Virus record (IMG/VR): IMGVR_UViG_3300030108_002336
Location: 1 to 47,983 of that record
Source: a virus
DNA: 47,983 nt
Reading direction: 5' to 3' (one strand)
Shown here one piece after another: positions 1-47,983 of this stretch. The translations under genes and the position numbers were made by a program. The notes beneath the pieces are model-generated. The model was not told the DNA's origin. It worked only from the letters and a program-made list of their open reading frames with translations, and made no database searches. Within the stretch, counting starts at the first letter, position 1. Every line of letters begins with the position of its first letter.

Positions 1-147
1 TCACATCACGATTTCCCTATGCGTTGGAAACTTTTTCTGAAGTACATCATGGATAATGAAATGAATTGTGAGGTTTATTTAGCAAAAAATAGATTGCAAG
101 TAGATCAAGCGATCCAAGAGATAAAGAAATCTATAGACAATGACTAA
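1..147 (+). CDS. Partial hypothetical protein (3' end only)
   Basis: Frame 1 is open from the window edge to a TAA at 145-147, giving the last 48 residues of a protein whose start lies outside the window. The tail is rich in Lys, Asp and Ile and looks helical. The next gene begins inside it, its ATG at 140 overlapping the stop by 8 bases, the same tight coupling seen through this + strand operon. That coupling is the main reason to call it coding. No family is recognised. Confidence 0.6.
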   Translation, partial: SHHDFPMRWKLFLKYIMDNEMNCEVYLAKNRLQVDQAIQEIKKSIDND

Positions 148-367
148 GGAAGAAGCAAGCATTTTCTATATGGAGGCCTGTGAAAGAATTCACCATGCGA
201 CAAGCCTGTTGCATGAAAGCCTTTATAGTGAAGATGGCGATGATATTCTGACTGAGATTGAAGATGTAATGAGTAACATAAAGGACTTTAGAGTTTGGGT
301 AAATACGGAGTTAGATCTAATTAAAGAAATCTCAAGAGAATATGAAGACAACAGAGGACCTTTTTAA
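140..367 (+). CDS. Small acidic hypothetical protein
   Basis: A 75-residue, strongly acidic and predicted all-helical protein with many Glu and Asp residues and no Cys. It overlaps the preceding partial gene by 8 bases and the following gene by 26 bases, so it sits in a translationally coupled operon of four + strand genes ending at 1252. No motif or family is recognised. The operon ends with a DnaA-domain-like protein, so an early or replication-associated role is possible but is only an inference from position. Confidence 0.6.
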   Translation: MTKEEASIFYMEACERIHHATSLLHESLYSEDGDDILTEIEDVMSNIKDFRVWVNTELDLIKEISREYEDNRGPF

Positions 368-863
368 TCAGAGACGCAAACAGTCCTGGAAAGATGGTGG
401 GGTTTCTGCTACTAGATATGCAAGAATATTTAGTGATATAAGGAAATCTACCCGTGAAGAAGACATAGAGCTTCATGTAGATTTTTGGCACGATAAAGAT
501 GGTGTTGATGTAAAAGGTAACAATCTTCCTGATGAGATCTGGGTGGAGTTTAGAAATGTACACGGTGATTTAGGTTGGCTATTGGGTGAGGCAAAGTGGA
601 TAGCTTTTGAATTGTGCGAGTTAGGCGGCTTTGTTCGTGTAGATCGACAAGAACTTTTAGATTGGTGTTTAAATAATATAGAGTTTAATGAGTATGTGTT
701 GTATAAACGAGACGCATATAAAAAAATATATCAGAGAAAAAATAGGAAAGACAAAATCACGATGCTTGTTTTAGATGATCTGCGTCAGCTAAACAGCTAT
801 GAAGTAATTAAGTATAGACAATCCTACATACATCCTGATACTAAAAATAAAATTTTAATATGA
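342..863 (+). CDS. Hypothetical protein of the + strand (early) operon
   Basis: A 173-residue soluble protein with a charged N-terminus, several Trp residues in the middle (around FWHDKDG and DEIWVEF) and a Lys/Arg-rich C-terminal third (around YQRKNRKDK). There is no signal peptide or membrane segment. The start at 342 lies within the previous gene and the stop TGA at 861-863 overlaps the next ATG at 860 (ATGA), so it belongs to the same operon. I recognise no family. The Asp-rich centre followed by basic segments would fit a nucleic-acid protein, but that is a guess. Confidence 0.65.
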   Translation: MKTTEDLFNQRRKQSWKDGGVSATRYARIFSDIRKSTREEDIELHVDFWHDKDGVDVKGNNLPDEIWVEFRNVHGDLGWLLGEAKWIAFELCELGGFVRVDRQELLDWCLNNIEFNEYVLYKRDAYKKIYQRKNRKDKITMLVLDDLRQLNSYEVIKYRQSYIHPDTKNKILI

Positions 864-1252
864 TGAAAAGAAGCGAGGCCATTAACAAAGCCGTTACAGA
901 AGTTTACGAAACACTTGGTATTACAAGGAGTAAATCAAGAGCAAAGTTTCATGTTCAAGCTAGAGCAGCCATAGGTGTTGCGCTCACTCCTTACTGCACA
1001 ACCTATGAGATAGGTGATGCAATAGAAAGAGACAGATCTACTTGTAGCTACTATACAGGTAAGCATTTCGATAATATGAAACACTGGATTGGTTACGATG
1101 AAATATACAAGGTTGTAAAAGAAACGATTGACGATATATTACAAGACTACTTGCTTAGGAGTCAAGTTGATTCCATAGATTCAAGGATAGCTACACTTAA
1201 ATTAACTAAAAAAAGATTACTTAAAAAGCTAGAAAGAGAAAAAGTTATATAG
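860..1252 (+). CDS. DnaA domain IV-like DNA-binding protein
   Basis: A 130-residue protein whose residues about 30-70 resemble the C-terminal DNA-binding domain of the bacterial initiator DnaA. An Ala/Arg-rich helix (QARAAIGVAL) is followed by YEIGDAIERDRSTCSYY and a Lys-His. This matches the DnaA signature of a helix ending in IG, then an RDHTT-type recognition segment and a following His. The AAA+ domain is absent. The C-terminus is a basic coiled-coil-like helix that could dimerise. It may bind DnaA-box-like sites as an initiator, a competitor of host DnaA, or a regulator. ATG codons exist at 860 and 863; 860 gives the usual ATGA overlap. Family call moderate, role inferred. Confidence 0.6.
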   Translation: MMKRSEAINKAVTEVYETLGITRSKSRAKFHVQARAAIGVALTPYCTTYEIGDAIERDRSTCSYYTGKHFDNMKHWIGYDEIYKVVKETIDDILQDYLLRSQVDSIDSRIATLKLTKKRLLKKLEREKVI

Positions 1253-3290
1253 ATCTATAACCTTTACGTCTTTTTTTCCTTGATATGAAGCCTCCACGTT
1301 TATTCACTGTGGGGGCTTCTTCTGTCGTAATATTTGCCTCCGTAGCTGTTGCAGCTCCACCCAACAATATAGGAACACTTGGTGTAAGAACACCATTTAA
1401 AAGACCTGTTAAACTTTCGAGTCGTTCTTTTTCAGTGTTACCTTTTAATACCATAATAAATTTTCGGTCACCTCCATTTGCTTCGAAAAGATCCAAAGCT
1501 TGATTTGCTTTTTCTGGAGTAAAATTATACAACCACTCATTCATAGGTTGACCACCTTTTACACCTTGTGATTCCCACCAAGCTATCTTCATTTCAGTAA
1601 GTCGTGCTGTCACTTCTGCTGGTTCGCTAAGATAAGCTATATCATTTAGATCTTTAGCTCTCTCAGCCAATAATGCCTCTTCAAGTTCAACGCCCTGTAG
1701 ACCTTGTCTTTCAAAATCCCTTCTAAGACCATCTTGATTCCTAGATAAGTATCTATCTAAATAACTCCCAGATTTTACTTGCGTTGCGTCGCTAATTTTA
1801 AGAGCAACTCGATTGCCCTTATCGCTTATAGCATAAGGTTGTACTATGTCATCTATGTTAGTGTATTTACCTATAGCATAATTATTCAAAGTATACTTAA
1901 AAAAAGGTATCTGAAAAAGATGATCAGCCTCATGCCCAACAGTGTAAAGAAGTTTATCAGTGCTTGATGCTGGATCAAGAGCTAGGCTCATTTCAGCACC
2001 CTCAAAGGCTCGACCCATTTCTGCTGCATACGTAGCTTTTGCGTCTTCTACAATTATTTTTCTACCGAAGGTGTCTAGAATAAGATTTCCTGCCTCATCT
2101 ACTTTATATCCGTAAGATGAAGTTGCTCCTTCAGTATATAATCCTAAATACCCTTGCAGCTCTGCTCTTGTTCTTAACACCGCATTTCTAAGAACTTCAT
2201 CTCCTTGTTTTATAGCGTTAAGCATCTCTAAACCTGCCTGTTCTGGGGTAGCAAATAACTGATATGTAGCAGCACCATCATCAGCGTACTCTATGTAACC
2301 AAAAGTGCTAACATCTGCATTTCTAATTCCTGCTAGTCTCGCTCTTTCTAAATTTGCTGATGCAGTCCTTATACCAAAAGCATCTGTTTCTGCAGCAGTA
2401 TATGCTGATTTCTGAGCTTCTATAAGTTTTTCTAAGAAGACTGGGCTTTTGAATTTTTCTTCATTGTAGGCTAATATTTTAGCTATCATCTCTTGAGCTT
2501 GTTCTTCTGTATAAATACCTGCTTTCTCTGCGTTTTGAACTGTTTGTACTTGTCTTGATAAATATGTATTTATAGCACCTTTTGCTTCAGCAGCTCTAGC
2601 TACAGATCCAGTAGCGTCACCAGAGGATGTCGCAAATGTCATAGGAGTTTCTTTCCCTGTGTTTTTAACTTTAGAATAACCTTCTATAGCTGGCTTTACT
2701 GATGGTAAAAAGTAATCAATGGCTACTGGTAAAGTCTCAAATATATCAAATCCTACCTGCCCTGCATTAGCCCATGATGGATCATTATAAAAATCTTTAA
2801 TATCTCCAGGTAAATTTGTAGAGCCATGCGCAGCAAAGTATGAGTTTACTAACGCTTCACCTGTTACAGCTCCTCCAAGTAAAGGAGTTTCACCTATGGT
2901 TACTGGAGCACTTAATAAAGAACTTAAAGGACCAGCTAAATTACTGTATGCTATTTCTCCTAGAGATACTAAAGCATTGTATGCTACTTGTGGACCAAAT
3001 CCAAATATTCCTAGTTGAGATATAGGATCGGATTGTATATTACTTCCACCTCCAGGAAATCCATACAGATCCATAGAAATCCTTTCACTATCATTTAACT
3101 GATAAGCGTAACCATAATTTGGATCTCCACCAGCTGGTAGGTTCTCATTATATTCGTAAACTTCTCCAAAAGGATTTACTCGCATATTTTCAGATACAGC
3201 CACAGATGCTTCCTTAACTGGATCACCGTTACCACCATTGGCTAACTTCTTAATTCGAACACCCTTCTTACCCTTTTTACTTAACTTCAT
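1245..3290 (-). CDS. Zincin-like metallopeptidase-motif protein, probable virion component
   Basis: A 681-residue protein, the last gene of the late block. The N-terminus is very basic (Lys/Gly-rich, residues 1-20) and so is the C-terminus. The centre is Ala-rich with weakly hydrophobic helices (about 95-200). A zinc-peptidase signature HEADH lies at residues 453-457 in the context YTVGHEADHLFQ, and a candidate third ligand occurs further on in SEPAEVTARL, the arrangement seen in gluzincin-type HExxH enzymes. It could process virion proteins, cut envelope protein or peptidoglycan crosslinks, or be a degraded relic. It starts one base before the next gene's end, and its stop overlaps that of the opposing DnaA-like gene by 8 bases. 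Gene certain, peptidase activity inferred. Confidence 0.6.
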   Translation of the reverse strand: MKLSKKGKKGVRIKKLANGGNGDPVKEASVAVSENMRVNPFGEVYEYNENLPAGGDPNYGYAYQLNDSERISMDLYGFPGGGSNIQSDPISQLGIFGFGPQVAYNALVSLGEIAYSNLAGPLSSLLSAPVTIGETPLLGGAVTGEALVNSYFAAHGSTNLPGDIKDFYNDPSWANAGQVGFDIFETLPVAIDYFLPSVKPAIEGYSKVKNTGKETPMTFATSSGDATGSVARAAEAKGAINTYLSRQVQTVQNAEKAGIYTEEQAQEMIAKILAYNEEKFKSPVFLEKLIEAQKSAYTAAETDAFGIRTASANLERARLAGIRNADVSTFGYIEYADDGAATYQLFATPEQAGLEMLNAIKQGDEVLRNAVLRTRAELQGYLGLYTEGATSSYGYKVDEAGNLILDTFGRKIIVEDAKATYAAEMGRAFEGAEMSLALDPASSTDKLLYTVGHEADHLFQIPFFKYTLNNYAIGKYTNIDDIVQPYAISDKGNRVALKISDATQVKSGSYLDRYLSRNQDGLRRDFERQGLQGVELEEALLAERAKDLNDIAYLSEPAEVTARLTEMKIAWWESQGVKGGQPMNEWLYNFTPEKANQALDLFEANGGDRKFIMVLKGNTEKERLESLTGLLNGVLTPSVPILLGGAATATEANITTEEAPTVNKRGGFISRKKRRKGYRSI

Positions 3291-3291
3291 A

Positions 3292-3633
3292 TCAGCAGTT
3301 CCATTTACGGAGCGCCTTGTTAATTCTAGAGTTTGGATCTCTAGCTGTTTTAGCGCTAGTTAATCTCTTCTTCATGCCTTTCATCCTTGCGCAGAAGGAC
3401 TTTCTACGCTTTGCAGCTTTACTACCCTTCTTAAGTTTAGAAGGCTTTGTAGTTACGGCAGTCTTTAATTTACTACCAGGATTAGCTGCTCGGTAACGTC
3501 TAACCCCTTTGGCTGTAAGACCTCCAGATGGAGACTTGTCTCCACTCTTAACAGAGAATTTTTTAGGCATCCTGCCTTTACGAGTCTTACCTCCTTTCTT
3601 TAATACTGTATATGTAGAACAACCGCAACTCAT
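3292..3633 (-). CDS. Small basic conserved phage protein (DUF6321-like)
   Basis: A 113-residue, extremely Lys/Arg-rich protein with signatures GLTAKGVRRYRAANPGSKLK, then KAAKRRKSFCARMKGM and a C-terminal ALRKWNC. I recognise this combination from a small family widespread in marine phages, which I believe is DUF6321; its function is unknown. Cys residues occur at the N-terminus (SCGCS), within SFCARM and at the very end, so metal binding or disulfides are possible. High charge suggests DNA or RNA binding or packaging with the genome. It lies between the zincin-like protein and the exported thioredoxin-like protein, abutting both. Confidence 0.75.
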   Translation of the reverse strand: MSCGCSTYTVLKKGGKTRKGRMPKKFSVKSGDKSPSGGLTAKGVRRYRAANPGSKLKTAVTTKPSKLKKGSKAAKRRKSFCARMKGMKKRLTSAKTARDPNSRINKALRKWNC

Positions 3634-3971
3634 TAGAATGCGCTCATGATTACTTCATCAACAGCTTCCTGAACATCTTTTTGAGTGGCTTCTAACTGCA
3701 TCATAATGTTTGCCTGAAACCTTTGCACTTCTTCTCCATCGTTAAACACAATAACGGTAGGTACTACCACGATCTTATGTTCAGCTTGCATTGCAGGTTC
3801 AGCAGCGATGTCTATACGTTTGCCCTTACAGTCGCTCAAGTTATCAATCCAATCTACACTGTTAGCTGCGTTGAAACTAGCGTTAAATTCAACAACGCAC
3901 ACCCCTGACTCTGGTATCTTCATACCAAGAGAAAATGCTGCGAACAAACATATGTAGATCAAATGCCTCAT
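3633..3971 (-). CDS. Exported thioredoxin-fold-like protein
   Basis: A 112-residue protein with a short N-terminal signal peptide (residues 1 to about 17, MRHLIYICLFAAFSLG). The rest fits a thioredoxin fold: beta strand CVVEFNASFNAAN, then helix, then the diagnostic VVVPTVIVFNDGEEVQRF with the cis-Pro at residue 71. The CxxC active site expected after the first strand is replaced by FNAAN, so it cannot be a normal dithiol oxidoreductase; it may act as a chaperone or binding protein in the periplasm. Its neighbours upstream encode other envelope-directed proteins. It overlaps the preceding gene by 4 bases. Fold call fairly good, role unknown. Confidence 0.7.
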   Translation of the reverse strand: MRHLIYICLFAAFSLGMKIPESGVCVVEFNASFNAANSVDWIDNLSDCKGKRIDIAAEPAMQAEHKIVVVPTVIVFNDGEEVQRFQANIMMQLEATQKDVQEAVDEVIMSAF

Positions 3972-4198
3972 TTATTTTTTTTACCCACAACTTCTTCCAT
4001 TTGCTTAAAAGTCTTAGGGTTACTTGCAAGACCTTCAATAAGCGCTCCTGCTTCTGCTTTAATCATTGCGCCCATATCTGCGTAAGTTTTACCTCCCATA
4101 GCGTACATAGGAGCTTCAGCTTTACCGCCTCCTGGCATTTTCTTTGGTGGTGTTGTCCCACCCATCATTTTCTTTTTTACTTTGTAGTGTGATGGCAT
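3968..4198 (-). CDS. Small Gly/Met/Lys-rich hypothetical protein
   Basis: A 76-residue basic protein. The first half is low-complexity (MPGGGKAEAPMYAMGGKTYA), the second half a predicted helix ending in a Lys-rich tail. The stop overlaps the thioredoxin-like gene start by 4 bases. Short glycine-rich YAMGGK stretches of this kind also occur in larger virion proteins of this phage (for example the internal protein at 15959-17224), which hints at a virion role, but no family is recognised. Confidence 0.6.
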   Translation of the reverse strand: MPSHYKVKKKMMGGTTPPKKMPGGGKAEAPMYAMGGKTYADMGAMIKAEAGALIEGLASNPKTFKQMEEVVGKKNK

Positions 4199-4208
4199 AA
4201 TTTTTTAG

Positions 4209-4493
4209 TTATTGTAGTTTATCTATTTTTTCTTCGATGCGATCTAGATCTTCTTTTAGTTCTGATACATCTTCTTGAGTTGTCATAATCGTTTGACGCA
4301 CTAGCTGATCTTTCATATCAAACTCCATGCGTGTAATCTCTGCAGGTAATGGTTCGGGTAATTCTTTAGCTAAAGCTATGTCTGCTTGAAGAGCAAACCA
4401 CATTCCTATAAGAGCTGCTAGCCCTGCTGCACCCATTCCTATTGTTTTTAGGTCTAGTGTTACTTTAGTATCTTCTCCAATTTGTTTAGCCAT
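4209..4493 (-). CDS. Single-span membrane protein with C-terminal coiled coil
   Basis: A 94-residue protein with one predicted transmembrane segment (about residues 16-37, IGMGAAGLAALIGMWFALQA), a Pro-rich turn (LPEPLPAE), and an acidic heptad-like coiled coil to the C-terminus (EDVSELKEDLDRIEEKIDKL). This architecture is shared with inner-membrane spanin subunits and some holin accessory proteins. It lies four genes downstream of a holin-like gene in the same transcript, so a lysis role is reasonable, but no outer-membrane partner is evident beside it. It abuts the beta-barrel gene with a 1-base overlap. Confidence 0.6.
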   Translation of the reverse strand: MAKQIGEDTKVTLDLKTIGMGAAGLAALIGMWFALQADIALAKELPEPLPAEITRMEFDMKDQLVRQTIMTTQEDVSELKEDLDRIEEKIDKLQ

Positions 4494-5593
4494 TATAATA
4501 TCACGTAGTTTAGTCCAACAGAAAAGTCATGCCATTCTCGATTCCAATACCTATTGTATTTACCTTCAAGAAACAAGCCTAGACTCTTGTCTATTCTCCA
4601 TCCAAAGATAAGACCTAATCCGTAATCTACCCACTGCCCCCCTTCGGTAGTCTCAAAGTAAGAATACTCACCTCCAGTGTTCAAATGATAAGGCATTACA
4701 CTAGCCCAACTGTGCATCCAAAACTCTTTAGAATACTGATAATAATCGTACCCAATAACTAAAGAATGATTCCATTGATACGGTAGCTCACCTCTCTTGC
4801 GATCTACATAATCGCTAATTACATCTGGTATAATTACTTGTTCCCATACGTCAACACTATTAGCTACAAGCGCACCGTTAGGATCAAAGTATTCACCAGC
4901 CTGAACGTCAACAGTATAACCCTCTTGTATAGCAAGACTCGTGTAGTGTAGGTTACCATTAGACAACACCCATTCATCTAAAGGATTGTACCCATATGGC
5001 TCTGATATTCTCTGAGCAATACCAATATTAAAACTAAAACGCTCATTTACGTTTAACCTATATCTTTCAGATGCTTCAAAATATTCTACATCAGCAAAAC
5101 CATCTTGAAGATATTCTGTTTTAGCTATCCAGTTTTTAGCTACATATCGAAGAAAGTAGTCTTGATCGAGAAAGTTTTTACCTTGCTGTCTACGCCAGTC
5201 AGCTTCAAACAAAAACTCAAATCCTTTGACTCTACCTATATTGGCTGCATCGCTATAAGACTTTTCAGTACCATCGTAAAATACCTGAGCTCTATTCTCG
5301 TATCCAAATCTAGCTATCTTACGTACACCAGCTGTAAATGAGTAATCAAAAGGGGTTTCCTCTACATTCGTTTGCAGACCATTTGTTACTGAGTATATAT
5401 TGTTGTCAGCTACAGAGTTACCTCCGCTAAATGCGGTGTAGAATGTGGCAAACTTAAATGTTTTTTTTAATGTCTGTCCCTTTGCATCTAAACTCGCACC
5501 AAGTATAAACACGACAAGCATTATTGCCATGTAAATAATAAACTCTAACCTTCTATACTTACCGCAGTTATTTAATTCCTCTGGTGACATCAC
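4493..5593 (-). CDS. Predicted outer-membrane beta-barrel protein
   Basis: A 366-residue protein with a hydrophobic export segment at about residues 19-38 (IYMAIMLVVFILGASLDAKG), followed by QT, a cleavage context common in Bacteroidota. The mature part has alternating aromatic and polar strands (YENRAQVFYDG, FEFLFEADWRR, HSLVIGYDYYQYS, YNRYWNREWHDFSVGLNYVIL) and ends in a hydrophobic strand, as outer-membrane barrels do. An alternative start at Met22 (base 5530) would give a more normal signal peptide; 5593 is kept because it overlaps the preceding gene by 4 bases. It may be inserted in the host outer membrane during infection, but could alternatively be a virion beta protein. Confidence 0.6.
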   Translation of the reverse strand: MMSPEELNNCGKYRRLEFIIYMAIMLVVFILGASLDAKGQTLKKTFKFATFYTAFSGGNSVADNNIYSVTNGLQTNVEETPFDYSFTAGVRKIARFGYENRAQVFYDGTEKSYSDAANIGRVKGFEFLFEADWRRQQGKNFLDQDYFLRYVAKNWIAKTEYLQDGFADVEYFEASERYRLNVNERFSFNIGIAQRISEPYGYNPLDEWVLSNGNLHYTSLAIQEGYTVDVQAGEYFDPNGALVANSVDVWEQVIIPDVISDYVDRKRGELPYQWNHSLVIGYDYYQYSKEFWMHSWASVMPYHLNTGGEYSYFETTEGGQWVDYGLGLIFGWRIDKSLGLFLEGKYNRYWNREWHDFSVGLNYVIL

Positions 5594-5772
5594 ACTTCAA
5601 AACCAAAGTTTAAGATCATAAATCTAAATTTACTGCAATGACCTTTCTTATCACACTTAGGACATGGGCAGAATGAAATTTCCAGAACAGTAACTGTTCC
5701 TATTCTTAAATTAATCTCGTACTTTTCTTTCTTGTTGCCAGCTTTCCAACTGTTTATCCAATTAATTTTCAT
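5590..5772 (-). CDS. Small Cys-rich (zinc-knuckle-like) protein
   Basis: A 60-residue protein carrying a compact Cys cluster, CPCPKCDKKGHC (about residues 36-47), that could coordinate one zinc ion. It is preceded by a beta-rich stretch and followed by hydrophobic residues. It is linked by 4-base ATGA overlaps to both the T9SS-targeted protein upstream and the barrel gene downstream, which supports it being a real gene despite its size. No signal peptide is visible. Function unknown. Confidence 0.55.
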   Translation of the reverse strand: MKINWINSWKAGNKKEKYEINLRIGTVTVLEISFCPCPKCDKKGHCSKFRFMILNFGFEV

Positions 5773-8276
5773 GACTTAATAATTTTTTTCTTAATAATTC
5801 TTTTGTTATGTTCAATAATAACCTGGTAGAGGCCTTTAGGTAGGGCGTTAAGGTCAATTGTTTTTTCTGTGGTCCCAACCACTACAAGCTGTCCCACTGC
5901 GTTATACACACTTGTTATTACTATGACGGGAGCTCGCACATTTAGAACATCACTCGTAGGGTTAGGATATACATCGTATACATCATCTACATCATACACA
6001 CCTTGAGGCCACCCTTGCTCACAGTAAGAGTAAAGATCAACACAGGTTTCGTCCCATGCAACTTCACAGCAGTAAGGATCAATATCTATAATCCAAGCAT
6101 AACATCCATCGTTTAACCAGTATGGTACACCAGGTCCGCCTATGCAACCTGCATCATACAAACAAGCTTCTTCGTCAGGGGTGTTAGCTAACTCATTGTA
6201 ATTAAATGCATCAGGATCCATGCAGTCAACTAATACTTCAATGCACGAGCCGTTGTCTGTATTAGCCAGTTCATCATAATTAAGGGCATCAGGATCAGTA
6301 CAACCATAAATGTAAGGTATGCAGCTAAAATCTTCTGTGTTAGCGGATGAGTTATAGTTAAGCATGCTAGGGTCAGTGCAGCCATAAATATAAGGCTCAC
6401 AATTAGAAGGATCGTATTCGGCATTTGCGGCAGGATTATAATTAAACATAGTATTGTCAGTACATCCGTATACAAACGGCTCACACTCTCCGTCATCTAT
6501 GTTTGCATTCTCGTTATAGTTATAAGCTCCTGGATCCATACACCCGTATACATAAGGTATACAGCTATCATCATCTACGTTTGCAGATGGCAAGTAATTA
6601 AACGCTAGTGGGTTCATACATCCTAGAACTACAGGTATGCAACCCTCATTATCTACGTTTGCATCTTCATTGTAGTTAAACGCTTCCTCATCCATACAGC
6701 CGAACACAGCTACTGTTTCACAGCTACCATCATCATAGTCAGCTTCATACCCTTGAGTGTAATACTCTAAGTATCCTGCTTGAGAACATCCAGCTTGGTA
6801 GTAACAACTACCATCTTCTGTATTAACATCAGAGTCGTAGTTCTGTGCGTTTTCATCTGTGCATCCATAGCTATATGCTTCACAATAGTTACCACATCTT
6901 AAATAAGGAGTATACACTTCATTAGGATCCACTGGATCTAACCATGGATTAGTACCCTTCTCAAATACTACATTACCGTTAGGGCTTATTAGCTTAAAAC
7001 CACATTGTGATACGTCAGTGCTTGTTCCACCTTCACCAAAGAAGCTGCCAAACTCTACTTCATAAAACTTAAACTCTACGTGCGTTTGAGAGCTTACTGT
7101 TATGTCATAGAATGCTTGTTCCTCTGTGCAGGTAAATGCACCAATAGGCTCACCATCTTGCACAACACCTAGATAAGATCCATCCCAGCCATCTCCACCT
7201 CCATCAAACAGCATAAGCGTGTATTCACACTCAGGAATGTAATCCATGATATTTGCCTCTGGATCATAGTTAAATGCATTCTCGTTAAGGCATCCTGGAA
7301 CAGCAGGTGTAATACATAAGCTAGAGTCGTTGTTAGTAGCCAACGAATTAAATTCTAAGTAGTCTGGATCTAAGCAACCAAATGGTGGGTTATCTGGAGG
7401 ACAGGGATTTAGTAAGTTAGGTTCGCTAATCGCTTCATATCCGTAGTCAGGATTCTGACCTTCAAATGGCAATATGCTGTATATTGTATTACCACACTCT
7501 GTATACACAAGAACGTCTCCATCGGTAAATCCTCCTGTTGTAGATCCTGCAAGTCCATCTCCAAACGTGTCGTATATGTTAAATGTAAACTCTACTCCAA
7601 GTGGTATGCAGTATTCTGTTGTTACAGTAAGTCCTTCTGTTTGATAAAAACCTATATCTTCGCTAGCAAGAACGACTGGTATGCTATCTGTTGTAACTAT
7701 CTCCCAGCTCGTTTCCCACTGAGAGTATGTATCTGCAGTTATACTTACATAGACTTTTTGGGTAAATATATTACCACATTCTGACACTTCGCCATACTGA
7801 CAAGACTCTCCAAACTCACTCTCTATACCAGCAAAAGGATTATAGTTTGTAGCTAAAGAATCTAAACACCCAATACCGCAGTTAGGGTTTTCAACAATTA
7901 GTGTATCCATAACTCCACCAGGAGACTCTACTATAAAATAGTATTCATCGTTTGACACAGGTGAAGACGGAACACCACCATAAAAACTACCATTAAACCA
8001 CTGACCGTATGGAACAAACTGTAGGTTATCTAAGTCGTCACCCCTATAGAATCCAACTGGATTACATCCAGGCTCAGGTATAGTCCACATAACCTGCAGC
8101 TGACCTTGGTTTGGAGCAAAAGGAAAGCAATCAATCTGACCTTGTAAGCCTTGGACCCCACATTGAATAGGAGGCAGACTGTCTATAGGTGGTATACTAT
8201 CCAATCCTGGCTGACTAAAAGCATTGCTTAAAGTAAATACAATTAACAGTATTGTAATCAGTGTTTTACGAATCAT
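5769..8276 (-). CDS. Secreted Cys-repeat protein with T9SS C-terminal sorting domain
   Basis: An 835-residue protein built like a host cell-surface protein. Residues 1-21 form a Sec signal peptide ending SNAFS/Q. Two glycine-rich GDG motifs (YDTFGDGLAGS, FDGGGDGWDGSY) occur in beta domains. About twelve repeats of the form GC.DP.A.NYN..AN.DDGSC follow, seven of them in tandem at residues 525-709. A further Cys module (DPYCCEVAWDETCVDLYSYC) lies at about 710-755. Residues 768-835 match the type A T9SS sorting domain (Por_Secre_tail): DVYPNPTSD, then YNAVGQLV, LPKGLYQVII, and a Lys-rich end. In Bacteroidota this tail directs secretion through the type IX system and anchoring to surface glycolipid. 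The gene sits between the holin and other envelope proteins, inside the late operon. Confidence 0.9.
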   Translation of the reverse strand: MIRKTLITILLIVFTLSNAFSQPGLDSIPPIDSLPPIQCGVQGLQGQIDCFPFAPNQGQLQVMWTIPEPGCNPVGFYRGDDLDNLQFVPYGQWFNGSFYGGVPSSPVSNDEYYFIVESPGGVMDTLIVENPNCGIGCLDSLATNYNPFAGIESEFGESCQYGEVSECGNIFTQKVYVSITADTYSQWETSWEIVTTDSIPVVLASEDIGFYQTEGLTVTTEYCIPLGVEFTFNIYDTFGDGLAGSTTGGFTDGDVLVYTECGNTIYSILPFEGQNPDYGYEAISEPNLLNPCPPDNPPFGCLDPDYLEFNSLATNNDSSLCITPAVPGCLNENAFNYDPEANIMDYIPECEYTLMLFDGGGDGWDGSYLGVVQDGEPIGAFTCTEEQAFYDITVSSQTHVEFKFYEVEFGSFFGEGGTSTDVSQCGFKLISPNGNVVFEKGTNPWLDPVDPNEVYTPYLRCGNYCEAYSYGCTDENAQNYDSDVNTEDGSCYYQAGCSQAGYLEYYTQGYEADYDDGSCETVAVFGCMDEEAFNYNEDANVDNEGCIPVVLGCMNPLAFNYLPSANVDDDSCIPYVYGCMDPGAYNYNENANIDDGECEPFVYGCTDNTMFNYNPAANAEYDPSNCEPYIYGCTDPSMLNYNSSANTEDFSCIPYIYGCTDPDALNYDELANTDNGSCIEVLVDCMDPDAFNYNELANTPDEEACLYDAGCIGGPGVPYWLNDGCYAWIIDIDPYCCEVAWDETCVDLYSYCEQGWPQGVYDVDDVYDVYPNPTSDVLNVRAPVIVITSVYNAVGQLVVVGTTEKTIDLNALPKGLYQVIIEHNKRIIKKKIIKS
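6150..6704 (-). repeat. Seven tandem Cys repeats of about 26 residues
   Basis: This part of the T9SS-targeted protein gene encodes seven successive units of 26-28 residues, each starting GC(M/T)(D/N) and containing a (F/Y/L)NY(N/D/L) core, an (A/V)N(A/V/I/T) step, an acidic DD/DG turn and a closing Cys. The protein repeat is much better conserved than the DNA, so it is an old protein repeat rather than a recent DNA duplication. Each unit has two Cys residues and may form one disulfide. Confidence 0.9.
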
Positions 8277-8710
8277 TACTTAGATTTCTTTTCTATAGTT
8301 CTGCCAGCAAAATATGCACCAAAAGCGGTAAGCATAAGTAGCTCAAGCAAAGATACATAAGAGTCTTTTACGTTAAATGCGACGTTATCCATACTGTCAA
8401 TCATCATAGTGATCATAAACATAGCCATAAGGCATATAAGAGTCACAGGGCGTATAAGTTTAGCCAGCTTAACATCACTCCCCATATCAGCTTTCCAACG
8501 CTCTGTTACGTTTTCTTGGAAGCGAACCTCTGCATCGATCTGACGTTGAGCTTCTTCTGAATCAACCTTTGGATCCTTATCGATAAGGTTTTTTACTACA
8601 CCCAGTCCTCCACTATCTGGTAGAAGATCTCCTACTACACCTAATACTTGAGGTGCTTTTTCTGCTAACCAAGATCCTAGCTTGGTGTCTTTTATTTTCT
8701 TTTTACTCAT
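8276..8710 (-). CDS. Holin (GTA/3TM-holin-like)
   Basis: A 144-residue protein with a soluble N-terminal half and two predicted membrane spans, about residues 86-105 (IRPVTLICLMAMFMITMMID) and 118-138. The segment WKADMGSDVKLAKLIRPVTL before the first span, and the GRTIEKKSK end, resemble the family of holins named for gene-transfer-agent release (GTA_holin_3TM). Residues 20-40 could form a third, weaker membrane-interacting helix. It would form the inner-membrane lesion that triggers lysis. No classical endolysin is adjacent; the DUF5675-like protein at 46039-46563 or the zincin-like protein are candidates for wall or envelope cleavage. Confidence 0.75.
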   Translation of the reverse strand: MSKKKIKDTKLGSWLAEKAPQVLGVVGDLLPDSGGLGVVKNLIDKDPKVDSEEAQRQIDAEVRFQENVTERWKADMGSDVKLAKLIRPVTLICLMAMFMITMMIDSMDNVAFNVKDSYVSLLELLMLTAFGAYFAGRTIEKKSK

Positions 8711-11700
8711 TATTCTCCTTTTTTAGGGTAAAACTCATAATATTTTAATAAGCCTCTTTCCATAAGCCTCATCTCTTTTTGTTCTAACTCATATATTTTA
8801 TTTGATAATCTTTCAAATTCAGCAGCGACCTCAAGATTAAACAAATCATACTCTAGATCATCTCGCTGTTTTCTAAGAAGGTTTAATTCTTCTTTAAATA
8901 AATTTATATCATTATCTATATCTCTGAAAGTTTCTTCTATACCTAAAGCGCCTTCATATCGAGCTTTAGCTCCACCTAAAGTATCTTCTACAGCAGTATA
9001 ATCAGCTATCCTTTCGTCACGACTTGGCAATGGCTGCTCTTTGTTTGTAAGAAGATCTTCTACATTACCAAACTCAGCTAGATAACTTCTTACAACTTGT
9101 TTTGCATCATAGTAGTTACCATATGCAGCATATTCGTTGTCTTGACCATAAAACTTCTTGATCAAAGGCCATGTATCTACGTTATCTTGATTTGCAGCAA
9201 CATCTAATATCATATCTCCTGCATCACCAAACATGACGTATGAGCTACCTAAATAGTTTTTAAATAGATAGTTAAGAAGATCAGGATTGTAATCAAAATC
9301 TCCACTTATCTGCTCGCTACCTCCGCTGATTGAACTCTGGTTTATAAAATTAAATATGTCTTGCATAAATGCTGGAGAGTCTTCTGCTTGAGAAGCCCTT
9401 GACTCACCTGGTTTAGGTTCTCGAACAATACGATTCCCAAAACCATCTATGTTTTGAGAAACATCAATAAGTGGGGCTATAGGATCTATTTCAGTTAAAG
9501 CCTTTACAACTAAACCTGGCTGCTCAACTACATCAACAGACTTCGTAGGATCATCTTCTTCCCCTACACCTCTGAAATGAACTGGAGATAAGTTCTTTAC
9601 GAGAGAACTAGCAAGGAACATACTCCCATCAACAATATCTCTTTCTCCACTTTGCACCTCAGCTATCGTCAAACCTATATCCATAATACCTCCATATCCA
9701 TAACCTTTAGGAATCTCAGTCCTTTCTCCTGTTGGAGATCCTGGATGCATAATTATAAAGTTTCTTTGTTTTATTTGATCGGGGATCTTATCATAAAACG
9801 AAACTCCATCTGTGTCTACTGCCGATACAGCTTGATTAAATTGAGTCAATGTATACGCAAAGCCGATTCCTCCGAGAAGAATCTTCTGTCCATTTGTAAG
9901 CCTTTGGTAAGGGTTCCTTACATTGCCCTCGACATCTGTTTTAGGTCGTAAAGCTATTGTATTTTGCACGGTAAAGTCAGCACCCTGCAAACTAGCATTT
10001 AAAAAGAACTTAGCCCAAGCAAGTTTTGGCGTAGTAGCACCAGATCTATTAAAGTCTATACTCACATCTTTAGCTACAGCCGCAGCGTATTCTGGAATTA
10101 CACCTTGGTTTCTTAAACCCTTATACACTTGAAACCTATACACATTTTCAAATGTGTTATTAAAAGACTCTACCATGCCAAGAGTATTGTCTTTTAGCCA
10201 TGTCATAGCTTTCCTTCCTCTTACTGTAGCGTCAGTTTCAGCTGCTAAAGTTTTACTTAAATTTTCTAGCGGAGTTTGGTAGGCCCATCCAGTTTGACCT
10301 CCGTAAGATTTAAACTCTTGATATAACACACTGTCTTTACCTCTGTAATTACTACCTGGACTAAACTCATCTGCTGCAATAGCTTTAAAAGCTCTCATAA
10401 ACTCGCCTCTACCTACCAAATGAGAATCACGCACTAATTGTCTCGTGTTTATAGGTTTACCTTCAGCATTGTATAAAGCAAATCCAAACTTTTTCTCTGC
10501 TGCAGCTAATGCATTGACTACTGATGTTTGATAGTCTCTTACAGTATTACCTAAGAAGAAAGTTGTAGAATACTGCGTATACATTTTAGGTATGTTGCTT
10601 AAAAGTCTTTTACCTTCATTCATAAACCTTACCATCTGTTCACTACCTTGAGGTCCTTGAAGTTTAAAAGCCCTAGCGTATACTTCATTAGCAAAGGTCA
10701 TATATTTTTTCTCACCGTTTATATAAACCATTACGGTATTCTTTGCTGCAGAGTTACCCTCATCAGAGATAGTGTAATGCTTTGGGTTGGGGTTGTTTAG
10801 TAGTAATTCATACAGACCTGTTAAAGCTACATTCTTTTGTCCAGCTATATGTATTTGTGTGTTTTGATCTACTGTTTTAGCTAAAATGCTACCTGTTTCA
10901 TCACTACGACCAGAGGCTTTTCTTAGATTGTCTGGTACACCGCTTTGACCAGATCTAGATGGGAAGATTGCCTCTACAATATTGTTGTCAATAAGTTGAA
11001 TGCTACCATCCATAGACTTCATTCCATCGCCAGTTAAGGTGACATAGTTTTCAGCACTAGTCTGCAGCTTGTCGTACATAGCTTGATCTATAAAGCCATA
11101 TCTTAAAGCAGCATCCCTAGTGTTTTGCTGAATCGCTCTATGCTCTTCTCTAACTTTCTCAAAAGCCAACTTTAAATCTTCAGGTAAAGAGTTTAAGAAG
11201 TTAGCAGCTTCTTCGTCAGCCATACCGCTACCCCTTCTCTCAGCGATCTTTTCCTCTAAAAAAGTAATTCGCTTATCGTCCTGAGCTGTTCTATTTTCTT
11301 TAGCTTTTAATTTGTTCAGCTCTGCCTGGTTATCAGCTAAAACTTTTTGATTCCTTTCTGGAGCAAACTTAGCAACCGTCCATCTATCATACAGGCCTAT
11401 GATACTTTTATCATACACCTCTGGTAACGCTTCATACAGAGAAGCATCTGTGGTTTTCTGAAGCTGTCTTAGCTGATCTGTCAATCCTCCTTTTTGTGTA
11501 CGCAGATTGATCATTTGTTCAACTTCGTATGCTGCTCTTGATGTAGCCAACTTTTGCAGCACTTCAAAATCTTGATTTATAGGTACTCTTGCCCCAGTTT
11601 CATCTGTATCCAAGGCCTCCATAATACTTCTTTGTAGCATATTTACATCTGAATACTTATCAAAAAATTCATACTGCCACCACTTAGCTAAACCTGGAGT

Positions 11701-13917
11701 AAATGAAAGTTGTAAAGGTCCAGCATCTGGTCCTGGCTCAAATATATCAGCAGGTGGAGCTGTAACATCAGCATCTAAAGTTGGATCTACCTCATATAGT
11801 TTTTCTATGTTTAACCTCTTTTGTTTTATTGTTTCCAGTTGATCTCTTAAACCTTTGGCTAGCTCTGAATTAGGATCTTCCATCTTCATAAGCTGCCTCT
11901 GTATAGAATTGTATTCTCTATGAAGATCTACTACGTTGTCATAGTCTTCTGGATTCATACGTAAATAAAAGTTTTCATCCGCAGCAACTGTGCTAAGTCT
12001 TTGCTCCTCTAGATAAACTAATTGTTGTTCAGCATAAATCTTATCGTTTCTGCTATATCTACCTTCTGGATCACGCAAGATTTCTAAAAACTTAGACCTC
12101 TGTTGATGTATTCTTACATTACCTCCATTTCTCCCAACCTGATCTCTAGCCAAAGCATTTGCTACCTGAGCTTTTGTTTGGTGAAAGTTTATTAATGAAC
12201 CAGTCCCCACTGTACCGATTGTTATAGGGACAGTCCCTAAAGCCACATCATATCCTACCTCAAATATCTCATCAGCGCTAGCGTCTGGATTTAAACTCAT
12301 GTATTGCACCATGGCTGCTGACGACGATACCACACTATTTACTGGAACAGAATACCCCATGTTTGTAAGGTGTGCATTCCACCAGCCATTCATGTTAGGG
12401 CCTATGTTCCCAGCACTACCAGCTCCTTTTAAGGCCTTTAGGAAGAACAATGAGGTAGCGCCTGTAGCTACAAAGTCAGTACCAAATACAGTGCTTAAAT
12501 GACCAAATCTTGCTGAATCATCAAAACCTTCTTCATATTGAGCCATAAGCTCTGGATCACCGCCAGTAGCTTCCATCATTTCATAATACCCTATGGTTAC
12601 ATCATCTTTAGTATATGTCTTAAACATTGGGTGGTTACGAGTCCTTGCAGCTTCTACACTTGTGCTTAATGTTGCACCTTCTAAACCTATTAGACCTGTG
12701 GTTACCCACCAAGGGGCAGCTGTACCCCCAGTAAGAGTTGTTGTTACGGCAGCAGATGGTATTAATACAGCCATTGTTGGTGTAGCTTCAGCAACAAAAC
12801 CACCCATCTGCATTAACCCATTCGCAAATTGACCGTCTGTAAAACTACCACTCATGCTTTCTGTAAACTGAAGAGTATTTGCACGTATTTCTTCGGCACG
12901 CTCCCTCATTTCAGTCACAGTTTTTGCATCTCCACCAAACATATTGTAAATTCCATTTACAAGATCAATACCTGCAGCCTCAAATTTATCTACAATATAC
13001 CCTGAAAATTTAGGTGTAAATCCTGGACCTCCTATACCTATATATCCACTAGGCTGAAAGCCGTCAAATTGTAAAAACGGAGTATTACCTACTTGCCCCT
13101 CACCAGTAAGATCTAACATAGATCCATAGTTCTCTAACATGAACTGCTCCATATGCAACAAAGCTTCCTTGCTTTGACGCACGTTAGCAGGCATAGCATC
13201 GTGCAAGCTTGTTACAACATTCTCATTTATCTGTTTATTTAAAAGTTTTCTTACAGCAGCAACTTTGTCTGCCATAATATCTTCTTCGCTACGTTGAGGA
13301 GCGTAAGCACCGTAAGGACTTGCTACTGGCGTTCCATATAAAGGAACTTGTATGTTGTTTGCTGATAAATAATCTTCATTCTTTGCTAGCTCAGTAGCTA
13401 TACCCTCTACATTTCCATTAACAGAATTCCACCACCAGTCTGAACTCCCAGCAAAGTTTGTAAACATACTTGCTATCTCTGGGGTAATGTAAGACTGATC
13501 TAAAGATTCCATAGTCCTTATGAAACCACTTTTCTGAAAACCATCGTAGTGTATAGGATCTATTTCTAAAGCAGCCCTATTTGCATCTGTATCCTCCCAT
13601 GGAGTTACCTCCCCAGTTATTGCATTTACAGATAAATCTGGCTGTCCGTTAGCAAGAGTATTTACTGTAGAATTATTCTGATTTAAAGGTACAACCGAAG
13701 AACCAGCTCCTTGTTGTTGTTGAGGATCTGTACTCTGCCCTGATTCCGTACCTTCCTCTCCCGAAACAGAGGGCGAGATCGAAGTATCGTCTTTTTTTTT
13801 TAAGTACCTGTCAAAATCAGCAACACCTTTCATCTGTAATTGCATGCCAATTACATCATCAGAAAAGTTATTATCACGTTGTAACTGTATATAACCTAGG
13901 ATTTCTTCTTCGTCCAT
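8710..13917 (-). CDS. Giant polyvalent-type internal virion protein (LPD38-like region)
   Basis: A 1735-residue protein. The N-terminus has an acidic helix, then a Ser/Gln/Pro-rich linker (about 45-90). Residues about 370-580 contain several Ala/Gly/Val-rich membrane-active-looking segments (for example AVLIPSAAVTTTLTGGTAAP). Around 1050-1350 is a region like large polyvalent-protein-associated domain LPD38: VYINGEKKYMTFANEVYARA, then PKMYTQYSTTFFLGNTVRDY. The C-terminal 100 residues are a charged coiled coil. Polyvalent proteins are delivered into cells by phages and other elements. With the two genes upstream it forms a probable set of internal proteins ejected with the DNA. No catalytic motif of an RNA polymerase, peptidoglycan hydrolase or ADP-ribosyltransferase was recognised by eye. 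Confidence 0.7.
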   Translation of the reverse strand: MDEEEILGYIQLQRDNNFSDDVIGMQLQMKGVADFDRYLKKKDDTSISPSVSGEEGTESGQSTDPQQQQGAGSSVVPLNQNNSTVNTLANGQPDLSVNAITGEVTPWEDTDANRAALEIDPIHYDGFQKSGFIRTMESLDQSYITPEIASMFTNFAGSSDWWWNSVNGNVEGIATELAKNEDYLSANNIQVPLYGTPVASPYGAYAPQRSEEDIMADKVAAVRKLLNKQINENVVTSLHDAMPANVRQSKEALLHMEQFMLENYGSMLDLTGEGQVGNTPFLQFDGFQPSGYIGIGGPGFTPKFSGYIVDKFEAAGIDLVNGIYNMFGGDAKTVTEMRERAEEIRANTLQFTESMSGSFTDGQFANGLMQMGGFVAEATPTMAVLIPSAAVTTTLTGGTAAPWWVTTGLIGLEGATLSTSVEAARTRNHPMFKTYTKDDVTIGYYEMMEATGGDPELMAQYEEGFDDSARFGHLSTVFGTDFVATGATSLFFLKALKGAGSAGNIGPNMNGWWNAHLTNMGYSVPVNSVVSSSAAMVQYMSLNPDASADEIFEVGYDVALGTVPITIGTVGTGSLINFHQTKAQVANALARDQVGRNGGNVRIHQQRSKFLEILRDPEGRYSRNDKIYAEQQLVYLEEQRLSTVAADENFYLRMNPEDYDNVVDLHREYNSIQRQLMKMEDPNSELAKGLRDQLETIKQKRLNIEKLYEVDPTLDADVTAPPADIFEPGPDAGPLQLSFTPGLAKWWQYEFFDKYSDVNMLQRSIMEALDTDETGARVPINQDFEVLQKLATSRAAYEVEQMINLRTQKGGLTDQLRQLQKTTDASLYEALPEVYDKSIIGLYDRWTVAKFAPERNQKVLADNQAELNKLKAKENRTAQDDKRITFLEEKIAERRGSGMADEEAANFLNSLPEDLKLAFEKVREEHRAIQQNTRDAALRYGFIDQAMYDKLQTSAENYVTLTGDGMKSMDGSIQLIDNNIVEAIFPSRSGQSGVPDNLRKASGRSDETGSILAKTVDQNTQIHIAGQKNVALTGLYELLLNNPNPKHYTISDEGNSAAKNTVMVYINGEKKYMTFANEVYARAFKLQGPQGSEQMVRFMNEGKRLLSNIPKMYTQYSTTFFLGNTVRDYQTSVVNALAAAEKKFGFALYNAEGKPINTRQLVRDSHLVGRGEFMRAFKAIAADEFSPGSNYRGKDSVLYQEFKSYGGQTGWAYQTPLENLSKTLAAETDATVRGRKAMTWLKDNTLGMVESFNNTFENVYRFQVYKGLRNQGVIPEYAAAVAKDVSIDFNRSGATTPKLAWAKFFLNASLQGADFTVQNTIALRPKTDVEGNVRNPYQRLTNGQKILLGGIGFAYTLTQFNQAVSAVDTDGVSFYDKIPDQIKQRNFIIMHPGSPTGERTEIPKGYGYGGIMDIGLTIAEVQSGERDIVDGSMFLASSLVKNLSPVHFRGVGEEDDPTKSVDVVEQPGLVVKALTEIDPIAPLIDVSQNIDGFGNRIVREPKPGESRASQAEDSPAFMQDIFNFINQSSISGGSEQISGDFDYNPDLLNYLFKNYLGSSYVMFGDAGDMILDVAANQDNVDTWPLIKKFYGQDNEYAAYGNYYDAKQVVRSYLAEFGNVEDLLTNKEQPLPSRDERIADYTAVEDTLGGAKARYEGALGIEETFRDIDNDINLFKEELNLLRKQRDDLEYDLFNLEVAAEFERLSNKIYELEQKEMRLMERGLLKYYEFYPKKGE

Positions 13918-13919
13918 AT

Positions 13920-15959
13920 CTATTGTTGAATTTTAGCAAACATAGCATTTAATGTATAACCTAAATTTGAATTTATTGCATTAGGGAACTGTTGTCCTTT
14001 TTTACCGTAGAATTCATCAAGCTTACTACCCAATGTAACTAGTCTGTTTAAATCAGACGAGTTGGTAGGATCAAAGTAGAATAGAAGTTCTGGTGTTCCT
14101 GTAGAATATGACTTTCCTGCAAAAGGATCAGCAGCTGTAATACCACCTGTATTGGGGCGAAGATCTTCAAAAAAGTTAGATCCGTCTGGTTGAGTACCAA
14201 CTCTAAATAAAGGAGTCCCAATATCAAAGGATACCTCTCCTTCAAGGGCTTCAATTGGTACGCCTAAACGACCAACACCGAAACCAGTAACACCACTCTT
14301 ATTTAACTTAACACCTATTTTAAGTTTACCTGAAGCATCTTTTGTAAATACTATATTATCTATACCTCCCTCTACGCCAGTTTGTGGTGAGAATTGGAAT
14401 TGAGAACTTCCACTCATATTTACATTAAAATTACCCACTGTTTGAGGTAAGAAATGCGATGAAGTTTCAAATTGTTCTATAAAGGATCTTGTTACACCAG
14501 CTTGTTGGTCTAAGCCTGTTCCAACCATGCTGAATGATGGAGCTTTAACTAATAATAGATCACCAACCTTTGTTCCTCCTGGAATAAGTTGAGAGCCGAA
14601 TATAGATTGTTGAGCTAGAAGCCTTGCAAAACCAGCATTAAATAAATCTGCTTCACCTGGTACAGTAAATAACAAGTCAGAGTTTATCATATCCTGTATA
14701 TCCTCAATAGCAAATAGATCATTAGGATTTACAGTTGTCATACCTGCTAAAGTATTCTGAAGAGAGTTGTCTCTCTCTTCTGCCTTAGCATCTTGTCTAA
14801 CATTTTTATCATAATTACTACCCTCTATAAGTAATGTACGGTAGTTAGGAGTTTGCATTATAGCATCAAACTTACGTCTAAGATCGTCTATTTGTGGTTG
14901 TGTAGCTACAGTTTGACCTTGTTCATTCCTTCCAAAAGCTAATTCAGGATTGTTATACAAGAACGCTCTTTCTTCTTCAGGAGTAAAATAACCTGTATTA
15001 TCTACCCTCACTTTTTCTATCATAGCATACCTAATCTCTTGACCAGTTTTAGTAGTATCTCTTATAAGACCGTCAACTAAATTTTCAGCTGCTGATTTAG
15101 CCCAGCCTAGTCCTACTCTATCGCCTTTGACTAAAGGTTGTAGGTATTCTTGACCTAAATTATACAGATCTTTTGAAGCTCTCTTCTGAGCGAATCTATT
15201 CATGTTAAATAGTTGACCTTGGTTAGATCCATAGATAGAAAGTCCTTGTAAGTAAGTTCCTGGCCCAGCCATGCCGCTAGCACTTCTGCTGTCTGCCACA
15301 CCATTGGGTGACTTCAATATTAAATGAGGTGTATCTCCACTATAATCTATCTCTCCATACTGTTGATACCCTCCAGCCATATAACTACCATCCTGTATCT
15401 CCTCAACACTAGCACCTATAAATCCAAGATCTGCATAGTTTTTCATCTTAGCTAACTCACTATTAGCATAAGTGGGTTCAAAATTAAACACCTTATCTAC
15501 AGATACCCCTTGCATATAGTCCTCTTGTTTTTTAGGATCAGCGATTACACCCTCTATCTGTGATATCTCATCTTGCGCAGCATACTTACCCTCAAAGTGA
15601 TTGTACCCATAAAGTTCATCATAGAAAGCGTTTGACTGACGAAGTAATTCTAAGCCTTGAGATACACTTGTTATTGGCTCCCCACTTATAAGGGTCATGC
15701 TTTGTATTTGAGAGTCAACTAAATCAACATGCTCTTGCCAAAAAGGCCTTAACGCTGGAGCTAAATCTGCACCAGTTTCTTGGTACACATCATCCATCAT
15801 TTTCTGGATTCTGTTTTGTTGAGCTAAACGTGCATTGTTAGCTTGTAAGGCCAGCCTTTGTTGCGCAGTATTTGCTGCAGCTGCAGCTTCTATAAGACCA
15901 TCAAAGCCTTTTAGAGGTATCCCACCTCCAGTATATATTGGTCCACTTTCGTTAGACAT
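13920..15959 (-). CDS. Probable internal (ejected) virion protein, 679 residues
   Basis: The first 60 residues form an Ala/Gln-rich helix (AAAAANTAQQRLALQANNAR), followed by a mixed helical region and a beta-rich C-terminal third (about 460-620). There is no signal peptide or membrane span. It starts one base into the end of the next gene and stops 2 bases before the giant protein starts, so all three are co-translated. Position after the tail muzzle genes and before the holin is where crAss-like phages encode cargo proteins. No enzyme family recognised; the role is from context. Confidence 0.6.
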   Translation of the reverse strand: MSNESGPIYTGGGIPLKGFDGLIEAAAAANTAQQRLALQANNARLAQQNRIQKMMDDVYQETGADLAPALRPFWQEHVDLVDSQIQSMTLISGEPITSVSQGLELLRQSNAFYDELYGYNHFEGKYAAQDEISQIEGVIADPKKQEDYMQGVSVDKVFNFEPTYANSELAKMKNYADLGFIGASVEEIQDGSYMAGGYQQYGEIDYSGDTPHLILKSPNGVADSRSASGMAGPGTYLQGLSIYGSNQGQLFNMNRFAQKRASKDLYNLGQEYLQPLVKGDRVGLGWAKSAAENLVDGLIRDTTKTGQEIRYAMIEKVRVDNTGYFTPEEERAFLYNNPELAFGRNEQGQTVATQPQIDDLRRKFDAIMQTPNYRTLLIEGSNYDKNVRQDAKAEERDNSLQNTLAGMTTVNPNDLFAIEDIQDMINSDLLFTVPGEADLFNAGFARLLAQQSIFGSQLIPGGTKVGDLLLVKAPSFSMVGTGLDQQAGVTRSFIEQFETSSHFLPQTVGNFNVNMSGSSQFQFSPQTGVEGGIDNIVFTKDASGKLKIGVKLNKSGVTGFGVGRLGVPIEALEGEVSFDIGTPLFRVGTQPDGSNFFEDLRPNTGGITAADPFAGKSYSTGTPELLFYFDPTNSSDLNRLVTLGSKLDEFYGKKGQQFPNAINSNLGYTLNAMFAKIQQ

Positions 15960-17224
15960 TACGATTGAAATTGTTTTTGACTGTAGACTTTGTTAAGTGC
16001 TGAAAGAAGTTCTCTTACCTGTGATTTTTGTGGGTTACCCTTTAGTGCTTTCAATACCATGTCTACATCCACATCTTTAAAAGCATCGTGGATAGATTCA
16101 GTTTGTTCACTATTCATTACAGTAATAGTACCATCCTCATTCACCATGTGAGTTTCTTGTCCAGTAGTTTTAGCTACAACCTCACCAGTCTTAGCGTCTT
16201 CTATATTGTATTCTTGTGCATCATGATCTTCTTTACCCCCTGTTTTGAAGCTTTCCCCAGGACGAAGAAGTTTATCTACAGTTCCACCCATATCAAACGT
16301 ACCTTTACCCTCACGCATACGTCTACGTATATACTCACTTACTCGCTTCTCTGCCTCTGTTTCCTCAATCTGTTTCATTCTTGATTCATGAGGTGTAGAT
16401 TGGCGTTTAGAACCTTCCTCCTGATCTTGATTAACTTCTTCTTCAACTTCTTCTTCAGGATCTTCTTGAATTACTGTATCCCCTTGATCTAAACCCTGCA
16501 GTATATCAGATAGTGTTCTCATATTGATGCCTGCACCTCCATATACTACGCCACCGCTTGCATACTTTGATAATTCTTTCTCTAACTCAGCTTTTTCTAT
16601 TTGAAGTTTAAGATCTCCTATCTGATCTTTAAGGCTTTTTGTTTTAATACCTTGATCAGCTGATCCAGGAAATAGTTGAGCATATGCATCAGGATTTGTT
16701 ACCTGTAAAGAAGCTAGATCTGTCGGTATGTTTAACGCACTACCTATACCTGAGTACAACGTCTGAGTACCTGCATCAAAAGCTTGTGTGCCTCTCTCTA
16801 AATCAAATTGAGACAACCCTCTGCTAACATTTAACGCATCTTCAGCAGCTTTAACTGCTGGCTGATTAGCATCCGCTATCTGTTGAGCGGTTGTAAAACC
16901 TAATTGTTGTTCTGCTTGCGCTAGATTAGTACCAAAATTTTGAGTGGCTCCGAAAGCTGATGGATCTCCAGATGCTAAAGCATCTAAAAACGAAGTCATA
17001 GACTGATCAAGTCTCTCTCTTGCTAGGTCACCAGATCTTTGAGCTAACCTCTTTTGTTCGTCTACACTGCTAAGAAGCTCATCACTAGGGCCTGCAGTAG
17101 CTAACAAAGCATCTCTTGCGTCACCTATTAAAGTCTCAGCATCTTTTCTCTGTTGTGCCCCTAGATAAGTGTTGAGGCCTGCCCCTACTAATTGTCCTAT
17201 TACTGATAATGCTCCTAATGCCAT
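15959..17224 (-). CDS. Internal virion protein with N-terminal glycine-zipper helix
   Basis: A 421-residue protein. Residues 1-24 are a Gly/Ala-rich hydrophobic helix (LGALSVIGQLVGAGLNTYLG), as in T7 gp14-like ejection proteins that insert in the outer membrane. Long Ala/Gln/Leu helices follow to about 215, then an acidic Glu-rich stretch (about 255-280), and a C-terminal module (LLRPGESFKTGGKEDHDAQE followed by an acidic-to-Gly turn and a TGQE motif) of a type I associate with phage internal proteins. A promoter-like TATTTTTG lies 18 bases upstream, so this is the first gene of a transcript covering the internal proteins and perhaps the lysis/envelope genes. Ejection role inferred. Confidence 0.65.
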   Translation of the reverse strand: MALGALSVIGQLVGAGLNTYLGAQQRKDAETLIGDARDALLATAGPSDELLSSVDEQKRLAQRSGDLARERLDQSMTSFLDALASGDPSAFGATQNFGTNLAQAEQQLGFTTAQQIADANQPAVKAAEDALNVSRGLSQFDLERGTQAFDAGTQTLYSGIGSALNIPTDLASLQVTNPDAYAQLFPGSADQGIKTKSLKDQIGDLKLQIEKAELEKELSKYASGGVVYGGAGINMRTLSDILQGLDQGDTVIQEDPEEEVEEEVNQDQEEGSKRQSTPHESRMKQIEETEAEKRVSEYIRRRMREGKGTFDMGGTVDKLLRPGESFKTGGKEDHDAQEYNIEDAKTGEVVAKTTGQETHMVNEDGTITVMNSEQTESIHDAFKDVDVDMVLKALKGNPQKSQVRELLSALNKVYSQKQFQS

Positions 17225-17242
17225 GATATACTGCTTATTTTA

Positions 17243-17250
17243 CAAAAATA
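17243..17250 (-). promoter_or_regulatory. Promoter -7 box TATTTTTG
   Basis: On the - strand this reads TATTTTTG, a match to the Bacteroidota TAnnTTTG box, preceded by TTTCG and followed by 18 bases to the ATG of the internal virion protein gene. It lies in a 31-base gap between genes. No clear -33 TTG element is seen. Confidence 0.55.
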
Positions 17251-17255
17251 CGAAA

Positions 17256-18578
17256 TTATTTTTTAGTTCTAGTACTACTCGAAATGCCTCCATGATCATA
17301 TTCAGAAAACTCATATTCTACATTTAAAGAAGTTATCTCAAAGTCTGCGCTATTAAGAACTAAGAATGCATCTGCAAACGATCCGTGTGGATCTGCTCCA
17401 TTTATAAACCCTGGTGTCATAGCGTACAACACTTCCCTACCTTGAAAAACAAGAGAATCTTCACCTTCTTGTGCCTGAAACTGATAAGGGCTAATAAAGT
17501 TTTCATCACCAGCACATCCTGGAGTCCTTTCATACCTTAGATGTGGACTATTAATGTTGTCAGGATTTCTAACCTGCATCATCAAAAAGTTACCCTTTTT
17601 AAAAGAGTTATTAGCGTCAGAGTAAGGATCTCCATAAGATAAAAATAAACCATAATCTTGACTGCCTAAAAAATTAATAGCTTCTGTGAAGTTGTATTGA
17701 TATTCTCCTGTATTAGGAGTATAAGGGTTTTCAGGGTCAGGATTTAATGTATAATATGGAGTAGAAATCATGTCCCCATCTTGGGTCACTCTTCCGCTAA
17801 AAAACTTTACATATTCTCCAGGGTCGCCATCACCAGTCCTTGAAGCAGGAATAGGGTGATTAGACATAAATCTCTCTATTTCAAAAGCATATAAGTGAAT
17901 ATTTGAAGGTGTAGCAATATTAAAAGTAATTGTGGGTGACACATCAAGACCGTCACTATCAACATGTAATCCAGGTATAGGAACAGGAGCTGAATCTTCT
18001 CCACCGTCAGTTAAAAGCCTCCATAAATTTGTTTGTAGATCTTCACTAAATGCTTGCCACCTATATACGTTACTTATCTTACCTATAGCTTTTATGTTAG
18101 TGCCTGTCATTGCTCTCTCCTTACCTATCTCTCCATATATAGCATGTCCTTTTCTTACTAGTGGTGTAAATCTATGATTATCTATGAGAGTTTGAGTTGT
18201 AGAATTGTTGTTAACAACAAACATACTTGAACCTAAATTTAAATTTTGGTTGTTGCCTTCTATAGAAAACGATTTAAATAGCTTATTACTAGACGTAGTA
18301 TTTCCAGTAGAAACCTTTGTTTTTTTATAGCCGTTAAAACTCACAGCTAAAGCAGAAACAGCACTATGACCAACATTAAAAAATGAATTATAAGCTCCTC
18401 CTGAAGAAAAAATAGAAGAATCATTGTGTCTCCAAATCATTTTGTTTTGATCATATTCAGCCTTATGCATAGGTGAAGTAAAAAACAATTTATTAATGTG
18501 CATCATACACGAAGGAGTATATGAGTATCTAGTCTTCCAATATTTTGCTGTGTTATTAAACGCTATTGTTTGCCTCAT
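17256..18578 (-). CDS. Tail protein, apparent C-terminal part of a split muzzle
   Basis: A 440-residue protein that starts directly in a module (TIAFNNTAKYWKTRYSYTPS, then INKLFFTS, KMIWRHND, YNSFF, and NKLFKSFSIEG) which, from memory of crAss-like and related podovirus muzzle/stabilisation proteins, normally follows the GGYDP..DEF..S segment in the same polypeptide. That segment is at the end of the conserved part of the neighbouring 1951-residue protein, 5 bases upstream and in another frame. I therefore read this as the C-terminal half of a muzzle now made as a separate chain. It is beta-rich, with no signal peptide. Alternatively it is an independent tail fibre or adaptor. Confidence 0.65.
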   Translation of the reverse strand: MRQTIAFNNTAKYWKTRYSYTPSCMMHINKLFFTSPMHKAEYDQNKMIWRHNDSSIFSSGGAYNSFFNVGHSAVSALAVSFNGYKKTKVSTGNTTSSNKLFKSFSIEGNNQNLNLGSSMFVVNNNSTTQTLIDNHRFTPLVRKGHAIYGEIGKERAMTGTNIKAIGKISNVYRWQAFSEDLQTNLWRLLTDGGEDSAPVPIPGLHVDSDGLDVSPTITFNIATPSNIHLYAFEIERFMSNHPIPASRTGDGDPGEYVKFFSGRVTQDGDMISTPYYTLNPDPENPYTPNTGEYQYNFTEAINFLGSQDYGLFLSYGDPYSDANNSFKKGNFLMMQVRNPDNINSPHLRYERTPGCAGDENFISPYQFQAQEGEDSLVFQGREVLYAMTPGFINGADPHGSFADAFLVLNSADFEITSLNVEYEFSEYDHGGISSSTRTKK

Positions 18579-18583
18579 AATTA

Positions 18584-21500
18584 CTATTGATTATTGTCTT
18601 CGTCATCGGAAGTAGATCTTGGTCCAGCAGCCTCTATATCTTCATCACTAAATCCTTCATTATTTAAATGAATTTCTAGACTATTTAAGTCACTTGCATT
18701 ATTAATACCATCTTGATTAACATCAAAACCCATATCGAGAGTTTCTGGATCGCTATTTAAATATGTAAATAAAGCCCAATAGTCTAAAGGATTTGACACT
18801 CCATCGCCATTTACATCAGTTATGTGTGCTGGGCCCTGATTTGTACTTCGCAATGTTAATAAATTTTTACGCTCAAGTCCAATGGTTGGGTCTTTTGGGT
18901 CCTGCGGATCTTCAGGTTTATCTATTTCAATAGATAAATTCATATCTGCAGTCTGCAAGCCACAATCGTCTTCAGCGCTTGAAAAAGTAAACGTAGGTGT
19001 GTAGTTATAAGTTCCTTCTGAAAGGGTTGGTGGAATATTCATTACAACCATTATTGTTACATTTTGATTAGGAAATATTGGAGTTCCAATAGCATCTGAT
19101 AATCCTACAAAATTTGTTACAAAAGGTGGTGACGGATATAAATCTGCAGCGTTAAGTGTGCCGATTTGAGAGCTAGAATTTGTAATTGTTACTGAAACTT
19201 CAACATAATCTCCTGCAGATAATCCTGATAAAGATCCAAGTTGTCCATTTACTTTAACTTTATATGAAAAATCAAATTCTGCACATCCAAATTGCACATC
19301 TGGATCTCCTGAATCTGGTTGAACATCGTCATCAGGATCGCCAAGTATTATAAACTCTCCATCATATTCAAAATCATAAAAGTTTTCATCTTCACTAAAA
19401 TCTCTCATATTGTGTATAGAGATAATAAATTCATCACGTAATGGATCGTACCCCCCAACAACTCTTATTCTTCCTTCACCATTAGCTTGATCTTCGAGAG
19501 CTCTTTTAAACACATTGTTAAAATAAGATTTCATACCAGCTTTAGATATAACCTCTATACCTTTAGACCTACTCCATCTATATACTTCTTTTCTACTTTT
19601 ACTAGCCCAATATATATTCTCTTCTGCTCTAACAACACTCTCTGGATTACCGTCTGTCCCGTAATCACCCATGTAGAACTTTTGTGTTCCTAAAATTTTA
19701 TCAGATCCAATTAAAGATTCACTGCCGCCTGCTGTAGATAAAATACTTCTGCTTACAGGTATAGAGCTGGCTTTATCTTCTTGAATTATAAATACGTTAT
19801 CATAATCATTCAACATATAATTTATAGATCCATACTCGTTAGGCAAATCTTTAAAGTTAAATGTCGATGCATTAAACATCGTATAGCTATTTCTTTTTGC
19901 AGAATAATTGTTTTTTTCAGAAAATGTTATAGACGATCTTTTATATAATGTTTGAGCATCGGGTACAACAACTTTTACCTTACCCCAATCTAATCCATCT
20001 GCGCCTGGTATAATATCTGTAAATGTTTGACATTCTAAAAAGTAATTTTTAAAACGAGGTTGACTTTTATTTTTCCCAACCTCAGCTATACCCTGTATAA
20101 TGCTTGCAAAACCTATATTCGTTAATTCAGGTTCATTTACAGGAATGTTTCTCCAGTATACATCTCCGTCTTGAAGAATTATCTCTGGTGTGCCATGAAC
20201 TTTGATGCCTTGTGGATTTAGCACTATGTCGTATTTTTCTCCTATTTCATAGAAAAATCTTTCATCAGCATCTTGAGATTTTTTAGGACTATATATCTCA
20301 ACAATAGTATTATGACTCCACTTATTATCTTGATATAAGTCTATTGCATCTTCATTAGTAGAATCATTAAATGGCATATCTAAAGCTACTGACGCATAAT
20401 TAAATCCCTCAGCATAAGGATTATTTTTTAAGACTAGAAATTGCCCTTCTTTATGTTTAGCACAGTATGTTGCATCTTCATTAAGAAGAATGTTTTCTTC
20501 TACATTAGAAGTCATTGTTTTTACACCAACAATTTCAAAATCGTAATCACCGCTTACAGGATATACAGTTGAGCCATCTGATTGTTTAAATGATATAATC
20601 CTTAGTTTATCACCCTCTGAATAAGTATATAAATCTTTCTCACCATTTACCCCCATAGCTCCATACGCATGACTATAAGAGGCGTTATTTTCTCCTTGCA
20701 ATAGTCCTAAAGAAACATAAATTAAAGCTTCATCAGTCATTACAGTAGCGTCAAAGTCTGGATTTGTATTTTCTAAGAAAGCAAGTCCAGTAGTGTATTG
20801 TCTAAAATCTCCAATTGTACTATTGCCACCATAAACAATTTGATAGTGAGTAGCCCATCTTGGTGGAAATCCAGTTATGTTTAGTTGTATATCAACTCTA
20901 CCTTTATTGTATTGACCTCGTTCTATATTAGAGTAACCTGCAACATATACATTAGTCAAATAATTAGCATGACCTGACCTACCTCTTTGATCGTAATAAA
21001 CGATGGCAAACTCATGATTTGCTCTAGTTTTAAATGATCGATGATAATATGTACCTCCTGCTAATAATACAAAGCTGTCATAATCAGGTACATCTAAAAA
21101 GTTATTATTGTTATTTAAATATGCACTTGCGCTTTCATAAGATCCAGTACCTTCAGCAACATCAAGAATATATTGCAATCTCACAAAATTACCAGCATTA
21201 CCAGTCATCAGATTTAAATTCATTGCATCTGTTATAGATCCAACACTAGGGAAAGTTTGAGCAACAAGATTTGGATGAGTAGGAGCCATTAAATGCAATA
21301 AAGCAGTAGCTCTATAACTCATGGAAAATTGATGCGCAGGTTGATCTGGCTGAGCGTTCTCCGAAACCATAGTAATACTAACATATGGTTGAGGTCCTAT
21401 ATTACCTTTAAATATTTGATATGGGGTTAAAGATCCAAAAGTTGTACCCATAACCTCATTTGGTGCATAAGGATTTGGATCATCGCCAAAAGCACCTTGA

Positions 21501-24439
21501 TAATCCATAGATAACTCTTGTACATACCCTAAGTTACCTTCCCCATCAATAAGTGTTAATCTTTGATTGTTACCTCCGTAATAATTAGCTACTTCATCAT
21601 CAGTATGAACAAGTTCTATTGGATCAGATACATTACCACTTGGATTAGTTAAAACGCCTATACATAAGGTTCTATTGTCCTCAATAGTCATACATGGAAA
21701 TAAGGCTGACCCCATAGTGCCGCTCATATTATCACCTTGTTGAAAACGAGACATTACAGTCATTTGAATAGCTGCTGGTGGGATAAAAAATAAATTCTTA
21801 TGACCTACAGAGCTTAAGATTGTTGCATCACTTGGATTACCAAAATCCTGTTCAAGCATAGCATTACCTACTATATCTAGTGGATCTACACTGTTTAAAT
21901 AATTTCTATCGTACGTTCTCCATTTTGTTATATTACAGTTTTGAATATTTGGAGGTATCCAACCTTGCAATGTAGTATTTGTTTCATTGTTATATTGATT
22001 ATAATAATAATTGCCATCTGTAATATCATTTATACCTGCATTTTGTATTTGATATTGATTGTCTGGTGATGGAAATCCTACTTGACTTCCGCCTACATCC
22101 CAAGGAACTAGAGGTATGCAAGTTCTAACATCTACGCCACTAAGCGATTGTAAATTTAAACCAAGAAACAAACCTGTGCTAGATATAGATGCGAATTCAG
22201 AGGCATCTGGGAAAGCTTTGAGTCCCATTGTAACAGTTGCTTTGTTTACTATAAAGTAACCGCAAGGTGGATATCCTCCTTGAGTATTCCCAGCAGCCTC
22301 TGTCATTGCAAAATATAGGTTACTATCGTCCCCCATAGGCCTTACTGCGCACACTAAGTTTTTATTTTCGTCAAAATTATCTAAAGACGCATTAAAAGTG
22401 TCTACGTCACCACTTAGACCACAGTTTATATCATATGTTGAAGTTATAGTAGGTTCTTCCTGAAGGTTTGCTAGAGGAATTCCATTTTCAGTAGGCATAG
22501 CAACACCTCCATTAGTAAGTATGCTATATAACGCATCTCTTACAAACTCTCTACAGTTTTCATCAATGTCCCAATTGGTTGTAAAAAAAACGCTAAAGAA
22601 AAGTGCACCACCTTTTAATATTAAAGGATTAGCCGCTGAAGTTCCATAAGCTACAGGAAATTCAAAAGACTCAAACCCTGCTCCACTAGGTCTTTGACCT
22701 TTCCACACATTAAGACCATCTATAAACTTAACACCTAAATTTTTACCAAACATAGACACTCCATCCCTAACATAATTTCTCTGATCATAATCAACACTGT
22801 TATCTGAATTAATAGCATCAAAAGCTTTGTTCGTAGAAGAGGGTGAGTAAGGATGGTTAGGTCCATTATAAAACCTTTGCTCTAAAGTTCCGTGATAAGA
22901 TTTCTTGTGATTATATATATGAAAATTATCGTCAGGTATAGATGACCAAGAAACTTTTATGCTTGATCCAGCAGGTAAATTTGTTTGAGGTATTCCATCA
23001 GTATTAATATGAAACCCAGTTATTCTACTGTTACCTACATTTGATACAACATCATCATCTTCTTTATAATTATCTGGGGCAACTATGTAAGGCGTAACAG
23101 TGAGTTCAATATTATATCCACCAACAGGAGTTCTACTGTACAATGCTTTTCCTGTAGCACTAACATTATGAGCTGGATAGTTTTCTAAATAATTACCATA
23201 CATAAGTCTATCAGAAACAATAGCCTGAGCTTGAGCAACTCTTGGTAAATTACTATACTGAGCACCTTGTTCTTCTTTAGATACAGGCACTAAAATTCTA
23301 TCGTTATAAAAATCAAAAGCTATATACGGAGAAAAACTATCCCAAAATGGACTTTCTCCGCTACCATTACTAATAACATCTATACTTCTAAATGACCCAA
23401 CATTGCCAAATCTAGCTAAAACTCTAATTTCTTTTACCTCTCTTGTCCCTCTTGGTATTTGTAATCTACATACATTTTGCAAATAAGGACTTCCTGCTGC
23501 CGCCCCCATTTGTATATATGCTGGAGGTATAGCTATTTTAGAGTATGTAGATATAGCGCTTTCTACATTATCGTCATATATATACTGATATGCAAATTGA
23601 ATTCCAGGTAGATTTGTAAAATTTGAAACATTTCTATTTGGATCAAAATCAAATATAGAAGTTATAGGCTCTATTGGAGTCCTTGGGCAAGCACATATTA
23701 GATCTAAAATATCATCATCGTTGTAACCTTGCTCAAGAGCCTGCAAGCTCATACTCATTACTTTAAATACATCAAGTTTTTTAGGCTCGTTTCTATTATC
23801 AGTAAAGTACAACATTATGTTTCTTACTCTGTCTACAGCATCATCAGGGTCTGTGTAACCTGGTGGCACGCCTATATCAACATTATCTGAGGTATCTAAT
23901 GAAGGGCCTGCATCAGCAGCAGCGCTTCTTTCCTCGTAGCTTGAATTTCTTAACTGTAAATCCCTAGTATTTCTTTGCCCTACGTGAACAACATCACCTT
24001 TAACAAATCCATCGCTTGGGAAGTTAAACTTTTCTGAGGTGTATACTTTGATATAAGACCCAGGTATATCATTACCAGGTAACAATCCCTCCTGATCCCA
24101 AGCCCAGACTCCCATTTGATTTACACTACTAGACCAAACGAAGAAAAATATAATGTTAAATATATCATCTGTAACAGATCCAATAACACGAATTCTGCTG
24201 GCATCATCAACATATGTATTTAAAGGAAGCTCAAATATATCTTCAATAGCTGCATTAGAAGGCATTGGTTTTATGCAAGAAAAATCTCCAGAATAATCAT
24301 TTAACATCTGATTAAAAGATTCTCCGTCTTTATAGCTATGTTCAAAAGCTAAATTTAAGGCATCAATCATTTGATTGGACGGCCTTACTCTAGAGTCTGC
24401 ATCTACATTTATACCCTGTGGTGTTACCTTATCAATCAT
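18584..24439 (-). CDS. Large tail muzzle protein with Ig-like and dockerin C-terminus
   Basis: A 1951-residue protein following two ring proteins, the place of the muzzle in crAss-like phages. The N-terminus (VTPQGINVDADSRVRPSNQM) and repeated beta modules such as YYDQRGRSG fit this tail family, which forms the distal tail tube. The conserved part appears to end near GGYDPLRDEFIISIHN (about residue 1680). It then carries extra domains: an Ig-like beta domain at about 1717-1841 starting FGCAEFDFSYKVK, a Pro/Asp linker (DKPEDPQDPKDP), a type I dockerin at about 1874-1926 and an acidic tail. Dockerins bind cohesins or calcium in secreted bacterial proteins. The extension probably faces outward and may help adsorption. 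It shares a 1-base stop/start overlap with the ring protein gene. Confidence 0.8.
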   Translation of the reverse strand: MIDKVTPQGINVDADSRVRPSNQMIDALNLAFEHSYKDGESFNQMLNDYSGDFSCIKPMPSNAAIEDIFELPLNTYVDDASRIRVIGSVTDDIFNIIFFFVWSSSVNQMGVWAWDQEGLLPGNDIPGSYIKVYTSEKFNFPSDGFVKGDVVHVGQRNTRDLQLRNSSYEERSAAADAGPSLDTSDNVDIGVPPGYTDPDDAVDRVRNIMLYFTDNRNEPKKLDVFKVMSMSLQALEQGYNDDDILDLICACPRTPIEPITSIFDFDPNRNVSNFTNLPGIQFAYQYIYDDNVESAISTYSKIAIPPAYIQMGAAAGSPYLQNVCRLQIPRGTREVKEIRVLARFGNVGSFRSIDVISNGSGESPFWDSFSPYIAFDFYNDRILVPVSKEEQGAQYSNLPRVAQAQAIVSDRLMYGNYLENYPAHNVSATGKALYSRTPVGGYNIELTVTPYIVAPDNYKEDDDVVSNVGNSRITGFHINTDGIPQTNLPAGSSIKVSWSSIPDDNFHIYNHKKSYHGTLEQRFYNGPNHPYSPSSTNKAFDAINSDNSVDYDQRNYVRDGVSMFGKNLGVKFIDGLNVWKGQRPSGAGFESFEFPVAYGTSAANPLILKGGALFFSVFFTTNWDIDENCREFVRDALYSILTNGGVAMPTENGIPLANLQEEPTITSTYDINCGLSGDVDTFNASLDNFDENKNLVCAVRPMGDDSNLYFAMTEAAGNTQGGYPPCGYFIVNKATVTMGLKAFPDASEFASISSTGLFLGLNLQSLSGVDVRTCIPLVPWDVGGSQVGFPSPDNQYQIQNAGINDITDGNYYYNQYNNETNTTLQGWIPPNIQNCNITKWRTYDRNYLNSVDPLDIVGNAMLEQDFGNPSDATILSSVGHKNLFFIPPAAIQMTVMSRFQQGDNMSGTMGSALFPCMTIEDNRTLCIGVLTNPSGNVSDPIELVHTDDEVANYYGGNNQRLTLIDGEGNLGYVQELSMDYQGAFGDDPNPYAPNEVMGTTFGSLTPYQIFKGNIGPQPYVSITMVSENAQPDQPAHQFSMSYRATALLHLMAPTHPNLVAQTFPSVGSITDAMNLNLMTGNAGNFVRLQYILDVAEGTGSYESASAYLNNNNNFLDVPDYDSFVLLAGGTYYHRSFKTRANHEFAIVYYDQRGRSGHANYLTNVYVAGYSNIERGQYNKGRVDIQLNITGFPPRWATHYQIVYGGNSTIGDFRQYTTGLAFLENTNPDFDATVMTDEALIYVSLGLLQGENNASYSHAYGAMGVNGEKDLYTYSEGDKLRIISFKQSDGSTVYPVSGDYDFEIVGVKTMTSNVEENILLNEDATYCAKHKEGQFLVLKNNPYAEGFNYASVALDMPFNDSTNEDAIDLYQDNKWSHNTIVEIYSPKKSQDADERFFYEIGEKYDIVLNPQGIKVHGTPEIILQDGDVYWRNIPVNEPELTNIGFASIIQGIAEVGKNKSQPRFKNYFLECQTFTDIIPGADGLDWGKVKVVVPDAQTLYKRSSITFSEKNNYSAKRNSYTMFNASTFNFKDLPNEYGSINYMLNDYDNVFIIQEDKASSIPVSRSILSTAGGSESLIGSDKILGTQKFYMGDYGTDGNPESVVRAEENIYWASKSRKEVYRWSRSKGIEVISKAGMKSYFNNVFKRALEDQANGEGRIRVVGGYDPLRDEFIISIHNMRDFSEDENFYDFEYDGEFIILGDPDDDVQPDSGDPDVQFGCAEFDFSYKVKVNGQLGSLSGLSAGDYVEVSVTITNSSSQIGTLNAADLYPSPPFVTNFVGLSDAIGTPIFPNQNVTIMVVMNIPPTLSEGTYNYTPTFTFSSAEDDCGLQTADMNLSIEIDKPEDPQDPKDPTIGLERKNLLTLRSTNQGPAHITDVNGDGVSNPLDYWALFTYLNSDPETLDMGFDVNQDGINNASDLNSLEIHLNNEGFSDEDIEAAGPRSTSDDEDNNQ
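18662..18820 (-). other. Type I dockerin domain coding segment
   Basis: Encodes two F-hand-like calcium loops, DVNGDGVSNPLD and DVNQDGINNASD, each with acidic or Asn residues at positions 1, 3, 5 and 12. Each is followed by a helix (YWALFTYL and LNSLEIHL). The duplicated loop-helix pattern with about 30 residues between loops is the hallmark of type I dockerins. Confidence 0.85.
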
Positions 24440-25338
24440 TAATACTTAGGGGCTTGCTTAAAGTTCTTGCGAATAGTTTTAAATATTTCTTCTTTACTAA
24501 AGTTTGAAAGCCTTGCTTTAGCTTTACGTCTTTCGTTGTAATACTCAGCTCTTGCTCTAGTTTTTTCATTAAGAGGTATGGTAGACTTTCTTTCGCAAAG
24601 CTTATAGTATATATAGGATCTTAAGGCTTCTTCAGCGTAAACATGTATAACTGGATTTGTAGATCTTGCTTCATCAGATATATATTCTAAAACCACATCT
24701 GTGGTGCTTGAATTCGTGTCAAGCTCTATTCTGTTTTGATCAAGATTAATTCTATACGCTCCAGGAGCATATGCACCACCAGCACCATACAGTCTGCCTA
24801 AACCTCCTTGAAAAAGATAGTTCTCAAAGATATAAAAATCTAAATCGCCAGAGTCGGCATTTGAAGATTCTGTAGCTCCCTTGTCATCTTGTTTGTTAAG
24901 AACTAAGTTAGTATCTAAATTTAATGGTCCTTCTTCACTATCTGATGTTAGTATAGTGTCACCTATAACTGTCTGTGGATCATTCACAGTATCTCCACTA
25001 GTATCTTGAGCAATCCTTTGAGAATAGTTTATATGTTTGTTTTGATTAAAAACTCTAACTGTTCCGTCAGAATCAACCACACCTAATTTTACAAGATCAA
25101 CATAATCTTCTGGTAAAGTTATTGTATTATTAGACTCTACAGATCTTTTAATAGATTTAACTCTAGATGTTACATCAAAACCAAATTCACGAATACCACG
25201 TAAAGCTATGTTTCTAATGGCTGCGTCAGATGCATTACTTGCATAGTCATCACCATCCATAGTAATTATATAGTCGTTTATTAATTGACGTAAGGTAATG
25301 TAGTTCATTCCTCTATCTGATACATCTATAAATGGCAT
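24439..25338 (-). CDS. Neck/tail ring protein (second)
   Basis: A 299-residue protein. The N-terminus is helical (ITLRQLINDYIITMDGDDYA, then a helix with REFGFDVTSRVKS), followed by TITLPEDYVDLVKLGVVDSD, a signature I know from ring or stabilisation proteins beneath the portal in crAss-like and related podoviruses. A central acidic insertion (about 115-165) follows, and a helical C-terminus rich in Arg/Lys. It overlaps the first ring protein gene and the muzzle gene by one base each, as expected for subunits made in fixed ratio. It likely joins portal to muzzle. Confidence 0.75.
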   Translation of the reverse strand: MPFIDVSDRGMNYITLRQLINDYIITMDGDDYASNASDAAIRNIALRGIREFGFDVTSRVKSIKRSVESNNTITLPEDYVDLVKLGVVDSDGTVRVFNQNKHINYSQRIAQDTSGDTVNDPQTVIGDTILTSDSEEGPLNLDTNLVLNKQDDKGATESSNADSGDLDFYIFENYLFQGGLGRLYGAGGAYAPGAYRINLDQNRIELDTNSSTTDVVLEYISDEARSTNPVIHVYAEEALRSYIYYKLCERKSTIPLNEKTRARAEYYNERRKAKARLSNFSKEEIFKTIRKNFKQAPKY

Positions 25339-26123
25339 TATTCAGATTTTTCTTCGTTAATAGCAAAGGTTGAAAGATAGCTATCTCTTAACCTAATACC
25401 AATCATTTTAGCTATCTCTACAATTAATTCATTTTTGTAATGATCTGGTAATTCAAAATGTCTTGAGTTAAGGAAATCTCCAACTTGAATATTAGCCCCC
25501 ATCTGCATTTCTACATACACAGGAGTTGAAGTAATATCAACAGATCCGTCATATGCATTAATAGATTTTGGTTGTCTATAATATTTAAGTCGTACAGCAT
25601 TTAAATCAAAAGGAAAAACCTCTATCACATTAGATATAATAGCAACAGGGAATGCGAGAGTTGGTGCAGAAAGATTACTAGTTAAAACCCTTTCTGCTGT
25701 TTCTGAATTATAAATTAAATCCAGATTAACACCAGAATCTATAGCATTTATACTAATAATTCTAGCTAAATCTATAGGTTTATTAAATGTACTAGCGCCT
25801 AGATCTGCTGGATCTATATATTCTCCTCCTTGTTCTTCTGGATCATAGTCTTCAGGCTGTGGTGTAATGTCACTTAGATCCATTATTGTAATAAAATAAG
25901 ATAGATCCTCTTCTACCATTTTGTATAAAGACTTATCACGAGCCCCATCAATACCACCTCTTCTAGCTTTATTAGCTGCCAGCAACTCTTGAAACATTTC
26001 ATTAAATACATTTTGCTGTGCTATACCAGCGAAAGTGCTAAACACTTCTGGGGTTACAAAACCTCTTTGCTCTTTATTACAAAGATCTCTTACAGCGTTA
26101 TATACATCTATAATGTTTACCAT
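25338..26123 (-). CDS. Neck/tail ring protein (first)
   Basis: A 261-residue protein whose opening, NIIDVYNAVRDLCNKEQRGF, followed by TPEVFSTFAGIAQQNVFNEMF, is characteristic of the ring/tail-tubular proteins of crAss-like phages. The middle (ERVLTSNLSAPTLAFPVAII, then VFPFDLNAVRLKYYRQPKS) also fits. It would form a ring below the portal. The conserved N-terminus fixes the start at 26123, which is only 4 bases downstream of a TATATTTG promoter box, so its mRNA is probably leaderless. It heads a transcript including the second ring protein and both muzzle genes. Confidence 0.78.
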   Translation of the reverse strand: MVNIIDVYNAVRDLCNKEQRGFVTPEVFSTFAGIAQQNVFNEMFQELLAANKARRGGIDGARDKSLYKMVEEDLSYFITIMDLSDITPQPEDYDPEEQGGEYIDPADLGASTFNKPIDLARIISINAIDSGVNLDLIYNSETAERVLTSNLSAPTLAFPVAIISNVIEVFPFDLNAVRLKYYRQPKSINAYDGSVDITSTPVYVEMQMGANIQVGDFLNSRHFELPDHYKNELIVEIAKMIGIRLRDSYLSTFAINEEKSE

Positions 26124-26127
26124 ACGA

Positions 26128-26135
26128 CAAATATA
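26128..26135 (-). promoter_or_regulatory. Promoter box TATATTTG, 4 bases from ATG
   Basis: The - strand reads TTTCGTATATTTGTCGTATG: a TAnnTTTG box, 4 bases, then the ATG of the first ring protein. With the usual distance from this box to the transcription start, the mRNA would begin at or beside the ATG. It directly follows a terminator hairpin. Confidence 0.65.
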
Positions 26136-26141
26136 CGAAAT

Positions 26142-26165
26142 AAAAAAGCCGCCATTTTAGGCGGC
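26142..26165 (-). terminator. Rho-independent terminator GCCGCC-TAAAAT-GGCGGC-T6
   Basis: On the - strand a 6-bp all-G/C stem (GCCGCC/GGCGGC, loop TAAAAT) is followed directly by six T residues. It lies 23 bases beyond the stop of the gene at 26189-27034 and just before the ring-protein promoter, separating two late transcripts. Confidence 0.85.
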
Positions 26166-26188
26166 CCTTCTATAAGTGATACAAGCCT

Positions 26189-27034
26189 TTATGATAGCTT
26201 ATCTAATCTTTCCTCTATAAGAGAAAGTACTGAAGCTCCTTTTTCTGTTAAACAAAATCTAACCATTGTATCTGTTGGATCTTGACCTACAGGTACTGAT
26301 ACAATCAAACTATTTGCGTCAAACCAATATACACCATTGGGTCTTAACGAAATAATCTGATAATCAGAAGCTTGTTTTATCGTTGATCTACAAGTTACTT
26401 CAGGAGAATCTAAAGATTGTAAAAACTCTTTTGGTTTAGACTTTGCAATTCTCAATAAGTTATATCTAATTTCTGAAGTTGCTGCATTTATATTTATACC
26501 ATAATATAATGCTATAGCTAAAAGATCACTAATCTCTCTATCTCTTACAATAGATACAGCATCAGAAACTAAAAATTCTCTATTTAATTCTTCCTCTGCA
26601 TCTTTTCTTTTATCAACAAGCTTAAAAATGTTACCTCCATTTGCTTTATTAGAAGGATGAAGTTCTAAAAACTTTTTTAAGTTAGGTTTCTGTTTAGGAA
26701 CAAATAATCTTCCTAACTCAAATATTACAGATTGTTTTACTGCGTTTTCAGATTGCTCGTCTACAAAGATAGATGGCTCGTTTGGACAATACCTTATTTC
26801 TCTTACAGTATCATTTTCTTTATCGTAAACAGTAACACCTTTTTGCGGCAACATAAATACAATGCCACCACCTCTAGGTATTTCATACTCTACAGCAATG
26901 CTACTTTCTTCTTTACGTTTAATAGTTCTTTTCTTTTTAGGCGCAACTTTAGGTTGCTCCATAACTACAGTTTCTTTAACTGCTTCCTTCTGGAGTTTAG
27001 GTCGTCCAGTAGACCTTTTTGTTTTTGTTTCCAT
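26189..27034 (-). CDS. Conserved phage hypothetical protein with basic N-terminus
   Basis: A 281-residue protein. Residues 1-45 are Lys/Arg-rich and probably disordered (KKKRTIKRKEES). The centre has IRYCPNEPSIFVDEQSE and then RLFVPKQKPNLKKFLELHPS, a pairing I recall from structural-region genes of other marine phages without an assigned function. The C-terminal 100 residues (starting near SEIRYNLLRIAKSKPKEFL) could form a winged-helix-like fold. No enzyme motif. It lies between the ConA-like fibre gene and a strong terminator, closing that transcript. A role in virion assembly or in late regulation is possible. Confidence 0.6.
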   Translation of the reverse strand: METKTKRSTGRPKLQKEAVKETVVMEQPKVAPKKKRTIKRKEESSIAVEYEIPRGGGIVFMLPQKGVTVYDKENDTVREIRYCPNEPSIFVDEQSENAVKQSVIFELGRLFVPKQKPNLKKFLELHPSNKANGGNIFKLVDKRKDAEEELNREFLVSDAVSIVRDREISDLLAIALYYGININAATSEIRYNLLRIAKSKPKEFLQSLDSPEVTCRSTIKQASDYQIISLRPNGVYWFDANSLIVSVPVGQDPTDTMVRFCLTEKGASVLSLIEERLDKLS

Positions 27035-27045
27035 TGTTAAATAAA

Positions 27046-28344
27046 TTAAACTACATAAAAATTAAATAAATCTTTTGCTAAAGCAGCAGATCTTGTCACT
27101 CCTATATCATTAGGTATAACTCCAAATCTGGCTATATATCCTCTAAATTTACCATGTGCACTACCACCAGACAATCCGTCAACATCTTTTATAGTTCCTA
27201 ACCTTTCAATTAAAAGATCACCGTCAGTCCTAAAGGGGCTACTGGCAATAAGACTTTCATCATTCATTTTAGTTTTTGCTGGTATAAAGCCTATAATGTC
27301 GCCATCTCTATTATGTAAAAACATATTAAAATGTATATCTCTTCTTATTATAAATACATCTACGTCGTAATCTGAAACGACATGTCTTACTATCATGGAT
27401 TTAGGCCATGTATAATCAACTGTTCCACCATCCGTATTGTTGGTTTTTGTTGTAGCAGCATTACCAGTTACTCCACTATGTCTCACAGAAAAACTATTTC
27501 TATTCTCTTTTATTGGCACACCAACACCGCTAAAATCAGTGCCCGTAGGAAAAAGACCTCCAAACCCTACAGTTTCACCAGCAGCATCTCCATATAAAGC
27601 CATTGGTGCTATAGATTGACCTAAAACACAATATATTGTATAATCTTCTTTTACATTAAAAGAACCAGGAATTACAAAGTGATCACCGTTATTTGTATGT
27701 GCTGATCTTGTAGATATATTGCTAGTTCCTGATGATGTTTCACAGGTAGGTGTTCCATCATTAGTTGCATTGTGTGTTGATCCACCAGTTCCTGAATTTT
27801 TCCATAATGTAATTGTGGCTCCATCTGCAAATGAAGTTAAACCCTCATGATTAAAATCTATTGTAGGTAAATTCCCTCTAAAATTAATTCCAGCAATAGT
27901 GTCTTGATATTGTTCTTCTGTATCACCAATAGATAATTTTCCTGTTTCCATACTTATAGGCACAGTAGGCACTTTAAGGCTTATATCAGATGAAGATTGT
28001 ATGTTTGATCCAGAAGGACCAGTATTAAGAATAGCATTAAATCTTAATATAGGACTACCTGTATTTGAAGTCATAAAGGATAAAATGCTACTTATCAGTC
28101 TATCTTCTTCACCTTCGTTTGTAGCAATAGATAGATTAACTTTTTCTATAGCATCTCCTGGATTTGAAAATACCTCTTCATAAATCCCAGCATTATCAAA
28201 TGTTATATGTATAAATCCTTTAGAGGATGTGAAGTTACATATTTTACTCGCTGGAACACAAAAAGAACTTATCCCTCTACCCGTATCAGAAGCTCTTAAA
28301 CTTCCTAGCGATAATTCTGATATATTAAATAAGAAAAACTTCAT
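27046..28344 (-). CDS. Virion fibre/decoration protein with ConA/LamG-like domain
   Basis: A 432-residue beta-rich protein with no signal peptide. Residues about 155-400 show the pattern of a concanavalin A/laminin-G-like jelly roll: FADGATITLWKNSGTGGSTH, then TSGTSNISTRSAHTNNGDHF, FNVKEDYTIYCVLG, later MIVRHVVSDYDVDVFI and GKFRGYIARFGVI. Such domains often bind sugars. It probably decorates the capsid or forms a receptor-binding fibre. A promoter box TATATTTG lies 20 bases upstream. Fold moderately supported, location in the virion inferred from neighbours. Confidence 0.65.
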   Translation of the reverse strand: MKFFLFNISELSLGSLRASDTGRGISSFCVPASKICNFTSSKGFIHITFDNAGIYEEVFSNPGDAIEKVNLSIATNEGEEDRLISSILSFMTSNTGSPILRFNAILNTGPSGSNIQSSSDISLKVPTVPISMETGKLSIGDTEEQYQDTIAGINFRGNLPTIDFNHEGLTSFADGATITLWKNSGTGGSTHNATNDGTPTCETSSGTSNISTRSAHTNNGDHFVIPGSFNVKEDYTIYCVLGQSIAPMALYGDAAGETVGFGGLFPTGTDFSGVGVPIKENRNSFSVRHSGVTGNAATTKTNNTDGGTVDYTWPKSMIVRHVVSDYDVDVFIIRRDIHFNMFLHNRDGDIIGFIPAKTKMNDESLIASSPFRTDGDLLIERLGTIKDVDGLSGGSAHGKFRGYIARFGVIPNDIGVTRSAALAKDLFNFYVV

Positions 28345-28364
28345 AAAGTAAATTAAACTATGTA

Positions 28365-28372
28365 CAAATATA
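28365..28372 (-). promoter_or_regulatory. Promoter box TATATTTG upstream of ConA-like gene
   Basis: The - strand reads TTAGTATATTTGTACATAG, a TAnnTTTG match in the 39-base gap between genes, 20 bases before the ATG at 28344. No -33 element is evident. Confidence 0.55.
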
Positions 28373-28383
28373 CTAACAACTAA

Positions 28384-28680
28384 TTATTTTTTTTTGCCCC
28401 GTGCTTTTCTAATAGCTTCTTTACCCTTTCTAAATATAGCAGCTACCTTACTCTTCTTCATTACTTTAGCTCTTTGTTCACCTACAGTAAGTATCTGTAT
28501 CTTTCTAGCAAAAGGCTTATTAATTCTTTTGACCTTAGCTACAGTAGCTCTAGCATCTGCTGGGGTAGCAAACTTTATACGCACTGTATCCTTTGGGTTC
28601 TCATCTGTATAGAGCCTTCTCCCAGAACCTTTAGGCTTCTTGCCCGTACCTACTTTAGGATCTCTTTTCTTTGCTCTCAT
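28384..28680 (-). CDS. Small basic conserved phage protein
   Basis: A 98-residue Lys/Arg-rich protein with the signature GRRLYTDENPKDTVRIKFAT, then DARATVAKVKRINKPFARKI and QILTVGEQRAKVM. I recognise this combination as a family recurring in marine phages of several groups; I know no function and do not name it. Its charge suggests nucleic-acid binding. The ATG at 28680 is only 4 bases downstream of a promoter box, so translation may start on a leaderless mRNA. It is the only gene between that promoter and the next one at 28365. Confidence 0.75.
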   Translation of the reverse strand: MRAKKRDPKVGTGKKPKGSGRRLYTDENPKDTVRIKFATPADARATVAKVKRINKPFARKIQILTVGEQRAKVMKKSKVAAIFRKGKEAIRKARGKKK

Positions 28681-28684
28681 GCTA

Positions 28685-28692
28685 CAAATATA
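28685..28692 (-). promoter_or_regulatory. Promoter box TATATTTG, 4 bases from ATG
   Basis: The - strand reads TTCCGTATATTTGTAGCATG. The TAnnTTTG box is 4 bases from the ATG and directly follows a terminator, the same layout as at 26123-26165. Confidence 0.65.
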
Positions 28693-28696
28693 CGGA

Positions 28697-28722
28697 AATA
28701 AAAAAGGGACCGAAGTCCCTTT
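28697..28722 (-). terminator. Rho-independent terminator with UUCG loop
   Basis: On the - strand AAAGGGAC-TTCG-GTCCCTTT forms an 8-bp stem capped by a stable UUCG tetraloop and runs into a T tract (TTTTTTATTT). It ends the capsid transcript after the decoration gene at 28744-29415. Confidence 0.88.
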
Positions 28723-28743
28723 CTTGTAGTAGTATTGTTCTAA

Positions 28744-29415
28744 TTAAACATAGAAAACTGATACAGCAGCAGCTCCTGTTCTTCGAACCACTATAGTGAC
28801 TCCAGATTCAGCAGCAACCGTTGGATTGTTTAAGTAAGTAACTCCAGTAGCAGCTTCGTTTAATGTTACGTTTTGGTCTCCGTCATTTACGTAGTAACAA
28901 CGAGCGGACATATTATCAGCAGTTAAACCAAGACCTGCAATAAGGTTAGCAGCAGTATCCAAAGTTACAGCTCCAGCTCCAGTAGCAGAAGTGTGAAGAA
29001 TCAAACCTGTAGCAAATTCAGCAGCTGTAATAGTTGCGTTTTGGGCATCTTCATTTGTCAAACCAATACTTTGTAAAGCTATTTGACCTACTCCATCTGT
29101 AATTGTTGGTGCAGTAGCAAAATCAATATTAGCAGAAACAGAAGAATCATCAGCATTGTTAGCTAAAACAACAACAGCATCTTTTGCAAAATTAATAGCT
29201 TCAACAAACTCTCTGATTACTGTTTGACCAAGACCATCAGTAATAGTAATATCTACAGTAGTATGATCATTAGTTAAAGCATCCTCAAAAGTTAAGATTA
29301 AGCTATCTGTATTGTCCATATGCATAGCCAAGAGGCTAGACACAGGGAATGTTCTTGCAGCATCTTCATCAGAAGCAGCAGGATTAACGTATAAAAATTT
29401 CTTATTTGTATCCAT
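28744..29415 (-). CDS. Capsid decoration-like protein (long paralogue)
   Basis: A 223-residue beta-rich protein with few charged residues. Its N-terminal 95 residues (KKFLYVNPAASDEDA, LILTFEDALT, VDITITDGLGQTVIREFVEA) align by eye with the 104-residue protein next door, so the two are paralogues. The C-terminal half adds a second beta module ending NVTLNEAATGVTYLNNPTVA and VRRTGAAAVSVFYV, like other phage decoration proteins. It lies two genes downstream of the capsid gene and is closed by a UUCG terminator. Decoration of capsid is inferred. Confidence 0.65.
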   Translation of the reverse strand: MDTNKKFLYVNPAASDEDAARTFPVSSLLAMHMDNTDSLILTFEDALTNDHTTVDITITDGLGQTVIREFVEAINFAKDAVVVLANNADDSSVSANIDFATAPTITDGVGQIALQSIGLTNEDAQNATITAAEFATGLILHTSATGAGAVTLDTAANLIAGLGLTADNMSARCYYVNDGDQNVTLNEAATGVTYLNNPTVAAESGVTIVVRRTGAAAVSVFYV

Positions 29416-29427
29416 AGTTTCTAATCA

Positions 29428-29742
29428 TTAAGATATTGCAGGAAGCGAAGCAGTAGCAGTGATACTTGAGTGCAAGTATACGCTGTTAGTGTCATCAGCA
29501 ACCACAATAAAGGGTTCATTACCAAATCTAATCTCTTCAGAGATAGCTCTCATTACTTCAGTACCAGTGTTGTCTGATATAGTAAGGGCAACTTCATATT
29601 GCTTTAAAGCAGCACCTGCACCTACAGAAAACCTTAGTTTTAAGTTTGTACCATCAGTCACCATAGCCATGTCAGTAAGAAACCTTGCTGGAATAGCTGT
29701 AGAGTCTGTGGCAGCATCTTCAAAATATAAAAATTTTTCCAT
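29428..29742 (-). CDS. Capsid decoration-like protein (short paralogue)
   Basis: A 104-residue protein sharing KFLYF..AA, L.LRF, VALTISDNTGTEVMRAISEE and the spacing of the N-terminal module of its 223-residue neighbour; it stops where that protein's second module begins. It is the first gene after the capsid protein, beyond a stem-loop at 29771-29788. Probably a capsid-associated protein; the exact site is unknown. Confidence 0.65.
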   Translation of the reverse strand: MEKFLYFEDAATDSTAIPARFLTDMAMVTDGTNLKLRFSVGAGAALKQYEVALTISDNTGTEVMRAISEEIRFGNEPFIVVADDTNSVYLHSSITATASLPAIS

Positions 29743-29770
29743 ATTATAAGTTATTTCTTGTAGCTAAGAG

Positions 29771-29788
29771 GTAGGGCCGAAGCCCTAC
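29771..29788 (-). terminator. UUCG stem-loop after capsid gene (no T tract)
   Basis: The - strand reads GTAGGGC-TTCG-GCCCTAC, a perfect 7-bp stem with UUCG loop, 21 bases after the capsid stop. It is followed by CTCTTAGCTAC rather than a T run, so it is more likely an attenuator or mRNA-stabilising end than a full terminator. No promoter box is present in this 66-base gap. Confidence 0.65.
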
Positions 29789-29808
29789 TTCCTACCTAAC
29801 TATTAATA

Positions 29809-31263
29809 TTATCCTTTAATAAGAACGTGTTGGTTAGCAGCACGCACACATAAAGCAACTTCTGAACGGTAGTGGAAAGTCATTACGTCTTTACCAGCAT
29901 CTCCGTTAGTATGCCCCATGATTCCTCCACCAGTTACCCAGTGCTCCATCTCACGGCTGTAGCCATTAGCTTCTTTGTAGTAAAGAGCTAGAGAAGGAAC
30001 CTTAGCACCTGAACGTGGATCAGCAACAGTAGCTAAAGGAACCATAGCACCCTGAATGAAGTTAGATGCACCCAGAAGAGTAGGATCATTTAGTAGCTTC
30101 CAATCATGCTTGTGGAAAGTGTATCCACCACGAGTGAACGACTTAAAGCCAAGCTTTACAGCCATATCAGCATCGTTGTTGAATGCACCAAATTGTCCAG
30201 GTAAACCAGCAGTTACACCAGTAGAAAGACCTGAAGCAAGCATATCATCAATAGCTAAATCTTGCTTTCTGTTTAAGTACATAGCGTACTCAGAAGGAGC
30301 ACCTTGCTTGTCAAGCTCGATGATAAGATCATCAAACTCTGCAAAGCTGTCCATAGGGTTAGCATTAGCGTTAGAGATATTAATACCTCTATCTTCAATA
30401 GCAGAGAAGTAACCTTCAGAACCAGCTAAAGTAGCACCTATGTCGTTATCACCATCATCAGATCCAGTAGCTGCATTCTTTTCGCCAAATAGAAGCATCA
30501 TTTCACGACGATCTTCAAAACGCTTACGAGCCTCTTGCTCACCGTACATGAACCAGCGGTAGTCTCCGTTTCCAAGATTAATCCATCCAATGTTAGTTGC
30601 TTGAGATCCATTCACTTGGTAACGATCTTTTACAATCTGGAATGGATTGCTAAACTTCTTAATGTCTGGATCAGTAAAGTTTGAAGGCTGATCTGTTCCT
30701 TGAGCATAAATATTACCAAGAACGATAAGGTTTCCAGCGTTAGCAGTTGTTGACTCTGTAGGAGCAGTGTCAGCACCATCAAGACGCTCTAACTTTAATA
30801 CTTGATCATTAGCTGTAGAAGAAGCATCGTTAACAATGTAACGAACTCCACTCGCAGTGCTCATTACTACATCGTTCTCTTGAACAAATCCAGCAGAACC
30901 AGCAGCACCACCTCCAACAGGATTTTCTCCAGAACCAGAAGCTGAAGCATCAACAGTAAAGTCAACAGATCCAGGAGCTGTTGAACCTCCACCAGCAGCG
31001 TTATTAGCAAACGTACCGTTTAGTTTTCTGTGACGACGGCCTGTTTCCCACCAATCAATTTGATCGTTGGTTCCTCCGCTTGTCACAGCGCCAGTAAGGC
31101 GTAAGAATCCAGTAATACCTTGATCTCCGTATGTTTCAACTAGATCAGGAAGGACAAAGTCTTTGTTCGCTTTAATGAGCGAATCAATAGTTGTGTATTT
31201 TTCGGGCGATACTCGCATATCAGGAGAAACCTGATCGATAGTAGCCCCAGTAATTGTAGCCAT
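29809..31263 (-). CDS. Major capsid protein (crAss-like, HK97-fold type)
   Basis: A 484-residue protein placed directly after the scaffold gene. It has the N-terminal arm with SLIKANKDFVLPDLVETYGD, an E-loop and insertion domain rich in Gly/Ser/Ala (about 80-190), then WFMYGEQEARKRFEDRREMM, LLFGEKNAATGSDD, YAMYLNRKQDLAIDDML and a C-terminal MTFHYRSEVALCVRAANQHV. These, the length and the context match major capsid proteins of crAss-like and related Bacteroidota phages. It forms the icosahedral shell. No promoter box is visible in the 14-base gap upstream, so it is cotranscribed with the scaffold. Confidence 0.9.
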   Translation of the reverse strand: MATITGATIDQVSPDMRVSPEKYTTIDSLIKANKDFVLPDLVETYGDQGITGFLRLTGAVTSGGTNDQIDWWETGRRHRKLNGTFANNAAGGGSTAPGSVDFTVDASASGSGENPVGGGAAGSAGFVQENDVVMSTASGVRYIVNDASSTANDQVLKLERLDGADTAPTESTTANAGNLIVLGNIYAQGTDQPSNFTDPDIKKFSNPFQIVKDRYQVNGSQATNIGWINLGNGDYRWFMYGEQEARKRFEDRREMMLLFGEKNAATGSDDGDNDIGATLAGSEGYFSAIEDRGINISNANANPMDSFAEFDDLIIELDKQGAPSEYAMYLNRKQDLAIDDMLASGLSTGVTAGLPGQFGAFNNDADMAVKLGFKSFTRGGYTFHKHDWKLLNDPTLLGASNFIQGAMVPLATVADPRSGAKVPSLALYYKEANGYSREMEHWVTGGGIMGHTNGDAGKDVMTFHYRSEVALCVRAANQHVLIKG

Positions 31264-31277
31264 TTTTTCTTAATTTT

Positions 31278-32420
31278 TTAAATCTTAAAAGTCATTTTAT
31301 TTGAGTTCTTACCTAAAATGTTTTTTAATTGTTCCCCTAAAGGATTATCAGGTTGTGAACTCTGTTGAGGAACTTGAGCTGAAACATTAGCCGCATTCTG
31401 TACTACTCCCTTTTGTCCGTCACTAAGGCCTTGCCTATAAGTAGACGCTACAATAGCATCGATGTTATCGATGATAGCACGGTGTGAGTTTAGTGTATCA
31501 AAATCCCAACTTCCATCATCACGGACGTATGCATCAAAGTACTCGTCAAGACGAGCGTTCTTATTAACAAGGTCCTGTTTGTATCGGTCATCCAATCCGA
31601 AAGTAAAAGTCTTATCATTACCTAGATCAAATTCTAATCCAGTTAAATCATTAGCCTCTTGTCTCATTTCTGAGATCCACTCTTCATCAATAAAGCTTTC
31701 TTGTTCTTCTGCTGGCTGCTGCTGTACTTCAGGAGCTGCATATCTCATGCGTTGCTCTTCAATCTGTTTTTTAGCATTAGCTGCATCAACCTTCATTTGA
31801 AGGCTTCCGACTTTAACTTCATCCTCTGAGTACTTGTTTGGATCTAACTTGTACTTGTTCAGAATAAGAGTGTTCACCTCTTCAGCAGAAAGATTAGGAT
31901 ACTGTAGCGCCATATCTACTTTTACCAAAGTCGCATCATCCATCTCAGATGTGCTTAATGACTGGTAAGTAAACCAATCTTTCGGAGCTCTTCCTGTCTC
32001 CGAAACGAATTTAGCTATAGCCTCCACCCTTTCGTCCATAGGTGTTGGTTGCGAATACAAATCATCTAAAGAAGTTATATCTCTGTCAAGCTTCTCGCTT
32101 AAATAAGACATAACTGCATTTTCTATTTCATTGTCGCTATATTGTACTTCAGCAGGTTGCTGCTGAGTAAATTCTTCTTGACTAACTTGAGGAACTTGAT
32201 CGTTCTCAGGTTGCTGTTCTACTTGAGGTTCACTAGTAGTTTCTACCTGTGGTTCACTAGTTACCTGTTCAGTAGGTTCAGAAACTACTTGAGACTCCTG
32301 TTGTGGAGCCTCTTCAGTTACTGTTTCTGTTTGTTGTGATTCTGCATTCATTGATGCAGAAAGTTCTTCGGGTGAGCTGAATACTTCAAACCCCCCAATA
32401 GTCTCTTTATTTTCTTCCAT
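31278..32420 (-). CDS. Capsid scaffolding protein
   Basis: A 380-residue acidic protein immediately upstream of the capsid gene. Residues about 25-95 are a low-complexity Gln/Glu/Pro/Val/Thr region (EQQPENDQVPQVSQEEFTQQ), followed by helices (ENAVMSYLSEKLDRDITSL, KVGSLQMKVDAANAKKQIEE), a Gln-rich linker and a short C-terminal LGEQLKNILGKNSNKMTFKI helix likely to contact the capsid protein. Acidic, helical, linker-rich and next to the capsid gene is the standard profile of scaffolding proteins. No protease domain is seen. Confidence 0.8.
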   Translation of the reverse strand: MEENKETIGGFEVFSSPEELSASMNAESQQTETVTEEAPQQESQVVSEPTEQVTSEPQVETTSEPQVEQQPENDQVPQVSQEEFTQQQPAEVQYSDNEIENAVMSYLSEKLDRDITSLDDLYSQPTPMDERVEAIAKFVSETGRAPKDWFTYQSLSTSEMDDATLVKVDMALQYPNLSAEEVNTLILNKYKLDPNKYSEDEVKVGSLQMKVDAANAKKQIEEQRMRYAAPEVQQQPAEEQESFIDEEWISEMRQEANDLTGLEFDLGNDKTFTFGLDDRYKQDLVNKNARLDEYFDAYVRDDGSWDFDTLNSHRAIIDNIDAIVASTYRQGLSDGQKGVVQNAANVSAQVPQQSSQPDNPLGEQLKNILGKNSNKMTFKI

Positions 32421-32441
32421 TATTATTTAATTAATTTTATA

Positions 32442-33167
32442 TTATAACTGCTCCCTTTGTGGGTGAAATTTTAAGCTTGGGTAGCAAGGCAGGTAACAAA
32501 TGCAAGACTTACTACTAGCAGCAGTTACTTTATATGCTTCGACTAATAAATCTTGACCAAGACCTACAACAGTTGTTGCTGCTCCACCTGCAAAATTATT
32601 TGCCTCTATTGAACCAATAGCAGCTGCTTCACAAGCGGTAATTTTAAAAGTAGGCGGAAATGGCAGCAAAGTTGCTGTTCCATAAATAGATCCAGAATCA
32701 TTAGCATCAGATACACCATCAGTGATATCACCTAAAAATCCTTCAAAGTCAAGCTTCTCAAGCTTCAAGTGAGAGTCGGACGCATCAAAACTTTTAACTT
32801 TATATAATCCGTTATTACTAAGACCATCGCTATCTGTATGTCCATTAATCACCACTAAAGATCCTTTAATGATTTCCGAATCATCCATATCCGTTACATT
32901 TTCAGTCTCGCCTGTAGGGTATACAATTTTAGCTGCAGTATCAATAAATATCTGAAGGTCTTCATTGCTATCATCATATACATATCCATGAGATGATGCG
33001 GAATCTATAGCCACAGATCCACCGTCAAATCCTAATCCAGCAAAAAATATTTCACCATTTGTAATTGCAACTGCATACCCTTGACCGCCTGTAGCTTTAT
33101 TATAAACATTGTTAGAGGCCATGCTTTGACCTGGTACTTTATCGAAAAATCCTTTTGAGGTTGCCAT
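32442..33167 (-). CDS. Head-region beta protein, possibly decoration
   Basis: A 241-residue beta-rich acidic protein between decoration-like genes and the scaffold. The N-terminus is MATSKGFFDKVPGQSMASNN and the centre contains YDDSNEDLQIFID and GSLVVINGHTDSDG. The last 20 residues carry a Cys cluster (SCICYLPC) ending in a basic segment, which is odd for the family-like neighbours; I considered a frameshift near the end but the reading frame stays coherent. Cotranscribed with the genes at 33180-33988. No family recognised. Confidence 0.6.
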   Translation of the reverse strand: MATSKGFFDKVPGQSMASNNVYNKATGGQGYAVAITNGEIFFAGLGFDGGSVAIDSASSHGYVYDDSNEDLQIFIDTAAKIVYPTGETENVTDMDDSEIIKGSLVVINGHTDSDGLSNNGLYKVKSFDASDSHLKLEKLDFEGFLGDITDGVSDANDSGSIYGTATLLPFPPTFKITACEAAAIGSIEANNFAGGAATTVVGLGQDLLVEAYKVTAASSKSCICYLPCYPSLKFHPQREQL

Positions 33168-33179
33168 AGTTTTTACTTA

Positions 33180-33593
33180 TTAGTTTTGATTAAAAGGTCC
33201 TGCAGCAGAGCTGTCTAGTCCAAATACACCAAACTCTACCATAGAATCTACCTTTGTGCCATATACTCTGTATCCTTTATCTACTGCAACGGGGATAAAA
33301 CAAAACTCATTGCCACCTATTTTGGCAACAAGTCCGTCAGAGTCTGTATCATTATATATGTATACGTAGTTTTCTTTTTCTGTCTCTAGATTTTTTAAGA
33401 ACAAGTATGCAGATTCACTTTTATCATTAGCCGTATACACTTCTAGAGCATTAGCATCAACAGCAGTCTTTAGAACTTTAGCCCTGCTAAGAATACCAGA
33501 GTCAGCAGCTGCAGAAAAATCTGCAGATACATTTACTGGGCTTGCTAAAACAGAAGCACTACTTAATGTTAATGTTGCTCTAAGTGTAGCCAT
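33180..33593 (-). CDS. Small virion decoration/fibre protein (paralogue 1)
   Basis: A 137-residue beta protein beginning MATLRATLTLSSASV and containing AYLFLKNLETEKENYVYIYN and EFCFIPVAVDKGYRVYG. Its opening and overall spacing match the next gene upstream (MATTTATLTLSSADL, KVYLKNTSTV, DWALLPFNGDQDI), so the two are paralogues. The genes overlap by one base. Likely a capsid or fibre subunit made in large amounts; role inferred from position between portal and scaffold genes. Confidence 0.65.
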   Translation of the reverse strand: MATLRATLTLSSASVLASPVNVSADFSAAADSGILSRAKVLKTAVDANALEVYTANDKSESAYLFLKNLETEKENYVYIYNDTDSDGLVAKIGGNEFCFIPVAVDKGYRVYGTKVDSMVEFGVFGLDSSAAGPFNQN

Positions 33594-33988
33594 TATGCTT
33601 CGTAAATTACAGCATACTCAACAGTCATTGCTGTGCTAACGCTAGGAGTAATTTTAATATCTTGATCTCCGTTAAATGGGAGTAAAGCCCAATCACCAGC
33701 GTAAAGCCTTCCAAGAAGCTGAGACTCAATAGTTACAACAAGATTTTCTGTAGCTACAGTGCTAGTATTTTTTAAGTACACTTTATGTGCTCTGTCATCA
33801 GTATAATCACCTTTAGCAATAAGTGTTACTTGAGATGTAGACGAAAATGTTTTTCTAGCTATTCCAGTAAACTGATCTAATCCAGTTACTGTCCCAGCTT
33901 TCGTTAGTGTTGCCGTTGTAGACAACGATAAAGCGTCACCTGTTAGGTCAGCGCTTGATAGTGTTAATGTTGCAGTAGTTGTTGCCAT
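33593..33988 (-). CDS. Small virion decoration/fibre protein (paralogue 2)
   Basis: A 131-residue Thr/Ser-rich beta protein (MATTTATLTLSSADLTGDAL, VYLKNTSTVATENLVVTI, LLGRLYAGDWALLPFNG, VEYAVIYEA), a type common among marine phage structural genes. It heads a transcript: a TATATTTG box lies 18 bases upstream at 34007-34014. The transcript continues through scaffold and capsid to the UUCG terminator at 28697. Paralogue of its downstream neighbour. Confidence 0.68.
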   Translation of the reverse strand: MATTTATLTLSSADLTGDALSLSTTATLTKAGTVTGLDQFTGIARKTFSSTSQVTLIAKGDYTDDRAHKVYLKNTSTVATENLVVTIESQLLGRLYAGDWALLPFNGDQDIKITPSVSTAMTVEYAVIYEA

Positions 33989-34006
33989 GATAAATAGTTA
34001 TTTGTG

Positions 34007-34014
34007 CAAATATA
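34007..34014 (-). promoter_or_regulatory. Promoter box TATATTTG of the capsid transcript
   Basis: The - strand reads ATAAGTATATTTGCACAAAT, a TAnnTTTG match in a 30-base gap, 18 bases from the ATG at 33988. It probably drives decoration proteins, scaffold and capsid. Confidence 0.6.
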
Positions 34015-34018
34015 CTTA

Positions 34019-34246
34019 TTATTTCTTTTTCTTCTTTTTACCTTTCCCAGCTCTAATCTTAGCTGCTTCTTTTCTTCCAAAGGCACTTTTTACACGAGCC
34101 ATAGCCCACGCATGTTGAGACACTTTAGGTCTATTACCTGAACTCATGTATGCAGCTAAACCTCTCTTATAAACTTGTTTTTGTGCAGCATCTAAACTAG
34201 AGTAACCTCCACCTTTAGACTTACCACCTTTCTTAAGTACTTTCAT
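34019..34246 (-). CDS. Small basic conserved phage protein (SSGNRP/HAWAMARV type)
   Basis: A 75-residue Lys-rich protein with the signature YKRGLAAYMSSGNRPKVSQH followed by AWAMARVKSAF, which I recognise from a family common in marine phages (possibly DUF5824; name not certain). It starts with KVLKKGGKSKGGG and ends in a Lys tract. It overlaps the preceding gene by 4 bases and is the last of four small genes behind the promoter at 34825. Function unknown; nucleic-acid contact plausible. Confidence 0.72.
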   Translation of the reverse strand: MKVLKKGGKSKGGGYSSLDAAQKQVYKRGLAAYMSSGNRPKVSQHAWAMARVKSAFGRKEAAKIRAGKGKKKKKK

Positions 34247-34440
34247 ATCTTATCTCTTTGTGCCATTAATTTTTTTAACCTTGCTGCAACAGCAGGAGGG
34301 AATCCTTTCTTTTTACGCTTTGCTTTAGTGCCTCTATATTTTTTATATATATTACTAATTTGTGTCATAAGTTTTTTACGCTTCGACACATTTGAACTTC
34401 CTGCTGTATACTTACTAGGATAGTTTTTAGCTTTTGCCAT
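34243..34440 (-). CDS. Small basic hypothetical protein
   Basis: A longer reading from 34497 is possible, but the ATG at 34440 (MAKAKNYPSKYTAGSSN) is preferred: it gives the same MAK opening as its neighbour and overlaps that gene by only 14 bases. The 65-residue product is very Lys/Arg-rich (IYKKYRGTKAKRKKKGF) and has two short helices. Part of the cluster of four small genes at 34019-34820. No known function; DNA or RNA binding is plausible. Confidence 0.6.
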   Translation of the reverse strand: MAKAKNYPSKYTAGSSNVSKRKKLMTQISNIYKKYRGTKAKRKKKGFPPAVAARLKKLMAQRDKI

Positions 34441-34615
34441 GATCAACAATTTTAAATTTTGCCTTAGCAACAGCTCCTGGATGCGGTTTGTAATCACCTT
34501 TCATTAAATAGTACCTACCCTGCTCCTCCATCCAGTGATAACCTTTTGGAGGATCTACAGACACCTTCTTATTAGATATCTTTAGTTTTGGTTTTTTCTT
34601 TACAACCTTTGCCAT
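34427..34615 (-). CDS. Small conserved phage protein (PPKGYHWM motif)
   Basis: A 62-residue protein with a Lys-rich start (KVVKKKPKLKISNKK) and then PPKGYHWMEEQGRYYLMKGD and YKPHPGAVAKAKFKIV. I recall this PPKG(Y/F)HWM pattern from short genes in several marine phages; function unknown. One base separates its start from the stop of the preceding gene. Aromatic-rich, probably a small beta hairpin followed by a basic segment. Confidence 0.66.
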   Translation of the reverse strand: MAKVVKKKPKLKISNKKVSVDPPKGYHWMEEQGRYYLMKGDYKPHPGAVAKAKFKIVDHGKS

Positions 34616-34616
34616 C

Positions 34617-34820
34617 TTAAAATCCTAGTGTAATCCTTTTGTAAAACTCTGCATCAATATCTTTTATAGGGTTTAAAAAATTAACTCTACAATATCTATT
34701 CATATTTTCTCTAGCTGTCTTGCTATTTGTTATGCACATATTAGCAGCTTGATAAGATGCATTTTTTTGCAAAAGTGAATCAATTCTTTTTTTTGTTGTT
34801 TTGTTAGTTAAATAACTCAT
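34617..34820 (-). CDS. Small hypothetical protein heading the 34-kb cluster
   Basis: A 67-residue basic helical protein (TKKRIDSLLQKNASYQAANM, then ARENMNRYCRVNFLNP). No family recognised. A TATATTTG box ends just 4 bases upstream of its ATG at 34820, so it is likely the first gene of a leaderless transcript carrying the four small basic proteins. Confidence 0.55.
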   Translation of the reverse strand: MSYLTNKTTKKRIDSLLQKNASYQAANMCITNSKTARENMNRYCRVNFLNPIKDIDAEFYKRITLGF

Positions 34821-34824
34821 AATA

Positions 34825-34832
34825 CAAATATA
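34825..34832 (-). promoter_or_regulatory. Promoter box TATATTTG, 4 bases from ATG
   Basis: The - strand reads AAAGTATATTTGTATTATG, with the ATG of the small gene 4 bases after the box. Third instance of this spacing in the window. The 18-base gap leaves little room for a leader or ribosome site. Confidence 0.62.
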
Positions 34833-34838
34833 CTTTAT

Positions 34839-35525
34839 TTACACTCCAATTATTTCGTCTATATTCGCAGTGGCTACACCATTAACCTCACCTATATTAG
34901 CACTAGCTACGAAATAAACGCCATTACTATATCCTGTAGGAGCAATAGTATAATCTAATGTTATGGTAGTGCCAAAAGCAATATTAATATCATCAGCAAT
35001 ATTTCCTGAACCCTCTGTATTTAAAAAGTCGTGATCGTGACTTATTATAGCGACTGTAAAATCATTGTTATTTTTAATGTCAGCTAAAGCATCTGAGTTT
35101 AATGTATACTCATTGTTACCAGTTGTCCAAAGTGTAAGTTCAGAGGAGTAAGGCGTATTGTAATCTAAAGAACTAGAAAAGTCTGTTGTTGCCAAGGCAG
35201 TTCCTCCGTCGCCACCAAAAGCTGTACTTTTTATTAATATAGTATCGTTAGGATTTGCAGCAGTATTGAATAGTGTACCGTTAACATCAATATGTGCAGC
35301 TGAAAGAGTGCTGGTTATACTGCTTGTATCAAAATGTAGAAACACTCTTTTAAAGCGTATAGTACCGCCACCTCTACCAGTACTCTTAAAATATTGAACA
35401 ACATTAAGTTGATCATCTCCAGGAGAATCAACTACAGTCTGAGCATTGCCTGTTCTAGCTGTGGAAAAACTAGAAGAACTAAACCCTTGAGCTCGACCTT
35501 GCCTATTAACATTAATTGTTGGCAT
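34839..35525 (-). CDS. Beta-rich virion/fibre protein with repeat-like C-terminus
   Basis: A 228-residue protein. After an N-terminal basic stretch it has RFKRVFLHFDTSSITSTLSA and AHIDVNGTLF, as in jelly-roll domains of phage fibres. The end carries two similar short units, ANIGEVNGVATANIDEIIGV, a motif I have seen in marine phage structural proteins where it may anchor or chain subunits. No signal peptide. It abuts the methyltransferase gene. Probably a capsid fibre or decoration protein; location inferred. Confidence 0.62.
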   Translation of the reverse strand: MPTINVNRQGRAQGFSSSSFSTARTGNAQTVVDSPGDDQLNVVQYFKSTGRGGGTIRFKRVFLHFDTSSITSTLSAAHIDVNGTLFNTAANPNDTILIKSTAFGGDGGTALATTDFSSSLDYNTPYSSELTLWTTGNNEYTLNSDALADIKNNNDFTVAIISHDHDFLNTEGSGNIADDINIAFGTTITLDYTIAPTGYSNGVYFVASANIGEVNGVATANIDEIIGV

Positions 35526-36092
35526 TTAAAATACTTTTTTAGGGAGGTAATATGTAGTAGAATTAAAATACATATTAGGCTCAGGGTTTACAGAAATAGC
35601 TTCATATGAAACACCGTCTATGTTATGAATAGTATTAGCAGAAGTATTTGTATTCCACCATGTAACTTTTGCTCCAGACTTACATAATGATGCTATAGTA
35701 GTAGCAAATAAAGTCCAGTCATCTTCCCCCCATGTATCGTAAAATACTCCATCGTAAGTAGACAAAGAATCTTTTACTTCATACCAATCTCCCTCTACTA
35801 TGGTGACATTAGGTTTATCTGCAGCCCAAGCTTTAGCTTTTTCTATAACTTGAGGGTGGTTTTCTACTATAGTGTGAGATGTTATAGAATTAGCTTGAAT
35901 GTGTCCAGCGGATATACCCATACCAAATCCTATTTCTAATATATCTCCACCTCCTTCACACACATAATCAGCAGATGCTTTCATTATAGGATCTTCCCAA
36001 GACATCATGACCTGCATTTCCCCTCCAAATGCCTCATCTGTATAATATATTCTATCAGACTCAAATACTAATGTTTTGTCTATATAACCCAT
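35526..36092 (-). CDS. SAM-dependent methyltransferase, GAMT/RMT2-like
   Basis: A 188-residue protein with features of guanidinoacetate N-methyltransferase and the arginine N5-methyltransferase RMT2: SWEDPIMKA (residues 31-39), the SAM-binding loop ILEIGFGMGIS (51-61), the acidic strand end HTIVENHP (73-80) and VFYDTW (116-121). GAMT enzymes use the WEDP region and a carboxylate-rich pocket to bind a guanidino group, so the substrate may be an arginine side chain or small guanidino compound. It is sandwiched between virion protein genes with overlapping or abutting ends, so modification of a virion protein or a host factor is possible. Family good, substrate unknown. Confidence 0.82.
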   Translation of the reverse strand: MGYIDKTLVFESDRIYYTDEAFGGEMQVMMSWEDPIMKASADYVCEGGGDILEIGFGMGISAGHIQANSITSHTIVENHPQVIEKAKAWAADKPNVTIVEGDWYEVKDSLSTYDGVFYDTWGEDDWTLFATTIASLCKSGAKVTWWNTNTSANTIHNIDGVSYEAISVNPEPNMYFNSTTYYLPKKVF

Positions 36093-37549
36093 TATGCTAT
36101 TTTCACAAATGTGTTATCTGGATCAAGGAACATTTTTTTACTGCTTACATTAAAAGAGTACCCAAGTATTCTAACAAGTTGACCAGAAGAAGATGGAGCT
36201 GTAAGTGTAGCTTCTCCAGCTGTTGCCGACGCATATACTATTGCTCCTTCAGAATCACTCCCAGCGGTATATGCAGAAGCTAATGTTACACATCCTTTTA
36301 TAATCATACCATTTGAAGAGTTTCCACTTCCTGCAGCAGCTGTTGCAACACCAACTAATTGACTAGCTGTAGTCTCTGCATCAGCATCTATTAATGTCCA
36401 TGCACCGTTTCTTAAAACATATATGGCTCCAGCAGTAACGCTGTCATTACTAATTCCCGTTAATATTTCAGCGCCAGTTCCAAAATCACCAGCATTATTA
36501 CCGCTTATTGCGTGAACTATTGATCTAGGGGAAAGTGTGCCAGTTGATACATCTCCTGTAGTGTCAAACGTACTAGAACCTATATCTATATTACCAAATC
36601 CAGATGAAATAGATCCACTATCCAAAGCGCCAACAGTCGTTATAGCAAGGCCATTTATATCTGCTTGCGTCTGATCAGCTGTAGCGCCATCTTCTACATT
36701 AATAAAAGTTCTAACATTAGCTGCTGTCATTTCTGTAACAACCCCATCTGATCCTGCATTATTACCCAACATCCTTGCGTTAGTAACATTTTGAAGTTTT
36801 GCGTATGTAACTTGATCATCAGCTATATGAGCCGTATCTATAGACGCATCTACATAGTGCTCTGAATTAATTGAATCATCTGCTATGTTATCCCCATCAA
36901 TAGCATCATCCCCAATATTAGCGTGAGGCAAAACACCTGTTACATCAGCAGCTAAATCAATTTGATTTCTTGTAATTTCTTGTCCTGATATAGTTATATA
37001 GTCGGGCGTACCAGCTAGTGTGACATCAGTTGAATTCATATCATCAACTGCAAGATCAATAGTTCCATCAGCATCTTGATATGTCGCACTAATTCTAGTC
37101 TCTGTATTTCCAGTGAACATAGCACCAACTATATCCTGAACTTGTTCAGCGCTTAATACCGTATCAGTATCAGTGACTGTATTTGTAAAAGTAATCTTAT
37201 CACCAGATCTAGCAATAGAAAGTCCAGTGCCTGCCTCAAGAACTACATCATCTGTAGAAGAATCGCTACCTGTTAATCTAATTTTTTCTTCATCAGAATT
37301 ATCTCCATCAACACAAGAAATATTATAAGTAGGGCCAGCAGCACCTGTAGCCCCCGTTGCTCCTTGAGGTCCAGTAGCTCCAGTGGCTCCAGTATCTCCT
37401 TTAGGCCCTTTTTCAGTAACAACAATGCTAGAAACGGATGGAGAAGATACGCTTACGCTTGTTGATGTTTGCGTAAAACTTATAGTATTCCCACCAGATA
37501 CAGAAACGTCAACAGTATTACCTTGACTTGTCGTTACGTTTACACTCAT
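36092..37549 (-). CDS. Tail or head fibre with collagen-like repeat
   Basis: A 485-residue protein. Residues 1-45 are a Ser/Thr/Val-rich beta region, followed by nine collagen-like Gly-X-Y triplets (GPKGDTGATGATGPQGATG..., residues 48-74), which would form a trimeric stalk. Then come long beta segments with DAIDGDNIADDSINSEHYVD and MLGNNAGSDGVVTEMTAANV, typical of trimeric phage fibres, and a C-terminal domain ending in SSKKMFLDPDNTFVKIA. It overlaps the preceding gene by one base. Probably a trimeric fibre for host binding, with the receptor-binding part at the C-terminus. Confidence 0.78.
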   Translation of the reverse strand: MSVNVTTSQGNTVDVSVSGGNTISFTQTSTSVSVSSPSVSSIVVTEKGPKGDTGATGATGPQGATGATGAAGPTYNISCVDGDNSDEEKIRLTGSDSSTDDVVLEAGTGLSIARSGDKITFTNTVTDTDTVLSAEQVQDIVGAMFTGNTETRISATYQDADGTIDLAVDDMNSTDVTLAGTPDYITISGQEITRNQIDLAADVTGVLPHANIGDDAIDGDNIADDSINSEHYVDASIDTAHIADDQVTYAKLQNVTNARMLGNNAGSDGVVTEMTAANVRTFINVEDGATADQTQADINGLAITTVGALDSGSISSGFGNIDIGSSTFDTTGDVSTGTLSPRSIVHAISGNNAGDFGTGAEILTGISNDSVTAGAIYVLRNGAWTLIDADAETTASQLVGVATAAAGSGNSSNGMIIKGCVTLASAYTAGSDSEGAIVYASATAGEATLTAPSSSGQLVRILGYSFNVSSKKMFLDPDNTFVKIA

Positions 37550-38001
37550 TATCTTCTACCTGCTTTTGTTACATCTTCATTAATTACAAAAGAACCACGT
37601 AATACTGTAGTATGAGTATCTACACCAGAAGTTGTAGGAAGAATAAATTGAAGATCGTAAATATGTCTACCTGCAGGCACATTTCTCATTGTAGCAGCAG
37701 TAGCTTTTATAGTTACATTTCCATTATCATCCACAACGAAAGGTTCAAAGTATGCTGCTCCTGGAAGTTCTTCAGTATTTAAGTTTCTACCTTTTAAGCC
37801 TTTTTCAGTTGTTGCAATCAAAGGATTAGATCCTCTCCTATTTGAAGGCCATACCTGCATAACAAATGAATAGTTGTCTGTAGATAAGTTAAGGCCTGAT
37901 CCTGATGAATCTTTCAGTGTTAAGGTTAGTTCAAATGTATCTCCTTGACGACAGGTGATATCTAAAACTTCTGATACGTCTAAATTTACTTTACTGGCCA
38001 T
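37549..38001 (-). CDS. Fibre adaptor, BppU-N-like beta domain
   Basis: A 150-residue beta-sandwich-like protein: VLDITCRQGDTFELTLTLKD, then YSFVMQVW, GNVTIKATAATMRNVPAGRH and IYDLQFILP, ending VLRGSFVINEDVTKAG. This order matches phage domains used to attach fibres or receptor-binding proteins (BppU N-terminal type). It is encoded between the portal and the collagen-like fibre, overlapping each (11 bases and 1 base), so it may join that fibre to the head or tail. Confidence 0.7.
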   Translation of the reverse strand: MASKVNLDVSEVLDITCRQGDTFELTLTLKDSSGSGLNLSTDNYSFVMQVWPSNRRGSNPLIATTEKGLKGRNLNTEELPGAAYFEPFVVDDNGNVTIKATAATMRNVPAGRHIYDLQFILPTTSGVDTHTTVLRGSFVINEDVTKAGRR

Positions 38002-40420
38002 CTTGCATATTCATTAATAAGTTTCTCATAGGATTCCCTTCCTCTCCTTTTAATTCTGTTCTTTGTCCTTTTCTTTGAGATATGAGCTTAGACTGTTCTA
38101 CAGCTTGTTTTTTAACTCTATCATCCTTTCTATCCTCTTTAAGAACTTCAAGTTTTTCTTTAAACTCTTCATCTGTTTCCTTAAATCCTAAAGTAGCTTT
38201 AGCTCTAATTGTTTCAATCTCTTTGTTAAACTGATGGCGCATAGCTGCAAGTTGTCCATCTAGCTGTGCTTTAAGTTGCATCTTTTGTGCTTCTATTTGA
38301 GCTTCTGCTTGCATCTTTTGACCATCTATTTGCATTTGCATTTGTTGCTGCTGTTGAGCCATCTGTGCTTGCATCTGCTGTTGCTGCATAGCCATTTGTT
38401 GAGCTTGTTGAATTTTTTTCTTTCTTCTTACAATTAAAAGACGTTCAGCTTGATTTACATCTTTAAGTTCTCTAATAGCCATAGCATCTTCAAGATCTAT
38501 TTCTTTTTGACCTAAAGATATTTGTATTGCTTGTTCTAAATATGCTTGATCTTTATCGTCCATATCCTTTTGCACTTGAACTCCAAAATTATACATAGGC
38601 AATCTAGAAAAACTTGTAAGAATGTCCATGTTTGTTTTACCAATAGCATTTTTATAAACTTCCATAATTACAGACTCATCTGGAAGTATTTGCAAACATT
38701 TTACAATATCATTACAAACATATTTGTAAAGTATCATAGATGCATTTGTAATATCATATGTAGCGTTATTTGATGCAGCGATAGCTTGCTCTCTAACTCC
38801 AACCAATGCTTCAGACTTTGGTGTACTAGCATCAACAACCTCATTAATACCAGTAGTATCACGTATCATTCTTAGGTAATGATTGTATAATCCAATAAGC
38901 TCATTAATATTTCTAATGCTATTACCTATTTCACGTATAGGTGGGTTTTGAAAACCTCCCTCTGGATTTTTACTTCTATAGTAGAAAACACCAGTTTGTT
39001 CGTATATATCATGAAGATCTAACGGTTGCAACTCCCCTCCCTTACCTAACTGCACATTTTCTAAACCTTCAATATCTATAATTAATCCATCTGGTTTAGC
39101 TTTAGCTATAGCTTGTTGTATTTTAAGATGTGTAAGCTGAAGCATATCAGCAAATCCAATACAGCTGTTAACCATAGACTTTGGCATCATATCAGTTAAA
39201 TTAGTTGCCACAACAGAGTATGACAATCTAGCTTTACTTATGTCGTGAATGTTTTTAGGAACATTACGCATTCTACCATAACCAAATAGATAATCAGTAC
39301 CTAGTATATAATAACCTTTATATACATTAACAATCTCCATCTTATGAGGCTTTCTTTCAAAAACACTACCTGCTTTTTCTTTATAGTTAAAGCCTTCATA
39401 GAAGAAGTTTCTGTTACCGAATCTATTTTCTTTCTCCTCAAAGAACATGCAGTCTGTAGACAAAAACTCAAACTCTAATACATCTACAGAATATTCATCA
39501 TAATCATAAATATTTCTACCTAGCTTATCATCGTATGTATATGAACCACTAGTTCTTCCAGAAGTTTTTTTAGCAATCTTTTTAAAGTCTGACTCCTCTA
39601 ACTCTCCACTAGCTATTCTTTTTAACTCTTGTATGGGCATACTTTTTATATGCCCAGCATATGTTAGATCCTCAAAACTAGGATCATTTGTTTCACTATG
39701 AATAAAATCTTTAGGCTCTACATAATGAGTCTTAATACCATAATTAGGATCGTTTGATCTTTTAACTACAGCGATACCATTTATGGCTAGATCATTTACG
39801 CATCTTCTAAATATATTATCGTCAAAGTTATTCCATGACAGCGTCATATCTGTTGCCACTTGTGCAGCAATTTCTGCATCACTCTTTACATTTTCACCTA
39901 TAAATATTTCTGCTTCAGCTTCATTATCAGGAATCATTTCTGGATCCATACCTATAGTAGCACCAGTTTTCTCCTTTAACTGCATAAGTTGTTTTTTTAA
40001 AGCAACTTGTATCTCTATACGTTTTTTATCTCTATTTTTTTCTGAAGACGAAAGAGGATCAACAGCCTCTAAGTTTGGATAAAGATTTCTACCTAATATT
40101 TTATTAACTACAATCCTAACAAACTTTGGTAATATTGGTACTGGAGTAAAATCAAGATTCATTAGACTACCATCTCCAGAGTTAGGATCTTGATTGTTTA
40201 ATAATCTTTTATAAATTGTAGTATCTTGTACTCCATTAGCATACTCTTTATTTCTCTTAAATAAAGTATATCTTTTAGAAAATAAAGACGAGCTATCAGC
40301 TCTTTTACCCCACTGAGACTCAATAGCTTTTGCGTATCTTAAGCCATAATCTTTTGTTTCCTTTTCTTGTTGAGGAGCAAGTGGATCTGGAAAGTTTTTT
40401 TTACCGCTATATTGTTTCAT
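37991..40420 (-). CDS. Portal protein (crAss-like)
   Basis: An 809-residue protein right after terminase. The N-terminal half contains LDFTPVPILPKFVRIVVNKI, DMTLSWNNFDDNIFRRCVND and the clip/wing features of portals; the centre has IQQAIAKAKPDGLIIDIEGL, KGGELQPLDLHDIYEQTGVF, FYYRSKNPEGG and RDTTGINEVVDASTPKSEAL, which I know from portals of crAss-like and related phages. The C-terminus is a Gln-rich coiled coil (QQQQMQAQMAQQQQQMQMQ, about 645-670) extending into charged helices, consistent with a barrel inside the capsid. A promoter box lies 20 bases upstream. The ATG at 40420 follows an out-of-frame ATG four bases earlier. Confidence 0.92.
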   Translation of the reverse strand: MKQYSGKKNFPDPLAPQQEKETKDYGLRYAKAIESQWGKRADSSSLFSKRYTLFKRNKEYANGVQDTTIYKRLLNNQDPNSGDGSLMNLDFTPVPILPKFVRIVVNKILGRNLYPNLEAVDPLSSSEKNRDKKRIEIQVALKKQLMQLKEKTGATIGMDPEMIPDNEAEAEIFIGENVKSDAEIAAQVATDMTLSWNNFDDNIFRRCVNDLAINGIAVVKRSNDPNYGIKTHYVEPKDFIHSETNDPSFEDLTYAGHIKSMPIQELKRIASGELEESDFKKIAKKTSGRTSGSYTYDDKLGRNIYDYDEYSVDVLEFEFLSTDCMFFEEKENRFGNRNFFYEGFNYKEKAGSVFERKPHKMEIVNVYKGYYILGTDYLFGYGRMRNVPKNIHDISKARLSYSVVATNLTDMMPKSMVNSCIGFADMLQLTHLKIQQAIAKAKPDGLIIDIEGLENVQLGKGGELQPLDLHDIYEQTGVFYYRSKNPEGGFQNPPIREIGNSIRNINELIGLYNHYLRMIRDTTGINEVVDASTPKSEALVGVREQAIAASNNATYDITNASMILYKYVCNDIVKCLQILPDESVIMEVYKNAIGKTNMDILTSFSRLPMYNFGVQVQKDMDDKDQAYLEQAIQISLGQKEIDLEDAMAIRELKDVNQAERLLIVRRKKKIQQAQQMAMQQQQMQAQMAQQQQQMQMQIDGQKMQAEAQIEAQKMQLKAQLDGQLAAMRHQFNKEIETIRAKATLGFKETDEEFKEKLEVLKEDRKDDRVKKQAVEQSKLISQRKGQRTELKGEEGNPMRNLLMNMQDGQ

Positions 40421-40440
40421 TCATCTTAGAGTATATATTG

Positions 40441-40448
40441 CAAATATA
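40441..40448 (-). promoter_or_regulatory. Promoter box TATATTTG upstream of portal
   Basis: The - strand reads TTTCCTATATTTGCAATATA, a TAnnTTTG match in the 33-base gap between terminase and portal genes, 20 bases from the ATG at 40420. Confidence 0.58.
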
Positions 40449-40453
40449 GGAAA

Positions 40454-42568
40454 TTAGCCGATGACTTTATATCGCCTGAAAAATTTCCGTTCATCAAAGT
40501 TACTGACTTTCTTTTTCTTAACTTTTTGCGCAGCAAGTAGGGCTAAACCAGAACTAATAGTAAGGTCAAATTTAGTTCTATTATCTATTTTATATCCTAT
40601 CCAATCTTCTAAGGTTTTATTAAAATACATATTACCTACTTCTGTAGTTTCGTAGTTTACACCTACATGATCATGAATATAAGATTCTATAGCATGAGCA
40701 TGAGCTTGAATTATATCTTGAGAGTTTGATGGTATGCCTTTTGTTTTAACTTTTACTTTTGCTGTACCACTTTTTAGATGTTGTGGTCTATCCATTAGAT
40801 ATCCATCATAACCTCTTGACTCAAAGTATCTTGCGATACCATACTTATTGTTTTCAATTAAGATGGGATATCCATAGAATACAGCAGCCATTAAAACATC
40901 TTCGTAAAATATTTTAGCGAGTGGAGGTCTTGATGCATATTCTAATACAAACATATTACATGGGTATTCCATATGAAACTTATTGTATAAATGAAGTGCA
41001 CCTTTAGATCCTCTACCATCTACAGTAGCATCAAGATCGTAGGAGTCAACTCCACCACAACCTATTTCTGAATTTGGTGCAACTCTTTTACCCCTAACTA
41101 ATTGTTTTTTATTTCTAAATTCTGCAGGTGGCATCCAAGATATATTAAATCTGCCTACAGGATCTGGCGTAAAAACTACTTCAGTATCTTTTACCCCACC
41201 TTTCCAAACAAAGTTTCCAGTTACAACTGGATTAGGAAACAACTCTTCATTATATTCTATCTGTTCATATATTTTACCAATATTAAATACACTACCTTCA
41301 ATGCTATCTCTAAAGGCTTCATCTGCTGTAAATGGAAATTGACGTATAACCTCATTCATTTCAGATGCGTTATCCTTTAATGAAGATCTTTCATTTTTTA
41401 AATAAGTTCTAGCGCCTATAGTTATGTCTTCTCCATCAATACCTTCTACTGCAGTATCTGGATCATTTACAACTGGGTTTCCATATAAATCAAAAAACCC
41501 CTCTAAAGATTTTTCTGCAGATATAAATAATCTATATAAACCTGTTTTAGTTCTCCCATTCTTGTTCCTCTCCATAGGATTCGAATCCTCCCATAGACTC
41601 TTGTATTCTTTTCCACCTTTTGACATTGGATTTACCGTGCTTCCTACCAGAGCTTTTCCCACGATTTTTCTTCCTACGATCAAACAAGTCCTCTGAATCC
41701 TCCAAGCGTCTCTTATGTCTGTTGGTTTTTCCCATTTTCCAGCTTCATCTAAATACAATATGTGTAGCTTTTCACCATCGTATGCATTATTAGTTGTATT
41801 TTTCCAATTAATAACTGTATTAAGCGCTTCACCTTTTTGTGATGTTTTATTGTTTTTGGTGATACGCTTTGATGGTTCACGAAAAGCTAACTCCATTCTT
41901 GGATTCGTAGTACCATCTTGTATTGGTTTAAAAAAGAAAGGGTAGTGCCTAAACATATACACTACCTTTTTCATAAAAATGTTTTCTTGTGCATCTTTAC
42001 CTGTTTTCGACTGGATCCCCATAAGCTTATCTTTAACCTGTGTAGCTTCGTCCACAAGAACAGAAGAACAGATATTGGTATAGCCAGAACGACGACACTT
42101 AGTATATAACTGACCGATACAACGAGAATCAGACTCGCACGCAGCCATGTGTAAAAATATCTCACGCTGAAAGTTAAGAAAATATGGGTAACCAATATCT
42201 AGCTTGGTCCATTGAAGCATCATATAATGCCTCCCCGTAATATATGTAGGTGTACCGTTATTATAAAACCAAAAGCCCTCACGCCTACGCCTAAACTCTT
42301 CTTCGATATATGGACGAAACTTTTCTCTAAACTCTCTTGGCATCTCTGACCACTCATCCATAGAACGAACACGAGACAGTTCCTTGGGCATAGGAACCCT
42401 TTCCCACATTTGCAAAGGCTTTGATTTTTGATGTCCGCTAATTTGTTTTTTAGGCGGCCTTTTTGGAAGGCAAATGAGTATCCCACCGAGTTCGATAATT
42501 TCACCCTCCGAACCATTGGGACAAATCTTGATAACAGGTTCACTATATTCTTTAACTTCTAATAACAC
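40454..42568 (-). CDS. terL: Terminase large subunit
   Basis: A 704-residue DNA-packaging motor. The ATPase domain has a deviant Walker A-like loop YTKCRRSGYTN (about 155-165) and a clear Walker B, LHILYLDEAG with DE at 274-275, followed by the coupling-motif region ALVGSTVNPMSKGG. The C-terminal nuclease domain (RNase H-like) begins near IGCGGVDSYDLDATVDGRGS (first acidic residue about 508). The replacement of the usual GK(S/T) by RRSG is normal for crAss-like terminases. It cuts concatemers and drives DNA through the portal, encoded next to it. The HNH and lipoprotein genes lie just upstream. Confidence 0.95.
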   Translation of the reverse strand: MLLEVKEYSEPVIKICPNGSEGEIIELGGILICLPKRPPKKQISGHQKSKPLQMWERVPMPKELSRVRSMDEWSEMPREFREKFRPYIEEEFRRRREGFWFYNNGTPTYITGRHYMMLQWTKLDIGYPYFLNFQREIFLHMAACESDSRCIGQLYTKCRRSGYTNICSSVLVDEATQVKDKLMGIQSKTGKDAQENIFMKKVVYMFRHYPFFFKPIQDGTTNPRMELAFREPSKRITKNNKTSQKGEALNTVINWKNTTNNAYDGEKLHILYLDEAGKWEKPTDIRDAWRIQRTCLIVGRKIVGKALVGSTVNPMSKGGKEYKSLWEDSNPMERNKNGRTKTGLYRLFISAEKSLEGFFDLYGNPVVNDPDTAVEGIDGEDITIGARTYLKNERSSLKDNASEMNEVIRQFPFTADEAFRDSIEGSVFNIGKIYEQIEYNEELFPNPVVTGNFVWKGGVKDTEVVFTPDPVGRFNISWMPPAEFRNKKQLVRGKRVAPNSEIGCGGVDSYDLDATVDGRGSKGALHLYNKFHMEYPCNMFVLEYASRPPLAKIFYEDVLMAAVFYGYPILIENNKYGIARYFESRGYDGYLMDRPQHLKSGTAKVKVKTKGIPSNSQDIIQAHAHAIESYIHDHVGVNYETTEVGNMYFNKTLEDWIGYKIDNRTKFDLTISSGLALLAAQKVKKKKVSNFDERKFFRRYKVIG

Positions 42569-42570
42569 AA

Positions 42571-42786
42571 TTAATTTCTGTTATGTCTATAAGGAGCCAT
42601 ATAGTTAGGGGCTTTACCATCACAACACCATTCTCCTCCACCATCCCACGGATCTATGCACCAACATTGACTATAGTCTCTTTTTTGTTTTTGATAATGT
42701 GTTTTATAAGAACTACATGATGATACTAAAACCATCACTATGCACCAAAATAAAACTACAACTAGATAACTTATTCTATTTTTCAT
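42571..42786 (-). CDS. Small Cys-rich lipoprotein
   Basis: A 71-residue protein with a lipoprotein signal peptide: basic MKNR, hydrophobic core (about 6-20), then lipobox VSSC with the lipidated Cys at residue 24. The mature part is only about 48 residues and contains a Cys pair cluster (CWCIDPWDGGGEWCCDGK) and a basic C-terminus. Its start overlaps the HNH gene by 11 bases and it stops 2 bases before terminase, so it is expressed with the packaging genes. Candidates are a superinfection-exclusion lipoprotein or an outer-membrane spanin subunit; neither can be shown from sequence. Confidence 0.65.
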   Translation of the reverse strand: MKNRISYLVVVLFWCIVMVLVSSCSSYKTHYQKQKRDYSQCWCIDPWDGGGEWCCDGKAPNYMAPYRHNRN

Positions 42787-43123
42787 TTCTTCTATTATAT
42801 GTAATTATTCTATGACAGTTAGAACACCTAACTTCACACTTATCTATTTCTTTTTGTATTGCATCTATTGAGTAATATTCAAAAACCATATCAGATACAT
42901 TTTTATATTTATCATCAGTTATATGATCAAAGTCTAAAACTATATGATTTGTTTCTCCACAATCTACACAGCCAGATTCAGTTTTTACTTTTTGAACATA
43001 CTCTTTATTTAGATCTCTTTGTTTTATATTTCTTTTTCTAGATCTAGCTTTTACCTTTTCTTTATTAGCTTCATAATGTCTTTTAGACGCAGCAGCTTGA
43101 TCTTTTTTATCTTTATATGCCAT
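42776..43123 (-). CDS. HNH endonuclease
   Basis: A 115-residue protein. After a very basic N-terminal half (ARSRKRNIKQRDLN) it has a zinc-bound HNH core: C52xxC55, DFDH at 64-67, and C100xxC103H104 followed by a basic end. The full ligand set is intact, so it is probably active. HNH proteins beside terminase genes assist packaging cleavage in many phages, whereas free-standing ones can be homing enzymes. Position directly upstream of terL (only a small lipoprotein between) favours a packaging role. One-base overlap with the preceding gene. Confidence 0.85.
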   Translation of the reverse strand: MAYKDKKDQAAASKRHYEANKEKVKARSRKRNIKQRDLNKEYVQKVKTESGCVDCGETNHIVLDFDHITDDKYKNVSDMVFEYYSIDAIQKEIDKCEVRCSNCHRIITYNRRNEK

Positions 43124-43407
43124 TACTTAGAAAACCTCTCAGCAAAGCCTCCAGTGTAATCCTTAGAAGATTCTATCTCTCCGTTAGTTTTTAAATCTTT
43201 TACCATCTGCTCCAACCTTTGTCTTTCTATTATAAGCTCTTTACAATCGCTAGCTGTTTGTTTTATAGATTGAAGTTCTGCTTTTCTTGCACTTCCGTTG
43301 ATCTCAGGATCAACTGGTTTTTTTACTTCTTCTATCATGTTATTGATAGCAATTTCCATACTTTTCATAAGACGTTCTGAAGCTGATATGGTGCTAAATT
43401 TACTCAT
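43123..43407 (-). CDS. Small helical protein upstream of the packaging genes
   Basis: A start at 43422 is possible, but the ATG at 43407 (MSKFSTISASERL) overlaps the previous stop as ATGAGTAA and is preferred. The 94-residue product is nearly all helical and charged (LMKSMEIAINNMIEEV, KELIIERQRLEQMVKDL) and ends TGGFAERFSK. No homology recognised. Its size and position before HNH and terL would suit a terminase small subunit, but no helix-turn-helix is evident. Confidence 0.6.
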   Translation of the reverse strand: MSKFSTISASERLMKSMEIAINNMIEEVKKPVDPEINGSARKAELQSIKQTASDCKELIIERQRLEQMVKDLKTNGEIESSKDYTGGFAERFSK

Positions 43408-43660
43408 CGTCTTGATAGTCATAAACCCATACAGGAGTTTTTTCTCCTACATAACTTCCAGCAACATTATATTCAAAATGCTCTATAGCATCCTCCATAC
43501 TCATGCCTTCTTCTACAAGTATATCTAAACACTTAGTTACACTGTATACAGCTCTTGGTTCTACACCAAATGTTACACCTGTAATGGCATCATCAAAACC
43601 ATCTGCAAGTAAGCACTCATATTCTTCTAAGTGCAACCATAATTCTTTTTTATCAAACAT
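43400..43660 (-). CDS. Conserved small phage protein (GFDDA...YVGEKTP)
   Basis: An 86-residue acidic protein read from the ATG at 43660; an upstream TTG at 43669 is possible but less likely, because the ATG gives an 8-base overlap (ATGTTTGA) like other genes here. The signature ADGFDDAITGV, AVYSVTKCLDILV, MSMEDAIEHFEYNVAGSYVG and EKTPVWVYD recurs in many phages and some bacteria. Function unknown. It is cotranscribed with the GroES-like gene. Confidence 0.68.
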   Translation of the reverse strand: MFDKKELWLHLEEYECLLADGFDDAITGVTFGVEPRAVYSVTKCLDILVEEGMSMEDAIEHFEYNVAGSYVGEKTPVWVYDYQDDE

Positions 43661-44252
43661 TTTCTTCAACTACATACATTAAATCTTCAGCTCTAGTTCG
43701 GTAATACTCTTTACCATCTATCTTAATACGATAGTCTCTATTTTGTTTAAATCCAACTACATCACCAACCTTTAAGCCTAGTTCTTCTATCCATTCAGCC
43801 ATAAACGCTACTCTTCCTTGAGTAGGAAGTTTTTCTTTTAATGAAACTATTTCGATTAAATCAGAACTTAATTCAGAATTCTGTTCTACTGGTTCTAATA
43901 AAGACCATCCAGCTAAAGGTTTAATCTCTCCAGTCTCTTGACATTTATATGCAATTGCTTGATTGTTTATAGTATGTTTATCATCATACCTAACTACATA
44001 ATGATTATCTTCACCTGTCAAAACTTGACCTTCATTTAATACAACTAAATGATGAAAATATAATGTGTCTCCCTCTTTAACTCCTGTATCGTATTTTAAT
44101 GGGGAACAAACTACAGGACCTTCAGTGATCCTATGCTCAAACTCACTTCCTTCGAATCTAGTATCTATATATAATTCTAGACCAGAGTCAGTCTTAATTG
44201 TGTCGTTGATTTGTTTTTCAAGTTCAACAACAAAAACATGTAAAGTATTCAT
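43653..44252 (-). CDS. GroES-like co-chaperonin
   Basis: A 199-residue protein with two features of the GroES (Cpn10) fold: KEGDTLYFHHLVVLNEGQVL in the centre and, at the C-terminus, GLKVGDVVGFKQNRDYRIKI followed by DGKEYYRTRAEDLMYVVEE, equivalent to the GD.V.F..Y...E.KIDG.EY...RE.DI..V of GroES. It is about twice GroES length, as in phage versions such as T4 gp31, with an extra charged middle (about 120-150). It probably joins host GroEL to fold the capsid protein. It is linked by ATGA overlap to the small Cys gene upstream. Confidence 0.72.
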   Translation of the reverse strand: MNTLHVFVVELEKQINDTIKTDSGLELYIDTRFEGSEFEHRITEGPVVCSPLKYDTGVKEGDTLYFHHLVVLNEGQVLTGEDNHYVVRYDDKHTINNQAIAYKCQETGEIKPLAGWSLLEPVEQNSELSSDLIEIVSLKEKLPTQGRVAFMAEWIEELGLKVGDVVGFKQNRDYRIKIDGKEYYRTRAEDLMYVVEENV

Positions 44253-44392
44253 TTCTTATAAGGAAATATTTTATTTAATTTTTCTTGTCTTTGTTTGCAC
44301 CCACAATCTTTAGGTGCTAATTTATTTAAGCCTGTAGCTTTTGTAAACTTAGCTATAGTGTCTCCTAATCCTTTACTTTTGATTGTCTTCAT
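44249..44392 (-). CDS. 47-residue Cys protein (DCGC...LNKIFPYKK)
   Basis: A short gene easily missed by length cut-offs. It starts at the ATG at 44392, which overlaps the preceding TAA by one base (TAATG), and ends at TGA 44249-44251, which overlaps the GroES-like gene's ATG. The product begins MKTIKSKGLGDTIAKFTKAT and ends KDCGCKQRQEKLNKIFPYKK. The CGC..R...LN..FPY pattern is one I recall from short genes in other phages of Bacteroidota, with no known function. Perfect start and stop coupling on both sides strongly supports it. Confidence 0.8.
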   Translation of the reverse strand: MKTIKSKGLGDTIAKFTKATGLNKLAPKDCGCKQRQEKLNKIFPYKK

Positions 44393-44676
44393 TAGTATCC
44401 TCCTGAACCTCCAGATCCTGATGGGGTGGATGTGCCACTAGATAAGGATCTTATTGATGCTTGCTGAACTCTTTCTGATCTAAGCTGATCCATTATCGAT
44501 TCAACTAAATTTACAGCAGCTTGATCTATAGGTGTCAATCTATCATGAGCTTCTATTTTATGAAAACCACCAACCATGGCTCCTCTGTTAATATGCACAT
44601 GATATGCTCCAATATATTCAGTTCCATCTGGACGATTAAATTGTCCGCCTGCCGTATATAATTCTGTTCTTACCAT
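44392..44676 (-). CDS. Small phage structural-type protein (YxGxYHxH)
   Basis: The ATG at 44676 is one base after the preceding stop and is preferred over a start at 44718. The 94-residue product has VRTELYTAGGQFNRPDGTEY, IGAYHVHINRGAMVGGFHKI and HDRLTPIDQAA, a motif set I know from small proteins near structural genes in marine phages, then a helix and a Ser/Gly-rich tail (SGTSTPSGSGGSGGY). His residues suggest metal binding, as in small spike-type proteins. Function unknown. Confidence 0.68.
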   Translation of the reverse strand: MVRTELYTAGGQFNRPDGTEYIGAYHVHINRGAMVGGFHKIEAHDRLTPIDQAAVNLVESIMDQLRSERVQQASIRSLSSGTSTPSGSGGSGGY

Positions 44677-44677
44677 T

Positions 44678-44920
44678 TTAAAAGTTACAATCAAACTCAA
44701 GCATACAAGGCATATCATCTATACCCTTCCATAGCGCTTGAGTATTATCGTCATTATCTTGTAAATATACTAAATATCTACTTTTACCATACTTATGTAA
44801 ATGTCTTTCATCAATAATTATTGCACTTACTTTACCATTACCAGCTTTCATGCCTACATAATAAGCCATGGCATCTTTCGGATCTTTTCCGATTATAATT
44901 TTTCTAATAACTCCTTCCAT
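44678..44920 (-). CDS. Conserved small phage protein (GKDPKDAMAYYVG)
   Basis: Read from the ATG at 44920, which follows the preceding stop by one base with the same TAAAATGG context as the next gene; an earlier start at 44947 would overlap by 26 bases. The 80-residue product has KIIIGKDPKDAMAYYVGMKA, VSAIIIDERHLHKYGKSRYL and MPCMLEFDCNF. I recall homologues in flavobacterial phages; function unknown. Probably a compact alpha/beta protein. Confidence 0.68.
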   Translation of the reverse strand: MEGVIRKIIIGKDPKDAMAYYVGMKAGNGKVSAIIIDERHLHKYGKSRYLVYLQDNDDNTQALWKGIDDMPCMLEFDCNF

Positions 44921-44921
44921 T

Positions 44922-45224
44922 TTATTCTCGTTCAATTCCAGTACCATCTAATAAATTATCTACATCATCATCATCTAATTCATTCTTATCTTGATTTTGA
45001 TATGTATAATTTATAAAATCTTGTACTTCGTATAATTCATTTAAATCTTCTATATTAAAACTATATATAGCATTTAATTTAGAAATACCACCATATATAG
45101 GATTAACTAATCCAGCAAACATAATCGAAACAAATCGATCTTCTACGTCATATTGCTTCGCTAATGCTTCTGCTTCAAACATCAATCTTTGCATATGAAG
45201 TAAAAATTCGAAATCTTTTGTCAT
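44922..45224 (-). CDS. Conserved small acidic phage protein
   Basis: A 100-residue helical, acidic protein (MTKDFEFLLHMQRLMFEAEA, YDVEDRFVSIMFAGLVNP, YSFNIEDLNELYEVQDFINY) ending in a run of Asp residues. I recall similar N-termini in phages of Bacteroidota, without function. It is the first gene of the long - strand late block; a TACATTTG box lies 15 bases upstream, facing away from the divergent regulator-like gene at 45254. Confidence 0.66.
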   Translation of the reverse strand: MTKDFEFLLHMQRLMFEAEALAKQYDVEDRFVSIMFAGLVNPIYGGISKLNAIYSFNIEDLNELYEVQDFINYTYQNQDKNELDDDDVDNLLDGTGIERE

Positions 45225-45231
45225 AGTTTTG
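45224..45231 (+). promoter_or_regulatory. Possible + strand promoter box TAGTTTTG
   Basis: A TAnnTTTG match on the + strand, 22 bases upstream of the ATG at 45254, overlapping the start codon of the divergent gene by one base. Single weak instance on this strand, so low confidence. Confidence 0.35.
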
Positions 45232-45239
45232 CTTTAATA

Positions 45240-45247
45240 CAAATGTA
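45240..45247 (-). promoter_or_regulatory. Promoter box TACATTTG of the divergent - strand gene
   Basis: The - strand reads ATTACATTTGTATTAAAG, a TAnnTTTG match 15 bases before the ATG at 45224. It lies between divergent genes and within the likely leader of the + strand gene, so binding there could affect both. Confidence 0.5.
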
Positions 45248-45253
45248 ATAAAA

Positions 45254-45676
45254 ATGCCTAGAAGTAAGATATCAAAAAAAATATTATTTAGGGACTTTGC
45301 AAAACAAGACAAAACCTATATAAATAAAAACTATTTAAAGAACTTAAAAGTTTTAAAAAATAAGTATGCCGAAAAGTTAGGTATGGACTTTTCTAAAATG
45401 GAGTTTCTTTTATGGGCATACGATTTGCAATTTTTTACTTTGGACTATGCTAGCAAAGGATTTGAATCTAGTAAATCTAATATAGGTAAAAGATATGTAT
45501 ACCCTCTTGTTAATGCTGGATATATATATAAGCATTTTGATAAACTAACGCCATCAGATACATATGAAGATCATCTATTTAGAGATGAAACTAAATACAA
45601 CTATAGAGTTAGATATGCCATAACTCAAAAAGCAAGACTATTTGTTCAAAGATTTTATAACGAACTAGAAAGTTAA
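45254..45676 (+). CDS. Probable winged-helix DNA-binding regulator
   Basis: A 140-residue basic protein, the only + strand gene right of 1252. The centre (MEFLLWAYDLQFFTLDYASK, then SSKSNIGKRYVYPLVNAGYI) reads as a helix-turn-helix followed by a wing (KLTPSDTYEDHLFRDETKYN) and a C-terminal helix (RVRYAITQKARLFVQRFYNE), as in MarR-type proteins. I recall similar proteins in flavobacterial phages without a known role. Transcribed divergently from the late block and convergent with the nuclease gene (stops abut at 45676/45677), so it is well placed to regulate late transcription. Confidence 0.6.
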   Translation: MPRSKISKKILFRDFAKQDKTYINKNYLKNLKVLKNKYAEKLGMDFSKMEFLLWAYDLQFFTLDYASKGFESSKSNIGKRYVYPLVNAGYIYKHFDKLTPSDTYEDHLFRDETKYNYRVRYAITQKARLFVQRFYNELES

Positions 45677-46036
45677 TTATCTTTTACCTCCGTGGTACTC
45701 TACAGCGTGCCCTTCTTCTATAAGAGTTTTATTAAGATTCTTCATTGTTAGTGAATCAGGACAACAAAAGTCTATTTCACCTAAGCATCTGCCAAACTTT
45801 CCTACACCATGAGATATAACTTGCACTTCTGTTGCTGTATCTAACAGTTCTGCTACTCTTTGTTTGGCTGCTAGTCCACGTTTCTTTTCTTCTAGATCTC
45901 GTGTTCTAGACTCTGGGGTATTAATCCCCATAAACCTAATTCGTTTTTTAATTTTTACATCAAAACCTAGATCTATGCTAGCGTCAATTGTATCCCCATC
46001 GATAACTCTAAGGACTTCTATATTGTATGTATACAT
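45677..46036 (-). CDS. Thermonuclease (SNase) homologue
   Basis: Read from the ATG at 46036 (MYTYNIEVLRVIDGDTIDAS), 2 bases after the previous stop; an upstream ATG at 46099 would only extend into that gene. The 119-residue protein matches staphylococcal nuclease: DGD at 13-15, Arg34 and Glu42 within IRFMGINTPES, and Arg83 in GKFGRCLGE, corresponding to the catalytic Arg35, Glu43 and Arg87. The position of Asp40 is Asn39, as is frequent in phage and bacterial SNase relatives. Calcium-dependent DNA/RNA cleavage is expected. No signal peptide, so it probably acts in the cell or virion. Confidence 0.85.
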   Translation of the reverse strand: MYTYNIEVLRVIDGDTIDASIDLGFDVKIKKRIRFMGINTPESRTRDLEEKKRGLAAKQRVAELLDTATEVQVISHGVGKFGRCLGEIDFCCPDSLTMKNLNKTLIEEGHAVEYHGGKR

Positions 46037-46038
46037 GT

Positions 46039-46563
46039 TTAGTGTGGTTGTGAAGCTCCTACAAATGTAGCTACATCTATAGGAGTTAATAATAAACACT
46101 CAGAAAAATCTCTATACGTTATAGTCACTTCTTCTCCTGATTCTAAAGCCTTTGCTATAGGTGGGTATATACGCATATATGCTGCAGTACTCTTTCCTAT
46201 AAATCCACTAGTTTTAATATTATTGTTTTCTTGAGTATCTCCCACAAGCAAACATCCTGCGGTATGTTCATCTGTATTACCACAGTGTATAAGTATATAT
46301 TCAAAATTAGGTACGTCTACAATATGAAGCATGCCTTTATGAATATCAGCAAACCTTTTACTATACTTATTGTGATACCCACCTTCTTTTCTAAACTCAA
46401 TATTATACTCTCCTTCAGGTATACAGGTTTCTCCGTAAACTTTTTCTTCACGACTTTCGTCTTCTAATGTATAGCATAAAAACTTTCTGCCATCTGTTAC
46501 ATCAAATAAAATACCGTTAGTTGAGTCTACTCCTTTGTTGAACCTTATTACTTCGAGTTTCAT
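46039..46563 (-). CDS. DUF5675-like protein
   Basis: A 174-residue protein with the signature FLCYTLEDESREEKVYGETC, IPEGEYNIEFRKEGGYHNKY, HKGMLHIVDVPNFEYILIHC and GNTDEHTAGCLLVGD. I recognise this as the DUF5675 family of phages and Bacteroidota. The conserved IHCGNT...AGC with a Cys and His pair suggests a thiol hydrolase or transpeptidase-like site, possibly acting on the cell wall, but no activity is established to my knowledge. The last 25 residues look like an extension. Close to the SNase gene (2-base gap). Confidence 0.82.
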   Translation of the reverse strand: MKLEVIRFNKGVDSTNGILFDVTDGRKFLCYTLEDESREEKVYGETCIPEGEYNIEFRKEGGYHNKYSKRFADIHKGMLHIVDVPNFEYILIHCGNTDEHTAGCLLVGDTQENNNIKTSGFIGKSTAAYMRIYPPIAKALESGEEVTITYRDFSECLLLTPIDVATFVGASQPH

Positions 46564-46648
46564 TTTTTATTTTATTAAGCCTTATGCGTTCAGCTTCTAT
46601 TGCTGGATCTTTTCTTTTCTTTTTTGTGTTAAAATACTTCTTCCTCAA
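46517..46648 (-). CDS. Possible TTG-start small basic protein
   Basis: An open frame of 43 codons begins with a TTG that overlaps the preceding stop TGA (TTGA) and reads RKKYFNTKKRKDPAIEAERI then RLNKIKNETRSNK. It fills the 81-base gap between 46563 and 46645 and overlaps the DUF5675-like gene by 47 bases. Composition is like the other small basic proteins here. The non-ATG start and long overlap make this uncertain. Confidence 0.28.
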   Translation of the reverse strand: MRKKYFNTKKKRKDPAIEAERIRLNKIKNETRSNKVQQRSRLN

Positions 46649-47277
46649 AATTCAGGAGACTCCACAAACTGTACGTTGCTTCCAGCATCCTCTCTACCTT
46701 TAGATCTAGCTAACCTCCTTTGAAGTGATCTATATCTAGCTCTTGCAAATGGATTTCTTACAGCAAACTCTCTTGCTCGATCAGGATCTAAATCTATCTC
46801 TCTCCTTCCACCAACTCTTTTCATTCTTCTTTTAAGACTTTCTTGCCTTCCTTCTCTAACGCCTTTTATTAGATCTGCTAAAACTAAACTAAATGGTTTT
46901 CTTTCTCCTTTCTCATCCTCTGTAGCCATTTCGCTAAGATCTTCTTTTGATGTCCCATAAGATGCACATTGCACCTTACCATCAACTACTTTGCAAGATT
47001 CACCTTTAGTTCCATCTCCAAAATCTACATCACCTATATCCATCGAATCACCCTTACTTTCTCCTTCTTCAATTTCTTTACGCATAGCGATTCTTCTTAG
47101 CAAGGATTCTATAGGTGCTTCTTGACGACTTCTTATAGCTTGTTCTTTTTTTCTGCCAATACTTCTTTTACCTTTAGCTCTTGCTGCTTTCGAACTACCT
47201 GGTCTAGGTCTTCCACCTTCATCCATTTTAGGTATATCTAAAAGACCTTGATATTTGTTTGCTTTAATCGTTTTCAT
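46645..47277 (-). CDS. Basic hypothetical protein with a Cys-containing beta segment
   Basis: A 210-residue protein with two very basic regions (residues 20-65, KAARAKGKRSIGRKKEQAI; and 150-200, rich in RRMKRVGGRR and RSLQRRLARSKGR) around an acidic middle (EEGESKGDSMDIGDVDFGDG) and a short KVVDGKVQCASYGTS. Probably extended or nucleic-acid binding. The N-terminal MKTIKANKYQGLLDIPKMDE resembles that of other short genes here. It shares a one-base overlap with the decoration-like gene. No family recognised. Confidence 0.6.
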   Translation of the reverse strand: MKTIKANKYQGLLDIPKMDEGGRPRPGSSKAARAKGKRSIGRKKEQAIRSRQEAPIESLLRRIAMRKEIEEGESKGDSMDIGDVDFGDGTKGESCKVVDGKVQCASYGTSKEDLSEMATEDEKGERKPFSLVLADLIKGVREGRQESLKRRMKRVGGRREIDLDPDRAREFAVRNPFARARYRSLQRRLARSKGREDAGSNVQFVESPEF

Positions 47278-47711
47278 TAGTGTGTTGCGAATATTTCTAC
47301 TTGTACTGTGCTCCCTGATGATGCTCCTTTAATTGAATCAATTTGAGCTAAAGATAAAGTTGCTTCTCCACTAGCTGCTATATTATCGTGAGCATCCATT
47401 TTATCCAATGTTAAAATATACGATCCTCCTGCAACAACACGAACTCCATATTCTTCTGAAGCATTACCTATTCTTAATGTTATTGCATCACTGGTGTGCA
47501 AATTTGTAATCCTTAAATACGAAAGCTGTGCATCTTTAATTGTGCCAGCTGCATCAATTGTATCAAATAAAACAAGGCTTGTTTCCGTGGCAGTTAAATC
47601 TACAATTCTGTGAATTACTTCATCAGCTGCAAATTCGTGGGTGTTTGTTACATTAAAATTTTTACCTTCTATTGTAACTTCTTCTTGTATTGATACTGTA
47701 AGTATTGCCAT
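47277..47711 (-). CDS. Virion decoration-type beta protein
   Basis: A 144-residue beta-rich protein. The middle SYLRITNLHTSDAITLRIGN followed by EEYGVRVVAGGSYILTLDKM is typical of small beta-sandwich proteins in marine phages thought to decorate capsids or fibres. It resembles in length and style the decoration-like proteins at 33180-33988, though it lies far from them. A TATATTTG box lies 12 bases upstream of its ATG. Confidence 0.65.
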   Translation of the reverse strand: MAILTVSIQEEVTIEGKNFNVTNTHEFAADEVIHRIVDLTATETSLVLFDTIDAAGTIKDAQLSYLRITNLHTSDAITLRIGNASEEYGVRVVAGGSYILTLDKMDAHDNIAASGEATLSLAQIDSIKGASSGSTVQVEIFATH

Positions 47712-47723
47712 GTGATATTTTTA

Positions 47724-47731
47724 CAAATATA
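47724..47731 (-). promoter_or_regulatory. Promoter box TATATTTG upstream of decoration-like gene
   Basis: The - strand reads ATAACTTATATTTGTAAAAA, a TAnnTTTG match in the 25-base gap, 12 bases before the ATG at 47711. Confidence 0.57.
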
Positions 47732-47736
47732 AGTTA

Positions 47737-47983
47737 TTATCTTTTTGTTTGTTCTATAGTGTATGGTTCGAAAACTTTACTAGAATCTATTGCTCTCATA
47801 ATAATTTGTTTTTGATTTTCGTCCCAATCATTATTCATAAAGTCAGCAAGCTGTCTTATATTGGTAGTTCCTGCATTTTCTTTAAGATTTTTTGCTATAG
47901 AATCAAAATCTCCAGACAAGTCTACTCCTTGCGCAAGAGCTGAGGTAATACCAGTTTTCATAATAGCCTCATATTCTCCTCTT
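47737..47983 (-). CDS. Partial hypothetical protein (5' part outside window)
   Basis: The frame is open to the window edge; an ATG at 47961 could be a start, but the frame continues upstream through RGEYEAI, so the gene probably begins outside. The visible end (LSGDFDSIAKNLKENAGTTN, RQLADFMNNDWDENQKQIIM) is helical and acidic. No family recognised. Confidence 0.5.
   Translation of the reverse strand, partial: RGEYEAIMKTGITSALAQGVDLSGDFDSIAKNLKENAGTTNIRQLADFMNNDWDENQKQIIMRAIDSSKVFEPYTIEQTKR

Follow-up and report, generated by a model that had tools for sequence, protein, structure and literature searches.

Phages that tag their own proteins for the T9SS of Bacteroidota hosts are already on record. 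In the passages drawn on here, Bellas et al. (2020, Nat Commun; PMC7468147) describe three T9SS-tagged cargo genes in 'Cryophage' that vary in allele between near-identical phages; they propose T9SS hijacking and superinfection exclusion, and suggest inter-strain competition for the Cryophage cargo. De Jonge et al. (2019) reported gut phage proteins of crAss-BACON cluster 2 that carry T9SS sorting domains and are encoded beside head genes (PMC6949934). A type A sorting domain (CTD) takes its protein through SprA with PorV, after which the protein is released or attached to surface LPS (PMC10994853, PMC11285876), and foreign CTDs are not always accepted across species (PMC11285876). In Cellulophaga, adhesins exported by the T9SS are candidate receptors for phages (PMC13288928).

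A preliminary description of the DNA analysed here proposed that a phage gene uses the T9SS to place its product on the surface of the infected cell, and held such use to be hardly described. The papers cited above contradict the latter point, and the principle of phage T9SS use is known. The wider pattern reported below is, as far as we could find, undescribed: open-licence papers, preprints aside, yielded no description of the cassette, of its phage-only barrel and NxxN thioredoxin-like protein, or of head exchange on a fixed chassis. The mechanism first proposed is right in outline, but it is not new in principle and its unit is a cassette rather than a single gene; that reading missed that the gene has conserved cassette partners, is linked almost perfectly to a phage-only barrel, and carries an exchangeable head.

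The window, by which we mean the whole stretch of 47,983 nt analysed, belongs to an IMG/VR record of 60,947 bp in full. The open frame described at 5769-8276 is real, but its orientation needed correcting to the minus strand, the plus strand there being full of stops. It had been argued that this is a phage gene and not part of a host contig, and the contig agrees, encoding TerL (phrog_6681) and a portal protein (phrog_6547), both at E<1e-190, together with a virion structural protein. Host contamination is ruled out by the terminase, portal and holin on the contig, and by the absence of the barrel from cellular genomes save four MAG contigs. The nearest isolates by TerL, at 42-50% among the matches listed, include Flavobacterium phages elemo, and Cellulophaga phages are likewise among the 111 records from this comparison. 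Because these relatives infect Flavobacterium and Cellulophaga, the host is presumably a marine flavobacterium, which would possess a compatible T9SS.

Elsewhere the window encodes a phage GroES-like co-chaperonin (43653-44252; phrog_13932, E 6e-49) and, at 8710-13917, a 1735-aa protein, likely an ejected polyvalent protein, that is kin to the very large phage proteins phrog_14770 and phrog_616, giants of a type also present in Vibrio and Burkholderia phages. In other loci of our set, phage-encoded RNA polymerase sigma-factor-like proteins were recognised by eye (L080, record 54145-55050; L062:17248-18117).

Table 1. The cargo gene and its neighbours in the window.
Feature	Position	Strand	Remarks
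Holin-like protein, 144 aa	8276..8710	-	phrog_3427 E 1.6e-22; PF11351 E 0.0017, below cut-off
T9SS cargo, 835 aa	5769..8276	-	signal peptide aa 1-21; head 22-465; Cys repeats 466-707; Cys module 708-755; type A CTD 766-835
Type A T9SS sorting domain, codons and stop	5769..5981	-	about aa 766-835; TIGR04183 and PF18962 over cut-off
p60, conserved 60-aa protein, CPCPxC motif	5590..5772	-	homologues in 40 loci; 4-base overlap with cargo gene
Phage-specific outer-membrane beta-barrel, 366 aa, signal sequence	4493..5593	-	39-sequence alignment, AF2, Foldseek
p94, 94 aa, one membrane segment and coiled coil	4209..4493	-	mean column identity 67%; in 53/61 cassettes
p76, 76-aa basic protein	3968..4198	-	homologue among the loci only in the closest syntenic cassette, L062
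Thioredoxin-like protein, 112 aa, signal peptide, NxxN for CxxC	3633..3971	-	in 54/61 cassettes

A phage cargo protein with a type A sorting domain

The type A sorting tail read from the sequence held up against both domain profiles: TIGR04183 and PF18962 each match cargo residues 769-834, at 38.9 bits (cut-off 23) and 40.8 bits (cut-off 27), respectively. In an AlphaFold2 model of the cargo built on a 46-member alignment, the CTD is predicted as a seven-strand beta-sandwich at the extreme C-terminus (strands 768-834, pLDDT about 72-81). Foldseek aligned this model with the CTDs of NucA (8glk_D; TM 0.77, rmsd 2.4), FspA (8glj_D; TM 0.72) and mirolase (0.61), and a profile search of the PDB found 8glk_D (E 3.2e-7) and, more weakly, gingipain R2 (0.016); the NucA and FspA CTDs matched here are those solved within the F. 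johnsoniae T9SS translocon. The positions that we scored for conservation are those deemed important in such domains (PMC11285876, PMC10994853). Across 110 unique phage CTDs, the PxP and the D-motif Gly are present in 100%, G-x-Y in 97/99% and a basic residue in beta7 in 83%, and the window cargo has both the L-beta3-beta4 Gly and the beta7 Lys/Arg, which are functional CTD residues. TIGR04183 also matches 43/46 cargo homologues. We have little doubt that the window cargo is a true T9SS cargo.

At its other end the cargo begins with MIRKTLITILLIVFTLSNAFSQ, which reads as a signal peptide, as had been noted, and a crude hydrophobicity rule finds one in 90/99 cargo homologues. Because a signal peptide and an intact CTD occur together in a late operon product, the cargo would be expected outside the infected cell. 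The surface placement put forward in the preliminary description is supported to this extent, and we consider it likely, from these sequence features, that the cargo is displayed or released outside the cell.

The exchangeable head contains two GDGxx/GDGW beta domains. Profile searches found no recognised enzymatic or toxin domain in it, Foldseek with the whole cargo model returned nothing convincing for it, and the window cargo had no PHROG match. The protein contains 42 Cys in 835 aa. The pattern C-x-[DNE]...[NE][YF]...A occurs ten times in its body against 0.16 expected (2000 shuffles, maximum 3), and divergent copies at 472 and 498 bring the total to about 11-12, in line with the dozen or so repeats originally counted. 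The cargo, above all via its repeats, matches 138/198 Flavobacteriales genomes; host proteins of marine Flavobacteriales are rich in these repeats, with up to about 30 copies, and GC.D..NY repeats are found in cyanophages too, for example in an S-CAM3 protein annotated as virion structural. Being common in hosts and present in cyanophages, the repeats were dismissed as a signature of the T9SS or of phages. In a related phage, a repeat protein of at least 2442 aa, with GC...NYN repeats and without a T9SS tail, adjoins the cassette (L025:3-7331).

Two cargo homologues lack YPNP (L025:9352-12201 and L060:9-2090); their tail is a different, shorter one, TDLLGRPT...LLYIYSDGSIERKLI, perhaps a truncated sorting signal or an alternative one. 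T9SS-type tails are also encoded in L035 (a 297,623 bp contig), LR756502.1 (325934-326137) and LR745206.1 (298450-298620). Since tails occur on phage contigs of 298-642 kb, the T9SS tag is not limited to the podovirus-sized group.

A conserved cassette with a phage-only barrel

Downstream of the cargo gene lie, in order, p60, the barrel, p94, p76, the thioredoxin-like protein and a DUF6321 protein, with the holin upstream; all share one strand, and most of the junctions examined overlap by 1-4 bases. The adjoining holin had been correctly recognised, as had the 'other envelope genes' mentioned beside it. The ATGA coupling that had been described applies to the cargo/p60 overlap; the holin/cargo junction is TAATG, a 1-base overlap.

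The gene recurs in related phages, and a search with the cargo gave homologues in 78 loci. As a stronger test of linkage, we used loci chosen by the barrel alone, with at least 1.5 kb of flank on each side (n=61). A T9SS-tailed ORF lies within six genes of the barrel in all 61, one to three genes upstream in 58 of these, as against 0/482 of the more distant ORFs (>=100 aa) in the same loci; the thioredoxin-like protein and p94 accompany most of these barrels (Table 1). The tails were detected with a custom HMM, and TIGR04183 confirms 41/42 of its barrel-linked cargo proteins. The linkage does not stem from one clone, since clustering at 80% and 70% identity divides the barrels into 21 and 10 groups, respectively. 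A search of whole records with PF18962 hit 42/44 of them, 36 with scores over cut-off, almost always with a single match per record. Cargo, phage-only barrel, p94 and NxxN thioredoxin-like protein are thus a conserved phage cassette. Its order and setting vary: the cargo comes before the barrel in 73 cases and after it in 20, and the cassette is found at varying genome positions, near a holin in many loci and, in many lineages, amid head, portal or fibre genes in a locus where no holin was found. Some loci have a second T9SS-tailed gene between cargo and barrel (L112:8769-10001, L118:8439-10001 and L122:8619-10001), with a product of about 410-520 aa whose mature part begins QPDLIV.DLYTDS.

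AlphaFold2 models the 366-aa protein, from 39 sequences, as a 12-strand barrel (pLDDT 72.6), for which the NanC porin is the best solved match in Foldseek (E 4e-7); no Pfam family fits it. It was rejected as a PorP/SprF protein, with no match at E<=5 in 39 members and none in NCBIfam for the window member, and also as PorV, a 14-strand FadL-like barrel: the model has 12 strands, FadL ranks 16 with a low TM, and PorV is outside the top 50 listed. The barrel is a phage protein, because it has matches in at least 586 viral contigs against 4 loci in 84,980 genomes; these four are all on MAG contigs, most with the phage cassette. Among isolate phages, tblastn gave no barrel match, barrel and p94 were unmatched in 50,697 phage records, and no isolated phage carrying the cassette was found. 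One viral model in BFVD matches the barrel (E 8e-23, 22% identity).

The smaller partners are also well conserved. p94 has 20 invariant columns across 17 divergent members; its PHROG matches are weak and mostly to families without known function, and a virion structural PHROG is matched, weakly, in 2/17 members, which makes virion association of cassette parts conceivable. Homologues of the 3633-3971 protein match Pfam Thioredoxin in 11/17 cases at E<=0.01, the window member being below cut-off. NxxN replaces CxxC in 109/110 thioredoxin-like proteins, with the cis-Pro (VPT) retained; the CxxC redox active site is absent from the window protein, whose likeness is to the thioredoxin fold family only, and the replacement predicts that it is redox-inactive. 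This secreted protein would thus be a conserved redox-dead thioredoxin fold in 109/110 cassettes.

Head exchange on a fixed chassis

Barrel distances track those of the Cys module (r 0.75) and of the CTD (r 0.69) far more closely than those of the head (r 0.41); in 169 pairs the barrels are >80% identical yet the heads <35%. At the DNA level, L003 and L096 share 97.8% identity across the 7.6 kb that lead up to cargo codon 12, do not align from there until codon 630, and share 94.2% identity thereafter, and the alignment of L005 with L049 breaks at codon 21 and resumes at codon 671, with two short repeat matches between. About 600 residues of mature head are therefore swapped cleanly between near-identical phages, on a fixed chassis of signal peptide, C-terminal repeats, Cys module, CTD and barrel. 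Among phages of one head class, selection is purifying, with dN/dS values, approximate since dS is high, of 0.048 for the head, 0.046 for the repeats, 0.069 for the barrel and 0.256 for the CTD. Positive selection on the head was not seen (dN/dS about 0.05); its diversity arises through whole-head exchange.

A collagen-like, tail-fibre-like gene, which probably encodes a receptor-binding protein, lies upstream of the cargo in L005 (7020-8738), L046 and L049, and another is present in the window at 36092-37549. The C-terminal tip of this fibre-like protein is swapped between phages, and is common to the distant L033, L034 and L076 at 83-92%. Across L005, L046 and L049, the candidate tip of the tail fibre assorts independently of the head of the cargo. 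No strict pairing of head alleles with tail-fibre alleles was seen in these three, which argues against a strict receptor-by-receptor match.

Possible roles of the cargo and relation to known systems

Taken together, the data suggest that, while killing a cell, these phages also remodel its surface. The cargo would leave the cytoplasm via Sec, by its signal peptide, and then cross the outer membrane through the host T9SS by its type A CTD. The mature protein, variable head outward, would be displayed on or shed from the flavobacterial cell before lysis, with the barrel, p94 and the redox-dead thioredoxin-like protein probably holding it in place or assisting; by analogy with type B cargo and its partner barrel, the phage barrel may be a carrier or anchor. 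Surface receptors would be masked or displaced, so that rival phages would not adsorb and progeny would not be lost on the dying cell or its debris. We favour adsorption blocking on three grounds: the exposed head is the variable part, adhesins exported by the T9SS are suspected to serve as phage receptors in Cellulophaga (PMC13288928), and a coat made late would also keep progeny from being lost on debris. On the other side, the late position of the gene suits action at the end of infection more than early exclusion of superinfecting phages. An envelope cassette with a T9SS-exported cargo that blocks adsorption is our best explanation overall, and we are evenly divided on whether it is correct; that adsorption blocking is the main role of the cargo is a tentative proposal, to which we lend somewhat less than even credence. 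A dedicated surface-display system, in which the barrel, p94 and the NxxN thioredoxin-like protein form a carrier/anchor complex for the T9SS-translocated cargo and the heads are cartridges on a fixed chassis, strikes us as an unlikely elaboration.

Other readings start from the same genes. The holin, a spanin-like inner-membrane p94, the barrel and the surface protein could together weaken the outer membrane at release; the holin gene, which here directly precedes the cargo gene and in many loci lies close to the cassette, the single membrane segment of p94 followed by a coiled coil, and the apparent late operon with its 1-4 base overlaps at most junctions are all compatible with such a lysis module. 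However, many lineages have the cassette among head, portal or fibre genes, in loci that yielded no holin, profile searches gave no match to lysis families for the barrel, p94 or the thioredoxin-like protein, and head exchange with purifying selection inside a head class fits a recognition surface better, so that we regard a role in lysis as quite improbable. It is also unlikely, in our estimation, that the displayed or shed cargo acts, in place of an adsorption block, as an adhesin or competition factor, clumping cells, sticking to neighbours or particles, or benefiting the virocell. The abundance of the Cys repeats in host proteins of marine Flavobacteriales and the inter-strain competition suggested for the Cryophage cargo in the cited part of that work (PMC7468147) point this way, but the head has no recognised enzymatic or toxin domain, and the late gene position would leave little time for an ecological benefit except at release.

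The cargo might, finally, be a virion structural or receptor-binding protein whose tail is a host-derived remnant, given the similar Cys repeats in the S-CAM3 virion structural protein and the tail-fibre-like genes that adjoin the cargo gene in some lineages. A remnant would decay, whereas nearly every homologue retains the signal peptide (90/99) and the CTD (84/88) and the functional positions of the CTD are 97-100% conserved, under purifying selection; moreover, export by Sec and the T9SS would put the protein across the envelope from where virions assemble. We consider this reading highly improbable.

The cassette predicts that infected flavobacteria, which are major marine polysaccharide degraders, wear a phage-made coat. 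Phage use of the T9SS has so far been noted in isolated phages, and a four-gene cassette in hundreds of marine viral contigs makes it a general, testable strategy. The natural head swaps are ready-made allele pairs for adsorption assays, and neither the family of the phage-only barrel nor that of the redox-dead thioredoxin-like protein has a known function. A link between receptor biology and superinfection would follow, because T9SS adhesins are candidate phage receptors.

The F. johnsoniae type A substrates NucA and RemZ/RemA combine a signal peptide with a seven-strand CTD bearing the same motifs as the window cargo, which differs in being phage-encoded in a late operon and in having an unrelated passenger. 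In pairs of the SprB-SprF type, the gene for a T9SS type B cargo adjoins that for a PorP/SprF-like barrel; cargo and barrel lie side by side in the phage cassette as well, but here the sorting domain is of type A, and the barrel lacks a PorP/SprF match and resembles another fold best. Llp of phage T5 is a small periplasmic lipoprotein that acts on FhuA and, like similar phage proteins, blocks its receptor on the infected cell, and it resembles the cargo in the anti-adsorption role proposed, with no relation in sequence or pathway. The crAss-BACON cluster 2 proteins, unlike the window cargo, have BACON domains, belong to gut phages and were given no proposed function (PMC6949934). Cryophage is like the window phage in being a Bacteroidota phage with a type A sorting domain and allelic variation. 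Its cargo comprises an endoglucanase, a GH39 protein and a PA14 protein, as against Cys repeats and GDGW-type domains here, and the cited passages on Cryophage (PMC7468147) make no mention of the cassette of barrel, p94 and NxxN thioredoxin-like protein, whose linkage to the cargo is near-universal in the phages studied here.
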